A stretch of 58,866 nt of DNA, taken from the NCBI GenBank assembly GCA_016125135.1, contig WGMJ01000015.1:1-58866 (forward strand), read 5' to 3'. Every line of letters begins with the position of its first letter. Within the stretch, counting starts at the first letter, position 1. Source of the DNA: Alphaproteobacteria bacterium. GTDB taxonomy: Bacteria; Pseudomonadota; Alphaproteobacteria; Micavibrionales; Micavibrionaceae. The notes beneath the pieces are model-generated. The model did not search any database. It was given only the letters and a program-made list of their open reading frames with translations, and was not told where the DNA came from. Shown piece by piece: positions 1 to 58,866 of the stretch. The position numbers and the translations under genes are program-made.

Positions 1-1334
1 ATAAAACGCCCGACCCGCTTTTAAGAGTGCCGGACTTCAAGATCGGGAAAACAGGGCTGGAGAAAGCCTATGAAAGCCATTTACGTGGCACAGCCGGCCG
101 CCTTGAGTATGAAGTGAATGTGGCGGGCAGGCAATTGCGCGAAGTGAACCGCATGGACCCTGTGCAAGGCGAACAACTCACATTAACGCTCGATGCCGAG
201 CTGCAGAAGATTATGTATGAGCGTTTATCACAAGAAAAAAGTGCCGCCGCAGTAGTGCTTGATGTACATACAGGTGAAATTTATGCCTGTGCTTCTTATC
301 CGGCTTTTGACCCGAATGATTTTTCGCAAGGGATTGAAGTGAATCTGTGGGAACGGTTGAATAATGACCGTGCATATCCGCTGAATAACAAGGCGTTTGG
401 CGGGCAGTATCCACCCGGCTCCACATTTAAAATGATGACGGCCATGGCGGGGCTTGAAGCGGGAGTAGGCCCGCAGAGAACAGTTTTTTGTCCAGGCCAT
501 TTCTTTTTGGGGAATAAGAAATTCCACTGCTGGAAACCCGGTGGCCATGGCACCGTTAATGTAAAAGATGCAATAGCGCATTCGTGCGATACCTATTTTT
601 ATAAAATAGCAACCGAGATTGGTATCGAGAAAATCGCAGAAACTTCGCGCAAATTCGGGCTTGGATCGGAATTCGGAACAGATATGCCCGAGGAAAAGGG
701 TGGTCTTATACCGGATCAGGCATGGAAACGGAAACGCTTCCCGCGTGATAAAAAGTGGCATCAGGGTGAGACCGTTGTAAATGCAATCGGGCAGGGTTAT
801 ATGCTGGCCACGCCACTACAGTTGGCTGTTATGACAGCGCGTATTGTTAACGGCGGCAAAGCGATCAAGCCATGGTTTGTTGCATACGAAAACAGCAAGC
901 CAACACTGCCTGCTAGTTTTGAAGATATGAAGGTGCGCAAACAAAATCTCGACATCGTTAAAGACGGTATGGTCCGCGTTGTTATGCCAGGTGGTACGGC
1001 AGCGGCCTCTCAAATTCAGGAAGAGGGTTGGCAAATGGGCGGTAAAACCGGTACATCGCAGGTGAAGGCGATTACAGCCAGCGAGCGCGCAGCAGGCTCA
1101 AGTTATACGCAAGAAAGCCTGCCATGGCATTTACGGCACCATGCGCTTTTTGTGGGCTTTGCCCCGCGTGACAATCCACGCTATGCAACGGCAGTTATTG
1201 TGGAGCATGGTATTGGTGGCTCCAAGGCGGCGGCACCAATTGCCAAAGAAATACTGCGCGAAGCGCAACGGCTTGATGTTGCAAATCGTAAGCCAACGCC
1301 CATACCGAAAGCGCAAGAGGGAGAAGCGGGATGA
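1..1334 (+). CDS. mrdA: Penicillin-binding protein 2 (transpeptidase), 5' end outside window
   Basis: Class B penicillin-binding protein that cross-links peptidoglycan during cell elongation, acting in the periplasm with RodA. The frame is open to the left edge (codons from base 3 read KTPDPLL before the GTG at 27), so the annotated start lies upstream and the N-terminal anchor is missing. Visible transpeptidase motifs, in order: STFK (catalytic Ser; STFK box after YPPG), SCD in AHSCDTYF (the SxN equivalent, as in PBP2), and KTGTSQ. The stop overlaps the rodA start as ATGA, so the pair is translationally coupled, as in the usual mrdA-rodA operon. Identification is firm; only the N-terminus is unknown. 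Confidence 0.96.
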   Translation, partial: KTPDPLLRVPDFKIGKTGLEKAYESHLRGTAGRLEYEVNVAGRQLREVNRMDPVQGEQLTLTLDAELQKIMYERLSQEKSAAAVVLDVHTGEIYACASYPAFDPNDFSQGIEVNLWERLNNDRAYPLNNKAFGGQYPPGSTFKMMTAMAGLEAGVGPQRTVFCPGHFFLGNKKFHCWKPGGHGTVNVKDAIAHSCDTYFYKIATEIGIEKIAETSRKFGLGSEFGTDMPEEKGGLIPDQAWKRKRFPRDKKWHQGETVVNAIGQGYMLATPLQLAVMTARIVNGGKAIKPWFVAYENSKPTLPASFEDMKVRKQNLDIVKDGMVRVVMPGGTAAASQIQEEGWQMGGKTGTSQVKAITASERAAGSSYTQESLPWHLRHHALFVGFAPRDNPRYATAVIVEHGIGGSKAAAPIAKEILREAQRLDVANRKPTPIPKAQEGEAG

Positions 1335-2452
1335 TCCTTCTACGTAGTGAAAACCAGCTTCTTTATAAGCTTTCCCAGATCAACTGGGTGCAGGTAATTT
1401 TTATTTGGCTTGTAGCAATCGTTGGCTTTCTGGCGATGTATTCGGCGGGTGGTGGTAGTCTGTCGCCATGGGCCGAGCGTCAGATCCCGCGCTTTATTTT
1501 TGCATTTTTCCTGATGCTTGCTGTTGCGGTTGTTGATATCAGAATATGGCACCGGCTTGCATATCCGTTTTACGGCGTATGTGTGTTGATGTTGGTGGCG
1601 GTTGATATTTTTGGTCATATCGGCATGGGTGCGCAACGCTGGCTTAACTTGGGGGTCATGAAAATCCAGCCTTCGGAATTGATGAAGATCGCATCTATCC
1701 TCGCGCTAGCGCGGTATTTCCATGGTGGTTCTGTAGAGAACTGGAAAAACATCCGCTATCTACTCATTCCTATTGCCATGGTCGGGTTGCCGTTTTTGCT
1801 GGTTGCTGTACAGCCTGACCTAGGTACGGGCGGTATGTTGATGCTGGGCGGTGTGATCATGTTCTTTATTGCGGGTGTGCCCATGTGGATGTTTCTTGTC
1901 AGTGGTGGTGCGGCATTGGCCGCACTTCCTGTTGCATGGTCGGTTTTGCACGATTACCAAAAGCAGCGCGTTCTTACATTTTTAAATCCGGAGAGCGATC
2001 CGCTGGGGGCGGGCTACCATATTATCCAGTCTAAAATTGCCCTTGGCTCTGGCGGCATATTAGGCAAGGGGCTTTTGCAGGGAACACAAAGCCGTTTGAA
2101 CTTCTTACCTGAAAAACAAACTGATTTTGTATTCACACTGTGGACGGAAGAGACAGGTTTGTTGGGTGGTGTATCGCTTCTTTTATTCTTCGGCGGTATT
2201 ATTTTCAGCGGGCTGTGGATGGCCTTACGCACACGCACCCCGTTTGCCCAGATGGTTATATTCGGGCTGGTCGGCAATTTTTCGCTCTATGCTTTTATTA
2301 ACGTGGCCATGGTGATGGGCCTTATCCCGGTTGTGGGTATACCTCTGCCGCTTATATCCTACGGGGGCACAGCCATGCTGGCTTTAATGATTGGTTTTGG
2401 CCTTGTGCAATCCGCTTATATCCATAGAGACGCAAAACTCCCAAGAAGTTAG
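1331..2452 (+). CDS. rodA: Rod shape-determining protein RodA (SEDS glycosyltransferase)
   Basis: SEDS-family integral membrane peptidoglycan polymerase that works with PBP2 in lateral wall synthesis. The 373 residues form about ten hydrophobic segments. Family signatures visible include GAQRWLNLG followed by QPSELMKIA, QPDLGTG in the middle, the ESDPLGAGYHIIQSKIALGSGG block and the C-terminal PLISYGGTAML. Length is normal for RodA (about 370). The ATG overlaps the mrdA stop codon by four bases. FtsW is the alternative SEDS protein, but the neighbour mrdA and the length point to RodA. Confidence 0.97.
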   Translation: MILLRSENQLLYKLSQINWVQVIFIWLVAIVGFLAMYSAGGGSLSPWAERQIPRFIFAFFLMLAVAVVDIRIWHRLAYPFYGVCVLMLVAVDIFGHIGMGAQRWLNLGVMKIQPSELMKIASILALARYFHGGSVENWKNIRYLLIPIAMVGLPFLLVAVQPDLGTGGMLMLGGVIMFFIAGVPMWMFLVSGGAALAALPVAWSVLHDYQKQRVLTFLNPESDPLGAGYHIIQSKIALGSGGILGKGLLQGTQSRLNFLPEKQTDFVFTLWTEETGLLGGVSLLLFFGGIIFSGLWMALRTRTPFAQMVIFGLVGNFSLYAFINVAMVMGLIPVVGIPLPLISYGGTAMLALMIGFGLVQSAYIHRDAKLPRS

Positions 2453-2508
2453 CGCGTTAATATGCATAATGCTTGACGGGAGGGCATTCAGCGCCTAGAA
2501 ACAAGCCT

Positions 2509-3912
2509 ATGTCACAAAGAAAAAAACCATCCATTATGGCGGTTGAAACCGCAGTTGTTGATTTACAATATACCGAGAACGCTGGTGATGCGGCGTTGAA
2601 AGACGAGTTTTTCGGCCATCTGCTTGAGCTGATTACAGAAGCAGGGCGCACGCCGCTTTTTGATGAAAACCCGCGCAAGGGTGATATGCGCCTTGTCCCG
2701 GCCGAGGATTTTGACGCAGCGCTTATTGTTTTTGCAAAGAAAAAACAAATTGCTTTTGATGATACCCTGGCACCACAAGCACAAGCCAAGAAGATACGTG
2801 ATTATCTTTTTGGGCCGGCTTTTGCAACAGCAGGCGGGTCACTGGCGAATACATTACACGGGATTGTAACATCACGCGTGAATGGTGAACCGCTGGTTGA
2901 TGGGCATTTTGTAACAGCGGTTGGAACGTGCGAGAGCGCACAAAGTTTTATCGATTCCCTTCCAGATAATCTGCATTATCATCAGGAGGGGCGGCAGATG
3001 GAATGTCACGTCTTCCCGCTTGATGGGGATCGTATTCTGATTACAGCACCTTCGAGTGAAAACCCAGCAGAGGCGCATATCGCCAAAGCAATTGAAACCT
3101 ATCCTGAACTTCATGCACAAGACCGCATTATGATCGGGGGCTTTTTATATTTCACCCCCAGCTTTGAGAAAGTCTTTGACCAGATTGAAGAATTTCTAAC
3201 GGCACAGCCTTTAGAACACAGGCCCACATTAGCAATTACGGCCGCTGCACAAGTTGTTGCTGCCTCAGACCGGTATCAAGAGCGTATTTTCCGCCTTGTC
3301 GATATGGCGAACACAGTTATTCACGGCAATGCCGGCGAGTTTCGGAGACTTTTGAGTCTTGATACAGAATGGCGCAAGCCTTTTGAAGCTGATTTTGCGG
3401 GGCTCCGCGGCGATGCACTTGAAACAGCAAAAGATAATCACACAGCGTATAAAAAAGCCAAAGATGCTGCAAATGAGGTTGCATTTGCCCATGCACGCGA
3501 TATATGTCAGGCCACGCACTATAACGGCACGACCTTACGCTTTGTTGTCACAGATGGGGCGCGTAGTACGTCTGTTATAAGTGCTGAGGGAGTGCAAAGA
3601 TTCTATCCTTTAAACATCAGCCGCTCGGCGATCGTGAATACAGTGGGCGCGGGTGATAGTGCCGCTGCGGGGTTCAATCTGAGTGATTTATATGGTCTTC
3701 CGCATGAAATTTCGGTTGGCTTCGGTAGCGCACTGGCATCACGTGTTATACAGCAGGCTGCGGCGCGGCTTGATGAAGCCCAGTGGGCGCATATTGGAGC
3801 AAATATAAGAACAAGTGGTGCGCTTTCATATGCGCCTTTTGAACTACAGCCGTGGTTGATTCAGGCTTCGGGTGTCAAGATACCCGAGTTCGCAGCTACG
3901 CCGCATCCTTAA
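2509..3912 (+). CDS. PfkB-family carbohydrate/nucleoside kinase
   Basis: Predicted ribokinase/adenosine-kinase-type ATP-dependent kinase. The C-terminal PfkB signature NTVGAGDSAAAGF carries the anion hole and the catalytic Asp. GGSLANTLHG near residue 110 resembles the substrate-binding GG motif of adenosine kinases, and VTDGARST precedes the ATP site. At 467 residues it is clearly longer than the usual 300-340; the extra length lies in the N-terminal ~75 residues and in an Ala/Lys-rich helical stretch around residues 290-330. I chose the ATG at 2509 because the frame upstream can only begin at a TTG; no strong Shine-Dalgarno is visible for either. It converges on grxD and overlaps it by 17 bases. 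The substrate cannot be stated. Confidence 0.8.
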   Translation: MSQRKKPSIMAVETAVVDLQYTENAGDAALKDEFFGHLLELITEAGRTPLFDENPRKGDMRLVPAEDFDAALIVFAKKKQIAFDDTLAPQAQAKKIRDYLFGPAFATAGGSLANTLHGIVTSRVNGEPLVDGHFVTAVGTCESAQSFIDSLPDNLHYHQEGRQMECHVFPLDGDRILITAPSSENPAEAHIAKAIETYPELHAQDRIMIGGFLYFTPSFEKVFDQIEEFLTAQPLEHRPTLAITAAAQVVAASDRYQERIFRLVDMANTVIHGNAGEFRRLLSLDTEWRKPFEADFAGLRGDALETAKDNHTAYKKAKDAANEVAFAHARDICQATHYNGTTLRFVVTDGARSTSVISAEGVQRFYPLNISRSAIVNTVGAGDSAAAGFNLSDLYGLPHEISVGFGSALASRVIQQAAARLDEAQWAHIGANIRTSGALSYAPFELQPWLIQASGVKIPEFAATPHP

Positions 3913-4234
3913 ACTGAATTTGCTTTTCTTTCAGGAATGATTGTAATTCGCCGCTCTGGTACATCTCGCGGACAATATCACAGCCACCAACAAACTCGCC
4001 CTTGATGAAGAGTTGTGGGATCGTGGGCCAGTTATTGTATTCTTTGATACCTTGGCGAATGTCGTCATTTTCAAGCACGTTGTAAGCTGTGAAGTTTATG
4101 CCAAGATTGTTTAGAATCTGGACAACTGCTGCAGAGAAGCCGCACATAGGAATTTCGCTTGTGCCTTTCATGTATACAACAACATCGTTTGCCTGTAGTT
4201 GCTGTTTGATGGTTTCGAATATCGGGTTGGTCAT
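3896..4234 (-). CDS. grxD: Monothiol glutaredoxin Grx4/GrxD family
   Basis: Cytosolic monothiol glutaredoxin that binds a glutathione-ligated [2Fe-2S] cluster and works with BolA proteins in iron-sulfur trafficking. The active-site CGFS sits at residues 31-34 in MCGFSAAVVQIL, followed by WPTIPQLFIKGEFVGGCDI, which holds the cis-Pro and the glutathione-binding GG. Length of 112 residues is standard. It lies 27 bases downstream of the bolA homologue on the same strand, the typical BolA-Grx4 operon, which supports their joint role. Confidence 0.96.
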   Translation of the reverse strand: MTNPIFETIKQQLQANDVVVYMKGTSEIPMCGFSAAVVQILNNLGINFTAYNVLENDDIRQGIKEYNNWPTIPQLFIKGEFVGGCDIVREMYQSGELQSFLKEKQIQFKDAA

Positions 4235-4261
4235 GTTTTTCTCCTTGGTACGCAGTGTTAC

Positions 4262-4498
4262 TTAATTTTGGGGCGATTCTGTTTTGATGGACAAGGCATG
4301 AAGCTCGTTCCCCATTTTGCCCTGCAGGGCCGCATACACCAACTGGTGTTGTTGAACCCTGCTTTTCCCTTGAAAAGCCGATGAGACGATTTTAACGGCC
4401 CAGTGGTCGTTGTCACCTGCCAGATCCTCGATTGTTATTATACATTCGGGTAGCCCGGCTTCCAAAAGGCCTATAATTTCGTTTTTTTCCAAGGGCAT
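4262..4498 (-). CDS. bolA: BolA family transcription/Fe-S regulator
   Basis: Small BolA-like protein of 78 residues, partner of the monothiol glutaredoxin encoded next. The class II KH-like fold is suggested by IIGLLEAGLPECIITIEDLAGDNDHWAVKIVSSAFQGKSRVQQHQLVYAAL, with the FQGKSRVQQHQLVY helix and the conserved His that ligates the shared cluster. The length fits the short BolA/IbaG subgroup rather than long E. coli BolA, so the symbol is approximate. The region upstream (4499-4583) is very AT-rich and separates it from a divergent small gene. Confidence 0.9.
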   Translation of the reverse strand: MPLEKNEIIGLLEAGLPECIITIEDLAGDNDHWAVKIVSSAFQGKSRVQQHQLVYAALQGKMGNELHALSIKTESPQN

Positions 4499-4583
4499 CG
4501 CAGTTTTTTGTTTTAAATATGTTAAAATTATGTAAAGATTAACATATCGTTAACAAAAAAGCAAAAGAAATAGGGGGCACACG

Positions 4584-4877
4584 ATGCTAGCCTGGATGAT
4601 GATTGACCGCGAAGGGTCTATTTGTATCAACTATTGCGATGATGACGCCGATAAACAAATACCCGTTTCTTTTAAATATGATGCAAAAGGCCAGGCGCTC
4701 TTCCTCTCGCTGGCTGATGGCAGTCAAAAATGCATCTGCTCGAAGGTCACAAGCCGCATAGAAGACTGTATTGTAAAGGCTGACGAGATATTGCTCAAAA
4801 CTATTGCAGTCAATCAAACGACTGCATGTGATTATAAATTACTCCCACTAGAACGTGCTTACGGCACTTTGCATTAG
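4584..4877 (+). CDS. Small hypothetical protein, 97 aa
   Basis: Unrecognised cytosolic protein of 97 residues without signal peptide or membrane segment. It starts at an ATG preceded by a G-rich Shine-Dalgarno-like stretch (GGGGG eight bases upstream), which supports translation. The sequence contains several Cys (INYCDDD, QKCICSK, RIEDC, TTACDY) and is of mixed alpha/beta character. It is divergent from bolA and followed by about 260 bases of non-coding sequence with a terminator. I cannot assign a function. Confidence 0.6.
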   Translation: MLAWMMIDREGSICINYCDDDADKQIPVSFKYDAKGQALFLSLADGSQKCICSKVTSRIEDCIVKADEILLKTIAVNQTTACDYKLLPLERAYGTLH

Positions 4878-5078
4878 TAGATTCTGTTAAGTTTCAAAGG
4901 CTTTGGTGGAAAAGCAGAAAAGTTCCAAAGATTCCTGTTGAAAACTCATAGCTGGTATGCAATAAACAAAAAGTCAGCAGAGATAGAAGGATTTTTAGGG
5001 TTTCACTTAGGACAAGTGTCTCTTTAAATAGCTGATCCTGCGAGTTGAATTAGGGAAATCAAACTGCGTAAATCTTGT

Positions 5079-5109
5079 AAAAAAGCCTCAGACTTTCGAA
5101 GGCTTTTTT
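5079..5109. terminator. Bidirectional rho-independent terminator
   Basis: A 10-bp perfect stem (AAAAAAGCCT with AGGCTTTTTT) around an 11-base loop, with A-tracts on one side and T-tracts on the other, so it can work in both directions. It lies between the end of the 97-aa gene and the end of the convergent zeta-subunit gene. The rest of 4878-5141 shows no reading frame I would defend. Confidence 0.8.
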
Positions 5110-5141
5110 TCTGGGAAATTTCTTAATTAACGTAATATTTT

Positions 5142-5468
5142 TTAGGCGGCTTCAGCAGTAATCTGTTTATACGCCTCTGCCATGAATCCTTGCATCTTTT
5201 GCGTGAGGTCTTGCTCCGTCAGATTCGCGCCTTTTGTTTGCGCGTCTGCCAAAACCTTCTTGTAAACATCACCAAAGCCCGGCTCATCAAGATTCGACCC
5301 GACAACTTCCTTGGCGTAGGTTTCTGCGGCAGCGCCGCTTATACCGAATTGACCTGCAATCCAAAGGCCCAGCAATTTGCATGCGCGTGCTTCTACACGG
5401 AACTTGGTTTGTTCGTCCATGGCGAACTTGGCTTCAAACGCTTTTTCGCGGTCATCGAATTCTGTCAT
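5142..5468 (-). CDS. ATP synthase inhibitor zeta subunit (DUF1476 family)
   Basis: Alphaproteobacterial zeta subunit, a four-helix protein whose N-terminal region blocks rotation of F1-ATPase in the hydrolysis direction (known from Paracoccus denitrificans). The family signature is clear: FDDREKAFEAKFAMDEQ at residues 4-20, then ACKLLGLWIAGQFGISG and a C-terminal helix QKMQGFMAEAYKQI. The 108-residue length is typical. It is divergent from purC, the arrangement usual in alphaproteobacteria. The F1 operon lies about 47 kb away in this window, and its epsilon subunit lacks the C-terminal inhibitory helices. Confidence 0.92.
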   Translation of the reverse strand: MTEFDDREKAFEAKFAMDEQTKFRVEARACKLLGLWIAGQFGISGAAAETYAKEVVGSNLDEPGFGDVYKKVLADAQTKGANLTEQDLTQKMQGFMAEAYKQITAEAA

Positions 5469-5558
5469 TTTATGGCTCCTGTTATGGAGATTGAATTAAC
5501 ATTTACCGTGCTATATTTCCATGGTTAAATTCACCAAAGAAGCAAGCACAGGTGTAAT

Positions 5559-6428
5559 ATGTGGAAGGGCAATCTTACGTCAAAGCGCCGTCAGGCCTAT
5601 GATGGTAAATCAAAGACATTATATGAAGGCCCCGAAGCCGAAACCTATGTCCAGTATTTCAAGGACACAATTACTTCTACACATGCTGAGAAAAAGGGCG
5701 TGTATTCGGGCAAGGGCGTTTTGTGTAACCGTATCTCGGCGCACTTGATGACCAAGCTGGAAGCTATTGGTATTCCAACGCATTTTATCCGTTCCATCAA
5801 CATGCGCGAGCAGCTTGTACATAAGCTCGACATGATCCCGCTAGAAGTTACAGTGCGGAATATCGCAGCAGGAGAGTTGGTTAGCAAATTCGATGTCAAA
5901 GAGGGAACAGTCCTGCCACGCCCGATCGTCGAGTTCCATTTGAAAAACGACAAGCTCCGTGACCCAATGGTTTGTGAAGACCATATTGTTGCCTTCAACT
6001 GGGCTGACCCATACGAGCTAGAAGAAATCGTTATGATGGTCTGGCGCATCAATGATTACCTGAATGGGTTGTTCTCGGGTATCGGTGTGAAGCTTGTTGA
6101 TTTCAAGGTCGAGTTCGGCCGCATGTGGGGTGAAGATGACGAGCTGTATATTATTCTGGCTGATGAAATTTCCCCCGATGTTTGCCGTCTATGGGACGCA
6201 AAGACAGACGAGAAGCTGGACAAGGATTTATTCCGTGAGGGCAAAGACGGCGTTGTTGAAGCCTATCAGGAGATTGCGAAGCGCTTGGGCCTGATTCCCG
6301 AGAGTGGAATTCTGGAAGGTGGCAATATGAACGAGCAGATAGCCGCACAGCTTGGCGAGATCGAGAATGTTGTTTCGCCTGATCGTCGTAAGCTGCGTAG
6401 TATTAAAACACCCCCAAGGAAAAGCTAA
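5559..6428 (+). CDS. purC: Phosphoribosylaminoimidazole-succinocarboxamide synthase
   Basis: SAICAR synthetase, the purine step that joins aspartate to CAIR using ATP. Family motifs read in order: RRQAYDGKSKTLYEGPE (nucleotide-binding loop), KGVLCNRISAHLM, LEVTVRNIAAGELVSKFDVKEG, DEISPDVCRLWD. The ATG at 5559 has AGGTG at a suitable distance. The C-terminal ~30 residues after the usual end (from GNMNEQIAAQ) form a short extra helix, leading to 289 residues against the usual ~255. The stop overlaps the purS start by one base, so both are co-translated. Confidence 0.96.
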   Translation: MWKGNLTSKRRQAYDGKSKTLYEGPEAETYVQYFKDTITSTHAEKKGVYSGKGVLCNRISAHLMTKLEAIGIPTHFIRSINMREQLVHKLDMIPLEVTVRNIAAGELVSKFDVKEGTVLPRPIVEFHLKNDKLRDPMVCEDHIVAFNWADPYELEEIVMMVWRINDYLNGLFSGIGVKLVDFKVEFGRMWGEDDELYIILADEISPDVCRLWDAKTDEKLDKDLFREGKDGVVEAYQEIAKRLGLIPESGILEGGNMNEQIAAQLGEIENVVSPDRRKLRSIKTPPRKS

Positions 6429-6676
6429 TGCGTGCTGTTGTTACAATCATGCCACGGCGTGACCGCACCGATGAAAAAGGCGAAGCGTTGCATCAGGCCA
6501 TGCAAAAGCAGGGGGCCAGCGGTGTAAAGTCTGTTAGACAGGGAAATATCATTCTGCTCGAGATGGAAGAGGGCGCGACACCTGAAAATGTGAATGATCT
6601 TTGTCTCAACTATCTGGTTGATAGTGAGGTTGAGGATTTTGAGGTGATCTTTGAAGGCGCGGCGGAGCAAGAATGA
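6428..6676 (+). CDS. purS: Phosphoribosylformylglycinamidine synthase subunit PurS
   Basis: Small 82-residue subunit of the three-part FGAM synthase (PurS-PurQ-PurL) of purine synthesis; PurS bridges the glutaminase and the synthetase. The sequence shows the typical N-terminal strand, a helix, the VKSVRQGNIILLEMEE centre and the C-terminal VEDFEVIFE. It begins inside the purC stop and its own stop overlaps the following methyltransferase start as ATGA. purQ and purL, which often follow, are not here. Confidence 0.92.
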   Translation: MRAVVTIMPRRDRTDEKGEALHQAMQKQGASGVKSVRQGNIILLEMEEGATPENVNDLCLNYLVDSEVEDFEVIFEGAAEQE

Positions 6677-7587
6677 GCTTCCATGATTTTGACGAGTTTC
6701 TGGCGGAAGGAAAAAAGCCGCTTTCATTTAAAGACGGCATTCCCCGCTTTACACCTGACGAATCATACTCCACAGGCAATTTTGCGCTGTTGCGTGAAAA
6801 TCATGCGACTTTACAGCTGGATAGTAAAAACGGCACGACAGACCGCCGTGATACAATTCTTGATCGAACGAAATGGTCACCGGAATTCTTCAAGGGAAAA
6901 ACAATTCTTGAATGTGGGTGCGGTGCCGGGCCTGATACCGAGATTTTGCGTGGCTTTGGCGCACGTGTCATGGCGGTTGATATTGCCGGTGTTGATATCG
7001 CCAAGCGTAATTTGGGGGATGATGACGGCGTACAGTTTGTGCAGGCAAGCATTATGGATTTGCCGTTCAAGCCACAAAGCTTTGATATTGTTTTTTGCCA
7101 CCGTGTTATCATGCATACGCCTGCACCCGAGAAAACGCTTGATCATATTCTGCAGTTTGTAAAACCGGGTGGCGCAATTTTTATTCACTCTTATGCTTCA
7201 GGCCCTGCACAGACATGGCGCTGGAAATATCCGCTACGGCCGTTCACCAAAAAGCTGGACCCTGAAAAACTTTATAATTTCATATGTGGTTACGCACACG
7301 GCGCTTTCAAGGTAACGTCAGCATTACGCAAGATACCGGGCGGGCGGGTTATTAATCATGTGCTTATTCCTTTTATGAATTTCAGGCATGCAAAACAGTT
7401 TAAAAACCTGACTGACGAGCAGGTTATTGAAATCGGTGTGCATGATACATTTGACGCCCTCAGCCCCCCTTACGACAAACCTATCCCGCCACAAACCATG
7501 CTGAAATATGCCCATAAGCACGGGCTGGATAATGTAGAGCTTGAAAAGCGCCAGATGGTGACTTTATTGCGGACAAAAGCCGCCTGA
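6673..7587 (+). CDS. Class I SAM-dependent methyltransferase
   Basis: Predicted methyltransferase of 304 residues. The AdoMet-binding motif I is ILECGCGAGPD at residues 78-88; the acidic residue ending strand 2 is D103 in VMAVDIAG, followed by VQFVQASIMDLPF (motif with the adenine-binding Asp) and FDIVFCHRVIMHTP. A ~80-residue C-terminal region after KPGGAIFIHSYASG is helical and may bind substrate. The ATGA overlap with purS shows translational coupling to purine genes, but the substrate is unknown. UbiE/Coq5-type and small-molecule methyltransferases share this pattern. Confidence 0.75.
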   Translation: MSFHDFDEFLAEGKKPLSFKDGIPRFTPDESYSTGNFALLRENHATLQLDSKNGTTDRRDTILDRTKWSPEFFKGKTILECGCGAGPDTEILRGFGARVMAVDIAGVDIAKRNLGDDDGVQFVQASIMDLPFKPQSFDIVFCHRVIMHTPAPEKTLDHILQFVKPGGAIFIHSYASGPAQTWRWKYPLRPFTKKLDPEKLYNFICGYAHGAFKVTSALRKIPGGRVINHVLIPFMNFRHAKQFKNLTDEQVIEIGVHDTFDALSPPYDKPIPPQTMLKYAHKHGLDNVELEKRQMVTLLRTKAA

Positions 7588-7626
7588 CCTGTTGATTGCA
7601 GGGCGCTGCCTGCTATAGTTTCCCCC

Positions 7627-8739
7627 ATGTCTGACAATGTACAGAAAACCCCGCTTCATGCGGCCCATATTGCTGCAAATGCCAAAATGGGCGCATTCGC
7701 TGGCTATGACATGCCGCTTTATTATCCGCTCGGGGTGATGAAGGAGCATGAATGGACACGCACACATTGCGGCCTCTTTGATGTTTCCCACATGGGGCAG
7801 GCCTTGATTGAAGGTGAGAATGTCGGCGTGTTTCTCGAACGGCTCACACCATCTGCCTTTCAAACACTCAAACAAAATGCTGCGCGTTATACCGTACTCA
7901 CAAATGCAGAGGGTGGTATTATTGATGACCTTATCATTACGCGCCTGAGCGAGAATAAATATTTCATGGTCCTCAATGCTGGCTGCAAGGAAAAAGATAT
8001 CGCATGGATCAAACAGAGCCTCCCTGCGAATATTCAATTTACACCACTGCCCGAAAAGGCCTTGGTTGCGATACAGGGGCCGCAGGCCGAGCAAGTGATC
8101 CGCGAGAGCTGCGGAATTGATCTCTCGGTACTTGGTTATATGAAGCTGACAGAGGCGGTTATTGAAGGCGAAACGGTTTTCATTAGTCGCCTTGGCTATA
8201 CGGGTGAAGATGGTTTCGAGATATCGGTATCAGATAAAAAGGCTGAAACTGTATGGAACAAGCTTGCAGCGCACTCAGCCGCGCAACCTGTTGGCCTTGC
8301 CGCACGTGATAGTTTGCGCCTTGAAATGGGTTATTGCCTTTACAGCCATGATATTGATGAGACGACATCGCCGGTTGAAGCAGATCTAACATGGACATTC
8401 CGCAAGAATAATTTTGAATTTATAGGCTGCGAAAGAATTAAGCGCGAGCTTGCCGAGGGCGCAAAGCGTAAACGTGTTGGCTTCCGCCTGCTTGAGAAGG
8501 GTGTGGCGCGTGAGCATTGTAAAGTGCAGGATGTAAACGGGCGTAAAGTGGGCGAGATTACAAGCGGCGGCTTTTCGCCGACACTGCAAATGGGCCTCGG
8601 GCAAATTTATGTTGAGGCGCCTGCAAGCACTGTGGGTACAAAAATAAATATTCTTGTGCGGGATAAGCTTGTGGCAGCTGAAGTAGCTGCCATGCCCTTC
8701 TTGCAACCAAAAACAAAAACGACAGTCAAAGCGGCGTAG
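7627..8739 (+). CDS. gcvT: Aminomethyltransferase, glycine cleavage T protein
   Basis: Tetrahydrofolate-dependent T protein of the glycine cleavage complex, releasing ammonia and forming methylene-THF from the H-protein aminomethyl group. Recognised from TPLHAAHIAANAKMGAFAGYDMP at the N-terminus, GLFDVSHMGQ, RYTVLTNAEGGIIDDLII and the typical SGGFSPTLQMGLG near the C-terminus. The 370-residue length is normal. It heads the gcv operon; only 39 bases separate it from the methyltransferase upstream, too short for a tandem glycine riboswitch. Confidence 0.97.
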   Translation: MSDNVQKTPLHAAHIAANAKMGAFAGYDMPLYYPLGVMKEHEWTRTHCGLFDVSHMGQALIEGENVGVFLERLTPSAFQTLKQNAARYTVLTNAEGGIIDDLIITRLSENKYFMVLNAGCKEKDIAWIKQSLPANIQFTPLPEKALVAIQGPQAEQVIRESCGIDLSVLGYMKLTEAVIEGETVFISRLGYTGEDGFEISVSDKKAETVWNKLAAHSAAQPVGLAARDSLRLEMGYCLYSHDIDETTSPVEADLTWTFRKNNFEFIGCERIKRELAEGAKRKRVGFRLLEKGVAREHCKVQDVNGRKVGEITSGGFSPTLQMGLGQIYVEAPASTVGTKINILVRDKLVAAEVAAMPFLQPKTKTTVKAA

Positions 8740-8753
8740 TAAGGAGTAAGGCT

Positions 8754-9119
8754 ATGACAGTAAAATATACAAAGGACCATGAATGGATCGACACAACAAG
8801 CGGCAAAACAGGTATTACCGATTACGCGCGTGACGCGCTGGGTGATCTTGTGTTCCTTGATTTGCCAAAGGCAGGCCGCATACTAAAGCGTAAGGAATAT
8901 TACGCTGTTGTTGAGAGTGTAAAAGCGGCGAGTGAGATTTATGCGCCTGTAGCTGGTGAAATTGTTGCTGTGAATGATAATCTGGCTAACAGCCTTGATG
9001 ATTTGAAAGAGGACCTTGATAAAGGTTGGATTGTGCAATTGAAAATTGCTGATGCAGGCGATCTGAATGATTTAATGGATAAAGCCGCATACGACGCATA
9101 TTTGAGAACATTGGGATAG
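8754..9119 (+). CDS. gcvH: Glycine cleavage H protein (lipoyl carrier)
   Basis: Lipoylated shuttle protein of the glycine cleavage system. The lipoyl-accepting lysine is K57 in VVESVKAASE, within the hybrid-motif beta-barrel that ends in APVAGEIVAVN. The 121-residue length is typical. A strong AAGGAG Shine-Dalgarno lies just before the start, and the gap from gcvT is 14 bases. Confidence 0.98.
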   Translation: MTVKYTKDHEWIDTTSGKTGITDYARDALGDLVFLDLPKAGRILKRKEYYAVVESVKAASEIYAPVAGEIVAVNDNLANSLDDLKEDLDKGWIVQLKIADAGDLNDLMDKAAYDAYLRTLG

Positions 9120-9125
9120 AACTAA

Positions 9126-9743
9126 GTGAGTGCACTTGTACCGCGTATATATCTTGCAGGGCCGCAGGTTTTTTATCCCGCGCCCGAGGGGATCTTTGAA
9201 AGGATGAAGGCAATCTGTGCTGCGCACGGGCTTGAAGGTGTTGCGCCGATTGATTCACAAATGGGATTAGAAGGTGTAGAGCCGGGGCGCCCGTTGTTCA
9301 GAAGGATTGTGCAAGGAGATTTTGATTTAATTGATACGTGTGATGGCGGCATTTTTTGTCTGGACCCATGGCGCGGTGTTGAAATGGATACAGGAACAGC
9401 GATTGAAATTGGCTATATGGTACCGCAAAAGAAACCAATGAGCGGCTGGACAAGCGATCCGCGTTTCTATCCGCAAAAAATCAAAGATCACTTTGCGGGA
9501 CACGCTATGCAAGGCGCGGGCAAAAATACAATGGGTGCTACGTCAGGGGTTTTGCGTGATCCTGAAGGCATGCTGATCCATTCCGAAGGGCTTTATATGC
9601 ATGGTATGGCGCAAATGCCAATAGAAATGGCAGGCGGTGAGGTTTTTGCCGCCAAAGACTGGGACGGCGCCTTTACACAAGCGGTTCAGCATATAAAAAT
9701 GCAGTTCGATAGAAACCAATCCCTTCAACCAAGTCCACGGTAA
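9126..9743 (+). CDS. Nucleoside 2-deoxyribosyltransferase family protein
   Basis: Likely member of the nucleoside 2-deoxyribosyltransferase / DNPH1-like superfamily (PF05014), which cleave or transfer the N-glycosidic bond of deoxynucleosides or deoxynucleotides. Visible signatures: RIYLAGPQVFYP at the N-terminus, IVQGDFDLIDTCDGGIFCLDP, and DTGTAIEIGYM with the catalytic Glu at about residue 94. The start is a GTG at 9126, six bases after the gcvH stop. It sits inside the glycine cleavage operon, four bases before gcvPA, an unusual position. Whether it acts on nucleosides or nucleotides cannot be told from sequence. Confidence 0.85.
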   Translation: MSALVPRIYLAGPQVFYPAPEGIFERMKAICAAHGLEGVAPIDSQMGLEGVEPGRPLFRRIVQGDFDLIDTCDGGIFCLDPWRGVEMDTGTAIEIGYMVPQKKPMSGWTSDPRFYPQKIKDHFAGHAMQGAGKNTMGATSGVLRDPEGMLIHSEGLYMHGMAQMPIEMAGGEVFAAKDWDGAFTQAVQHIKMQFDRNQSLQPSPR

Positions 9744-9747
9744 CGAT

Positions 9748-11025
9748 ATGCGCTATTTACCACTGACGAAAAAAGACAGAAGTGACATGCTCGCCGCCAT
9801 CGGCGTGAAACATGTTGATGATCTTTTCCGCGATGTGCCGCGCAAAGAGATGCGCAAAGAACCGGCCGATATTGCGTTACAAAAAGGCGAGCTGGAAGTT
9901 GAACGCATTATAGCGGGGTATGCAAACCAGAACCAGCCAGCAGGTGCTGGCCCTTTCTTTCTGGGCGCCGGTATTTACAACCACCATATCCCGTCGACTG
10001 TTGATTATATTATTCAGCGCTCTGAATTTTTAACGGCCTATACGCCCTACCAGCCCGAGATTGCACAAGGCACGCTGCAGGTTATTTTTGAATATCAAAG
10101 TATGATCTGCCAATTGACGGGGATGGATATTGCGAATGCGTCCCTCTATGACGGGGCAACATCACTCGCTGAAGCGGCTTTGATGGCAATGCGCCTTACA
10201 GGTCGTAGCAAGGTGGCTGTGCATGGTGATTTACATCCGCATTATCATCAGGTTCTCGGGACATATTTAACAGGCCATGAGGCGCATGGCTTTGCAGACA
10301 CGCTTAATGCTGAGGCTGCATGCCTTGTCGTGCAATATCCAGATTTCCGTGGTGAAATCCCTGATCTGAAAAAATTGCGCGCAGAATGTGACAAGATTGA
10401 TGCCAAGCTTGTTGTTGTTGTAACTGAAATCGTGGCGCTGGGGCTGTTGCCTGCACCTGTTGAAGCCGACATTGTATGCGGCGAGGGGCAATCACTCGGG
10501 CTTCCAATGTCTTATGGCGGCCCGCACTTGGGTATATTTGCGTGCAGGGAGGCCTATTTGCGGCAAATGCCGGGGCGGCTTTGCGGTGAAACAGTGGATG
10601 CCGACGGTCGTAAATCATATGTATTAACCCTCAGCACGCGCGAGCAGCATATCAGGCGTGACAAGGCAACATCGAATATCTGCACAAACCAGGGCTTATG
10701 TGCGCTGGCATTTACCGTGCATCTTTCTTTGTTGGGTGAAGCGGGGTTCAAACATCTCGCGCAGTTAAACCATGAACGCGCTTGCGCGCTGGCAGATGCC
10801 GTTGCAAAAGTTTCAGGTATAAAAGTAAAAAACAAAACATTCTTCAACGAATTTGCTGTCGAACTTCCGTATAACGCCAAAGAATTTGTGGCCATGGCGG
10901 CTGATATGGAATTTATCGCCGGTTATGCGCTTGAGGGGAATGAGTTGCTACTCGCCGCAACTGAAATGACAACGGATGATGATATCAAGGCGCTTTGTTT
11001 GCTGCTTGCGGGGTACAGACCATGA
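9748..11025 (+). CDS. gcvPA: Glycine dehydrogenase (decarboxylating) subunit 1
   Basis: N-terminal half of the split P protein, which with GcvPB forms the PLP-dependent glycine decarboxylase. The sequence shows RYLPLTKKDRSDMLAAIGV, the FLGAGIYNHHIPSTVDYII block, YTPYQPEIAQGTLQVIFEYQ, and SLGLPMSYGGPHLGIFA. The 425-residue length is close to the family norm. Its stop overlaps the gcvPB start as ATGA. This half lacks the PLP-binding lysine, as expected. Confidence 0.97.
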   Translation: MRYLPLTKKDRSDMLAAIGVKHVDDLFRDVPRKEMRKEPADIALQKGELEVERIIAGYANQNQPAGAGPFFLGAGIYNHHIPSTVDYIIQRSEFLTAYTPYQPEIAQGTLQVIFEYQSMICQLTGMDIANASLYDGATSLAEAALMAMRLTGRSKVAVHGDLHPHYHQVLGTYLTGHEAHGFADTLNAEAACLVVQYPDFRGEIPDLKKLRAECDKIDAKLVVVVTEIVALGLLPAPVEADIVCGEGQSLGLPMSYGGPHLGIFACREAYLRQMPGRLCGETVDADGRKSYVLTLSTREQHIRRDKATSNICTNQGLCALAFTVHLSLLGEAGFKHLAQLNHERACALADAVAKVSGIKVKNKTFFNEFAVELPYNAKEFVAMAADMEFIAGYALEGNELLLAATEMTTDDDIKALCLLLAGYRP

Positions 11026-12554
11026 ATGCAGAAGCAATGAAGAAAGTCGCAAATGATACACAAAAGCACGATGATATAATCGGTGCGACGCGCGGACTGA
11101 ACTATGACGAAAAATGCCTGTTTGATTATCCGGCAGCCGATGAATCGGGTGTTGATCTGCCGTCATTACAGAACATTAAGCTTCGCACGGGCCACAAAGC
11201 ACGTGAGCATGTGGGCTTGCCACAGGTGAAGGAGCCAGAAGTGCTACGCCATTTCGTAAGGCTTTCAACCAAGAACTATTCAATTGATTCAGGTATCTTC
11301 CCGCTGGGTTCCTGCACGATGAAGCATAATCCGCGGTTAAATGAAAAGGCTGCACGCTTTGCAGGTTTTGCGCATATTCACCCATTGCAACCACAAAGCA
11401 CGGTACAGGGTGCGCTGGCTGTGATGCATGAGCTGCAAAATATGCTGGCCGAACTTACAGGCTTGCCCGGGGTTTGTTTAACACCGGCCGCTGGTGCGCA
11501 TGGCGAGCTTGCAGGTTTGATGACAATCAAACGCGCGCATGAGCTAAAAGGTAACGGACACAAGAAAATTGTTCTTATCCCTGATAGTGCGCACGGTACA
11601 AACCCTGCAACGGCTGTTATGTGTGGTTATGAAGTGCGTAACATCCCGACAAAAGAAACAGGCCGCTTAACATTGGCTGCTTTTAAAGAGGCGCTCGGCG
11701 ATGGCAAAGATGTTGCTGGTATGATGGTCACAAACCCTAATACATGCGGGCTATTCGAGCGCGAGATTGTTGAAATTGCTGATCTGCTTCATAAGGCGGG
11801 TGGCTATTTTTATTGTGATGGGGCAAACTTCAATGCGCTTGTTGGTAAAATTCGCCCGGCCGATTTCGGTGTTGATGTGATGCATATCAACCTGCACAAA
11901 ACATTCTCGACACCACATGGTGGCGGCGGCCCGGGTTCAGGCCCGATCTGTGTAACAGAAGAGCTCGCGCCTTATATGCCTTCTCCTGTTGTGATTAAAG
12001 AGAATGACGAGAGCTACAGGCTTGAGGAAGATGGCGAGCGTGAAACATCGCTTGGCCGCTTGAAAGGTTTCCAAGGGCAATTTGGTATGCATGTACGCGC
12101 TCTCACTTATATATTGTCACATGGGGCTGACGGTTTGCGCCAGATCGCGGAAGATGCAGTACTGAATGCCAACTATGTGTTAAGCCAGCTCAAAAATGAC
12201 TATCACGTGCCATTTGAAGGCCCATGCATGCATGAATGCTTGCTAACGGATAAATTGCAGAAGGATTCGGGTGTCACAACGCTTGATATCGCCAAAACGC
12301 TTGTGGAGTACGGAATCCACCCCATGACCGTTTATTTCCCGCTGGTGGTGCAGGGGGCCATGCTGATCGAGCCGACCGAAACCGAATCCCGCGAATCGAT
12401 TGACCGGCTTATAGCCGTTCTGAAGCAGGCCGCAGCTGATTCCAAGGCTGGATATTCTGAAAAACTGCAGAAAAACCCCGTTTCGGCACCTCGTAGAAGG
12501 TTAGATGAGGTAAAAGCGGCTCGTGAGCCTAAATTAAGGTGGAAACCCAATTAA
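11022..12554 (+). CDS. gcvPB: Glycine dehydrogenase (decarboxylating) subunit 2
   Basis: PLP-carrying C-terminal half of the split P protein of glycine cleavage. The PLP Schiff-base lysine is K293 in INLHKTFSTPHGGGGPGSGP. Other family blocks are FPLGSCTMKHNPRLNEKAA and VCLTPAAGAHGELAG. I place the start at the ATG at 11022 that overlaps the gcvPA stop, giving 510 residues; the frame opens 9 codons earlier. It ends the operon; the following 126 bases hold short inverted repeats but no clear T-tract terminator. Confidence 0.97.
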   Translation: MNAEAMKKVANDTQKHDDIIGATRGLNYDEKCLFDYPAADESGVDLPSLQNIKLRTGHKAREHVGLPQVKEPEVLRHFVRLSTKNYSIDSGIFPLGSCTMKHNPRLNEKAARFAGFAHIHPLQPQSTVQGALAVMHELQNMLAELTGLPGVCLTPAAGAHGELAGLMTIKRAHELKGNGHKKIVLIPDSAHGTNPATAVMCGYEVRNIPTKETGRLTLAAFKEALGDGKDVAGMMVTNPNTCGLFEREIVEIADLLHKAGGYFYCDGANFNALVGKIRPADFGVDVMHINLHKTFSTPHGGGGPGSGPICVTEELAPYMPSPVVIKENDESYRLEEDGERETSLGRLKGFQGQFGMHVRALTYILSHGADGLRQIAEDAVLNANYVLSQLKNDYHVPFEGPCMHECLLTDKLQKDSGVTTLDIAKTLVEYGIHPMTVYFPLVVQGAMLIEPTETESRESIDRLIAVLKQAAADSKAGYSEKLQKNPVSAPRRRLDEVKAAREPKLRWKPN

Positions 12555-12596
12555 TACTTGGGAACCAATTAATTTTGGCTAATTCCATAATTTTGC

Positions 12597-12625
12597 TTGA
12601 CAAAACACCCTCTAAATCGTTAAAA
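12597..12625 (+). promoter_or_regulatory. Candidate sigma-70 promoter for the envelope protein gene
   Basis: A perfect -35 hexamer TTGACA (12597-12602) is followed, after 17 bases, by TTAAAA (12620-12625), a weak -10. It lies 55 bases upstream of the coding start, whose Shine-Dalgarno is GGAGAG at 12670-12675. The -10 is poor, so this is tentative. Confidence 0.4.
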
Positions 12626-12680
12626 CTTCGTTAATTACATATTTGTGTGTTATGTGAAAACCATCCTTTGGAGAGATGAA

Positions 12681-14924
12681 ATGAAGCTTTTAAGTGTATT
12701 CGGACGTGCAAAATCACAGCAATCACCACGCGCCTCGTGGTTACTGAGAACTGGCTTTGCTTTTAGCGCAATGCTCACAGCTTTTGCTATGCAGGCTGAA
12801 ACAACACCAGCATTCGCACAAGAAGGTGCTTCTGCCCAAAGCCTAGATGCAGCATACACACCGTCACAACAAGTACGCAGAGCAGATTCACTTGCTGCTG
12901 AATGTATGACAGATTTCTGTGAGAACACGAATGGCCGTGACCGCCAGACACTTTCTGATGGAACACGCTGGAACGGCGTTGCTGTTACTGCAAACGGGCG
13001 CGTCGCCTGTTCGCGTCTTGCATCATCTTATGGTGTAACATTGAATGACCTAGACTGGGATCGTCCGATTACTGAATGTGAAAACCGCATCACAGGCCGT
13101 GCCATCATTGACTACCTCAACCAGACCTATGGTTTCTCATCGACAGATGATCTGGTTCAGGCAGGTTGGGGAAGTGTGCATAACGGTGTTTTTACATTCT
13201 CATTGAACAAAGCACGTGTCATCGAAATCCTGCAGGCATTCTCTGCTGATTGTCAGGCCGAAGAAGTTGTTCCCGGCACGCCGAACCGCATCGAGGCATA
13301 CGTAGCACCTGCAATTGTTGCAGCCCCTGCGCTAGCCCCATTGGAATTGTCTCCTTTTGTTAACCTTGGCGATGCTGAAGGTGAAGTAAACGAAGTTCTT
13401 TCTCCTGATGTTTCAGTTGTTCCAACACCAGGCCCTGTTAATTCAACAGTAACTGTTGAAGCGCCACGCGGCGTTGATATTATTGTAGATGGTGCAAATG
13501 TTGGTAATACTTACAGCAGAGATGGCTTGCTAACAGACGATGATTTCGGATTCCAATCGCGTCATGAAGGTTCAGGCGTGGCCACAGTTACGCTAAGAGA
13601 CTGTGAGCAAGGAAACCTTGATAATTGTGCAACAGCTTCTGATAACGGTACCCTTACATGGAATGCAGCACCACGCGAGATTGAAGGTGGACTCTACCGT
13701 GTTGCAACGCCGGGCACGCCGTTTAACACTTCAGTGCCTTTCTTTACAGATGACGAAGGTGTTAATACTGGTTCATTCCTGAACGCGCGCCCTGATGGCT
13801 TTGAAATTGATGCTGAATTGAACGTCGGTGAAGGCGGACTTCAATTGGGCACAGCAGCGGATGTTACATGGACAAATGGCCGCTGGGAAGTGAATGTAGG
13901 TGCCATGTCCCGTCCACAAGGTCCGATTACTATGGAAGGCCTTCTAAATGGTGATATGGATAGCCAATTAGTTCCTTATGGCAGTGTGTCATTTGACGTG
14001 TTCAACGATTCTGATGCAGCGTTCCGTGCACGCCTTTACGGATCTGTCGAGCCATCACTTGTTGGCTTGCCGCCTGCTAATGTTCGTGGCTCTCTGACAG
14101 GTACAAATGCAACAGCAATTCTAGCTGATGCAGCTGGAACAGATCCTGTTGCTTTGGGTGGTGCTTTGCTTGAGTATAGCCCGAATGACGGTGATACAGT
14201 TATAGCGTTGGATGTTGCTGGTGGTATTACACTGGATAGTCTTGCCGGCGATGATGTTACGGGTGATGTTGCCTATCTGTGTAATAATTGCGGCAACGAA
14301 GCCGATGATGCGGCACCATGGCGTGCAACATTGTCAGCAACCCACAATTTCAATCTTTTGGGATCGCCTGATGATAGTAACGTTACAGCCTATGTTGGCC
14401 GTTTTGGTGGCGCGGAATCCCGCATGATACCAGATCACCTTGAAATGGGGCCGATGGAAGGTGACATTGCTGGTGTATCGGGCTTCGTAAGCACAGGTCG
14501 TTTCGAGCTTGAAGGGAATTACAGTACCTTGAATGCGGATTGTGAAGTAAACTGTACAGCGCCTGCTGAAATTGAAGCACAAAGCAGTGGTGTTGCAGCG
14601 AATGTTGTATTCCGTGATGTTGACTGGGCTGGTGGCGCTGACCTGCGTTTTGGACCATTTGCCGAGCAGGTAAGTGTTACAGAGGGTCAATATGGTGCCC
14701 CGGGTCGCTTTGTTAGCTACGATGCTCAAAGTTACGGTTTACGTGTTGAGGGGCGTTGGCAACTGGAGAATGATTGGAATGTCAGTGCAGGTTTACAAGT
14801 ATCTCAAGATAATGTTGAGCAAGAGTACGGGCGAACAAACCGCGCTGGCTTCTCTGGGTCAACAACCAATCAAGATGATGATTTAAACGTTTCAGCTGCA
14901 CTTCGCGTTGGCCGTCGCTTCTAA
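12681..14924 (+). CDS. Large exported, probable outer-membrane beta-barrel protein
   Basis: Unrecognised protein of 747 residues. It has an N-terminal export signal: basic residues, a hydrophobic stretch TGFAFSAMLTAFAM and a likely cleavage after PAFA. The mature part begins with a Cys-containing domain (ECMTDFC, VACSRLASSYG, ITECENR), then a Pro/Val-rich region and a long beta-rich half. The last residues are LRVGRRF; a terminal Phe on a strand is typical of outer-membrane beta-barrels. The Shine-Dalgarno GGAGAG decides the ATG at 12681. A strong terminator follows, so it is a single-gene unit. Function is unknown; a porin or adhesin-like surface protein is possible. Confidence 0.7.
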   Translation: MKLLSVFGRAKSQQSPRASWLLRTGFAFSAMLTAFAMQAETTPAFAQEGASAQSLDAAYTPSQQVRRADSLAAECMTDFCENTNGRDRQTLSDGTRWNGVAVTANGRVACSRLASSYGVTLNDLDWDRPITECENRITGRAIIDYLNQTYGFSSTDDLVQAGWGSVHNGVFTFSLNKARVIEILQAFSADCQAEEVVPGTPNRIEAYVAPAIVAAPALAPLELSPFVNLGDAEGEVNEVLSPDVSVVPTPGPVNSTVTVEAPRGVDIIVDGANVGNTYSRDGLLTDDDFGFQSRHEGSGVATVTLRDCEQGNLDNCATASDNGTLTWNAAPREIEGGLYRVATPGTPFNTSVPFFTDDEGVNTGSFLNARPDGFEIDAELNVGEGGLQLGTAADVTWTNGRWEVNVGAMSRPQGPITMEGLLNGDMDSQLVPYGSVSFDVFNDSDAAFRARLYGSVEPSLVGLPPANVRGSLTGTNATAILADAAGTDPVALGGALLEYSPNDGDTVIALDVAGGITLDSLAGDDVTGDVAYLCNNCGNEADDAAPWRATLSATHNFNLLGSPDDSNVTAYVGRFGGAESRMIPDHLEMGPMEGDIAGVSGFVSTGRFELEGNYSTLNADCEVNCTAPAEIEAQSSGVAANVVFRDVDWAGGADLRFGPFAEQVSVTEGQYGAPGRFVSYDAQSYGLRVEGRWQLENDWNVSAGLQVSQDNVEQEYGRTNRAGFSGSTTNQDDDLNVSAALRVGRRF

Positions 14925-14945
14925 GAAAATAAGGATAAACAAAAG

Positions 14946-14976
14946 AAAACCGCTGAACAGAGTTCAGCGGTTTTTT
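14946..14976 (+). terminator. Strong rho-independent terminator
   Basis: Perfect 13-bp stem (AAAACCGCTGAAC with GTTCAGCGGTTTT) and a three-base loop AGA, followed by further T residues. It lies 21 bases after the stop of the envelope protein gene. The flanking A-tract would also let it act leftwards for zapE transcripts. Confidence 0.9.
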
Positions 14977-15090
14977 GTTGTCTGTATTTGGAGGGCTATT
15001 TCAGCTCATCGGGTCTAAACACCGGATAAACAGAAACGCTCATAATTCCACTATAGCAGGGGTTTGTGGCAGAATTTGCGGCAGAATTTG

Positions 15091-16167
15091 TCACATTTTC
15101 GCCATATTCTGGCTGTAGGCGGGGCTTTGCATTTCAGTTAAGCGGCTGATTGTACGGTCAAATTCAAAGGAATGGTCGTGTCCGGCATAGATTTTCTCAG
15201 GCGGTGCGTCGGCGGTTGCGATGATCAAGCGGCGATGTTCATAAAGAACATCGACCAGTAACATCAGCCTTTTGGCTTCGTTGCGTTTTGCTTCACCAAG
15301 CTGCGGTATATTCTCGAGGAAGAGTACCTGAAACTGGCTGGCAAGCGTTATATAGTCTTCAGCGCCCAGTGGCTTCTCACAAAGGTCATGAAAACTACAA
15401 CGCGCTATAGGGCCAACGGTGGCGGGGATTTCAAGCCTATGGCCTTTTACATGCAGGGTTTGCGGCACGCTTGGCTGGCCCTGCGTCATATTGCTGAACA
15501 GTTTCTCGAACTCTGCGGCACTTTCGGCGCCCAAAGGCCAGAGGTAAAGCCTGTGCCCTTCCAGCAGGCGGCGGCGGTAGTCCTGCCCGCCATCAAGCTG
15601 ATGCACATAGAGGCGTTCTTCCAGCAGATCAATAAAAGGGATAAAGCGGTCACGCTGTAGCCCGCCTTCATAGAGGCTTTCTGGTGTAAAGTTACTGGTG
15701 AGTACCACAATAAGGCCCTGCGCAAAAAGCGCGGTAAAAAGCCTGTCGAGTATCATGGCGTCCGCTACATCAGTCACGTGAAACTCATCAAAGCAAAGAT
15801 ACTTCACATCCTTGGCGATTTCTTTGGCGTAGCGGGGCAACATATCATCAACTTTGTCACCACGGTGGGTATGCATATATTCGTGCACCCCGATCATAAA
15901 GGCGTGGAAATGGATACGTTTTTTTTTTGTGTTTGCTGGCAGGAAATCATAAAACAGGTCCATCAGCATGGTTTTACCGCGGCCAACTGGCCCATAAAGG
16001 TAAATACCCTGTTTGGCGGCGGATTGTTTTTTGCTCAGTAGTGTCTTTTTTGAAGATGTTGGTACAAGCAGTTTTTCAAAAAGGGCGATTGCCTCTTCCT
16101 GTTGCGGGTCGGCGACAAGATTATGGTCTTTAATCCGCCGGTGGTACTTGGAGAGCAAATCGTTCAT
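15091..16167 (-). CDS. zapE: AFG1/ZapE-family cell division ATPase
   Basis: P-loop ATPase of the AFG1/ZapE family, linked in bacteria to FtsZ-ring function. Walker A is GPVGRGKT at residues 59-66; Walker B is YLCFDEFHVTDVADAM; sensor region LTSNFTPE follows, and the C-terminus has the family's DHSFEFDRTISRL. The 358 residues agree with the family. Its start lies inside the tatC 3' end (38-base overlap), so it ends the long scp-tat operon. A short tandem repeat GGCAGAATTTG occurs twice just after the stop. Confidence 0.93.
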   Translation of the reverse strand: MNDLLSKYHRRIKDHNLVADPQQEEAIALFEKLLVPTSSKKTLLSKKQSAAKQGIYLYGPVGRGKTMLMDLFYDFLPANTKKKRIHFHAFMIGVHEYMHTHRGDKVDDMLPRYAKEIAKDVKYLCFDEFHVTDVADAMILDRLFTALFAQGLIVVLTSNFTPESLYEGGLQRDRFIPFIDLLEERLYVHQLDGGQDYRRRLLEGHRLYLWPLGAESAAEFEKLFSNMTQGQPSVPQTLHVKGHRLEIPATVGPIARCSFHDLCEKPLGAEDYITLASQFQVLFLENIPQLGEAKRNEAKRLMLLVDVLYEHRRLIIATADAPPEKIYAGHDHSFEFDRTISRLTEMQSPAYSQNMAKM

Positions 16168-16933
16168 TGTTCTTTTTTTCTATCTGGCGGGCAAAGAGAA
16201 TTGAAATCTCGTAAAGGAGCCAGAGCGGTATAGCAAGGGCTGATTGGCTGATAATATCGGGTGTGGGTGTTAGAACGGCACCGATAACAAACGCACCGAT
16301 AATTGCGTAGCGGCGTGTTTTAACCAGTGTTTCAACCTGTAGCAGCCCCGCACGGACAAGCAGGGTAAGCACAAGCGGCAGCTGGAAGCACATGCCAAAA
16401 GCAAAAACGAGCATCATGACAAGATCCAGATAATCACTTACGCGGGCTTCAAGCTGGATGGGAAGAACTGTTTCAGCCCCTGTACTCTGGAAGCTGAGGA
16501 AAAACTCCCATGCAAAAGGGATCACCACATAATAAACAAGCGCGCCGCCGAGATAGAAGAGGAGCGGAGTGAGAACAAGGAACGGCAGAAAGGCGCGTTT
16601 TTCGTTCTGGTAGAGGCCCGGTGCCATAAAAAGCCATATCTGCGAAAGCAGAAACGGGAAGGTAGCATAGATGCCCGCAAACAGCGCAACCTTCACATAG
16701 GTCATAAAGGCTTCGGCAAGGTTTGTATAAATCAACCTGTTGGTGCTTTCGCCACCTGTATCCATGGCTTTGGCCAGTGGCTCGACCAGAAAACCATAAA
16801 CAGGCTTTGCAAAAATATAGGCAATAATACTGGCCACCAACATAATCCCGAGGCTTAACACAAGGCGCTTGCGCAGCTCGAGTAGATGGTCAACCAGCTT
16901 TGACCGTTCTTCTTGATAAGTTGTATCACTCAT
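16130..16933 (-). CDS. tatC: Sec-independent protein translocase TatC
   Basis: Polytopic inner-membrane receptor of the twin-arginine system that binds the signal peptide of folded substrates. Six hydrophobic segments are visible; the N-terminal LVDHLLELRKRL motif and the periplasmic FMAPGLYQNEKRAFLPFL block, with the conserved Glu, are typical. It is followed by VFAFGMCFQLPLVL and GAVLTPTPDIISQ. It overlaps tatB by eight bases and zapE by 38. Confidence 0.98.
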   Translation of the reverse strand: MSDTTYQEERSKLVDHLLELRKRLVLSLGIMLVASIIAYIFAKPVYGFLVEPLAKAMDTGGESTNRLIYTNLAEAFMTYVKVALFAGIYATFPFLLSQIWLFMAPGLYQNEKRAFLPFLVLTPLLFYLGGALVYYVVIPFAWEFFLSFQSTGAETVLPIQLEARVSDYLDLVMMLVFAFGMCFQLPLVLTLLVRAGLLQVETLVKTRRYAIIGAFVIGAVLTPTPDIISQSALAIPLWLLYEISILFARQIEKKNNERFALQVPPAD

Positions 16934-17210
16934 CGTTTACGGCCTTTTTGGGTAATTGTTTTATGGGCGGCGGCTCGTCGCTCTCGACAATATCAAAATC
17001 ACGCTCGTCATTATCTTGCTTGCCGCTTTTGCTGACCTCGGCATCAGCCATAAAAGCATCGAATTGCTGTGAAAGCGCAAACTGCAAATTTGTAATACGG
17101 CGCATAAGCTTGCCAAGCCCATACATAATGTCGGGAAGCTGTTTCGGGCCGACGGCCAGAATGGTAATGGCGGCGATAAGGAATAATTCTGACCAGCCAA
17201 GATTAAACAT
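16926..17210 (-). CDS. tatB: Sec-independent protein translocase TatB
   Basis: Single-pass Tat subunit that works with TatC in signal peptide recognition. N-terminal anchor FNLGWSELFLIAAITILAVGPKQLPDIM has the family Glu at residue 8 and the GPK-LP hinge, followed by an amphipathic helix and a charged tail. At 94 residues it is short for TatB. It lies 21 bases after tatA and overlaps tatC. Confidence 0.95.
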   Translation of the reverse strand: MFNLGWSELFLIAAITILAVGPKQLPDIMYGLGKLMRRITNLQFALSQQFDAFMADAEVSKSGKQDNDERDFDIVESDEPPPIKQLPKKAVNDE

Positions 17211-17231
17211 AGAAAAGCCTAAAGCGCGGTG

Positions 17232-17393
17232 TTACTGGGGTTTCTCTTTGTCGCTTGAAGCGTCATCTTTCATGCCTTGCTTGAAGCTTTTAATGCCTTG
17301 CGCAAGGTCGCCCATCAGGCGCGGCAGACGGCCCGCCCCGAATATAAAAAATACAATAACCGCAATTAATACGAGTTCCCAAAAACCAGGCAT
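17232..17393 (-). CDS. tatA: Sec-independent protein translocase TatA
   Basis: Short pore-forming Tat subunit of 53 residues, read directly from the minus strand: ATG at 17393 to TAA at 17232. The anchor MPGFWELVLIAVIVFFIFG is followed by the hinge AGRLPRLMGDLAQGIKSFKQ, the FG-LP and amphipathic-helix pattern of TatA, then a short acidic and lysine tail. Note the Arg in place of the more common Lys before LP. It starts three bases after the scpB stop and precedes tatB and tatC. The small size is at the low end for TatA. Confidence 0.95.
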   Translation of the reverse strand: MPGFWELVLIAVIVFFIFGAGRLPRLMGDLAQGIKSFKQGMKDDASSDKEKPQ

Positions 17394-17396
17394 TGT

Positions 17397-18200
17397 TTAA
17401 TCCTCATCCTCTTCTTCATCATCTGAATCATCATCGTCGTAATCTTCATCATCGTCTTCCGCGGTTTCGTCCTCGGAATCCTCATCGCTTTCCTCGTCAT
17501 CACTTTCATCATCCGCATCGTCCAAGCTGACGCGGCTGTCATATGTATCGTCATCGATCTCGTCATCTTCATCGTCTTCTGAATCATTATCCGATGCTTC
17601 TTCAGCTTCAATACCGTCAAACAGGTCAGGGTCGGGCAGGGTATCGATTGCAGGGCGTGCATCCAGCAGGCCGGCGGCTTTCAAATCCTCAAGACCTGGC
17701 AGTTCATTGAGTGTTTCAAGGCCGAAATGGTCAAGGAAGGCAGGGGTTGTTAGCCATGTCAGCGGACGGCCCGGAATCTCGCGGCGTTTGCCGGGTTTGA
17801 TCCAGCCCATTTCCATTAAAATATCAAGCGTGCCTTTGTGTGTCATCACACCGCGGATACTTTCAATCTCGGTGCGTGTCACGGGCTGGTGGTAAGCAAT
17901 CACTGCCATTGTTTCAAGTGCCGCACGTGAAAGCTTGCGTGTCTCTTCCTTCTCAAGCGTCAGGTAGGGTGCAAGTTCTGTACGTGTTCTGAAAGCATAA
18001 GCGCCGGCACGTTCAACAATCTCTACGGCGCGGTTTGCGTATTCAGCGCGGAGTTCTTCAATCAAGGCAGGGATATCCGCTTCATCGGGCATACGTGTTT
18101 TCAACGCATTCACCGACATCGGTGTCGCAGAGGCAAATAGCAGGCCTTCCAGCACATGCTTCGGATCTATCTCACTCGCTGTCACTTCTTGGGTGCTCAT
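17397..18200 (-). CDS. scpB: Segregation and condensation protein B with acidic tail
   Basis: Subunit of the SMC-ScpAB complex, a winged-helix protein dimer. The core runs from DPKHVLEGLLFASATPMSVNAL to about residue 190; KLSRAALETMAVIAYHQPVTRTEIESIRG is the family signature. I place the start at 18200, which gives 267 residues, 29 bases inside the scpA 3' end; the longer open frame upstream reads in the scpA sequence and is not real. Residues 199-267 are a nearly pure Asp/Glu/Ser tail of about 69 residues, unusual in length and encoded by GA-rich repeats. Confidence 0.95.
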   Translation of the reverse strand: MSTQEVTASEIDPKHVLEGLLFASATPMSVNALKTRMPDEADIPALIEELRAEYANRAVEIVERAGAYAFRTRTELAPYLTLEKEETRKLSRAALETMAVIAYHQPVTRTEIESIRGVMTHKGTLDILMEMGWIKPGKRREIPGRPLTWLTTPAFLDHFGLETLNELPGLEDLKAAGLLDARPAIDTLPDPDLFDGIEAEEASDNDSEDDEDDEIDDDTYDSRVSLDDADDESDDEESDEDSEDETAEDDDEDYDDDDSDDEEEDED

Positions 18201-19098
18201 CGTTTGTGTCCTCGTTTGTAAATTCATGGGGGTTGTCATTTTCAGTTGTTTCAGTGTCGTATTCGCCCTCAACAGCCGCGCGCAGGTAAACAGGGCGGAA
18301 CGGGCCATCCTGCCGTATTTCGAGTTTGCCTTGCTTTGCCATCTCGAGTGTTGCGGTGAAGGTAGACGCAAAGCTTGAACGTGTATAAAGCTTGTCACCA
18401 TTCTGGGCGAGGAAGCTTTCAAGCGTTGTCCAAACTGTAAAGCGGCCCTTTTTCGGCAGTTGGCCCAGCATTTTCTGCAAGCGCGCCATCGCTTCTTCGG
18501 CCGAAACAAGGTGGAATGTGGGCGGTGCATAAATGCCGCTCTCTTTACGCACACGGATATCACCGTATGCAGAAAGTAATTCATAAAGTGTTACATCCCA
18601 CAGTGATTTGGTTTTTGTTTTCCAGCCCTCTGGTTGGCCACGCCCGAAAACACCGCGCATAAGCTTGGCGCGTTCCATCAACTGGTCGGCGGCGTTGCGC
18701 ATCGCTTCCAAACGGCGCAACTGGTAGGCAAGCGCCGCTGCCATTTCTTCGGCGGTTGGTTCTTCCTCGTTCTGCTCTTCTTGCGGAAGCAGCAGACGTG
18801 ATTTCAAGTAAGCAAGCCACGCCGCCATAACCAGATATTCAGCGGCAAGGTCAAGGCGCAGTTCTTTTGCACGGTCAACGAAAGCGAGATACTGGCGGAC
18901 AAGCTGCAGGATTGAAATTTGCGCAAGATCAACCTTTTGCGTGCGTGCCATTTCAAGCAACACATCAATCGGGCCTTCATAGCCATCAATGTTCAACAGG
19001 AAGGCATCAGACTCATGGCCACCACCTGCAGCTAAATCGGCATAGGACCGTGGCGGGTCTTCCTGAAAATCATTCGAAATCGTCATTGTCGGTGTCAT
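18172..19098 (-). CDS. scpA: Segregation and condensation protein A
   Basis: Kleisin subunit that links the SMC heads in the bacterial condensin. The N-terminal kleisin helix region is FLLNIDGYEGPIDVLLEMARTQKVDL, then AAEYLVMAAWLAYLKSRLLLP and a C-terminal winged-helix LEMAKQGKLEIRQDGPF. The 308 residues fit the family. It starts directly after the nagZ stop with no spacer; an in-frame ATG four codons later is an alternative. The C-terminus is Asp/Glu/Asn-rich. Confidence 0.96.
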   Translation of the reverse strand: MTPTMTISNDFQEDPPRSYADLAAGGGHESDAFLLNIDGYEGPIDVLLEMARTQKVDLAQISILQLVRQYLAFVDRAKELRLDLAAEYLVMAAWLAYLKSRLLLPQEEQNEEEPTAEEMAAALAYQLRRLEAMRNAADQLMERAKLMRGVFGRGQPEGWKTKTKSLWDVTLYELLSAYGDIRVRKESGIYAPPTFHLVSAEEAMARLQKMLGQLPKKGRFTVWTTLESFLAQNGDKLYTRSSFASTFTATLEMAKQGKLEIRQDGPFRPVYLRAAVEGEYDTETTENDNPHEFTNEDTNDEHPRSDSE

Positions 19099-20085
19099 TT
19101 ATTTATTCTTTAAAACGGCCCAGCTTTTCTTGAAGCGTTTCCAGCTCTCGTCTGTCAGCACTGGCAGGGTTTGTGTCATTTCCCGCATGGCTGTCATATC
19201 GGCCCAACAATAGAGGGCGGCATCGCAACCGCTTTCCACGCTCAGGCGCGCTCTTTCTGCTATGCTGCCATAGCGATCCAGCGCTTTCATATCAAGGTCA
19301 TCAGACAACAAAAACCCTTTGAAACCCAAGCTTTTTCGTACAATTTGGTCAATAATCAGGGGGGAAAGGCTTGATGGACGCTCTGAATCCACTTCAGGGT
19401 ACAAAATATGGGCCATCATGCCCCAAATCTGGCTCCCCACAAGGCTTTTTGCCGCGAATCGGAAAGGCACAAAATCGGTCTTTTCCAGCTCCGAAAGGGG
19501 TGTGTTTACGACCGGCAAATCGAGGTGGCTATCAACTGTTGCGCGGCCATGGCCGGGGATATGCTTGATGACAGGCATAATGCCTGCTTTCAAGAACTCT
19601 TTGCAAATCCGCAGGCCATTCTTTTTAACTGTGTCGGCGTCATGGCCGAGGGCGCGGTCATTAATCACTTCACTTGTATCGCTTTGAAGAATATCAAGTA
19701 CGGGCGAACAATCGACATTAATGCCGACGGCGCGGAGCTCATGCGCGATCTCCCATGTGGAATTCACAAGTGTTGTTTTGTCGGCAACTTGCTTGAGTGG
19801 CGGCAGATGTTGTTTCCATTGCGGAGGCTTCAGACGCTGTACGCGCCCGCCTTCCTGATCAATCAAGATAGGGCAATTCCAGCCCACTGTTTCTTTCAGT
19901 GTTTTAACAAGGTGGGCAAGTTGTGCGGGGTCTTCAATATTGCGTCCGAATAAAATAAAGCCCAGCGGATTGGCCGCACGAAAGAAATCAGCTTCTGCAC
20001 GGTTCAATGTCGGCCCTGCAATTGAAAAGATCGCGGCGAGCGGTCTTTTCTCGGGCAGATGTTTGAGGGTGTTTTTACCAAACAT
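19099..20085 (-). CDS. nagZ: Beta-N-acetylhexosaminidase (GH3)
   Basis: Cytosolic GH3 enzyme that removes N-acetylglucosamine from anhydromuropeptides in peptidoglycan recycling. KHIPGHGRATVDSHLDLP at residues 174-191 carries the His-Asp pair used as acid/base, and the nucleophile Asp lies in SDDLDMKAL at about 261-269. The N-terminal IDQEGGRVQRL is also typical. Length of 328 residues is normal. It overlaps the SPOR-protein stop by one base and abuts scpA. Confidence 0.95.
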   Translation of the reverse strand: MFGKNTLKHLPEKRPLAAIFSIAGPTLNRAEADFFRAANPLGFILFGRNIEDPAQLAHLVKTLKETVGWNCPILIDQEGGRVQRLKPPQWKQHLPPLKQVADKTTLVNSTWEIAHELRAVGINVDCSPVLDILQSDTSEVINDRALGHDADTVKKNGLRICKEFLKAGIMPVIKHIPGHGRATVDSHLDLPVVNTPLSELEKTDFVPFRFAAKSLVGSQIWGMMAHILYPEVDSERPSSLSPLIIDQIVRKSLGFKGFLLSDDLDMKALDRYGSIAERARLSVESGCDAALYCWADMTAMREMTQTLPVLTDESWKRFKKSWAVLKNK

Positions 20086-21545
20086 TAGCGAACAACAAGG
20101 CAGCTGCCGCTAGATTTGCTGTTCATGCTACTGCACAGGCTGCTGGCTTGTGCTTCGGCAAGCGGGCCTGCCTGTATGCGCACAAACTGCCCTTGGCCAT
20201 CAACAGTGGCAGGAATAAACCGTGGTGAAAGTGATGAAAGGAGATCACCATTTGCTTTTCTGATCTTCTCCCATTGGGCTTGCGCGTCGGCCTGTGTGCG
20301 CACTGAACCTAGCTGCACATAAGTGCCGCTGGCTGGGTTCGCAGCGGATGGCGTGGCTAGTTCAACCGGTGCGTTTTCAACAATCGGCTTCATGCCAACG
20401 GAAGGCGCTGGGTTCGGGCCTTTCAAGTCGCTATTCAAAGCTTCTTCGGCAGATACCTTACTACGGCCTAATACGTTGGGAAGTTTGTCGTAGGAGGGGA
20501 CGCCGGCACCTGCTGTGCGCTCGGGGTCTTCGTTTGTAGAGGCAGTTGTCGCAGGCTGAACACGTGAAGCAACAATCGGTTGGTTTGGCGCTGCGGCTGG
20601 CTGGCTTAGCAGTTTATCTGCCATGCTTGCAGATGTTGCTGGTGCTTGCTGTGTTGTGCCAGTTGTTTTTGCTACAGGCGGGTAAACTTTGTTGGGTGAA
20701 TAAGGCTCGTCATAAACAGATTTATAGACCGAGTTGTTATTGCCAATTTGTGCAGGCTTCGGCTCTTCTAGCTTTTTGATTTGCGGCCCTAATGATGATT
20801 TCATCTGGGTCGTTGCCGGTTTTTCTTCTTTTTTCGTCTCTACTTTTTCTTCTGCAGGGGCTTCCTCTGCCGCTTTCACTTCTTCAACTGGTGCTTCTGC
20901 TACATCGGTTGTAGGCACTTCCGTTTCGGCGAGGGCTGTTTTCTCTTCAGCAGAATCATCAGCGCTTGGCGCAGTTTTTGATTCTGTTATATCGGTTGTA
21001 ATGTCTGTTGGTGCAGCTGCATCTGCTGACTCCGTAGTATCGGGCTTGGCAGCTTCTGTTTCAGCAAAAAGATTTTCTGTTTTAGGCTCTTCGGCAGGGG
21101 TGGTTTCGGCAAGGCTTTCAGATGGTGTAGCTGAATCGGAAGCTGCAACGGGTTCGACAGCTTCGGCCGCAGAGGTATCATCAACAACGTTTTCGCCTGT
21201 TGCATCAGCTGTTTTTTCCGCGTCTGTTTTGAATGAGTCAAAAATAGCGCTGTCGCTTCCGGGAACGAGATTACCATCAGCAGGCGCTTCTTCTCCTTCG
21301 GGGGCTGTTTTAAAGGCTGTGTCTTCTTCAGCGGGGACAACGGGTGTGTTTTGTGGCTCGAACTGGTTCAGAACAAATGTGTTAATACCCCAAACAGCGC
21401 CACCTAGAAGTACGGCAATCCCGAGGACCAAACCAACAAATTGGCCGATCATGCGCATTTGCGAGGACATGCGTGTTGAAACATGTGTTCTCAGCGCTTC
21501 TGCTTGCTCGTTGCGTGGGTCATCGAATTCATCGTGCTGGGTCAT
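20085..21545 (-). CDS. SPOR-domain membrane protein
   Basis: Membrane-anchored protein of 486 residues. One transmembrane segment (MIGQFVGLVLGIAVLLGGAV, about residues 32-51) follows a cytosolic N-terminus. A long low-complexity Ala/Glu/Thr/Ser/Pro region (about residues 70-390) spans the periplasm. The C-terminal ~80 residues form a SPOR domain: YVQLGSVRTQADAQAQWEKI ... RFIPATVDGQGQFVRIQAGPL. SPOR domains bind denuded glycan strands at the division septum. The gene sits upstream of nagZ and is coupled to it. Strand-opposite frames here are low-complexity artefacts. Confidence 0.9.
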   Translation of the reverse strand: MTQHDEFDDPRNEQAEALRTHVSTRMSSQMRMIGQFVGLVLGIAVLLGGAVWGINTFVLNQFEPQNTPVVPAEEDTAFKTAPEGEEAPADGNLVPGSDSAIFDSFKTDAEKTADATGENVVDDTSAAEAVEPVAASDSATPSESLAETTPAEEPKTENLFAETEAAKPDTTESADAAAPTDITTDITESKTAPSADDSAEEKTALAETEVPTTDVAEAPVEEVKAAEEAPAEEKVETKKEEKPATTQMKSSLGPQIKKLEEPKPAQIGNNNSVYKSVYDEPYSPNKVYPPVAKTTGTTQQAPATSASMADKLLSQPAAAPNQPIVASRVQPATTASTNEDPERTAGAGVPSYDKLPNVLGRSKVSAEEALNSDLKGPNPAPSVGMKPIVENAPVELATPSAANPASGTYVQLGSVRTQADAQAQWEKIRKANGDLLSSLSPRFIPATVDGQGQFVRIQAGPLAEAQASSLCSSMNSKSSGSCLVVR

Positions 21546-21597
21546 AATTTCGGGCCTCTCCTAAATTGGCTTTATATAAGCGTGGGAAGCCCAAAAA

Positions 21598-22821
21598 TTA
21601 TTTCAAATCCCAGTACAAGTCAAACAGCCTTTCGTGCTCGCGGATGGCGTAACGGTCGGTCATTCCGGCGATATAATCGGCGACAATACGTGCCTTGTTT
21701 GTCGCGTTCTGGTGACCGTTAACGGCTGCAATTTTGTCGCGCCAATGCTCGTCTAGCAAGTTAGGACGTTCCATATAAACGCGAAATAGGTCGGCGATGA
21801 TAATCTCGACCTTGTTACGGATGCGGTCGACTGTGTAATGGCGGTACATATTCGCCATTAAAAATTGTTTTAATTCAATGACTTCTGGCTCAAGCTGTAT
21901 CGAAAACGCTACGATCGGTATCTTTAATCCGCGGACGTCATCAGGGCTTTGGGCCTTGCTATCCTTCAGTCTCATCTGGCTTTCTGAAAGTACGTCATTG
22001 GCCATCTCGCCGATCATCTCGCGGATAATCTCGTGGATCAACATGGTTTCCGGAATATCAGGGTATTCCTTGCGTTTGGCTTTGGCGATCCGCCCGATCA
22101 ATTTTACAGAAGATATGTCATTTAATGTGAATAAACCAGCGTTCAGCCCGTCCTCCACATCGTGGTTGTTATAGGCGATATCATCGGCGAGGGCGGCGAC
22201 CTGGGCCTCGACAGGGGCAAAATTTGTAAGGCCGATCCCCATTTTCGATGAAACTTCCAGAATGGTCTTGTCGTTCGTTTCAATAGGGCCGTTATGTTTG
22301 ATAACGCCTTCAAGTGTTTCGAATGTCAGGTTCAGCCCTGCCCATTTCGGATATTTCTCTTCCAGATGGGTGAGGATACGAAGTGATTGTGCGTTATGCT
22401 CGAAGCCGTCATAAGGCTCCATGCATTTTTTAAGTACGTCTTCACCGGCGTGGGCGAAAGGTGTGTGGCCAAGGTCATGGCTGAGGGCAACGGTTTCCGC
22501 GAGGTCTTCATTGACAAAGAGCGAGCGGGCAAGTGACCGGGCGATTTGTGCAACTTCTAGCGTATGCGTAAGGCGTGTGCGGTAATGATCGCCTTCATGA
22601 TAGACGAATACTTGGGTTTTATATTTCAGGCGACGAAAGGCGCTGGAATGGATGATACGGTCACGGTCGCGCTGGAAGCAGGTACGGTGCCGTGAGGGCG
22701 GTTCTTCATGCATGCGTCCTTTGGAATGTTCGGGCACGCAGGCATAGGGCGCAAGCGGCAGGGCGCAATAATTATAGCCTGTGTCGGCGGTGGTTTGGCC
22801 GGAGGGGGCTGGTTTATTCAT
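21598..22821 (-). CDS. dgt: dGTP triphosphohydrolase-like HD protein
   Basis: Predicted deoxyguanosinetriphosphate triphosphohydrolase-like protein (type 2), a metal-dependent HD-domain enzyme. Metal ligands are visible in FVYHEGDHYRTRLTHTLEVAQIARSLA and LSHDLGHTPFAHAGE. The sequence ends with the family block DRYAIREHERLFDLYW. The 407 residues match. It lies divergent to erpA with only 23 bases between start codons. In many alphaproteobacteria argS separates dgt and the SPOR gene; here it does not. Confidence 0.93.
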   Translation of the reverse strand: MNKPAPSGQTTADTGYNYCALPLAPYACVPEHSKGRMHEEPPSRHRTCFQRDRDRIIHSSAFRRLKYKTQVFVYHEGDHYRTRLTHTLEVAQIARSLARSLFVNEDLAETVALSHDLGHTPFAHAGEDVLKKCMEPYDGFEHNAQSLRILTHLEEKYPKWAGLNLTFETLEGVIKHNGPIETNDKTILEVSSKMGIGLTNFAPVEAQVAALADDIAYNNHDVEDGLNAGLFTLNDISSVKLIGRIAKAKRKEYPDIPETMLIHEIIREMIGEMANDVLSESQMRLKDSKAQSPDDVRGLKIPIVAFSIQLEPEVIELKQFLMANMYRHYTVDRIRNKVEIIIADLFRVYMERPNLLDEHWRDKIAAVNGHQNATNKARIVADYIAGMTDRYAIREHERLFDLYWDLK

Positions 22822-22844
22822 ACCTTTGGAGTATATATATATTT

Positions 22845-23162
22845 ATGAGTTTAATCATCACCGAAAATGCAAAAAACCGCATAAATGCCATCCGCGAGAA
22901 GCGGGGGGACGAAAAACTGCGGCTTCGCATTACCGTTGAGGGTGGGGGCTGCTCGGGCTTCCAGTACAAGCTGTCATTTGATAGCGCCTTAAGCGAAGAA
23001 GACACGGTTTTTGATGAAACGGTGGTGACAGATACAACCTCGCTGCCCTTACTCAACGATTCAACAGTTGATTTTGAATCCGGCCTGATGGGTGAGGATT
23101 TTGTGATTAAAAACCCCAACGCATCGTCTTCCTGCGGTTGCGGTACATCTTTCGCGGTGTAA
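22845..23162 (+). CDS. erpA: Iron-sulfur cluster insertion protein (A-type carrier)
   Basis: A-type carrier protein of the ErpA/IscA/HesB family that passes Fe-S clusters to targets. The three ligand cysteines are C36 (GGGCSGFQY), C97 and C99 (SSCGCGTSF). The start is ATG at 22845 with GGAG upstream; the frame continues 51 codons further but overlaps dgt coding sequence. The 105 residues are typical. ErpA is the best symbol in this context, but IscA cannot be excluded. Confidence 0.93.
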   Translation: MSLIITENAKNRINAIREKRGDEKLRLRITVEGGGCSGFQYKLSFDSALSEEDTVFDETVVTDTTSLPLLNDSTVDFESGLMGEDFVIKNPNASSSCGCGTSFAV

Positions 23163-23172
23163 TACTAGCCCT

Positions 23173-23541
23173 ATGGGCTTTCTCTTTGTTTTTCTCGGTG
23201 GTGGTTTGGGCGCTTTAGGGCGCTACGGCGTTTCAATATTAACGCGCGGGTATTTGCTGCTATCGTTCCCATGGGCCACTTTTATTGCCAATCTTATCGG
23301 GGCTTTGCTCATCGGTCTTATTATTGCGTGGGGCGAGAAGCACGCGCTTTCACTCAACATGAAGCTTTTTCTGGTCACTGGGTTACTCGGTGGTTTTACA
23401 ACCTTCTCGGCCTTCTCGTTAGAATCTGCTGCCATGCTACAACGTGGCGATTATGCGCTTTGCGCCATCTATGTGCTGGCCAGTGTAGCAGGGACGCTCG
23501 CCCTTGTGTTTGCCGGTAAATTTCTGGGCGGTTTAATATGA
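23173..23541 (+). CDS. crcB: Fluoride channel FluC/CrcB
   Basis: Dual-topology fluoride exporter of 122 residues with four membrane segments. GGGLGALGRYGVS, ATFIANLIGALLIGL and GLLGGFTTFSAFSLE are the family motifs; the TTFS stretch and Asn lining the pore are present. It lies ten bases after erpA and overlaps xth as ATGA. No fluoride riboswitch is visible upstream. Confidence 0.95.
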   Translation: MGFLFVFLGGGLGALGRYGVSILTRGYLLLSFPWATFIANLIGALLIGLIIAWGEKHALSLNMKLFLVTGLLGGFTTFSAFSLESAAMLQRGDYALCAIYVLASVAGTLALVFAGKFLGGLI

Positions 23542-24296
23542 AGGTTGCAACATGGAACGTGAACTCCATCAAGCAGCGCACGCAGCATGTGCTGCGCTGG
23601 CTCGAACGTGAAAAGCCTGACGCGCTTTGTTTACAAGAGCTGAAAGGGCTTGAATTCCCCGCCGATACATTCAAGCAAGCGGGGTATGAAAGTCTGTTCG
23701 TAGCCCAGAAAGCCTATAACGGCGTGGCTTTTCTGACACGCGAACCTGCTGAACTGATAAGCGATAAACTAACCGGCGAGGCAGACGAGCCAGCCCGTTA
23801 TATGGAGATAAAATATAAGGGCATTACGCTGGTAGGCATTTACGCGCCCAATGGTAACCCGCTAGGGACCGAGAAATTCGATATCAAGAAAAGCTGGACG
23901 CGCAAACTGATAGAAAAAGTGCAAGCCAAGCGCAAAGCACGTGAGGATTTTCTGGTAATGGGAGATTTCAACATCATCCCCGAAGACCGTGATTGTTATG
24001 ACCCCGCCTTATGGCGCAATGATGCACTCTATCACCCTGACTCTGTTGCGCTTTTAAATGAACTGCGTAACACGGGCCTGACAGATGCTTTCCGCACGGG
24101 GAATGATGAAGACGCGCAATATACGTTCTGGGATTATCAGGCAGGGGCATGGCAGCGGAACAACGGCATCCGTATCGACCATATTATGCTCTCACCACGC
24201 CTTGCCGACGGGCTTAAAAATTGCGTGATCTATAAGCAAGCGCGTGCAGAAGAACAACCCTCCGACCATGTGCCTGTATGGGCCATTCTCTCGTAA
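23538..24296 (+). CDS. xth: Exodeoxyribonuclease III (AP endonuclease)
   Basis: Metal-dependent exonuclease/AP endonuclease of base-excision repair. Catalytic signatures: KVATWNVNSIKQR (Asn7), LCLQELKG with the metal Glu, GIYAPNG, MGDFNIIPEDRD, and the C-terminal SDHVPVWAIL with the catalytic Asp-His. The 252 residues are normal for the XthA type. It is translationally coupled to crcB. Confidence 0.97.
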   Translation: MKVATWNVNSIKQRTQHVLRWLEREKPDALCLQELKGLEFPADTFKQAGYESLFVAQKAYNGVAFLTREPAELISDKLTGEADEPARYMEIKYKGITLVGIYAPNGNPLGTEKFDIKKSWTRKLIEKVQAKRKAREDFLVMGDFNIIPEDRDCYDPALWRNDALYHPDSVALLNELRNTGLTDAFRTGNDEDAQYTFWDYQAGAWQRNNGIRIDHIMLSPRLADGLKNCVIYKQARAEEQPSDHVPVWAILS

Positions 24297-24311
24297 CGTC
24301 TACGCTATATA

Positions 24312-24380
24312 CGTCATCCCCGACTTGATCGGGGATCTCAGGGGACACATCACAAGATCCTCGTTTTCACGAGGATGACG
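24312..24380. repeat. REP/BIME-like palindromic element
   Basis: A 69-base structure bounded by CGTCATCC and its inverted complement GGATGACG. Inside are two further hairpins: CCCCGA/TCGGGG with loop CTTGA, and ATCCTCG/CGAGGAT with loop TTTTCA. Palindromes beginning with GTCATCCCCGA are common repetitive elements in alphaproteobacterial genomes, so this is likely one of many copies. It lies in the 183-base gap after xth. Confidence 0.75.
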
Positions 24381-24479
24381 GATGCAAAAAATGTGACCAA
24401 ATTAAGGCGCACAAAATACTTGCATTCGCGCAAGAGACTCTGCTAAAGCTAATCCCTAATCAAAATTTGGAGAGAAATA

Positions 24480-24593
24480 ATGTTGCGCGATATGTTCGAT
24501 TTCGGCAAGCAGAGAACACCTGTTGAAGCTGTTGCTTTTTACCTGTTCTATGTTGGCTGCTTTACGCTTGTAAGCCTTGCTTTAGGCGCTTGA
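24480..24593 (+). CDS. Small membrane protein, 37 aa
   Basis: Short frame of 37 residues starting at ATG 24480 after a good GGAGAG. The N-terminal MLRDMFDFGKQRTPVEAVA has a basic patch; the rest (FYLFYVGCFTLVSLALGA) is one hydrophobic helix. The FDF-KQRT-A-FY pattern resembles, from memory, short membrane proteins seen in other alphaproteobacteria; this is inference. Its last 32 bases overlap the convergent dsbB 3' end. No function can be stated. Confidence 0.55.
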   Translation: MLRDMFDFGKQRTPVEAVAFYLFYVGCFTLVSLALGA

Positions 24594-25068
24594 TAATCAC
24601 AACTGTCAGTGCGGCAGCGATTGCCGCCGACAGGATAAAATTATAATTGGCCATCGAAAGGCCGAATAAATCCCACGGGATCACATCACACCGCACTGTC
24701 GGTGTGTTTTGCAATCTGGCAAGGATATCTTCAACTGATCCGTCCAAGCTTCCGCCCGAGCAACCACCGCTCACCCACCATTTGCGCTCGACACCTGTGT
24801 GGTAAAACGCAATGGCGGCCTCTGTGATAAACAGGGCCAGTTGCAAAAACAGCGCGGGGAACCCCAGCTTGCGCGCGAGTAACGCGATAACCCCCACGGC
24901 AATAACCAACCCCAGCGGGATACGCTGGTAAATACAAAGCTCGCACGGATGCAGGCCCAGCACATATTGCGAAAACAGCGCAAACCCCAGCGAAAGAGCC
25001 GCATACAGCGCCAGCGCGCCATGAAAATAGCGCGTTTCAGCCGGAATTTTGAAAAAACTTGAAGCCAT
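24562..25068 (-). CDS. dsbB: Disulfide bond formation protein DsbB family
   Basis: Integral membrane oxidase that reoxidises DsbA with quinone. Four hydrophobic segments are visible. The first Cys pair is C42-x-x-C45 in HPCELCIYQRIP, the second pair is C103 (GGCSGG) and C127 (VRCDVIPWDLFGLSMANYNF). The 168 residues match the alphaproteobacterial DsbB/DsbI type. It ends convergent to the small membrane protein and starts just before a tRNA-Leu gene that is transcribed from the other strand. Confidence 0.93.
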   Translation of the reverse strand: MASSFFKIPAETRYFHGALALYAALSLGFALFSQYVLGLHPCELCIYQRIPLGLVIAVGVIALLARKLGFPALFLQLALFITEAAIAFYHTGVERKWWVSGGCSGGSLDGSVEDILARLQNTPTVRCDVIPWDLFGLSMANYNFILSAAIAAALTVVIIKRLKQGLQA

Positions 25069-25108
25069 GGCAAAAAACTATATAGTCTCCCCCATATATA
25101 TCACAAGT

Positions 25109-25193
25109 GCCCCTGTGGTGGAATTGGTAGACGCGCTCGACTCAAAATCGAGTACCGAAAGGTGTGTTGGTTCGAGTCCGACCAGGGGCACCA
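25109..25193 (+). tRNA. tRNA-Leu(CAA)
   Basis: An 85-base type II tRNA with perfect acceptor GCCCCTG/CAGGGGC, anticodon arm CTCGA-CTCAAAA-TCGAG (anticodon CAA), a T-arm with the loop TTCGAGT, a long variable arm and an encoded CCA end. The stop codon of a convergent membrane-protein gene lies two bases beyond. Confidence 0.97.
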
Positions 25194-25194
25194 T

Positions 25195-25932
25195 CTATTT
25201 TAGAAGTGTTATTTCCCCTTTTTCCCATGTAGGCCCCCAATTAAAAAGGACTTCTTTTTCTATAGAGGCCGCATTATCGGAAGAGAACAGTATTCCAAGT
25301 ATATACTTTTTATTGATCTCAAATTTAAGCTTGTCGCGTACACTGTTAGGAGTTTGTTTACTGGCAAGTCTTGAGTGCTCAATCTTCCTAAGTAAATTAT
25401 TATAGCCATCAGATACTTCCATATATGAGGTGAAAGCTACATCAATGTATTGTTGTGTTTGCCCCTGTAAGTCAATTTTCTCTTCTTGTTGGTTAGCCCA
25501 AGATAGTGGAGTAGTCTCACCATAAGGCAAGGCTATCCTGCTTTCGTCTTCCCCCAGCATTTGAATTCGGATTAAAGAGGCTGTACAGTTCTTGATCGTT
25601 TTTCCTCCAATGTTTTTAACAAGAAGTCGAAAGTAAATTGCGGGCGACCCATCTGAGAAACTTGTTTTCTGAATGCAGCCAGAGACATCTTTATTGCCTT
25701 GAATCTCTAATTCTGGCTCTTGAAGTTTTTGAGCTTCCGAAGCGATGACAAATAAAATGAAGATGAGTATTAATAAGGAGGTGATTAATGCCCAATTGAG
25801 CAGCGAGAGTTTTTCCCAAGACACATAGCTTACTACGCTACTAGATGCTAAGTATACCATAGCCTTTATGGAGAAGATGATTTTGGGCAGTTGCTGAAAA
25901 GTCGTTTTAATAATGTAAGTAATAACTTTCAT
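25195..25932 (-). CDS. Unknown membrane-anchored protein, 245 aa
   Basis: Unrecognised. An amphipathic N-terminal segment is followed by a transmembrane helix at about residues 46-64 (LNWALITSLLILIFILFVI) and a soluble, beta-rich domain with VKNIGGKTIKNCTASL, which looks like an Ig-like/CARDB-type fold. The sequence is AT-richer than its neighbours. The start is ATG at 25932, overlapping the upstream binding-protein stop by one base (TGATG). The membrane helix and following residues align with the 239-aa protein at 30598-31317 inside the integrative element (W-x-L, LL-x-L, VI-x-S-x-A-x-K). It ends two bases from tRNA-Leu, so it may mark an old insertion. Confidence 0.6.
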   Translation of the reverse strand: MKVITYIIKTTFQQLPKIIFSIKAMVYLASSSVVSYVSWEKLSLLNWALITSLLILIFILFVIASEAQKLQEPELEIQGNKDVSGCIQKTSFSDGSPAIYFRLLVKNIGGKTIKNCTASLIRIQMLGEDESRIALPYGETTPLSWANQQEEKIDLQGQTQQYIDVAFTSYMEVSDGYNNLLRKIEHSRLASKQTPNSVRDKLKFEINKKYILGILFSSDNAASIEKEVLFNWGPTWEKGEITLLK

Positions 25933-26759
25933 CAATTTTCTTCCTCATAATTCGGAGCCACTCTAAGCAAGCTCCCCTTTGTGCCTTCGTATTTTGCGAT
26001 GATTTTTTCAATCTGGCCGTTATCTTGCATTTGTTTAATCACAGTATTCAGCATGCTTTGCAGTTCAAACTCGCCTTTACCGACCAGCATATAGTTATGA
26101 TAGACGCGCAATGGTTTTTGCGCGCCGATATTCACCAGCTTGCCGGGGTTTTCAGCGGCAAACGCATTCCCCTGCCATGTTTCTACAAAGGTGACATCGG
26201 CCTTGCCTTGGGCGACGTTCATCATGTTCAGCGAATAGTCGGTGAATTGCGGTTGCGACACAATTTTTGCGTTCGGGAAATCCTCGGCGGCGATAATGGC
26301 GGGGATTGTGCCGTCAATCGCCGAGACAACAATTTCAGGCTTGTTGATGGCTTCATAATTATTGACGAAGCGTTTGTCATCGGGCCGTACCCATATGCCG
26401 ATGGTGGAATAATAAAGCGGGCCAACAGTTTCTGACCAGAGTGTATCGGACGGTAGCGCGAAGCTGGATGAACAAAGTGCGTCATATTTTTTTGTTTTCA
26501 ACCCTTCCAGATGCAGGCCCCATGTTGTTTCTTCAACCCATTCCACCTTGAAGCCCAGTTGCTTGGCCGCGCTTTCAATCACATCGGCGGCAATGCCGTT
26601 TATTTCACCTGTTGCGGTATCCTTCAGCGAGCCGGGGGCGTAGTTTGCATAGCCACAGCGGATTGTTTGCGTTTTCATGACGCGCTCATAGGCTGTTTCG
26701 GCATAAGCTGGCGTAGCGCAAAGAAGAATAAAAAATGCCAAGAATATCTGCTTCATCAT
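25932..26759 (-). CDS. Periplasmic solute-binding protein (amino acid type)
   Basis: Exported family 3 solute-binding protein. The first residues MMKQIFLAFFILLCATPAYAE are a signal peptide ending at an AYA-E cleavage site. Mature sequence has TQTIRCGYANYAPG, GINGIAADVIESAAKQLGFKVEWVE and SVDYSLNMMNVAQGKADVTFVE-type blocks of polar amino-acid binding proteins. Two adjacent ATG codons make the start ambiguous by one residue. No ABC permease or ATPase lies beside it. A related protein is encoded at 48793-49671. Confidence 0.82.
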   Translation of the reverse strand: MMKQIFLAFFILLCATPAYAETAYERVMKTQTIRCGYANYAPGSLKDTATGEINGIAADVIESAAKQLGFKVEWVEETTWGLHLEGLKTKKYDALCSSSFALPSDTLWSETVGPLYYSTIGIWVRPDDKRFVNNYEAINKPEIVVSAIDGTIPAIIAAEDFPNAKIVSQPQFTDYSLNMMNVAQGKADVTFVETWQGNAFAAENPGKLVNIGAQKPLRVYHNYMLVGKGEFELQSMLNTVIKQMQDNGQIEKIIAKYEGTKGSLLRVAPNYEEEN

Positions 26760-26898
26760 TATAATCCCTGTTTCAATAAAATCAGGGAGATACTAGCGAA
26801 AAAAGGGGCCGAAAGCATCTAAAATATAGGGGTAAAAATGTTGGGCGCGGGGCTTCTTTATGCTAGTATTGGCCCCATACAGTAATAAAGGAAAAGCA

Positions 26899-28356
26899 AT
26901 GAAATATAACGACACACGTGGCGGCGACCAGAAGGACCTTAAAGATATCCTCATCGGCGGTACGTCACCTACGGGCGGGTTATATGTGCCGGAAACGATT
27001 CCGCAATTTTCGCCCGAGAAGATTGCGCAGCTGAAAAACCTGTCTTACACCGATTTTGCTTTCGAGGTTTTGTATCCGTTTATGGAGGGATCTATAAAGC
27101 CGGATGATTTAAAAAACATTTTACGCGCAAGTTATGGTCCGCAGTTTGAGTCAAACCCTGTTGCGCCGCTCGTTCATATTGACGGGCAGGATGATAACAG
27201 ATATTTCCTCGAGCTTTTCCATGGCCCGACATTGGCGTTTAAAGATTATGCGCTACAATTTGTTGGCCGTTTGTTCAGCCATTTCCTGAAAGAGTCGGGC
27301 GAGAAAATCCTTATTCTTGTTGCAACATCGGGCGATACAGGCGGTGCGGCAATTGAAGCTTTCCGCGGAATGGATAATATCGATATTGTTGTTATGCACC
27401 CGCATAACGGCATTTCCGAGATGCAGCGCAAGCAGATGGCAGGCGTTATAGCGCCAAACGTTTTTAATATCGCGCTTGAAGGCGCGTTCGATGATTGCCA
27501 GAATATTATGAAGGCGGCGTTCAAGGATGAAGCGTTGAACGCCAAGCGCAAAATTGTGGCCGTAAACTCGGTGAACTGGGCGCGTTTGATGACGCAGCTT
27601 GTGTACCATGCATGGTCATCACTGCATGCCAGTGAAAATGGCGAGAGAGTGAATATTGTGATCCCCTCCGGCAATTACGGCAATATGCATTCGGCGTGGG
27701 TTGCAAAGCAAATGGGCTTCCCTGTTGGCGAGCTGGTTGTTGCGACTAACCAGAATGATGCGCTGGTGCGCTTTTTTGAAACCGGCGAGATAAAACTTGT
27801 AAAAGCCAAGCCATCCCACGCGCCGAGTATGGATATTAATATCCCGAGCAATTTCGAACGTTTCTTGCATGTGCTTTATGTGGGCCAATACGGGGCGCAG
27901 CAGGGCCCGGCTTTGTTGAAAGAGCATATGGAAGCAGTCGGTAAAACAGGTGTTTTGAAAGTGCCGCAGGAAATCTGGCAAGCCGCGCGCCAGCATATGC
28001 AAGCCACACGCTGTAGCGATGCGGAGATACTCGAGCATATGCGCGAATACCATGCGTTGAACGGCAATAGAATGGACCCTCATACAGCAGCAGGTTATCA
28101 CGCTTTGGTCGCGTTGGATCTGGCGGGCCCGACCGTTGTGAACGCCACAGCACATGTTGGCAAATTTGCCGAAGCTGACTTGAAAGCAACAGGCAGTGTT
28201 GGTGAATTACCGCCGCGCCTGAAAGCTTTGCAGAAAGCGGAAGAGCGCTACACGGTTTTGCCAAATAATTATGATGCTGTGCGTGATTTTGTAGGGGCGG
28301 TGATTGAGGGCCAGCCGCAGGCCCATGCGCGCCTCGCACAAGCCGCAACGCCGTAA
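26899..28356 (+). CDS. thrC: Threonine synthase
   Basis: PLP enzyme that converts O-phosphohomoserine to threonine. The PLP lysine is K115 in HGPTLAFKDYALQFVG; ATSGDTGGAAIEAFRG and IPSGNYGNMHSAWVAKQMG are the phosphate and substrate loops. The long threonine synthase subfamily is indicated by 485 residues. The ATG at 26899 has AAAGGAAA upstream and is preferred over a start 13 codons earlier. The final base of its TAA belongs to the left att repeat of the following integrative element. Confidence 0.96.
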   Translation: MKYNDTRGGDQKDLKDILIGGTSPTGGLYVPETIPQFSPEKIAQLKNLSYTDFAFEVLYPFMEGSIKPDDLKNILRASYGPQFESNPVAPLVHIDGQDDNRYFLELFHGPTLAFKDYALQFVGRLFSHFLKESGEKILILVATSGDTGGAAIEAFRGMDNIDIVVMHPHNGISEMQRKQMAGVIAPNVFNIALEGAFDDCQNIMKAAFKDEALNAKRKIVAVNSVNWARLMTQLVYHAWSSLHASENGERVNIVIPSGNYGNMHSAWVAKQMGFPVGELVVATNQNDALVRFFETGEIKLVKAKPSHAPSMDINIPSNFERFLHVLYVGQYGAQQGPALLKEHMEAVGKTGVLKVPQEIWQAARQHMQATRCSDAEILEHMREYHALNGNRMDPHTAAGYHALVALDLAGPTVVNATAHVGKFAEADLKATGSVGELPPRLKALQKAEERYTVLPNNYDAVRDFVGAVIEGQPQAHARLAQAATP

Positions 28357-28384
28357 TGGCCTCCCCACGAGGACTTGAACCTCG
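28356..28384. repeat. attL: displaced tRNA-Arg 3' end
   Basis: Left copy of the att direct repeat. Read on the minus strand it gives the T-arm and acceptor TGGGGAG followed by G and CCA, a complete and correctly paired tRNA-Arg 3' end. It differs from the right copy at 28361 and 28376. Confidence 0.85.
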
Positions 28385-28838
28385 CCCGTACTCCACAAGC
28401 TCCGAAGGGCAGGAATCAAAGGGTTAGTGTCCTAAGTTTCAGTGCAATCGTACCTATAATGTAACACTCACTGTAACAAATTCCAGTTAAAAGAATTGTT
28501 TTGTAAGCTGTGTTTTATTGGCAAGCGCACTGTCATAAGGCAAAAAATAAAAGGTGAGTGACTTGGTTTCTAAAAGGAGAAAGAGGAGAGGGGGAGGAAA
28601 AAACAAGGGGGGGCTATGCAAAGTCTTATAGGTGGCAGGGTAGACAATTTTCTCTTTTTTTGAAGTAATAACCCAGAGCCGATAATTCATTTTGTTTCAA
28701 ATAGTTAGCAGGGACTCCAAAATCGGTGTATTTTTAAGCAAAGAAAAAACATAAATAAATACAATAAAATCAATATGATAGACTGCTTTTGGTTTATAAA
28801 AAATCCCTTATTAGGGTATATATAAATGATGTATTCCG
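28385..28838. other. Non-coding left end of the element
   Basis: No convincing gene. It contains CTCC-ACAAGCTCCGAAGGG (28391-28409), an inverted partner of 34232-34249, and a 21-base arm-like repeat at 28460-28480 that recurs at 34163-34183. A purine-rich tract runs from about 28572 to 28613 on the plus strand. The segment is a plausible place for recombination sites and a replication origin, but no iterons are visible. Confidence 0.5.
28460..28480 (+). repeat. Arm-type direct repeat, left
   Basis: TGTAACACTCACTGTA followed by ACAAA. A copy with one mismatch (G for A) lies at 34163-34183 near the other end of the element, in the same orientation. Such paired repeats near both ends suggest integrase arm-binding sites. 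Confidence 0.6.
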
Positions 28839-30587
28839 TTATTTCTTAGTAACATCTGGAACATAATCACTCTTAATTCGCTTGTTATACTTTTCTCTAA
28901 AAGCACTTTTATATGCGTGTTGAATAATCTTCCTTGCTTCTCTTTCTTTACTTTGAGGAACAATAAAAGAGTCGTGGATGGATAATACTGGGATGCCCTC
29001 TCTAAGACAGGCTGAATGTACCTTGTTCGCTACTATTGAATCGAAATTCTGGAGTTCTTTCCACAGTCCTTTTCCCAGTTCCTTCCATATTAGCCCGTAT
29101 TTATCTTTTAGTTGCCCTTTGAAAGTTTGCCACTTCTGCTTGTCTTTAAAAGATTGGTATATGCCCTTTAATTGTTGTTCCTCTATAAGCTCCATATCTT
29201 CTTTTACTAGGGTAGCCACTTGCCTTTCGAGTATTGTCATCTTCCTTTTCCTGTGTTGCTTACACGCTGACTTAACAAAAGGGATTCCTAGCCGCTTTTC
29301 TATTTCTTCTAACACCTGTTCTCGTAGAGCATTTGATTTCTTGCTGTAGGCCATAAACATAAAGACCATTTTAATTAGGCTTCTAGGATAAGGGTTATTG
29401 TCTTTAGGATTTATCACCTCATAGAGGTCGGCCTTATTAACTAGGCTTCCTTGGCCCACTTTAGTAAAGAGTATTGAGGGGTGAAGGCTTTTAAAATCCA
29501 GTTCAACTGTGTCTTCCCAATGTCCTTTGATTTCAACTTGAATAGCTTTCCGTCCTTCTTTAGGCATAGAGTACCACCAGCCCTCATAAAACCGCCCACC
29601 CTCATTTAAATCTCTTGAGTTGAATATCCTTATTGGGTTTGTGTGTTCCTTTGATATTCTGCCAGCTACTTTCTTGATTTCTTCTTTCCTTGTATCCGAT
29701 GCTTTTACTGCTTTGAAATTCACCCTATAAGGAAACTTTTTGGTAAACTCTGTATATTTAACAAGGTCATTATAGAGGGATTTAGCTTGCTTCCTACTTA
29801 CATCTATAAATTCCCTTTCAACGTGCCGTCCACCCTCACTTTTATAAAACAGGCGCTCTACTCCCTCATCTACATCAAAATCCTCTCCCTCATATTGGTC
29901 TATTGAAGCTCCTCCAGCGTTTAGAAAAGCGGTAAAGAATTTCTGTGTAGGCTCTATCGTAGAGCTGCGGCTAGGGTCACTGCCTTTACTGTATGACTGC
30001 CCTTTTATATGCTTTATGTATCCAAGTTTTGCGAGTGTATCTATAATTTCTAAGCTGGTTTCAGACATTCCATATTTATTAGCTTGAATAGTATAGCCAT
30101 CCTGCTTCTGTTTAGCCTTTAAACCTACTTTTGTTGGCTTTTCGCTGTAAATCTGGCGCACCTTTTTAGATAGAGTGTTCCATTCAGGAGAGCCAAGTTC
30201 TGCACTTTCCATGTCTATCTGGGCTAAAATAAGTCTTTCCCGCCATTGTTGCTCATGGGCTTTAAGATTATAGGGGTTACGTTTATACCGTCCTCTTTTA
30301 TTCTTATCCCTTGAATAATATCGGGTAGCCCTTCCTGTAGCGTGGTATCTGGCTATGCTGGCCTTGGATAGAAAATTGCGGATAATGATAGCGATTTCAT
30401 TAAGCACAGCATCTTTTTTTACTTGATTGCTTCGTGTCTTACCTTTGGTCTTGGCTGTTGTAGCTCTTTTAGCATTAATAGCGGTTTCTACTTCTTTGGT
30501 TAACTTCTTACGAAGTTTTTTCTCTGCTGGGGTAGGCTTCTTTAATGATATGTAGCGGATATATTTTTGGGCTTCTGGGTCTTTCAT
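28839..30587 (-). CDS. Single-subunit polymerase-like protein (family A palm / T7 RNAP-type motifs)
   Basis: A 582-residue protein with no name I can give, but with all three palm/fingers motifs. Motif A: VELDFKSLHPSILF with D364. Motif B: R402-S-L-I-K406, then M410 and Y414, the spacing of R-x3-K-x7-Y in Pol A and T7 RNA polymerase. Motif C: SIHDSFIVP with H538-D539-S540; HDSF matches T7 RNA polymerase more than the HDE of Pol I. The conserved GGRFYEGWWYSMPKEGR lies before motif A. The N-terminal ~110 residues are Lys/Arg-rich, and a winged-helix-like stretch is at about 174-215. It is last in a four-gene operon. Likely role: replication or priming of the element; RNA- versus DNA-synthesis is open. 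Confidence 0.65.
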   Translation of the reverse strand: MKDPEAQKYIRYISLKKPTPAEKKLRKKLTKEVETAINAKRATTAKTKGKTRSNQVKKDAVLNEIAIIIRNFLSKASIARYHATGRATRYYSRDKNKRGRYKRNPYNLKAHEQQWRERLILAQIDMESAELGSPEWNTLSKKVRQIYSEKPTKVGLKAKQKQDGYTIQANKYGMSETSLEIIDTLAKLGYIKHIKGQSYSKGSDPSRSSTIEPTQKFFTAFLNAGGASIDQYEGEDFDVDEGVERLFYKSEGGRHVEREFIDVSRKQAKSLYNDLVKYTEFTKKFPYRVNFKAVKASDTRKEEIKKVAGRISKEHTNPIRIFNSRDLNEGGRFYEGWWYSMPKEGRKAIQVEIKGHWEDTVELDFKSLHPSILFTKVGQGSLVNKADLYEVINPKDNNPYPRSLIKMVFMFMAYSKKSNALREQVLEEIEKRLGIPFVKSACKQHRKRKMTILERQVATLVKEDMELIEEQQLKGIYQSFKDKQKWQTFKGQLKDKYGLIWKELGKGLWKELQNFDSIVANKVHSACLREGIPVLSIHDSFIVPQSKEREARKIIQHAYKSAFREKYNKRIKSDYVPDVTKK

Positions 30588-30597
30588 GGTGCTTAAC

Positions 30598-31317
30598 TTA
30601 GGCTTCTCTATAAATTAATTCTCCCCTCTCATCCATACCCACTATACAGCAATACTCAATAGATGGGGAGTTCTCTGCGCTGATTGTGATTTTTACTTTT
30701 ACTGCACTTTTAGCAACAATATCTGCTCGTTGCATATAAATATTGGGTTTAAGAACATTGGCTGCATTTAAGTAATTATCGCGCTCATTATCGCTCATGC
30801 GCTCTAATGCAATAGGCTGATAAAATGTAGCTAAAAAGAATATCTTTTCACTATTAGGATTTATAACAAAGCGGCCACCATTAGCTTCTTGTCCATCAAG
30901 CCCTAAATTTGAATTTATAAAATAATGCTCATTCGTTGCTTCGTTAGATGCTTCAATTAGAATAAGTTCTACGCCAGTGACCACTACTTTGGCTGTGTTT
31001 ATTATTTTAATTAATAATCTTTTGCCGTATTGTTCAGCGCTATGCCTATATTGATTGCTGGTAAGAAGGGATATGGATAGTTTTATTTCCTCAATTTTAC
31101 AGGCTCTAGAACTAATAACTAAAAGGATATGAAGCAGGAAAAGAAGAAGTCCTAACAGAATCCAATGGACAATATTTATATCTATTAAATCAGGAAATAT
31201 TTCTTTTAAGTTTTCGTAAGCGGTAACGATTCCCCCGAATACAACAAATTTTATAAGCTGGACAGCCTTAAATTCCTGCTTAACCACCTCTGCAATGTAT
31301 AGAAACGTCTTTATCAT
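30598..31317 (-). CDS. Unknown membrane-anchored protein, 239 aa
   Basis: Unrecognised. An N-terminal amphipathic segment, a hydrophobic stretch at about 20-32 and a membrane helix at about 51-70 (HWILLGLLLFLLHILLVIS) are followed by a soluble beta-rich domain. The region W52 to about residue 82 aligns with the protein at 25195-25932 (same W-L, LL-L, VI-S, A-x-K and E-E pattern). It lies ten bases before the polymerase-like gene in the same operon, which suggests a role connected with element maintenance or host interaction. Confidence 0.6.
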   Translation of the reverse strand: MIKTFLYIAEVVKQEFKAVQLIKFVVFGGIVTAYENLKEIFPDLIDINIVHWILLGLLLFLLHILLVISSRACKIEEIKLSISLLTSNQYRHSAEQYGKRLLIKIINTAKVVVTGVELILIEASNEATNEHYFINSNLGLDGQEANGGRFVINPNSEKIFFLATFYQPIALERMSDNERDNYLNAANVLKPNIYMQRADIVAKSAVKVKITISAENSPSIEYCCIVGMDERGELIYREA

Positions 31318-31365
31318 ATAGGCAATATGAAAGCCTAAAAGCTAGGCAGTCAAGCCGAATTAGCC

Positions 31366-31704
31366 TTAGAAGTAGGCTTCCTGTTTTACCTTGCTAGAAT
31401 AAAAGAGATAAACCCCTATAGAAACAATCAGCACCGCCCAAAAAGCACCAGCCGTTAATTCACCGCTTACTGTGCCATTCATATCCCCTGAAATTTCCAT
31501 CAGCTTTACTGCAAGCCAGCCATTGCCGATTGTGTAGGCCACAATTAGCCACCACGCATTGCCGTGTTTTTGCCTAGAATGTTCAGGGTCTAGGGTTGTA
31601 TGCTTAACCGCTTCAAGAAACAGCTTCCTCCATTGGAACAGGATAAGACTGCATAAGCCCAGATGCACAAAGCCGCCTATTAGAAAGCCAATAAGAAGAA
31701 GCAT
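31366..31704 (-). CDS. Small polytopic membrane protein, 112 aa
   Basis: Unrecognised. Three hydrophobic segments are visible: LLLIGFLIGGFVHLGLCSLILF, WWLIVAYTIGNGWLAVKLM and FWAVLIVSIGVYLFY. I place the start at ATG 31704 because AGGAGA lies seven bases upstream; a nine-codon longer version would overlap the lipoprotein gene. No homologue is recalled. Part of the element's minus-strand operon. Confidence 0.6.
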   Translation of the reverse strand: MLLLIGFLIGGFVHLGLCSLILFQWRKLFLEAVKHTTLDPEHSRQKHGNAWWLIVAYTIGNGWLAVKLMEISGDMNGTVSGELTAGAFWAVLIVSIGVYLFYSSKVKQEAYF

Positions 31705-31721
31705 ATCAGTATCTCCTCTTT

Positions 31722-32036
31722 TTATTTGCACCTTACAAAGAGGTTGCGGTTGACGAACATACCCATTTGCGTTTGGTAGCCCCCTGAAAAACCTCCAGCT
31801 CCTCCAAAGGCACTCCCTGAACTGTTCACATAGGGTATTTTCTCGCCATTTTGCCCGATAACCTCATACCCCCTTGAGCCACAAACTTCTCCAGCCTTTT
31901 CAACACAGGAACTAAAGCTGTTTGCTGTGCCATTGCACGAGATGTTATAGCCCTGTTTTCCATCAGGTAGAGTTATCTCTTTAGCCATAGTGCAAGCTGA
32001 TAGAATCGCCAGTGATAATATTAAAAATACGCGCAT
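31722..32036 (-). CDS. Small lipoprotein, 104 aa
   Basis: Type II signal peptide with lipobox LSAC (MRVFLILSLAILSAC), so the mature protein is anchored at Cys15. The mature part has paired Cys in GYNISCNGTANSFSSCVEKAGEVCGSRGYEVIG and a C-terminal RNLFVRCK. This Cys pattern recalls small lipoproteins common in gammaproteobacterial genomes, without known function. A strong AGGAGG precedes the ATG. First gene of the element's four-gene operon. Confidence 0.7.
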   Translation of the reverse strand: MRVFLILSLAILSACTMAKEITLPDGKQGYNISCNGTANSFSSCVEKAGEVCGSRGYEVIGQNGEKIPYVNSSGSAFGGAGGFSGGYQTQMGMFVNRNLFVRCK

Positions 32037-32124
32037 TTAAAACCTCCTAAATATCCGATTTTGGGATAATCCTAAAACAGGTTTAATTATAAGGCCGTCC
32101 TTTTGCAAGCAGAAAGTAAAAGCG
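32037..32124. promoter_or_regulatory. Divergent promoter region with palindromes, candidate operator
   Basis: The 88-base gap between the lipoprotein operon (minus) and the XRE regulator (plus). It holds two overlapping inverted repeats: TATCC-N7-GGATA at 32052-32068 and TTGGGAT-A-ATCCTAA at 32061-32075 (one mismatch). A Cro/cI-like regulator encoded next door is the natural binder. No good -10/-35 pair is obvious. Confidence 0.45.
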
Positions 32125-32355
32125 GTGGCATCTCAATACCAAAAAGAGTACAGAGAATTGATTTCCTTATTGGTGAAAGCTCGTAAGGATGCAGGAATAA
32201 CGCAACAGGAACTAGCCAAAAGCCTGAAAAAGCCTCAATCCTTTGTTTCCAAATATGAAAGCTGTGAAAGAAGGTTGGATATTATTGAATTTGTCCAAGT
32301 GGCAAAATTTATAGGATGTGATTATAAGAAAATGCTTTCAAAAGTTATCGCATAA
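32125..32355 (+). CDS. XRE-family transcriptional regulator
   Basis: A 76-residue single-domain Cro/cI-type repressor. Helix-turn-helix motif: AGITQQELAKSLKKPQSFVSKYESCERRLDI, then a short helix FVQVAKFIGCD. The GTG at 32125 is the likely start, since no ATG is in frame and upstream is the divergent promoter; no clear Shine-Dalgarno. It is the only plus-strand gene of the element and probably controls the lipoprotein-membrane-polymerase operon through the palindromes beside it. Confidence 0.82.
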   Translation: MASQYQKEYRELISLLVKARKDAGITQQELAKSLKKPQSFVSKYESCERRLDIIEFVQVAKFIGCDYKKMLSKVIA

Positions 32356-32427
32356 ATACCACCCATTAAGCCCTATATATCCCTACTGTTGTGATGGCGA
32401 AATATATTCTGTATTTCCTATGTTGCC

Positions 32428-32838
32428 CTAGTCTTTCTTTACAAACTTTTTGGCTTTTGATTTATCCATAGTCAATATTGTTGGCTTGCAATCAGTAAAG
32501 TAGAAGCGATTAGGGTTTCTTCCTAATCCTAGCCCTTCGTGTCGCTCTGTATTGAAGAAGTCTGCTATGGGATTAATGCTGTGCGGATTAGCTTTCTTAT
32601 AATCGGTAAATTTCTCTTTTCCAGCAGAACTTTTAAAATAGGATTCGGCAATGATAGCGGTTTCAAGCGTGTCTGCTTTTACCACTGCCTCCAAAATCCA
32701 AGGTGTATAAGGCTTAGTAGAGGGAGATAGTCCTTGGTTATGTTGTTGTAACCTTTGTTGGATATTCTCAGTTCTGCCAACATAGCTCCTGCCTTCATAT
32801 CCCTCTTTAACGCTTCTTAAAAAATAAACGTAGTGCAT
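32428..32838 (-). CDS. GIY-YIG nuclease family protein
   Basis: 136 residues. The N-terminal half has the GIY-YIG fold pattern: HYVYFLRSV, then EGRSYVGRTENIQQRLQQHNQG with the conserved Arg and a Glu in TAIIAESYFK. This resembles the small single-domain group (UPF0213-like). The C-terminal ~55 residues (FFNTERHEGLGLGRNPNRFYFTDCKPT) are unfamiliar. It starts three bases after the integrase stop, in the same transcript. A role in element maintenance or DNA processing is inferred. Confidence 0.75.
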   Translation of the reverse strand: MHYVYFLRSVKEGYEGRSYVGRTENIQQRLQQHNQGLSPSTKPYTPWILEAVVKADTLETAIIAESYFKSSAGKEKFTDYKKANPHSINPIADFFNTERHEGLGLGRNPNRFYFTDCKPTILTMDKSKAKKFVKKD

Positions 32839-32841
32839 CTT

Positions 32842-34161
32842 TTATATCGGGTAGGTTAGTTTGTTTAATTCTTGCTGTAGTCTTTCGATAGTATAACCAG
32901 AGCCATATCCTGAGTGAATATCTTTACTTTCATTATGCCCAACTAAAGCCATGCAAACTGCTTTCTCTACGCCAGCGCAACGCATACCATCAATAAATGT
33001 GTGCCGTAGGCTATGGAAGCATAAGCCTTGTCGCTTAATGCCTAAATCTTTTAGCAATTTGGTAAAGCGTTTGGAAAATACACTGGAATATTTCTCATCA
33101 TTCCCTTTTGGTACATCTTCAAATAAGCGGTTCCAGTTATCTAGCCGTTTTTCCTCTAAGTAGTCTAATAAGCCCATATCAATTAGCTTATGGTGTATGG
33201 GAATTTGGCGGATACTGGAGATAGTTTTAAGGCTCTTATCATCATCGTCATTGTTAATATCAAAAACCCAGCAATTCTTTACTGGCTTAATGTCCTTTAT
33301 ATAAAGCTGACATATTTCATTTAGGCGCATACCAGAATAAAGGCCAATAAGCGGAATCCAATAAAGGGCATCCTTTCTAACAGTATCTCCTTTAGACAGC
33401 CTTTGCTTTCCTCTCAACTTATAGCTTCCTGTGTAAATAGCTGATTGGAATAAGTGCTGTAGTTCTTTCGTAGAGAAGGGAAAACGCTTCTTTCTATAGC
33501 TTTCTTTTATAGCCAATCCATCAAAAGGGTTTTTGCCTTGATAATGTTCGTTTCTTATCGCCCAGTTAAAGAGTGTAGCTAATGCGGCTATATGCTTATT
33601 GATATTCTTCGGACTTTGTAACTCCATCCCCTTTATATCCATGTTGAGAATATTGCCTATCGAAGTGGTTTTTAGCCTTTGCCTTGCGTTCTTGGGTATT
33701 CTGACCATGTAGGCCTTATATTGCTTTGCCTGTTCTATAACTATCTTAGAAAGGGGAAGGTCGCCCAGAAGGTCTATAAAGCCAGCAAAGGCCATTTTCT
33801 TGTGCTTCAAGGTCTTTAAGGCATCAGAAGTGCATTCCGATAGATAGACCTGACAAAGCTGGCTAAAGATATATTCCTGCTTTCTCTTTTCCGTCTTGGC
33901 TATGTAGCGTGGGTTATATTCAAGTCTTAGAGCATTAATTTTATCTTCTATGCCTAATGGGTCTTTATGATAGTGACGGATATATTCCCTTACTTTTAAA
34001 TCTATCTGTACGGAGATAAGCCTAGATTCGGATAACTCTTTAGAACCTAGGGCAATAATTATCTCTCTTTTGAGGGTGTCGTTCCATAGGTGCTTAGGGA
34101 TTGAAGTTCGATAGTAGTAATAGCCGTTCCGTGAATAAAGATTCTTCTCAATAGCTTTCAT
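32842..34161 (-). CDS. Tyrosine-type site-specific integrase
   Basis: Integrase of the element, about 439 residues. The N-terminal domain (LYSRNGYYYYRTSIPKHLW) is of the DUF6538 type. Catalytic residues by position: Arg in SGMRLNE (about 279), a Lys in the beta-hairpin near 312, HSLRH (His383, Arg386), GHNES (His409) and Tyr at about 419 in HSGYGSGY. The start is ATG at 34161; the longer frame starts with GTG three codons earlier. It ends the element next to tRNA-Arg, and a 21-base arm-like repeat overlaps its start (34163-34183). Confidence 0.95.
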   Translation of the reverse strand: MKAIEKNLYSRNGYYYYRTSIPKHLWNDTLKREIIIALGSKELSESRLISVQIDLKVREYIRHYHKDPLGIEDKINALRLEYNPRYIAKTEKRKQEYIFSQLCQVYLSECTSDALKTLKHKKMAFAGFIDLLGDLPLSKIVIEQAKQYKAYMVRIPKNARQRLKTTSIGNILNMDIKGMELQSPKNINKHIAALATLFNWAIRNEHYQGKNPFDGLAIKESYRKKRFPFSTKELQHLFQSAIYTGSYKLRGKQRLSKGDTVRKDALYWIPLIGLYSGMRLNEICQLYIKDIKPVKNCWVFDINNDDDDKSLKTISSIRQIPIHHKLIDMGLLDYLEEKRLDNWNRLFEDVPKGNDEKYSSVFSKRFTKLLKDLGIKRQGLCFHSLRHTFIDGMRCAGVEKAVCMALVGHNESKDIHSGYGSGYTIERLQQELNKLTYPI

Positions 34162-34162
34162 T

Positions 34163-34183
34163 TGTAACACTCACTGTAGCAAA
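34163..34183 (+). repeat. Arm-type direct repeat, right
   Basis: Same sequence as 28460-28480 except one base. It lies immediately upstream of the integrase start, so it could couple recombination with integrase expression. Confidence 0.6.
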
Positions 34184-34231
34184 GGGTTAAACAGCGAATG
34201 CACTAAAATTAGAAAGCCTAATTAATCCAAT

Positions 34232-34249
34232 CCCTTGGAGCTTGCGGAG
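34232..34249 (-). repeat. Inverted partner of 28391-28409, right end
   Basis: CCCTTGGAGCTTGCGGAG; its reverse complement matches the left-end copy with one mismatch and one indel. In the circular form these two would face each other across the att core. Confidence 0.55.
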
Positions 34250-34254
34250 AGTGG

Positions 34255-34283
34255 ATGGCGTCCCCACGAGGACTCGAACCTCG
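34255..34283. repeat. attR: right att repeat inside tRNA-Arg
   Basis: The 29-base repeat overlapping the 3' end and T-arm of tRNA-Arg(CCU). It differs from the left copy at 34260 and 34275. Confidence 0.85.
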
Positions 34284-34331
34284 ATCAAAGGTTTAGGAAA
34301 CCCTCGTTTTATCCTGTTAAACTATGGGGAG
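34256..34331 (-). tRNA. tRNA-Arg(CCU)
   Basis: A 76-base tRNA including encoded CCA (34258-34256). Acceptor CTCCCCA pairs with TGGGGAC; anticodon arm AGGGT-TTCCTAA-ACCTT with anticodon CCU; T-arm CGAGG-TTCGAGT-CCTCG. Base 1 to 72 is C opposite C, a mismatch; in the displaced left copy base 72 is G. The 3' end was therefore supplied by the integrative element. Confidence 0.95.
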
Positions 34332-34362
34332 TGGGTTTTGTTATTATAGAACGTACAAATAA

Positions 34363-34393
34363 AAAAAAGAAGGCTGCTAAGGCCTTCTTTTTT
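34363..34393. terminator. Rho-independent terminator
   Basis: Perfect 12-bp stem AAAAAAGAAGGC / GCCTTCTTTTTT with loop TGCTAAG. It follows the stop of the gene at 34415-35275 on the minus strand and can act in both directions. Confidence 0.85.
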
Positions 34394-34414
34394 AGGTTAT
34401 AGCTGTCACTGTGC

Positions 34415-35275
34415 CTATTTGGGTGTAATTGTGAATACGGCACCCGGTTGCTCTGCATTACGTGATTGAAACTTCAGATCAATACCGCGTAGCTCATCAC
34501 GGCGGAAGAAAAAGTTGAACAGGTTCCAGTTTCCGCGCGAAGGACGTACTTTGAGATCGTCTGTATAGGCGACAACGCCTGGTCCATTATAGTCAACGTG
34601 CGTTGAATCGTCTCTATCAAGCGCCGAGTTACTGTTCACGCCGAGGAGTACAACGCCTGAAGATTCAACAACCATCTTTTTCTCGCCGACAGGCGATTTG
34701 GTAAAGCTCATCCCCCACATTGTAACTGGCGCACTGTGCCACAGATGCTTCGGTGCAATATAAGGCGTTAGGCCATTTACATGCTCGCCACCGGCAAATG
34801 CCCCCTTGATTGAAATAAGGCGGCCAATATTTTCGCCCTTTCTTTTGTGGTTATTGAGGTCAACCGCACGCAGAGAAACGCCCTCACGCGGACGTAATGT
34901 GACCTTTAAGCGCGCTGTTTTAGAGTGGTTGGTGAATTTTGATAGGTTTCTGCTGGCGCCTGCTTGTGCGCGGCGATTAAAGGCATAGCCAGCAAAGGGG
35001 ATGGCATAGCTGGCCATTGTTTTAAATTTGCTTATTAAACTGCCGCGCCAACCCTCTTTTTGTGTACCGCTATAACCAAAATCGACATCAGACGTTTCAC
35101 CACGCTCACGGCTTAAAGGCTTTTTGATAAGGCGTGGATCATAAATGAAAGTTTGACCTGGCGCGAGATCAAGCTCAATTGCGCCGTTGCCGCCATAGTT
35201 TGAATTAACGTGAAAAACATTGCCTGTTGCCGATTGAAAGATTTCTTCGGCGCTGGCTGTATTTGTTGTTGCCAT
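34415..35275 (-). CDS. Hypothetical protein, 286 aa (possible AIM24-like)
   Basis: Unrecognised cytosolic protein without signal peptide. Beta-rich and Gly-rich; the stretch VVLLGVNSNSALDRDDSTHVDYNGPGVVAYTDDLKVR resembles the repeated pattern of the AIM24/TIGR00266 family, but the match is weak. A terminator follows; the 165-base gap before the divergent 306-aa gene has no clear features. Function unknown. Confidence 0.55.
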   Translation of the reverse strand: MATTNTASAEEIFQSATGNVFHVNSNYGGNGAIELDLAPGQTFIYDPRLIKKPLSRERGETSDVDFGYSGTQKEGWRGSLISKFKTMASYAIPFAGYAFNRRAQAGASRNLSKFTNHSKTARLKVTLRPREGVSLRAVDLNNHKRKGENIGRLISIKGAFAGGEHVNGLTPYIAPKHLWHSAPVTMWGMSFTKSPVGEKKMVVESSGVVLLGVNSNSALDRDDSTHVDYNGPGVVAYTDDLKVRPSRGNWNLFNFFFRRDELRGIDLKFQSRNAEQPGAVFTITPK

Positions 35276-35440
35276 TTTTTCTCACCCTGCTGTTACCATA
35301 AAAACAACATGCGAACGTGAAAAAGTCAATTTAATATTGGGATAAAATCAACAGGCGCCTATGGAGCCCCTGCAAATTAAGTGGCATATTTACATAACAT
35401 TAACCATCTTTTTATTATGATGGCGCTATAAGGGAAAGTT

Positions 35441-36361
35441 ATGCCTGACCTCACCAAAGCTTTTATGCATCCGCAGATTTTGCAGCAAGCGGAACAATAT
35501 GCAGCATTTTTTCAGGATGCCGCAACGCGTTTATATGGTGAAGGTGGCTTAAGACTGAATAACACCCCGCCGGATTGGCAGCCAGCGACTGATGCGATTA
35601 AAAATGCATTTGCAATTCCACCATGGGCGGGGTCAACACAGTGGGAGGGGCTTGATCATGAAGTCGTTGCGCCCATGTTAAATGAATGGCTGGGCAAGTA
35701 TGAATCGCTTTCCGTTGCTAGTTACGGCTGGGCCGAGTGTACAGGTGTTGCCTTTGACGCTGTTGTATCAGGCGGTGACGAAAGAAGAATTTTTACGATT
35801 ATTGTCGAGCCAGCGGAAAGCAGATTTTTTGAGCGCACATGGTGTCCGTTTGTGCAGCAGCCTTGCGCACAAGAAGAGGTGGATTTGGGAGACTTCCGGT
35901 TTACTATGCGCGAAGCGGAAGCGATCGAGATGCTTGATTTCCTTGTAGAGCCTACCGAAGGCGGAACGCTGCTGGGCGAAGAGAATTATCCGCCTGCTGG
36001 GTATAAGGATTTTTTAAATAACGTGATTTTACGGGACACCCCTTTTGTTGTAACAAGACAAATAGACATTTGTGTTCTTCGCGATGGTACGCCGTTATTC
36101 GCGGGGTTTGATCCAATTCAGGTGCGGGTCGAGTGCAAGGCCGAGCATGAAAAACGGCAATGGGATGCGTCTTATCAGCAAGAAGTCATGGCACAGATCG
36201 CACGAAACTGTGAAGGCTTGCCCGAAATATTGTGCCCTGTTGTGCGTGGAAATGACGGTAATTACATGCTGAGACAGGACGTGATGCGTGATGTCGCGCA
36301 ACTTGAGCAGACGGCCGGTTTTTCAGGTGTGGCTATGAACAGGGTGGAGAGTAAGCCTTAA
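35441..36361 (+). CDS. Hypothetical protein, 306 aa
   Basis: Not recognised. No signal peptide or membrane segment. It begins at ATG 35441 after AAGGGAAAG. Mixed alpha/beta, with several Cys and Trp (TWCPFVQQPCAQEEV) and an internal VECKAEHEKRQWD. Divergent from the preceding gene and convergent with the coiled-coil envelope gene downstream, with seven bases between stops. Confidence 0.6.
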   Translation: MPDLTKAFMHPQILQQAEQYAAFFQDAATRLYGEGGLRLNNTPPDWQPATDAIKNAFAIPPWAGSTQWEGLDHEVVAPMLNEWLGKYESLSVASYGWAECTGVAFDAVVSGGDERRIFTIIVEPAESRFFERTWCPFVQQPCAQEEVDLGDFRFTMREAEAIEMLDFLVEPTEGGTLLGEENYPPAGYKDFLNNVILRDTPFVVTRQIDICVLRDGTPLFAGFDPIQVRVECKAEHEKRQWDASYQQEVMAQIARNCEGLPEILCPVVRGNDGNYMLRQDVMRDVAQLEQTAGFSGVAMNRVESKP

Positions 36362-36367
36362 GCTGTT

Positions 36368-37528
36368 TTATCGCACGTAAATATGGACTTCGCCGCTTTG
36401 GACAGTCGTGCTTGGTGTGTAGGTAATGTCTACGCGCTCGGCCTCAAGCCCCATTTGCGCCAGTGAGCGTAATACCTTATCAGCGTTACGGCGGGCTTTG
36501 CTGCTTTCAATGGCCGCGCTGGCAGCATTACCGCTAGACGGGTAAACGGCTACAATCTCGTAGCGGGAGCGTGGGTATTTCTCGAGCGCATCCCGAATGG
36601 CGGAATTCACAGACTCTTCATATTTCACATCGGCGCGGTCAAAGCGGATTTTTGCGAGCGGGCGTGGGTTCGCAGGTGTTGGTGCCATCGCAGGTGTCGA
36701 AGTGAGCGCAACTTGCTCGACTGTACCACCAACAGGGCCACCAGCTGCGGCAATGTTTGCTGTTGCCTGATTATAAATAAGGTTCGACAGGCTCTTGCCG
36801 TACAGATCGCCTTTCGCAACACCAAGGCTGAGTGTTTGCAGGTTTGCAGTTTCAGCGCGCAGATAAAGTGTCGCGCGTGCCAGATTGTCGGTAATGCGGT
36901 TTGCAAGGCGCTCAACAAAAACAAGCGCTGTTTGTACGCCGTCTTCAATTTGTGCAAGGCGAATATGGTCTTCATCAAGTGCGCCGGAAACAGCATAGGC
37001 CGAGCGTGTTGATTCAAGCAGGAACGCCGCTTCTGATGAAAGGTTTGAAGCTTCAACAGAGAGTGTATTCAAGCCGGCTTGCTGTGCTTCCAGCGAGCTG
37101 AGATTTTGTTGTGCCGAGTTTAAACGCGCAACAAGGCGTGGGTTGCCCGGCGTTGTACCAGCTTGCAATTGTGTATTGATGGTTGCGACATCGGCGTAGT
37201 ATGACGCTGCAACAGTTGTTTCCTGTGTTTCAATTGCGTTCAGACGGTTTGTCATGTTCGCAACTTTTGTTTGCACACTTGTCAGTTGGTTTTGCAAATT
37301 TGCAATTTGTCCTGCAACCATACTTTGGCCACCTGTCAGTGACGAAATAATCTGGTCACCAGAAACAGTTGGGTATTGTGTGGGGCGTGCGTAAATTTGT
37401 TCGTAAATATCAGACGGCAAAGGTTGGTCTGAAATAACAAGGGAAGGGCCGTTCGCTGCCATAACAGGTGAGGCCGCTAACAAAACAGCAGCAGAAGCTA
37501 GGAAACGGGCAAGAATTCGAGTGCGCAT
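36368..37528 (-). CDS. Exported coiled-coil protein with OmpA-like C-terminus
   Basis: 386 residues with a cleavable signal peptide (MRTRILARFLASAAVLLAASPVMA-A). Residues about 70-160 are a Gln/Asn/Leu-rich coiled coil (AGQIANLQNQLTSVQTKVANM). The C-terminal ~95 residues (KIRFDRADVKYEESVNSAIRDAL ... ARRNADKVLRSLAQMGLEAERVDITY) look like a peptidoglycan-associated OmpA-like fold, though the classical motif is not complete. Probably a periplasmic or outer-membrane-linked protein. Function not assigned. Confidence 0.6.
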   Translation of the reverse strand: MRTRILARFLASAAVLLAASPVMAANGPSLVISDQPLPSDIYEQIYARPTQYPTVSGDQIISSLTGGQSMVAGQIANLQNQLTSVQTKVANMTNRLNAIETQETTVAASYYADVATINTQLQAGTTPGNPRLVARLNSAQQNLSSLEAQQAGLNTLSVEASNLSSEAAFLLESTRSAYAVSGALDEDHIRLAQIEDGVQTALVFVERLANRITDNLARATLYLRAETANLQTLSLGVAKGDLYGKSLSNLIYNQATANIAAAGGPVGGTVEQVALTSTPAMAPTPANPRPLAKIRFDRADVKYEESVNSAIRDALEKYPRSRYEIVAVYPSSGNAASAAIESSKARRNADKVLRSLAQMGLEAERVDITYTPSTTVQSGEVHIYVR

Positions 37529-37698
37529 GGAGGCTTTAACCTATTGATTCTCCGAAGTTTACACGCTGACATAACCCCATACAACCCGCTTTTTGGCACT
37601 TTGTATGGCTATAAACAGCAATATTCTTGCAATTTCATAAAGGCTCGGCTAGGTTCTTGCAATCATTTTCAGGGGAACCCTTGAAAAATTTATGGTAT

Positions 37699-37775
37699 TC
37701 GCCCGTAGCTCAATTGGATAGAGCATCTGACTACGGATCAGAAGGTTAGGAGTTCGAATCTCTTCGGGCGAGCCA
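37699..37775 (+). tRNA. tRNA-Arg(ACG)
   Basis: 77 bases with encoded CCA. Acceptor TCGCCCG pairs perfectly with CGGGCGA; anticodon arm TCTGA-CTACGGA-TCAGA gives ACG; T-arm has TTCGAAT. Decodes CGN Arg codons after deamination of A34. Confidence 0.97.
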
Positions 37776-37789
37776 TTTTTGGTAATTTT

Positions 37790-38005
37790 ATGAAAAATAT
37801 ATCCCTCATATTATGCCTGCTGTTGGTAGGCTGTTTTTCTACCAAGATCGCCGGTAATGAAAAATACGTGGCCATAAGTACGCTGAGCCTGACAAATGCT
37901 GCTGGTCATGAGGAGGCACAGGCCCATTGTAGCCAGTACGGGAAGTCGGCTGTGCCGCGCAACCGTAAAATCGAAAAAGACGTCATCATTTTCGACTGTA
38001 AATAA
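37790..38005 (+). CDS. Small lipoprotein, 71 aa
   Basis: Starts 14 bases after tRNA-Arg(ACG). A short hydrophobic leader ends in the lipobox LVGC (MKNISLILCLLLVGC), so Cys15 is likely lipidated. Mature part of about 57 residues has two Cys and is unrecognised. Ends 58 bases before the GH31 gene. Confidence 0.65.
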   Translation: MKNISLILCLLLVGCFSTKIAGNEKYVAISTLSLTNAAGHEEAQAHCSQYGKSAVPRNRKIEKDVIIFDCK

Positions 38006-38063
38006 ACCCCTCTATATTGCTGCGCATCTTGCTATTTAGCCGTCTGTTATCCCATAAATAGCC

Positions 38064-40139
38064 ATGCACAATGCCTCTCTTGCCGCGCCACCACAGTTTC
38101 GGATTGCTTTCGAAACACAAGGTCATTTGGAGCTTTTATCGGATGGTTTCACGGCGCATATTTTTGTGCTGGAGGAAGATATTATCCGCGTTGCTGTTTT
38201 GCCTGATGATAAATGGAAGCAACCAAACACGTGGACAATTGCTTGCGGGGCCGATGATGTCCCCTACGAAGGCCGCCCGCGTATGGATGTTTCAGGCTTT
38301 ACATGCCCAGCCTATAAAAAAACAGAACAAGATAACTCCCTTTTAATTGAAACCCAGCAACTGCGTTTGCATATAAACATGAACGGTTTTTTCTGCACAT
38401 GGGAAATGAAACGAAACGGTGAGTGGGTTTCAATTGCGCGTGACAGATCTACCCAAGCCTATAATTTCGGCTGGTGGGGTGAGGGCGTGTATCACTACCT
38501 CGCACGTGATGAAGCAGAGAAATATTTTGGTCTGGGTGAATGCAGTGGCGATATGAACCGCGCCGAGCGTGCTCTCAAACTTTCGAATACAGATGCAATG
38601 GGCTATAACGCGCGGCTTTCACAACCGCTTTATAAACATATCCCGTTTTATATCACGTGTAAGGATCAAGCAGCTTTTGGTTTGTTCTATGATACATTTT
38701 CGGATTGCGAGTTTGATTTTGGCTGTTACCGCTCGAATTACCATGGGCTATTTCGTAAGTTTACGGCAAAGCATGGTGACCTTGATTATTATATGATCGC
38801 AGGGCCAACGACGGCGGACGTTACAAAGCGCTTTACATGGCTGACAGGCCGACCAGCTTTGATGCCTGAGTGGAGTTTAGGCTATTCCGGCTCAACGATG
38901 AGCTATACAGATGCGCCGAATGCACAAGAGCGGATGAATGAGTTTATCGATAAATGTAAAGAGCATGATATTGACTGTAGCTCGTTTCATTTGTCATCAG
39001 GCTATACATCGATTGGTAAAAAGCGCTACGTATTTAACTGGAACCGTGAAAAATTCCCGGACCCTGCAGCCTTTGTAAAACATTATGCCGATAATGGCAT
39101 TAAACTGTTACCGAATATCAAGCCTTGTCTCCTGCGAGATCACCCCCAATTTGAAACCTGTGCAGCAGAAGACATGTTTATAAACGGTGCAGATGGTAAA
39201 CCATTATTGGTACAATTCTGGGACGAGCTGGGGGCCTATCTTGATTTCAGAAAGCCGCAAACGCGGTATTGGTGGCAGCAAAATATCAAAGAGCAACTGC
39301 TTTCTTACGGCATGGCTGCAATGTGGAATGATAATAATGAGTTTGAGCTGCCTGAAAATTGTGAGGCCGCACAGTCAAAGCCTTTGCAAACCTTACTGAT
39401 GTTAAAGTCCTCCCTGCAGGCACAAAAAGAATTCGCGCCTGATACACAGCAATTCATGGTATCACGTGCGGGCTTTGCCGGTATGCAGCGCTATGTACAA
39501 ACATGGTCGGGTGATAATTACACGTCATGGGAAACACTGAAATATAATATCAAAATGGGTTTGGGGCTTGCACTTTCAGGCGTATCCAACACGGGGCATG
39601 ATGTCGGTGGTTTCTGGGGGCCAATGCCTGACCCCGAGCTTTTTGTCCGCTGGGTTGAATGTTGTATTTTCATGCCGCGCTTTTCTATCCACTCATGGAA
39701 TACAGATGGCACAGCCAATGAACCCTGGATGCATGAGAGCGTAACGCATCATGTACATGATCTGATCAAATTGCGGTCGCGCCTTGCGCCCTATATGGCC
39801 GATCTTATGAAGCGCTCCCATGAAAATTTCGAGCCAATGATGCGCCCTACTTTTTATGATTTCCCTGAAGACGGCCGCTGTTACGAAGAGAATGATGAAT
39901 TTATGCTGGGGCCAGACCTGTTGATAGCGCCCGTTGTAGATACAGGGCAAACAGAGCGCAGGCTTTATTTGCCGAAAGGAACAGCGTGGCGCAATTTCTA
40001 TACAAATGAAATTATAGAAGGCGGGGAGGAAGTTGTTATGCCTGCGCCACTAGGTATTCCACCGCTTTTTGCCGATATACGCAGTAATATGCTTGGTGTA
40101 GTTCTCGTGGTTAATGATAATTCTTCGGCAGCGGCCTAA
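38064..40139 (+). CDS. Glycoside hydrolase family 31 protein
   Basis: GH31 alpha-glucosidase/alpha-xylosidase-like enzyme of 691 residues. The beta/alpha-barrel has the nucleophile Asp423 in AAMWNDNNEFELP and the acid/base Asp484 in TWSGDNYTSWE; RYWWQQNI and GVSNTGHDVGGFWG follow the family pattern. N-terminal ~250 residues are the galactose-mutarotase-like domain. No signal peptide, so cytosolic. Substrate (alpha-glucan, alpha-xyloside or other) cannot be fixed. Its stop overlaps the convergent gene by four bases. It seems to stand alone with no sugar transporter nearby. Confidence 0.92.
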   Translation: MHNASLAAPPQFRIAFETQGHLELLSDGFTAHIFVLEEDIIRVAVLPDDKWKQPNTWTIACGADDVPYEGRPRMDVSGFTCPAYKKTEQDNSLLIETQQLRLHINMNGFFCTWEMKRNGEWVSIARDRSTQAYNFGWWGEGVYHYLARDEAEKYFGLGECSGDMNRAERALKLSNTDAMGYNARLSQPLYKHIPFYITCKDQAAFGLFYDTFSDCEFDFGCYRSNYHGLFRKFTAKHGDLDYYMIAGPTTADVTKRFTWLTGRPALMPEWSLGYSGSTMSYTDAPNAQERMNEFIDKCKEHDIDCSSFHLSSGYTSIGKKRYVFNWNREKFPDPAAFVKHYADNGIKLLPNIKPCLLRDHPQFETCAAEDMFINGADGKPLLVQFWDELGAYLDFRKPQTRYWWQQNIKEQLLSYGMAAMWNDNNEFELPENCEAAQSKPLQTLLMLKSSLQAQKEFAPDTQQFMVSRAGFAGMQRYVQTWSGDNYTSWETLKYNIKMGLGLALSGVSNTGHDVGGFWGPMPDPELFVRWVECCIFMPRFSIHSWNTDGTANEPWMHESVTHHVHDLIKLRSRLAPYMADLMKRSHENFEPMMRPTFYDFPEDGRCYEENDEFMLGPDLLIAPVVDTGQTERRLYLPKGTAWRNFYTNEIIEGGEEVVMPAPLGIPPLFADIRSNMLGVVLVVNDNSSAAA

Positions 40140-42376
40140 GAAGATGGTTTTATAACGCCGCCATAGCGAAAACTCTGACGTTCTTCCAATCTTGCCGCAG
40201 TAACCTGGCGATCAATATCCTTAAGGGCATTTTTAACGATGCCTTTTCTGTCGGTCGTTGCCTGTTTAATTGTGTTTTTAATAAAGCCACTCTTGTTGAC
40301 GAGTGCAGCCGCCAGGCCGGCAATACCCATTTTTTCAAATTGTCTGCCTGCTTGTGCAAGGATTTCGGCTGCGTCTATTTTAATGGCATCAATCACTGCG
40401 GGGTCAGGTTCAAGGTCTAGTAGTTCCCGCCCCGCGCTAATAAGCCTGATCTGGTATTCCAGTTCTTGTCCACTCCGCAATACAGAGTTTTTTTCAGTAT
40501 GCCATTTTGTTCTTTTTTCCCACGCTTCATAATTTTTCAAGCTGGCATTTTGTGGTTCTTTAGTTGCGTATTCATCGCATAACGCCAATGCGCGTAAGGC
40601 GATTTGCGCCGAGAGAATTACATCTGGAATATCTCTGGTAGTGACCCCGAAAACGCCCCATTTTCGTGCAAGATTCATCGTCAAAAGCGCAGGTGTTTGG
40701 TCACGGATAAGAACACTTGGGCGGTCTGCGGGGTCAATCGGAGAAAGCTCCAGTTTTATATCGGACGTTAATGCCAAAAAGTCAGCAGGATCACTACTTT
40801 GCTCTAATTGCGCTAGAATGTGGGCTGGATTTTGTCCTGGTGTATTCAAGAGCGCGTCAATGCGGGCTTGCTGCTCAAGAACAGGCGTCAGAGAAATTCC
40901 TAGAATATTTTCAACAATCTGCCCGCACGGCATCTTTAATATGCGCAATGTTTGCTCATCGGTCAGATTTGCTGCCAATTGCATGGCCAATGGAACGTCA
41001 TTGATATCGAAGTGTTTGATTTCCCCGTTGCGAATATAGGAGGCAAGGATATTTTTATCTGTGACCTTGTCCAGGCGCAAAATACCATGAATTTTCTGTA
41101 GGCGTTGCGCCGCGCTCATGCGCTGGTCGATTGTTTCTACGCTATCTCCCGCTTGTGGCCTCTCCTCGACAATCATAACGCCAGCTCCATGAGCATAAAA
41201 GCCATCACGGCTGTTTTCCAGTGTAGCAATGGCGGCATCAGGGTGCGCCGCCAAAGCAAAAGCGGTGGAGGCTTTTATCTGTCCGGGTATACGGGTTTCG
41301 TTGAACAGAGCAGTGGTTTCTTTGTAAATCGTATCTTTAAGTGCTGCCAAGGCTTCGTGCGTAATATCAGGAATGATGAGATCATATAAGCCACCGCCAC
41401 GCGTTACCAGCTTTGCGGCCGGATAGGGCTGTATAGCATCCTCGATAATCTTGAGGGTGGGGATGATGATTTTCTGGTCAACGCCTTCATTCGTAAAGGC
41501 TTTATTCAATGCTGTCAGATTGTGAACATCAAAACGGAGAATGGCGCTGTTTTCCTGCGGAAGTATATTCTCGCAAACATCATAGTAATATTCTTTTGGA
41601 AGTGCGAAACTGGTTATGGGTGAAACTTCTGTATTTTCTACAATCGTTTTCAATGCATCCGTCAATACAGGGCCTGTATATTGTCCGAACTCTTTGAAAA
41701 CACTATTAATAAAAGAGTCAATCCTTTCATCGGATTCAAGGCTATGGAATTTCTCGGCAGCTATTACTACAGCATCTTTATCTTCAACATGTGTGCTCTT
41801 CCACTCTTCAATAAATGCGAAGGCAGCTGTTTTGGCGCTTTCAATATCTGTATGCGCTGCTCCAATTTCTGTAGAGGAAAGCTTAAGCCCTGCACCAGAA
41901 GGTCTTTTACGGCCTTTGCTATGGACAAGTGTCCCGAACCTTCCCGCCTTAACATGCTCCCCGATATGTCCTTCGGTGCGACGTAAAGCATCTGCAAGGG
42001 CCTCTTTGCTTACGCCCGTTATAAAAAAGGCCAACTCGTCACCGTTCGAACGAAATCCAACTAATGAATGTGATGGCGGATCAAGATCAAGTGCCGGGTT
42101 TGCAGTGTGGAGGTAATGTTGCAAGATCAGAACGATCGCTCGCATCAGTCTGTCGGCGCGTTCTTTACCCAATGCTTTATTTGCTTGCCCAAGATTAAGG
42201 AAGTCGCCAACAATCATATGGCTTGTAATGTGATCCTGCCCGCGCAAGGAATTGAAAATTGCCTGCTCTATATCCTTATTGATTAGCAAACCCGAGGCAG
42301 GGTCGGTGTAGCGCGCGAGCATCTGTTCATAGCCCTGCGTTGCGGAATCCTCATTAGGTCCAGCCTCTTCTCCCAT
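40136..42376 (-). CDS. Protein with tandem degenerate GGDEF-like domains
   Basis: Large (746-residue) cytosolic protein. The N-terminal region has TDPASGLLINKDIEQAIFN and then FRSNGDELAFFITG at about 108-121: SNGDEL replaces the catalytic GGDEF, so diguanylate cyclase activity is doubtful. A second region (about 275-345) has ILRFDVHNLTALNKAF and LVTRGGGLYDLIIP, another degenerate signature. The C-terminal ~350 residues are helical and unrecognised. It could be a c-di-GMP sensor or a nucleotide-binding regulator. Divergent from uvrB. Confidence 0.6.
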   Translation of the reverse strand: MGEEAGPNEDSATQGYEQMLARYTDPASGLLINKDIEQAIFNSLRGQDHITSHMIVGDFLNLGQANKALGKERADRLMRAIVLILQHYLHTANPALDLDPPSHSLVGFRSNGDELAFFITGVSKEALADALRRTEGHIGEHVKAGRFGTLVHSKGRKRPSGAGLKLSSTEIGAAHTDIESAKTAAFAFIEEWKSTHVEDKDAVVIAAEKFHSLESDERIDSFINSVFKEFGQYTGPVLTDALKTIVENTEVSPITSFALPKEYYYDVCENILPQENSAILRFDVHNLTALNKAFTNEGVDQKIIIPTLKIIEDAIQPYPAAKLVTRGGGLYDLIIPDITHEALAALKDTIYKETTALFNETRIPGQIKASTAFALAAHPDAAIATLENSRDGFYAHGAGVMIVEERPQAGDSVETIDQRMSAAQRLQKIHGILRLDKVTDKNILASYIRNGEIKHFDINDVPLAMQLAANLTDEQTLRILKMPCGQIVENILGISLTPVLEQQARIDALLNTPGQNPAHILAQLEQSSDPADFLALTSDIKLELSPIDPADRPSVLIRDQTPALLTMNLARKWGVFGVTTRDIPDVILSAQIALRALALCDEYATKEPQNASLKNYEAWEKRTKWHTEKNSVLRSGQELEYQIRLISAGRELLDLEPDPAVIDAIKIDAAEILAQAGRQFEKMGIAGLAAALVNKSGFIKNTIKQATTDRKGIVKNALKDIDRQVTAARLEERQSFRYGGVIKPSS

Positions 42377-42437
42377 GCCTCTATCCTATAGAGAGCCTGT
42401 TAATATTATGTTATTATGGCAAAAAAGTATATTTTCC

Positions 42438-42466
42438 TTGACAATTAGGAATTTTTATTTAATGAT
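42438..42466 (+). promoter_or_regulatory. Candidate sigma-70 promoter for uvrB
   Basis: TTGACA (42438-42443), a 17-base spacer and AATGAT (42461-42466; four of six match). It lies 71 bases upstream of the uvrB start. I see no alphaproteobacterial LexA box (GTTC-N7-GTTC) in this gap. Confidence 0.45.
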
Positions 42467-42536
42467 TGCTTTGCCAGGCCATAAATGTGTCCAGAATTTG
42501 CAAACGACATAAAGGCCTCTATGTTGCTACAAACAT

Positions 42537-44594
42537 ATGAATCAGCAATTCAAAATCAGTTCGGATTTCCAGCCAGCGGGTGACCAGCCGCAGGCAATTG
42601 CGCAGCTTACAGACGGGCTGAAGAAGGGGCTGACGGATCAGGTGCTGCTTGGCGTTACCGGTTCGGGCAAAACCTTCACGATGGCGCATATCATCCAGCA
42701 GTTGCAGCGACCGACACTTATATTGGCACCGAATAAAACGCTGGCAGCACAGCTTTATGGCGAGATGAAAACATTCTTCCCTGATAACGCTGTAGAATAT
42801 TTTGTGTCCTACTATGATTACTACCAGCCGGAAGCCTACGTCCCGCGTAAGGATTTATATATAGAAAAAGAGTCAACAATTAACGAGCAGATTGACCGTA
42901 TGCGGCACGCAGCCACGCGGGCTTTATTCGAACGGCGCGATGTTGTGATTGTTGCATCGGTTTCATGCATTTACGGTATCGGCTCGAAAGAAGATTATTT
43001 CGCCATGACGTTCGAGGTAAAGCAGGGTGACCGGATTGACCGTCAGGCACTCATCGCGCGTTTTGTAGAGTTGCAATATAAGCGGAATGACATTGCGTTT
43101 GAACGTGGTACATTCAGGGTGCGTGGCGATACGGTGGAATTATTCCCTGCCCACTTCGAGGACAGGGCATGGCGTTTTTCCTTGTTTGGTGACGAGTTGG
43201 AGGCCGTAACCGAGTTTGACCCGCTGACGGGCGAGAAGTTCGGCGATATGGAGGGTGTGCGTATTTTTGCCAACAGCCACTATGTGACACCGGGGCCGAC
43301 CATGCAGCAGGCGGTTGCCAATATGCAGCGTGATTTGAAAGTGCGTCTCGCAGAATTTGAAAAAGAAGGAAAGTTGCTGGAAGCGCAGCGTTTGAACCAA
43401 CGAACGCAGTTCGATATTGAAATGTTGCAAGCAACAGGGATTTGTCAGGGGATTGAAAATTACTCGCGTTACCTGACAGGGCGTGCACCGGGCGAGCCGC
43501 CACCAACATTGGTTGAATATATGCCGCCAGATGCATTATTGTTTCTTGATGAAAGCCACGTGATGGTGCCGCAACTAAACGGCATGTATAACGGTGACCG
43601 CGCCCGTAAGCTGACATTGGTTGACTACGGGTTCCGCCTGCCTGCCGCGCTTGATAACAGGCCATTGAAATTTGAAGAGTTCAACAATATCCGCCCGCAA
43701 ACAATATATGTGTCCGCAACCCCCGGTGAGTATGAGCTAAAGCAAACAGGCGGTGTATTTGCCGAACAGCTTGTGCGCCCTACAGGTCTTATTGACCCAC
43801 CGGTTGAAGTGCGCCCCACGCAGCATCAGGTTGATGATTTAATGCATGAGTGCAAGCTTGTCGTCGAGAAAAAAGGCCGTGTGTTGGTGACAACACTGAC
43901 CAAGAAAATGGCCGAGGCGCTGACAGATTATTTAAGCGAGAACGGCATTAAAGTACGTTATATGCACTCGGATGTGGACACGCTGGAGCGCATCGAGATT
44001 ATCCAGCAGCTGCGTATGGGCGAAATTGATGTGTTGGTGGGTATTAACCTGCTGCGCGAGGGGCTTGATATACCTGAATGTATGCTGGTGGCCATTCTTG
44101 ATGCGGACAAGGAAGGTTTCTTGCGTTCACGCACCTCACTTGTGCAAACAATTGGCCGTGCCGCGAGGAACATTGAAGGCAAGGCGATATTATATGCCGA
44201 TGTTATTACTGGCTCCATACAATATGCAATGGATGAAACTGCCCGCCGCCGTACCAAACAGCAGGCGTATAATGAGGAACATGGCATTACACCTGCCAGC
44301 GTGAAGAAGAACATCCATAATATATTGAGTAGTGTTTACGAGCAGGGTGACCATGCCGTGGTGGCAGGTTTTGGTGAAGAAGATGCTGAAGGATATAAGC
44401 TCAACCCCGAAGCCTTGCAGAAGCAAATCAAAAAACTGGAAGAACAAATGCGCAAAGCCGCTGCCGATCTGGAGTTTGAAGAAGCTGCCGCGATTCGTGA
44501 CCAGATCAGAAAACTGGAAGCCGCAGACCTTGGCCTTACAGGAAGTGTTACAACACCCTATAAAATGAACAAAAAAGCCAAGAAAAACAGATAG
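42537..44594 (+). CDS. uvrB: Excinuclease ABC subunit B
   Basis: DNA helicase-like damage-verifying subunit of nucleotide excision repair. Walker A is GVTGSGKT (residues 39-46), the beta-hairpin [15 protein letters not shown] is present, helicase motif VI is QTIGRAARN, and the C-terminal UVR domain ([33 protein letters not shown]) binds UvrC. The 685 residues are normal. The start at 42537 gives the usual [11 protein letters not shown] near the N-terminus. Confidence 0.98.
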
Positions 44595-44674
44595 ATAATA
44601 TTTTTTACATATTAACTATTTTTTAGCGGACGCTCTGTAGACTGATTTTTATAAATTAAGAACGGAGAAACGCC

Positions 44675-44836
44675 ATGGGAACTTTAACCCCTAATTTTAG
44701 GCAGCAAGCAGAAGCTCAGGGCCCACAAAGTGCATATGAGGGCGCACTTACAGAGGGGACTTTTGTTGACGCAGGTCAAGCCGTGCTTGAGGCTAACAAT
44801 GCAGTAACTGCTAGAGCAGCTGTTCGTAACATGTAA
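44675..44836 (+). CDS. Small protein, 53 aa
   Basis: ATG at 44675 preceded by GGAGA. 53 residues, Ala/Gln-rich (NFRQQAEAQGPQSAYEG, VLEANNAVTARAAVRNM), soluble. Stop at 44836. Unrecognised. It lies between uvrB and a duplicated cysE 3' fragment. Confidence 0.5.
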   Translation: MGTLTPNFRQQAEAQGPQSAYEGALTEGTFVDAGQAVLEANNAVTARAAVRNM

Positions 44837-44844
44837 TAGAAGCG

Positions 44845-44880
44845 CTATCTTTTAACAGTTTTCGCGGGCACACCGGCAAT
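44845..44880 (-). pseudogene. Remnant of a cysE 3' end
   Basis: On the minus strand, from 44880 to 44845, the frame reads IAGVPAKTVKR and a stop, a close match to the end of the real CysE, VAGVPAKTIKK and stop (45513 side). Only 12 codons remain. The bases around it are unrelated. It implies a past duplication or insertion at this site. Confidence 0.65.
44857..44879. repeat. 23-bp direct repeat, left copy
   Basis: AGTTTTCGCGGGCAC followed by A and CCGGCAA. Repeated at 45525-45547 with one mismatch (G for A). The two copies lie in the same orientation, 668 bases apart, and flank the 193-aa gene. Confidence 0.7.
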
Positions 44881-44928
44881 AAGTATAAACAATTTACAGT
44901 TTTTTTAATTAATAAAAGGGAGTGAAAT

Positions 44929-45510
44929 ATGTCTACAGGTAAACAAGGTTTTTCAAATGCATCGGACCCATATGCTTATACCAAGCATCCTGACTATGTC
45001 GCTAATGCACAAGTGACGATTGAACTGAGGGATATAATTCAGAGTGCCTTAGAAAGTATTAGAAATGAGATGGGAGAATCTCTCGATGTTGCAATACCAG
45101 AAATGGAGCGCGGATTTGATGATTCCCGATATGGCGCTATTGCAAGTGTTAGTTTTCGTGGCGGAGAGGGGATTGTACCACTTCAAATAAATATCCGAAA
45201 TGGAGAAGTCACTCCGGTAATGCTTTTGCATGTCGGTACTGAGTCAGGAAATATTGATATCAGAGATATTGACTTTAAGGATAGGAATAGAGAGCAGGCC
45301 AGCTCAATTGCCGTGCCATTGAGTTGCGATGGTACACCGGAAGGCATAGCTAAAGCTGTTTCAAAATATCTGGGCTTGTCAGGGCATGATGCAGGGGTTG
45401 GACGACCTTATGATGCAAGTCCGATTGATGCTGTGGTATTAGATGCTTTTGTGCAGGCATTTGAGGGGTATGAAGCGCCAAGAATCAGCATCCCAAAATT
45501 TGAAGCTTAG
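44929..45510 (+). CDS. Hypothetical protein, 193 aa
   Basis: Not recognised. Soluble, acidic protein with GGGAGTG upstream of ATG 44929. An amphipathic helix (LRDIIQSALESIRNEMG) and strands follow; GTPEGIAKAVSKYLGLSG is near the C-terminus. It ends two bases before the convergent cysE stop. The gene lies between two copies of a 23-bp repeat, suggesting recent arrival. Confidence 0.6.
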   Translation: MSTGKQGFSNASDPYAYTKHPDYVANAQVTIELRDIIQSALESIRNEMGESLDVAIPEMERGFDDSRYGAIASVSFRGGEGIVPLQINIRNGEVTPVMLLHVGTESGNIDIRDIDFKDRNREQASSIAVPLSCDGTPEGIAKAVSKYLGLSGHDAGVGRPYDASPIDAVVLDAFVQAFEGYEAPRISIPKFEA

Positions 45511-45512
45511 AT

Positions 45513-46274
45513 TTATTTCTTGATAGTTTTCGCGGGCACGCCGGCAACGGTTGTGCCCGCAAGCACATCATCCAGCACTACACTACCTGAAGCGAGAACG
45601 GCATTATTGCCAATGTGAATATTACCAAGAACACTAACGCCTGCGCCTATTTTGACGCTATTGCCAACTTTGGGGTGCCGGTCACCTGTAGAGTAGGCTT
45701 TCGCGCCCAGTGTCACGCCGTGCAGTATAAGAACGTCATCACCAATAACAGAAGTTTCACCGATAACGATCCCTGTAGCATGGTCAAGCGTCACGCCATT
45801 ACCAAAACGTGCAGCGGGGTGAATATCAACGCCGAAAATGTCGGAGGCACGGTTTTGCAAATACAGCGCCATATAATGGCGGCCTTCTTGCCAAAGAATA
45901 TGTGCTACGCGGTGTGTTTGTAACGCATGAAAGCCCTTAAAGAAGAGAAAAGGTAAAACGAGGTTTTTGGCCGCGGGGTCATACTTGCGAATCGACAGCA
46001 AATCCATGCGTGCCGCAGGCCCGAGCGCGGGGTATTTTTCATAGAGTTCATGAAAGATAGAAGCGAGGTCTTGCTCGCGCATATAATGGCAGCAGAGGCG
46101 TGGCACCAGAAGCTTTATCAAAGCCTCGCGCACGGTATTGCTTTTAACAATAACTGGCTCGACATAATTGAAGAGCATGGGCTCTTCTTGCAAAAGCTCG
46201 ACGGCTTCTGCTTGCAGGGCTTTCCAGAGCTGGCTGACATGAGGGGTATCGGTTGGCTTTTTGACACTAATCAT
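45513..46274 (-). CDS. cysE: Serine O-acetyltransferase
   Basis: Left-handed beta-helix acetyltransferase that makes O-acetylserine for cysteine synthesis. Family motifs: IHPAARFGNGVTLDHATGIVIGETSVIGDDVLILHGVTLGA and DRHPKVGNSVKIGAGVSVLGN, with the catalytic His and Asp. I place the start at ATG 46274 (253 residues). The longer open frame continues 16 codons upstream but overlaps the divergent gene's region. Convergent with the 193-aa gene at its 3' end. Confidence 0.94.
   Translation of the reverse strand: MISVKKPTDTPHVSQLWKALQAEAVELLQEEPMLFNYVEPVIVKSNTVREALIKLLVPRLCCHYMREQDLASIFHELYEKYPALGPAARMDLLSIRKYDPAAKNLVLPFLFFKGFHALQTHRVAHILWQEGRHYMALYLQNRASDIFGVDIHPAARFGNGVTLDHATGIVIGETSVIGDDVLILHGVTLGAKAYSTGDRHPKVGNSVKIGAGVSVLGNIHIGNNAVLASGSVVLDDVLAGTTVAGVPAKTIKK
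45525..45547. repeat. 23-bp direct repeat, right copy (in cysE 3' end)
   Basis: The intact copy lies in the coding 3' end of cysE. One mismatch against 44857-44879. Confidence 0.7.
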
Positions 46275-46286
46275 TACAATAATGAT
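46270..46286. promoter_or_regulatory. Palindrome at the cysE start, candidate operator
   Basis: ATCATTA-CAA-TAATGAT, a perfect 7-bp inverted repeat. It overlaps the cysE start codon (46274) and lies 13 bases before the divergent cystathionine beta-synthase start (46299). The two start codons are separated by only 24 bases, so both genes' signals overlap. A common regulator is plausible but unproven. Confidence 0.4.
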
Positions 46287-46298
46287 ACAGACAGACTC

Positions 46299-47684
46299 AT
46301 GAGCAGCAAAGCAAAAACACAAGCGGGGATTTTAGGGTTGATCGGCAACACGCCGATGGTCGAGCTGACCCAGTTTGACACAGGCAAATGCCGTTTATTT
46401 GTGAAGCTTGAGTCACAAAACCCCGGCGGCTCTATCAAAGACCGTATTGCCCTTTACATGATCGAAGAAGCGGAAAAGGCAGGCAGGCTAAAGCCGGGGG
46501 GAACGATTATTGAAGCGACAGCAGGGAATACAGGGTTGGGTCTTGCACTTATTGGTGCTTTGAAGGGCTATAAAACCATTCTTGTGGTGCCTGATAAAAT
46601 GGCCCGTGAAAAAGTACAGCATTGTAAAGCGCTCGGTGCTGACGTTCGCCTCACACGTTCCGATGTAAACAAAGGACATCCCGCTTACTATCAGGATATG
46701 GCCAAGCGCCTTGCTGCTGAAACGGGGGCATTTTATATCGACCAGTTTAATAACAATGATAACCCCTCTGCCCATGAAAAAACAACAGCGCCCGAAATAT
46801 GGGCGCAAATGGGTGGGCAGGTTGACGCAATTGTGTGTGGTGTCGGATCGGGCGGCACTGTTTCAGGCCTTTATAATTACTTTCATAAGGCATCACCAAA
46901 AACAGAATTCATTTTAGCGGACCCGGAGGGGTCTATTCTTGCGCCACTTGTCAACGAGGGCAAGCAGGTTGAGGCAGGCTCATGGCTTGTGGAGGGAATT
47001 GGTGAAGATTTTGTGCCCGCAATTCTTAACATCAAAGCTTTTAAAAAAGCCTATAGTATTTCCGACGAAGAAAGCTTTCATATGTGCCGCGAGTTGGTCG
47101 AGAAAGAAGGGATCCTTGCCGGTGCTTCATCTGGTACGCTTGTAGCCAGTGCTTTGCGTTACTGCCACGAGCAGACAGAGTCAAAGCATGTTGTTACATT
47201 TATTTGTGATCGGGGTGATAAATATCTCTCGAAAAGCTTTAGTGACTCATGGCTGAAAGAGCAGGGCTTTGGCGACCTTCAAGAGAAGGGTACCGTGGAA
47301 GATATTATTATGCGCAGGCTTGATCATAACGAGATTATTTTTGTCCGCCCGACAGACACATTGCTTACAGCCTATAAGCGGATGCGCGTGGCCGATGTTT
47401 CACAGCTTCCCGTGCTTGATGAAAATGAAGCGCTGGTCGGGTTTTTAACAGAAGCCGGTTTATTAAATGCGCTGAACCGCAAAATCAAAGGGCAGCAACC
47501 TGTTGTCGATGTTATGGAGACGGATTTTGATGTGTTCGCCATAGGCCTGCGGCTAGAAGGTGCGGCACGCGCACTTGAAACACGGCAGCAGCTTATTATT
47601 AAAGATAACGATAAATTTGTGGGGCTTGTGACGCGGGTTGACCTGCTGAACCATTTATTTTTGAAAGCGAAACAAAATGGCTGA
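46299..47684 (+). CDS. Cystathionine beta-synthase with CBS domain pair
   Basis: PLP enzyme joining serine or O-acetylserine to homocysteine; first step of reverse transsulfuration. PLP lysine is K47 in NPGGSIKDRIAL; TAGNTGLG is the substrate loop and GSGGT the phosphate loop. After about residue 330, two CBS motifs (TVEDIIMRRLD ... VADVSQLPVLDENEALVGFLTEAGL ... KFVGLVTRVDLLNHLF) form a regulatory pair. I use ATG 46299 for 461 residues; no strong Shine-Dalgarno is seen. O-acetylserine lyase with CBS domains is the alternative. Confidence 0.88.
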   Translation: MSSKAKTQAGILGLIGNTPMVELTQFDTGKCRLFVKLESQNPGGSIKDRIALYMIEEAEKAGRLKPGGTIIEATAGNTGLGLALIGALKGYKTILVVPDKMAREKVQHCKALGADVRLTRSDVNKGHPAYYQDMAKRLAAETGAFYIDQFNNNDNPSAHEKTTAPEIWAQMGGQVDAIVCGVGSGGTVSGLYNYFHKASPKTEFILADPEGSILAPLVNEGKQVEAGSWLVEGIGEDFVPAILNIKAFKKAYSISDEESFHMCRELVEKEGILAGASSGTLVASALRYCHEQTESKHVVTFICDRGDKYLSKSFSDSWLKEQGFGDLQEKGTVEDIIMRRLDHNEIIFVRPTDTLLTAYKRMRVADVSQLPVLDENEALVGFLTEAGLLNALNRKIKGQQPVVDVMETDFDVFAIGLRLEGAARALETRQQLIIKDNDKFVGLVTRVDLLNHLFLKAKQNG

Positions 47685-48786
47685 TAAGAAGTATGATTTT
47701 GCAACTGATTGTATCCATGCGGGGCAGGAGCCGGACCCGATAACAGGCGCGGTGAACGTGCCGATATATATGACATCCACTTATGCGCAGGATGCGCCAG
47801 CAGAGCATAAAGGATTTGTTTATGCGCGCGGGCATAACCCCACACGCTATGCGTTTGAACGTGCTATTGCGGCGCTGGAAGAGGGGGTAAATGGGTATGC
47901 ATTTGCATCGGGCATGGCGGCAACAGCAACGGTTCTGGAATTGTTACCTGCAGGCAGTCATATTATTGCTTGTGATGATCTCTATGGTGGCACATACCGC
48001 TTGTTCGAGCGTGTACGCAAACAAAGCATGGGGCTTGAAGTTACTTATATAGATATTATCGATAAGGCTTCACTGGAAAGGGCAATAAAGCCGAATACAA
48101 AAATGATATGGGTTGAAAGCCCGACAAACCCGCTTCTAAAGGTGATTGATTTAAAAATGGTTGCAAGCTTTGCAAAAGAAAAGGGCTTGATAGCGGTAAC
48201 GGATAATACATTTGCCACGCCATACTTCCAGAGGCCGTTGACACTCGGGTTTGATATTGTTGTGCATTCAGTTACAAAATATCTGGGCGGGCACTCCGAT
48301 ATGATCGGCGGGGCTGTTGTGATGCGCGAAGCAGGTGAAATGAATGACCGTATCAAATTCATGCAAAACGCCATAGGGGGTATTCTCGGCCCCTTTGAAA
48401 GCTTTCTTGCGCTACGCGGCTTAAAAACGCTGGCTGTGCGTATGGATCGGCATGACGCATCTGCTAAAAAGATAGTCGCATGGTTAAAACAACACAAGAA
48501 GGTTGAGAAGGTCTACTACCCCGGTTATGGCGGTATGATTTCATTTGTTGCCAAAGCAACGTTGGATGACGCCAAGAAAATGCTTTCGCGCGCGAAAGTA
48601 TTTACTTTGGCTGAGAGTTTGGGCGGTGTCGAAAGCCTGATCGAACACCCGGGGCTTATGACGCATGCGTCTATTCCTGCTGAGCAACGTAAAGCCATTG
48701 GCATTGATGATGGCTTGATCCGCGTTTCTGTAGGGCTTGAGGCGCCTGAAGATTTGATTGCAGATCTTGGAAATATATTGAGGTAG
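47677..48786 (+). CDS. Cystathionine gamma-lyase/synthase family PLP enzyme
   Basis: Cys/Met metabolism PLP-dependent enzyme (fold type I). PLP lysine K201 in HSVTKYLGGHSD; YARGHNPTRYAFERAIAALE, FASGMAATATVLELL and WVESPTNPLLKVIDL are typical. The 369 residues fit. Its start overlaps the preceding beta-synthase stop by eight bases, so cysE, the beta-synthase and this enzyme form a sulfur-amino-acid cluster. Gamma-lyase activity, giving cysteine, is likely from this context; gamma-synthase cannot be excluded. Confidence 0.88.
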   Translation: MADKKYDFATDCIHAGQEPDPITGAVNVPIYMTSTYAQDAPAEHKGFVYARGHNPTRYAFERAIAALEEGVNGYAFASGMAATATVLELLPAGSHIIACDDLYGGTYRLFERVRKQSMGLEVTYIDIIDKASLERAIKPNTKMIWVESPTNPLLKVIDLKMVASFAKEKGLIAVTDNTFATPYFQRPLTLGFDIVVHSVTKYLGGHSDMIGGAVVMREAGEMNDRIKFMQNAIGGILGPFESFLALRGLKTLAVRMDRHDASAKKIVAWLKQHKKVEKVYYPGYGGMISFVAKATLDDAKKMLSRAKVFTLAESLGGVESLIEHPGLMTHASIPAEQRKAIGIDDGLIRVSVGLEAPEDLIADLGNILR

Positions 48787-48792
48787 GGCATC

Positions 48793-49671
48793 ATGAAGCA
48801 GCTTTTGACCATTCTTATAAGTGTCGTTTTGTCAGTAGCGGTGTCGGCGTTTGTGCTGAAAGATAAAAGTACGACCATAACAAATGACCAACCTGCGTAT
48901 GATCGCGTGATGAAAACGGGTGTCTTGCGCTGTGGTTATGCTATGTGGCCGCCAGAAGTTCTTTATAAAGATGCCATGACGGGCGAGATTAAGGGGTTGT
49001 TCTACGATATTGTTGAAACAATGGGTAAGAATGCAGGTCTGAAAGTTGAGTGGGTTGAAGAAACAGGCTGGGGAACATTTATTGAAGGCTTGCAGTCACA
49101 GCGTTTCGATGCTTTTTGTGCGCCTCTCTGGCGCAACGCGGACCGCGGCAAGCTGATTAACTACACGGTGCCATTGGCTTACAGCTCTATGCATTTATAC
49201 ACGCGGAAAGATGATTTCCGCTTTGATAATGATATTACGAAGTTGAATGACCCTTCTATAAAGCTGGCAACGCTTGATGGTGAAATGTCAGATATGGTTG
49301 CAACGCGCTTTTTCCCGAAAGCGCAGAAGGAAAGCCTTCCGCAGATGGCGGAGCTTATGCAACTTTTCTTGGCTGTTACAGCGAAAAAAGCTGACGCAGT
49401 ATTTGTAGAGCCAAGCACAGCGAAAGAGTTTGCCAAGAACAACCCCGGTTTGATACGGCAAGCAACAAAAGAACCCTATCAAATATTCCCGAACTCATTG
49501 GGCGTAAATATGGGGGAGGAGAAATTAAAGAACCTGTTGGATAGTGCACTTGTGGAGATGATGAACCAAGGGGCTATTGAGCGCATGATTAGCGAACGAC
49601 AGCCTGACCGTAGTGTGTTTATGCCTGTTGCCAAACCTTTTATTTACATTCCGCCGGAGGAGCTGCCGTAA
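48793..49671 (+). CDS. Periplasmic solute-binding protein, paralogue
   Basis: 292 residues; N-terminal hydrophobic segment (LLTILISVVLSVAVSAFVL) is a signal peptide or uncleaved anchor. TGVLRCGYAMWPPEV, GLFYDIVETMGKNAGLKVEWVEET and DAFCAPLWRN follow the family-3 binding-protein plan and match the protein at 25932-26759. Seven bases after the gamma-lyase gene and coupled to the DoxX-like gene (TAATG). No permease genes are near. Confidence 0.78.
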   Translation: MKQLLTILISVVLSVAVSAFVLKDKSTTITNDQPAYDRVMKTGVLRCGYAMWPPEVLYKDAMTGEIKGLFYDIVETMGKNAGLKVEWVEETGWGTFIEGLQSQRFDAFCAPLWRNADRGKLINYTVPLAYSSMHLYTRKDDFRFDNDITKLNDPSIKLATLDGEMSDMVATRFFPKAQKESLPQMAELMQLFLAVTAKKADAVFVEPSTAKEFAKNNPGLIRQATKEPYQIFPNSLGVNMGEEKLKNLLDSALVEMMNQGAIERMISERQPDRSVFMPVAKPFIYIPPEELP

Positions 49672-50216
49672 TGGAGGATGGAAAAAGCTGCTGTGGGGGC
49701 GCACACCACGCGAAGCATGAAGAGGAATCTGTAAAGGCTGCTGTTTTCTCTGCTTGGCTTAAAACCTATTATCCACTATTGCTGATTGTCGGGTTGCTTG
49801 TTGTTGCCTCATTTGCTGGAGCTGGTACCGCGCACGACTGGATGCGTCATTTTATGGGTGGGTTCTTTATCGTCTTCGCCTTTTTCAAATTGCTTGATAT
49901 ACGTGGCTTCGCCGATGCTTATGCAGGCTATGATCTGCTGGCGACACGGGTGCGCTGGTATGGGCTTATCTATCCGTTTTTGGAGTTGGGGCTAGGCTTT
50001 TTATATCTGTTCAATTTGTTCTCCACCTTCACAATCTGGGTAACGATCATCGTTATGGGGTTTAGTTCTCTTGGCGTTATCAAGGCGGTGATATTCGAGA
50101 AAAAGAAAATCCGCTGTGCGTGTCTCGGCACGGTGCTGAACTTGCCCATGTCTTCGATTACAATTATCGAAGACCTTGGCATGGTGTTAATGGCAGTATT
50201 GATGTTGCTAGTTTAG
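49671..50216 (+). CDS. DoxX/MauE-like membrane protein
   Basis: 181 residues. The N-terminus holds a Cys/His motif, KSCCGGAHHAKHEEE. Four hydrophobic segments follow (YPLLLIVGLLVVASFAG, FFIVFAFFKLLDI, IYPFLELGLGFLYLFNLF, TIWVTIIVMGFSSLGVI), then CACLGTVLNLP and a last segment with TIIEDLGMVLMAVLMLL. Such MauE/DoxX-like proteins are redox- or metal-linked; the metal-like N-terminus is inference. Its stop overlaps the convergent thymidylate kinase by four bases. Confidence 0.7.
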   Translation: MEDGKSCCGGAHHAKHEEESVKAAVFSAWLKTYYPLLLIVGLLVVASFAGAGTAHDWMRHFMGGFFIVFAFFKLLDIRGFADAYAGYDLLATRVRWYGLIYPFLELGLGFLYLFNLFSTFTIWVTIIVMGFSSLGVIKAVIFEKKKIRCACLGTVLNLPMSSITIIEDLGMVLMAVLMLLV

Positions 50217-51055
50217 GCTACTGCACGATCGCGCATAAAACGCAAATGCTGGCTGTGATCATTGCCCGGGAAGGCATTGATCGCGATTCTATCCTCTATA
50301 CGCCTTGCAGGTAGGTGAGAGGAGTTCGAAACATCAGGCAAAGCATCGTTAGTTGGGATTTTTCCTTCAAGTAGCAACCAATTGATCCAGTGCATCGTTT
50401 CATCAAATACTTCATTGGGTGGTTTGCTAGCATCGATAATAAAGAAGCGTGTCATATGCTCGTCAGCTTGCTCGCGATATGAATCAACAATCCGTTTTTG
50501 GAAATCTAAGCCTAAGCTTTCAAAGCGGCCAAGCTGCCCCCCTGATCGCTTTACTCTTTCCAGAACGCGTGCATAGCTAATTTCCGGGTCAACATCATAG
50601 AGGAATGTGAAGTCGGGCTGAGGACGATCACCGTAAATTTGTTCATCAAGCTCACGGATACGATCAGCACCTAAGCCGCGGCCAGCGCCTTGATAGGCTT
50701 CAGCACTTGGGTACCATCTGTTAGATAGTACCCAGCCATTTGCTTTGATGGTTGGCACAACAATGTTGTCGTATGTGTTGACTCGATCCATTGCAAAAAG
50801 AACGGCTTCTTGATCAGGGTGAAACTGTTCGGCATCGCCTGTTGTCAGTACGCTTCGTAGAATTTGGCCTGCAGCTGTTCCGCCGGGATATTTTATGACA
50901 GTGTAATTACCATCTCCGATATTGATGTCGAGTGCTTCACTTATATTCTGAACAACAGTGTCTTTCCCACAACCATCGGCACCTTCGAAAGCGAGCCATG
51001 GGGCTGCGCGTTGTGCTAAACCATATGTGTCCATTGTGAAACCAGCTTTATTCAT
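50213..51055 (-). CDS. tmk: Thymidylate kinase-like protein with C-terminal extension
   Basis: dTMP kinase family. P-loop AFEGADGCGKDT (residues 22-33) has Asp instead of the usual Ser/Thr before the last Thr. The DR motif AMDRVNTYDNIVVPTIKANGWVLSNRWYPSAEAYQGAGRG is characteristic. The 280 residues exceed the usual ~210; the extra ~65 C-terminal residues are unfamiliar. An internal ATG at residue 8 is an alternative start. Usual role: dTMP to dTDP. The symbol rests on family resemblance. Confidence 0.75.
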   Translation of the reverse strand: MNKAGFTMDTYGLAQRAAPWLAFEGADGCGKDTVVQNISEALDINIGDGNYTVIKYPGGTAAGQILRSVLTTGDAEQFHPDQEAVLFAMDRVNTYDNIVVPTIKANGWVLSNRWYPSAEAYQGAGRGLGADRIRELDEQIYGDRPQPDFTFLYDVDPEISYARVLERVKRSGGQLGRFESLGLDFQKRIVDSYREQADEHMTRFFIIDASKPPNEVFDETMHWINWLLLEGKIPTNDALPDVSNSSHLPARRIEDRIAINAFPGNDHSQHLRFMRDRAVA

Positions 51056-51159
51056 TCGTGCTCTCTCAAGATTCTTTAGGTACGACCATATTAGTAATAA
51101 TGTTTAGCCATAATTGCAACAAAAAAAGCCCTTTCTGTTCTAAGTCTAAGGCGTTGATT

Positions 51160-51699
51160 TTATTTAATATTGAGCGCAAACGAAGCGATTTCTTCTGCTG
51201 TTGTCTCTGGGATTTTATCGGTCGTATCAATTGTCAGCATATGCTCGGCAAGAGGATGATACATCGTCAGCCTTTGGCATAGGTCCTCAAGAATAACCGG
51301 ATCCAGAAGTTTTCGCTTTGATGTGCGATCTGCGGAAATAACCCGCTTTTTGTTTTCTTCAAGTGTGCAGGTCAGCATCACCTGAATAAATGGCCTGTTG
51401 TCTACAGCGGCAAAATTGGCGATGGCATCTTGCCGCGCCATGTCTTCTGCGTGGGTTGTAGATAAGCAATTGGTGAAAATAAAAATCTGCTCTTTGGGCA
51501 GTGTAGAAATTTCGTTAAAAACTACATCCATGATTTTATCAATCATTACGAAATAGAGTGGGGTGCGCCGCACATGGACAGCTGTCACCAGATCAAGAAC
51601 CGAGTGATTGTCGATAAGTCGTGCGCCTAGTTTCCCGGCAAGAAGTTTTCCGACAGTCAGTTTGCCGACACCGGTCATGCCATTCAGGTGAATAATCAT
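51160..51699 (-). CDS. P-loop kinase-like protein
   Basis: 179-residue P-loop protein. Walker A NGMTGVGKLT at residues 6-15, with Leu where Ser/Thr is common. ARLIDNHSVLDLV follows, and a lid-like basic region with DRTSKRKLLD. The pattern fits shikimate-kinase-like or AAA_33 small-molecule kinases; the substrate is unknown. It begins nine bases after the atpC stop, so it may be read through from the F1 operon. Confidence 0.65.
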   Translation of the reverse strand: MIIHLNGMTGVGKLTVGKLLAGKLGARLIDNHSVLDLVTAVHVRRTPLYFVMIDKIMDVVFNEISTLPKEQIFIFTNCLSTTHAEDMARQDAIANFAAVDNRPFIQVMLTCTLEENKKRVISADRTSKRKLLDPVILEDLCQRLTMYHPLAEHMLTIDTTDKIPETTAEEIASFALNIK

Positions 51700-51708
51700 A
51701 AAGTGAGT

Positions 51709-51990
51709 TTACACAAATTCCGCTGTTTCAGCGAGGACTGTGCATTGGCTGCCTGTGATATCAGCAAAGCCACCTGTAATACGCACGCGCTTTACGTTTT
51801 TATTGTCGTTGCCAGCTTGGCAGATAATCTCACCTGCGCGCAGGTGAACAATATAAGGCGCATGGCCGGCACGGATGCCCATATCGCCTTCCGAACCAGG
51901 AATAGTGACCTGAAACATTTGCTCCGCCAGAAGTTTTGCATCCGGCGAAACAAGTTCGAAAAGGAAGGTTTGTTGTGCTGTGTCGGCCAT
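51709..51990 (-). CDS. atpC: ATP synthase F1 epsilon subunit, short form
   Basis: Epsilon subunit, central stalk of F1. The 93 residues cover only the N-terminal ten-strand beta-sandwich (FLFELVSPDAKLLAEQMFQVTIPGSEGDMGIRAGHAPYIVHL ... RVRITGGFADITGSQCTVLAETA); the usual C-terminal two-helix domain, about 40 residues, is missing. The core is therefore intact for coupling but cannot insert inhibitory helices. Follows atpD by 20 bases. Confidence 0.93.
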   Translation of the reverse strand: MADTAQQTFLFELVSPDAKLLAEQMFQVTIPGSEGDMGIRAGHAPYIVHLRAGEIICQAGNDNKNVKRVRITGGFADITGSQCTVLAETAEFV

Positions 51991-52010
51991 TGTCTTTATT
52001 CCTTAAGCAA

Positions 52011-53462
<1,452 letters not shown>

Positions 53463-53744
53463 TTATAAATTCGGTCCGGTTTTTGCCAGCTGCTCGATAC
53501 CGCGCTCGTGCAGAAAAGTGCTGAAATAAGCCATATCGTCTGTTACATCATCCCAAAACATCTGGTTTGGCTGGTCAGGACTTTCTATCAATTTGTCACG
53601 TGCGCTGACTAGCTCATACATACCGCGCTGGAGAAGCGCGACGGCAAGCGGGTGTCCTTTAAATTCTGCCGCTTCCCAGTTGAACTGGTTACAAAGATCG
53701 TCCATTTGACTGCGTGCGCTGTTATAGCTTTCTATTGTGCTCAT
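53463..53744 (-). CDS. Unknown protein Y in the F1 operon, 93 aa
   Basis: Not recognised. Soluble, helical, acidic; ESYNSARSQMDDLCNQFNWEAAEFKGHP and MFWDDVTDDMAYFSTFLHERGIEQL are visible. It lies between gene X and atpD, and its start overlaps the end of X as ATGA, so it is translated as part of the operon. No membrane segment or signal. A role in F1 assembly or regulation is inferred from position alone. Confidence 0.6.
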   Translation of the reverse strand: MSTIESYNSARSQMDDLCNQFNWEAAEFKGHPLAVALLQRGMYELVSARDKLIESPDQPNQMFWDDVTDDMAYFSTFLHERGIEQLAKTGPNL

Positions 53745-54055
53745 GCGGCTGCTCCTGGTTCGAATTTTGGCAGGCGTTTGCCTAAAGTTGTTATTATGCG
53801 ATTTATCTTACCTTCATCTGTCTCTGAGAGCCTTGCGACGTCAAAATCATCGGCAACATAAAGCGTTGAGGCTTTAAAACGTTCTACTTCTGTTTTGTCG
53901 CCGCCTGTTGCAACAACCTCAAACAGACGTGATGTGGCACCATAACGAACAGAAAGTGCATAGCCGCTTTCAAGCTTTGAGTCATGAATTGGTTTCCATG
54001 AGATTTCAGCTTGTGCCAGTGCGGCTAGTTCTGCTTGTCTGTCTGTCGTTGTCAT
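53741..54055 (-). CDS. Unknown protein X in the F1 operon, 104 aa
   Basis: Not recognised. Small soluble alpha/beta protein. Visible: AQAEISWKPIHDSKLESGYALSVRYG, LFEVVATGGDKTEVERFKASTLYVADDFDVA and a Lys-rich C-terminus. Its start overlaps the atpG stop by one base (TAATG) and its stop overlaps Y. Position makes it a candidate accessory protein of the F1 enzyme; no motif supports a specific role. Confidence 0.6.
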   Translation of the reverse strand: MTTTDRQAELAALAQAEISWKPIHDSKLESGYALSVRYGATSRLFEVVATGGDKTEVERFKASTLYVADDFDVARLSETDEGKINRIITTLGKRLPKFEPGAAA

Positions 54056-54951
54056 TACAGCGCCTCCGCACCCGAGATGATCTCGATAAGCTCTTTTGTA
54101 ATGTAAGCTTGACGCGCACGGTTATATTGCAGCGATAGTTTTTTAATCATATCGCCGGCGTTACGTGTTGCGCTGTCCATGGCGGTCATACGGGCAGCCT
54201 GCTCACCGGCGGCGCTATCAAGGATAGCGCGGTAAATCTGGATGCCGATATTGCGTGGTAGAATTTCAGTCAGGATCGTTTCTTCATCCGGCTCGAAATC
54301 ATAAGGCGCACTATTGGTGGATGTTGTGTTTTCGTTTGCAGCGGCGCGGGCATCGGCAACAAACGGAATAAGCTGCTGAACGCGTGGTTTTTGTACAAGA
54401 ACCGAACGGAATTCGTTAAACAGAAGTTGGCAAACGTCAAACTGGTTTGCAGCAAATTGCGCAAGCACAAATTCACCAACCTGTTTGATATCTTCAAAGC
54501 CGAATTTCTTCTGCGACGTAATGCCGGCATAGCTTTCAAGTGTAATACTTGCAAATTCACGGCGAAGCAGGTCACGTGCCTTGCGGCCGAATGTTACCAG
54601 CTTCACTGTTTTGCCTTCACCTTGCAGACGTTTTATCTCGTTTCGTGCTGCACGGACAATGTTGCTGTTAAAGCCGCCACACAAACCACGGTCAGCACTG
54701 ACAACAACCAGCAAGTATGTCTGGTCTTTACCTGTACCTGTAAGAAGGGTAGGGCCTGAAGCGTTTTTGCCTGTGTTGGCTGAGAGGCGGGCAATCATCT
54801 GTGCCATGGAAGTTGCATAAGGCTGGCTGGCCTCGGCTTGCTCCTGCGCACGGCGCAGTTTGGAAGCCGCAACCATTTTCATGGCAGAGGTTATCTTCCG
54901 TGTGGATTTCACGGAGGCAATACGATCGCGGTAGTCACGTAAACTTGGCAT
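54055..54951 (-). CDS. atpG: ATP synthase F1 gamma subunit
   Basis: Rotating central stalk subunit. N-terminal [34 protein letters not shown] and the C-terminal [38 protein letters not shown] pair into the coiled coil. The middle has [16 protein letters not shown]. Length 298 residues. An insertion-like Asn/Thr-rich stretch lies at about residues 205-225. It ends inside gene X's start. Confidence 0.98.
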
Positions 54952-54968
54952 TTATATTTCTACCTTTA

Positions 54969-56519
54969 TTAAGCCGCTTTCTTTGCTGTTGTGCCAAAAT
55001 CAGCAACACACTTCTCGAGGAAGCTATTGATCTTGCCTTCCAGCGTTTCATCAAGCGCTTTCTTCTCGCGGATTGTCGCAAGAATGTCAGCGCCTTGTGT
55101 ACGCAGGGCTTGTAGCATACGGGCTTCAAACGCGTTTACTTCGTTTACTGGCACGTCGTCCAAGTAACCACGGGTACCGGCGTAAATTGAAACAACTTGC
55201 TCTTCAACCGGCAGTGGTGAGTATTGTGGTTGCTTCAGAAGTTGTGTGAGACGCGCACCGCGTGCCAACAATTTCTGTGTCGAAGCATCAAGGTCAGATG
55301 CGAACTGTGCGAATGCTTCCATCTCACGGTACTGGGCAAGCTCGAGCTTGATTTTACCGGCAACCTGTTTCATCGCTTTGATCTGCGCGGCAGAACCAAC
55401 GCGGGAAACAGATAGGCCAACGTTAATCGCCGGGCGGATACCCTTGAAGAACAGACCTGTTTCAAGGAAGATCTGGCCATCTGTAATCGAAATAACGTTT
55501 GTTGGAATGTATGCAGAAACGTCACCAGCCTGTGTTTCGATGATCGGCAAAGCTGTAAGGGAGCCAGAACCATTGGCTTCGTTCAGTTTCGCTGCGCGCT
55601 CAAGCAAACGTGAGTGAATATAGAATACGTCACCCGGGTACGCTTCACGGCCTGGTGGACGGCGTAGAAGAAGTGACATCTGGCGGTAAGCAACAGCCTG
55701 TTTTGAAAGGTCATCATAAATCGCAACAGCGTGTAGGCCATTGTCACGGAACCATTCGCCCATCGCGCAGCCTGTGTAAGGAGCGAGGAACTGCATTGGT
55801 GCCGGGTCAGACGCTGTCGCCGCAACGATGATTGAGTACTCAAGTGCGCCTTGTTCTTCAAGTTCGCGCACAAGCTGGGCAACTGTTGAACGTTTTTGAC
55901 CAACTGCCACGTAAACGCAGTAAAGGTGCTCTTTCTCGTTTGGTGATTTGTTGATTGGTTTCTGGTTGATAATCGCATCAACCGCAACAGCTGTTTTACC
56001 TGTTTGACGGTCACCAATGATAAGCTCACGCTGGCCACGGCCAACTGGCACCAGCGAGTCAATTGCTTTCAAACCTGTTTGAACTGGCTCATGCACTGAC
56101 TTACGCGGAATAATGCCAGGTGCTTTCACTTCAACGCGGCGGAATTCTTTTGACTGGATCGGGCCTTTGCCATCAATCGGGTTACCAAGACCATCAACCA
56201 CGCGACCAAGCAGACCACGGCCAACTGGCACTTGTACAATTTCATTTGTACGGCGAACAATGTCACCTTCTTTAATGTCTTTGTCGTTACCGAAGATAAC
56301 GATACCAACATTGTCTTGCTCGAGGTTCAGCGCCATCCCTTTAATGTTATGCGGGAATTCAACCATCTCACCGGCTTTAACGCCTGTAAGGCCATGCACA
56401 CGGGCAACACCGTCACCGACGGAGAGCACGATACCGACTTCAGCGATATCAGCCTGTGCAGAGAATTGTGCAATCTGCTGCTTCAGGATGTTGGAGATTT
56501 CAGAGGCCATCAGTTCCAT
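54969..56519 (-). CDS. atpA: ATP synthase F1 alpha subunit
   Basis: Non-catalytic nucleotide-binding subunit. Walker A is GDRQTGKT (169-176), followed by [13 protein letters not shown] and the signature [17 protein letters not shown] containing the arginine finger. The start at 56519 gives 516 residues; AGGAAG is eight bases upstream. Precedes atpG by 17 bases. Confidence 0.99.
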
Positions 56520-56537
56520 GGTTTTTGCTTCCTTTTA

Positions 56538-57116
56538 TTAACTAGCTTTTGAAAGGTTAGAATCGTTGTTTTCATTGAGCGTTTTGTAAAGGCGCTCGAG
56601 TTTGCGTTTGACTGTGTCATCAATCAGGAGTGAGCCGACTTTGACAGACAGGCCGCCGATGAGAGACGGGTCAACTTTAACATCCAGTAGCACTTGGCCG
56701 CCGAGTGATGCAGAGAGTGTTTTCTTTAAATTATCCTGCTGGGCGGATGTCAGCGCGTAAGCTGATACAACTTCTGCCGTTTTAATCTGGTTGCGTTCGG
56801 CAACAAGCGCTTGGAAAGTCACAAGCGTATCAAACAGCACTTCAAGGCGTTTGTTCGTGCAAAGCAGTTGCAGGAAATTTTGTGTCAGAAGGTGGAATTT
56901 TGTTTTCGCGATGATCGCCTGAATAACATCAAGCTGCTTCTTGGCAGAGAGAACAGGGTTTGCCAGAAATTGCTGGAAATCAGTTGAAGATTGTATGGAG
57001 GCTAAAAGGGCCTTTACGTCCTGCTCGACAGGGGCAAAAGCAGAGTTTTCATCAGCGGCTGCCAGAAGGGCATTCGCATAACGTCTGGCTATCGTATTTC
57101 TATCACCTTGTGCCAC
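56538..57116 (-). CDS. atpH: ATP synthase F1 delta subunit
   Basis: Peripheral-stalk subunit linking F1 to the b subunits. RNTIARRYANALLAAADE and the C-terminal DPSLIGGLSVKVGSLLIDDTVKRKLERLYKTL are typical. I prefer the GTG at 57116 with GGAGAAAG upstream (192 residues) over a TTG 17 codons earlier. First gene of the F1 operon. Confidence 0.94.
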   Translation of the reverse strand: MAQGDRNTIARRYANALLAAADENSAFAPVEQDVKALLASIQSSTDFQQFLANPVLSAKKQLDVIQAIIAKTKFHLLTQNFLQLLCTNKRLEVLFDTLVTFQALVAERNQIKTAEVVSAYALTSAQQDNLKKTLSASLGGQVLLDVKVDPSLIGGLSVKVGSLLIDDTVKRKLERLYKTLNENNDSNLSKAS

Positions 57117-57222
57117 GGCGTTTCTTTCTCCGGAATGTGTTACTTTGGCGCAGGATATAGCATCCAAAAGCCGCGGCTGGCAAGGAAAAATGACCCTATT
57201 TCACAATAATTCTAGATGAATG

Positions 57223-57993
57223 TTACAGGCGCGGAATAACGTATTCCGCGATAAGCTGGAACGCGGCTAAATGCGCTACGTAAATAAGCAGTGTCTGGCG
57301 GCCACAAAACATCAGAATTTCTGCACCAATGCCTTGTATTGCAGGGAAAATTTGTGGTTTGAAGTCGAGCAACAGCCAGAACACAGCAAGAATACCGGCG
57401 CCTGCAATAAGCCCGTCAGTCAGGCTTTTGAAGCTGAAGGTGAAAATCTGGACAAAAATATAACCAGCCGCGCATGACAGCATTATCGCAATTAAACGAC
57501 TCCGTGGAAGTAATTTGCGGCGGCGGCAGAAATAACCAATAACGGCCGCAAGATAGGCGGCTGTGCCGTATTCGAAAAGCGCAACGGTAAACATACCGAT
57601 AACCGTGAGCAGAATAACCGCGATATATAAATTCTGGGATGAGCCATTCATAAAACGCATCAGGCCATCAAGCGTGGCGCGCACCAGCATAATGGTTACA
57701 AGAATGCAAAGCGGCAATGGCGAGCCTTCGGCAAGTGTGTGCGTGCCAGCAAGAATAAACGCGCCAATAATCATCTCGATGCTTATTTCACGGGACTTGG
57801 CAAAGCCTATCAGGAAAAGCCATATGGGCGCACTTAACCGGCCGATGATCCGGAATGTGGCGATGTCAGGAAAAAAATAAGCGCCAAGATGGTCAATCAC
57901 CATCAATATAATTGCAGCAGCTTTCAGCAGGTCATAGCTTGTGACCTGATTTGGAAGAATCTTCCTAGTAGAAGCTGAGGGGGTCGATATCAA
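57223..57993 (-). CDS. TraX-like membrane protein
   Basis: Polytopic protein of 256 residues resembling TraX (acyltransferase-like). SYDLLKAAAIILMVIDHLGAYFFPDIATFRIIGRLSAPIWLFLIGFA at the N-terminus is the family hallmark, followed by about eight hydrophobic segments. The start is a TTG at 57993 preceded by AAAGGTG, 29 bases inside the priA end. F-pilin acetylation by TraX is known; here no pilin genes lie nearby, so its substrate is unknown. Confidence 0.75.
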   Translation of the reverse strand: MISTPSASTRKILPNQVTSYDLLKAAAIILMVIDHLGAYFFPDIATFRIIGRLSAPIWLFLIGFAKSREISIEMIIGAFILAGTHTLAEGSPLPLCILVTIMLVRATLDGLMRFMNGSSQNLYIAVILLTVIGMFTVALFEYGTAAYLAAVIGYFCRRRKLLPRSRLIAIMLSCAAGYIFVQIFTFSFKSLTDGLIAGAGILAVFWLLLDFKPQIFPAIQGIGAEILMFCGRQTLLIYVAHLAAFQLIAEYVIPRL

Positions 57994-58866
57994 TCTGCAC
58001 CTTTGTACGGGAGGGGATTTTTACGCAGTCGAGCCAGTCTCTTATTAGTTTATTGATATTTGCGCGTTTGTCAGCCCTTATCAGGAAGCGCATTCTGTAT
58101 AACCCGCGTAGGCGGTATAACATAGCCGGCGCTGGGCCTAAAATCGTCACTCGTTCGCTTTGCGGCGCTTTGGAAGCGAGTTCCTGACAGAGCTTTTTCA
58201 ATGCAGATTCGTCCTTATCAGCCACAATAATTGCCGCAAGGCGCGAGAAGGGCGGCATAAAGGCGGTTTCACGTTCCTGCAATTCTGCTTCAAAGAAAGC
58301 ATCGCGGTCACCTTTTACAAAAGCTTCCAGCACAGGTGTTTCAGGAGCAAAGCTTTGCGCATAGACAGTGCCTTTTTTCTCGGCGCGGCCCGCGCGGCCT
58401 GCAACCTGCTGCAAAAGCTGGAAGGCTTTCTCGGCGGATCGCAATTCACCTGCGGCGGCGATATCGGAATCAACAATGCCAACGGTGGTGAGGTCAGGGA
58501 AGTGGTGTCCTTTTGCAAGAATTTGCGTACCAATAATAATATCAACTTCGTTATTTTTTATTTTCTGCAAAGCATCGGCAATTTGTTTCGGGCTTTCTAT
58601 ATGGTCGCTTGAAAGCGTCATTAGCCGTGCTTGTGGGAACAGCATTGAAACTTCTTCGCTGATCCTCTCGACACCGGGGCCGCAGGCACGCCATGTATCA
58701 TGCTCATGGCAATCAGGACATTCTTTCGGCAGCGGCGCATGAAAACCGCAATGGTGGCATTGTGTTTTTCCTGTTTTTTTATGCTCGACCAGCCACGCTG
58801 TGCAGTGCGGGCACGATAAACGATGGCCGCAATTTTTGCAGATTGTTAGCGGGGCATAGCCGCGCC
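57965..58866 (-). CDS. priA: Primosomal protein N' (PriA), truncated by window end
   Basis: 3' to 5' helicase that restarts replication at forks. The frame runs to the right edge and the N-terminus is missing. Zinc ligands are visible near the edge: ICKNCGHRLSCPHCTAW and QCHHCGFHAPLPKECPDC, followed by helicase blocks IIIGTQILAKGHHFPDLTTVGIVDSD and QLLQQVAGRAGRAEKKGTV. The stop lies 29 bases inside the TraX-like gene. priA upstream of the ATP synthase operon is the usual alphaproteobacterial order. Confidence 0.96.
   Translation of the reverse strand, partial: RGYAPLTICKNCGHRLSCPHCTAWLVEHKKTGKTQCHHCGFHAPLPKECPDCHEHDTWRACGPGVERISEEVSMLFPQARLMTLSSDHIESPKQIADALQKIKNNEVDIIIGTQILAKGHHFPDLTTVGIVDSDIAAAGELRSAEKAFQLLQQVAGRAGRAEKKGTVYAQSFAPETPVLEAFVKGDRDAFFEAELQERETAFMPPFSRLAAIIVADKDESALKKLCQELASKAPQSERVTILGPAPAMLYRLRGLYRMRFLIRADKRANINKLIRDWLDCVKIPSRTKVQIDIDPLSFY

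Follow-up and report, generated by a model that had tools for sequence, protein, structure and literature searches.

DivPolA2 is a thumb-less relative of PolA found in phages, whose role was left unexplained in its description (Yutin et al. 2024, Virol J 21:200, PMC11348598). The genomes treated in that article are those of Caudoviricetes, and a term search of its main text returned no occurrence of 'satellite', 'integrase' or 'bacterial genomes'. Pipolins, as portrayed in PMC7385651, often lie at a tRNA gene and comprise att repeats, one or more tyrosine recombinases and variable cargo with restriction-modification genes; a DNA priming capacity is reported there for piPolB, their family B, primer-independent polymerase. 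The 6,110-bp PICMI satellite, according to PMC10803314, contains an integrase, a small regulator, a putative primase gene and further unknown genes, and deletion of prim lowers the satellite copy number.

The window analysed here, a 58,866-nt stretch of DNA from an alphaproteobacterium of the Micavibrionaceae (contig WGMJ01000015.1), carries a divPolA2 gene. The family shares with the proteins of PMC11348598 a PolA palm, the absence of an exonuclease domain and an N-terminal domain of its own, and both the published representative AUR84708.1 and the barbaviruses were recovered; in contrast to the Caudoviricetes genomes of that article, the genes described here reside on chromosomal integrative elements. 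The protein family itself is known. What is new is its tie to chromosomal integrative elements, for which a search of titles and abstracts, with subscription journals mostly beyond its coverage, found no account. The elements resemble a family-A analogue of pipolins: terminal att repeats, a tRNA target, a tyrosine recombinase, a hallmark polymerase and variable cargo recur here, whereas the polymerase is the family B piPolB in pipolins and has a predicted PolA/single-subunit RNA polymerase-type fold, known from sequence and model, in the present elements. Similarly, the window's element shares with PICMI a size of about 6 kb, an integrase, a small regulator and one polymerase- or primase-type gene. 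It differs from PICMI, which has another polymerase/primase family, a site beside fis and an AlpA regulator; helper-phage packaging and phage protection were shown for PICMI (PMC10803314), whereas the element of the window is known from its genes alone.

The integrative element at tRNA-Arg(CCT)

The preliminary description placed the polymerase gene on an integrative element of about 6 kb. This is borne out by 29-nt direct repeats, 5,899 bp apart, which enclose a tyrosine integrase and match the 3′ end of tRNA-Arg(CCT) (Table 1). GC content is 0.38–0.41 in the five 1-kb windows of 29001–34000, compared with 0.45–0.52 in most of the rest. The stretch between the left inner repeat and the polymerase stop codon includes a block of 17% GC at 28745–28804 and is a candidate origin region. 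Small HTH genes like the regulator of this element occur in 2/13 other co-clustered elements (L105 and L108), while the membrane-type protein encoded directly upstream of the polymerase has no match among the 86 other genomes searched. No defence gene was recognised in the element by PADLOC, and the GIY-YIG protein gave a weak candidate defence match (PDC-S14, 8e-6). Neither Terminase_6N nor Phage_portal was matched in the element's own genome, and thus no helper prophage is seen; lytic helpers lie outside this test. An empty site was sought beside thrC in the loci of 29 relatives, and the 22 that were scanned have no tRNA in flanks of up to 1.5 kb. Elsewhere in the window (25109–25935) a tRNA-Leu gene precedes an AT-rich ORF whose product is a membrane-type protein of 246 aa. 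Kinship between the membrane proteins at 25195 and 30598, which look alike by eye, was rejected as they gave no alignment.

Table 1. Features of the integrative element and its tRNA target (window coordinates)
Feature	Position	Strand	Evidence or remark
tRNA-Arg (anticodon CCT), integration target	34256..34331	-	ARAGORN
Attachment repeat within the tRNA 3′ end	34255..34283	.	
Second attachment repeat, far end of the element	28356..28384	.	27/29 identical
Tyrosine integrase, 442 aa	32842..34170	-	Pfam Phage_integrase 5.3e-11, phrog_1 2.5e-34
GIY-YIG nuclease-domain protein, 136 aa	32428..32838	-	Pfam GIY-YIG 3.1e-11
Cro/C1-type HTH regulator, 76 aa	32125..32355	+	Pfam HTH_3 2.5e-9
Probable lipoprotein, 104 aa	31722..32036	-	phrog_5685 1.6e-13; lipobox-like SAC by eye
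Small membrane-type protein, 121 aa	31366..31731	-	
Membrane-type protein, 239 aa, directly upstream of the polymerase gene	30598..31317	-	
DivPolA2/PHROG 4756 polymerase-like protein	28839..30587	-	582 aa, basic N-terminal part, palm/fingers ~242–578
Inner 21-nt repeat, left end; candidate integrase arm site	28460..28480	+	
Inner 21-nt repeat, right end; overlaps integrase start	34163..34183	+	20/21 identical to left
Stretch without assigned gene, left end to polymerase stop	28481..28838	.	67-aa ORF listed

Sequence motifs and predicted fold of the polymerase

The divPolA2 ORF runs on the minus strand from the ATG at 30587 to the stop at 28839, and the forward reading of the same interval on the plus strand is interrupted by many stops. 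The polymerase motifs named in the preliminary description all lie where it had placed them, with D364 of motif A in VELDFKSLHPSI, R402, K406 and Y414 in motif B, and D539 of motif C in SIHDSFIV. The K-x7-Y spacing is, as claimed, the same in the PolA (K209 to Y217 of the PolA alignment) and T7 RNAP (K631 to Y639) families, and the reading of HDSF as the T7 RNAP variant of motif C agrees with IHDSF in the T7 RNAP alignment and QVHDEL in that of PolA. The family alignment comprises 74 members including the window protein, after removal of L119 (PolA-like), the short second matches of L046 and L095, and the members shorter than 300 aa (L034, L044, L045 and L060). R332, R346, D364 and Y389 are invariant in all 74, K406 is kept in 73, R402 in 72 and D539 in 71, the remaining three being alignment gaps. 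This near-invariance argues that the motif residues are not a product of chance.

In contrast, Y414, which had been taken as a motif-B hallmark and is indeed present in the window protein, proves peculiar to it, since the position is N in 55/74 members, F in nine and Y in two. The steric-gate position 369 (D364+5), which is H in the window protein, is H in 55/74 members and G in three, with E found only in AUR84708. Judged from this alignment, a typical divPolA2 member has at these two positions neither the E and Y of DNA polymerases nor the G and Y of RNA polymerases. The equivalents of both positions are conserved within the PolA and T7 RNAP families, as seen in their alignments, and their functional role in those enzymes we take to be sugar selection. 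The position of T7 H784 (513 here) is Q in 43/74 members, M in 24/74 and H in one. Although H369 is paired with N414 in 52/74 members, a coupled sugar-selecting pair was discarded as a candidate, as only three independent pairs fall on supported tree branches and the test shows nothing.

The proposed winged-helix character of the N-terminal part finds an echo in repeated matches to PadR-, TrmB- and MarR-type regulators, each of them weak and non-significant (E 0.1–0.9). The absence of a 3′–5′ exonuclease holds: at E≤0.1 the 43 members scanned match 16 Pfam families between them, and none of these is such an exonuclease. The window protein itself has no credible Pfam domain. It matches neither PF00940 nor, at E≤1, DNA_pol_A (PF00476), and the latter is matched by none of the 43 members at E≤0.1. 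On this evidence, and with a steric gate that is mostly H and not E, divPolA2 is placed by sequence outside bacterial DNA polymerase I; likewise it appears to lack the marks of T7-like RNA polymerases, namely a PF00940 match and the equivalents of G542, Y639 and H784.

Structure prediction, named in the preliminary description as the check for a right-hand palm, returned such a palm and no contrary fold. The AlphaFold models reached pLDDT 76 and pTM 0.66 for the window protein and pLDDT 92 and pTM 0.89 for its relative L041. The latter superposes equally on the apicoplast DNA polymerase 9cay (VIA Z 14.9, rmsd 3.8, 243 aligned) and on the yeast mitochondrial RNA polymerase (mtRNAP) 8q63 (Z 14.9, rmsd 3.7, 254 aligned), and the window model scores Z 13.4 with 8c5u and 13.0 with 9cay. 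A palm and fingers of PolA/mtRNAP type are thus supported by the models for divPolA2, and the superposition suggests that D364 and D539 may occupy a common metal site. Reading RNA versus DNA synthesis from structure was abandoned, as both polymerase classes tie within 1 Z unit. In profile–profile comparison the family is in register with host PolA over a span that starts at the GR motif and reaches motif C (E 9.2e-4, probability 23%, and E 1.5e-4, probability 51%), and it aligns with T7-type RNAP at motif C only (E 5.3e-4 and 1.8e-4), while PolA and T7 RNAP give no meaningful mutual alignment in the same test. Since it aligns to two families that fail to align with each other, divPolA2 looks intermediate between them. 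Against the PDB, the best polymerase for the family profile is Taq, over the GR motif and motif A (E 0.8, non-significant alone), and a second family alignment found no polymerase at E≤1. Predicted palm and fingers, the GR motif and motifs A, B and C are the features shared with PolA and T7/mitochondrial RNAP, whereas the missing exonuclease match, a steric gate that is mostly H instead of E or G and a motif-B tyrosine mostly replaced by N set divPolA2 apart.

Distribution of the family and of its elements

The window protein matches phrog_4756 of PHROGs (E 1.9e-32), a family annotated without function, and its weak second match there is a phage RNA polymerase family, over motif B (5e-5). All 43 rows of the family alignment A2 match phrog_4756, and AUR84708.1 was recovered under the family match; it belongs to the same family as the window protein, which settles the name divPolA2. 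The polymerase is not an orphan, its family having been described in phages (PMC11348598). Overall, what stands of the preliminary interpretation is the small integrative element and, on it, a polymerase of right-hand type from the PolA/T7-RNAP superfamily; what falls is Y414 as a hallmark.

With the window protein as query, tblastn returned 31 phage records and two plasmids (Paracoccus and Thioclava), and an alignment-based search found 36 IMG/VR loci; the relative L041 as query returned 227 phage records, including 115 of Rheinheimera (barbavirus) and 91 of Vibrio. ICP1, a lytic phage parasitised by PLE satellites, carries a divPolA2 member as its hypothetical protein gp100 (L141, 4539–6206), and in Shewanella phage KASIA the gene (L051, 11335–12684) stands beside those for a T7-like RNA polymerase, DNA Pol I, primase and helicase. 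At E≤1e-3 the family profile matched 10/95 relatives (own genome included), 27/397 genomes of the phylum and 30/290 of the class, lists in which some of the weakest matches are to host DNA polymerase I (that of G146 falls within a PF00476 match). At E<1e-9 the class count is 25/290 with the own genome, or 24/289 others (8%). Locus counts leave out the host-PolI-like matches, namely G146 and, judged by a long ORF only, G485, G024:C16, G065 and G625. T7-type RNA polymerase (PF00940) was found in 5/249 genomes, four of them above the cut-off. The polymerase of the class-mate G459 is 84–90% identical to those of four Bradyrhizobium records and 47–71% identical to those of four further loci, which points to Alphaproteobacteria as the class sampled. 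In a quick tree of the 74 members, with SH-aLRT as its only support measure and a midpoint root, 14 chromosomal members form a supported group of their own, and in other groups chromosomal members are mixed with viral contigs; the window polymerase pairs with that of L059, from a tRNA-Leu element in the same bacterial family (support 95).

The chromosomal loci number 54, of which nine (window included) come from the relatives, 26 from the phylum scan and 19 from the class scan. An integrase is present in 38 of them (6/9, 20/26 and 12/19, respectively), compared with 1/20 control windows taken from phylum-scan genomes, and 21/54 combine an integrase with a tRNA gene within 300 bp. The first two locus sets (35/54) and viral loci supplied the sequences for the integrase profile, of which the 19 class-scan loci are independent; contig ends truncate several of the 16 loci in which no integrase was found. 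Of 33 tRNA loci tested, 22 (14/18 and 8/15) contain a second copy of the 3′ end of the tRNA, and all 22 tRNA–att intervals, 6.0–17.4 kb in length, enclose both polymerase and integrase; the longest, that of L253, rests on a 17-nt repeat. In a rough chance control, exact 14-mer matches between a 105-nt stretch and shuffled loci arose in 0/24 trials. The targets are tRNA genes for Leu, Pro, Ala, Cys, Glu, Gly, Val, Ser, Gln and Arg. As the loci were selected by the polymerase, its constant presence is by construction, and only the association with integrase and tRNA is informative.

The cargo is varied, with type I restriction enzymes, methyltransferases, AriA/OLD-like ATPases, PDC-S60, putAbiC, DUF4062 proteins and resolvases, and in several relatives' elements it consists of anti-phage defence. 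The cargo scan covered 97 of the 104 ORFs of at least 150 aa in 21 elements, leaving out five of L253 and two of L109; none of the commonest 25 of the 65 Pfam families matched by these 97 further ORFs is a primase, Rep or polymerase family. The Bradyrhizobium loci L266 and L103 have a 3.5-kb polymerase block in common (88.5% identity). L266 lies at tRNA-Glu and has no further DNA aligned to L103, whereas in L265 and L267 the shared DNA includes the tRNA-Leu/integrase side as well; this contrast is a sign of module exchange among elements.

Some loci depart from this arrangement. L245 contains, at about 2.2–20.4 kb, a near-identical 8,949-bp tandem duplication that includes a family member; its interpretation as an amplified element was dropped, as the boundaries of the copy fall close to a 108-bp repeat array and the locus yielded no integrase. 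The 5,870-bp contig L097 was likewise rejected as a circle, having no exact terminal overlap of 15–300 nt. In L060 a family fragment (8208–8852) with an N-terminus that is integrase-like by eye adjoins tRNA-Pro and is possibly a deletion fusion of integrase and polymerase genes. A second family fragment of L095 (18758–19087), just outside the attachment repeat of its element, is probably the remnant of a neighbouring element.

Possible role of divPolA2 in element replication

On balance, divPolA2 seems somewhat likely to be a hallmark of small tRNA-integrating elements that starts and/or carries out the copying of the excised circle. Islands of this type, each with such a polymerase, occur in many related bacteria, and the enzyme is thus probably the means by which they are copied. 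The integrase would excise the element as a circle, to which the polymerase would be guided by its winged-helix-like N-terminal part; it would then start and/or perform the copying as a primer-making or self-priming enzyme, and the element would re-integrate at a tRNA gene, either in the cell it came from or in a different one. PiPolB is thought to act in this way for pipolins, and prim to serve PICMI satellites. A role in replication or priming is rated highest because of the pairing with integrase and att sites, the lack of another replication family among the 25 commonest Pfam families of the cargo, the parallel with pipolins and PICMI, and the neighbouring RNase HI. The RNase HI gene is a direct, co-oriented neighbour of the polymerase gene in L250 (10813–11334), L257 (10716–11198) and L258 (10781–11278), with gaps of 36, 162 and 227 bp, respectively, and in each case is additional to a host copy elsewhere. 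RNase H-type matches occur in 4/53 chromosomal loci, 1/36 IMG/VR loci, 2/8 Bradyrhizobium/Xanthobacteraceae loci (weaker) and 0/20 controls, figures that compare a test set of 0.93 Mb with a smaller control of 0.40 Mb and include RNase HI confirmed in only 3/53 loci; the fourth match, in L102, was excluded as PF00075 in its genome does not confirm it. The adjacent RNase HI of these three relatives hints that RNA primers are slightly favoured over DNA.

That the protein is instead a miniature T7-type single-subunit RNA polymerase, transcribing the genes of the element or phage and taking no direct part in replication, is considered unlikely. Its motif C reads IHDSF as in T7 RNAP and gives a profile match there, mitochondrial RNAP is among the best VIA matches, Pfam RNA_pol (best E 0.011) and phrog_414 RNA polymerase are each matched weakly by two of the 43 members, and the authors of PMC11348598 also consider an RNA polymerase. 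However, family-A DNA polymerases superpose equally well, and the T7 marker positions are otherwise occupied, that of H784 by Q or M (H in 1/74) and that of G542 by H in 55/74 (G in 3/74). Furthermore, no 11-mer occurs at least three times in the element, and thus no shared promoter set is evident.

An accessory function, in which the gene would be a repair, translesion, anti-defence or defence polymerase carried as cargo by defence-rich islands and large phages, is given a similarly low probability. Phage carriers own other polymerases and keep the gene in a variable neighbourhood, and several carrier elements have many genes for restriction and other kinds of defence. Since such phages can carry their own polymerases, as KASIA does, divPolA2 is hardly the replicase there. 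Against a cargo role, no PADLOC model matches the polymerase at E≤0.01, and the gene stays with the integrase as the other cargo changes in elements of 6 kb to 14 kb, albeit at loci selected by the polymerase. A degenerate, inactive polymerase retained as a DNA-binding protein would fit the poor conservation of the motif-B tyrosine and of the PolA steric-gate residue, but 71–74 of 74 members retain the catalytic Asp, Arg and Lys residues, and this reading is deemed highly improbable.

A more specific form of the replication and priming reading is put forward tentatively, being held rather doubtful as a whole. Accordingly worded, divPolA2 would be an origin-recognising, self-priming fusion of a winged helix with a PolA/mtRNAP-type polymerase, often laying RNA that element- or host-encoded RNase HI removes; it would define widespread self-replicating elements that form the family-A counterpart of pipolins, its gene being exchanged with large lytic phages.

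The present locus ties a phage polymerase family of unexplained role to a small element whose ends are mapped, and so opens the function of the family to direct tests; the elements of relatives often carry defence genes. DivPolA2 can serve as a marker gene for locating such islands in genomes of the class, where it is found in 24/289 others. If the enzyme primes and copies its element, a compact, possibly primer-independent polymerase with an unusual sugar-selecting site would become available, and self-replicating integrative elements would be founded on family A as well as on family B, the latter known from pipolins.
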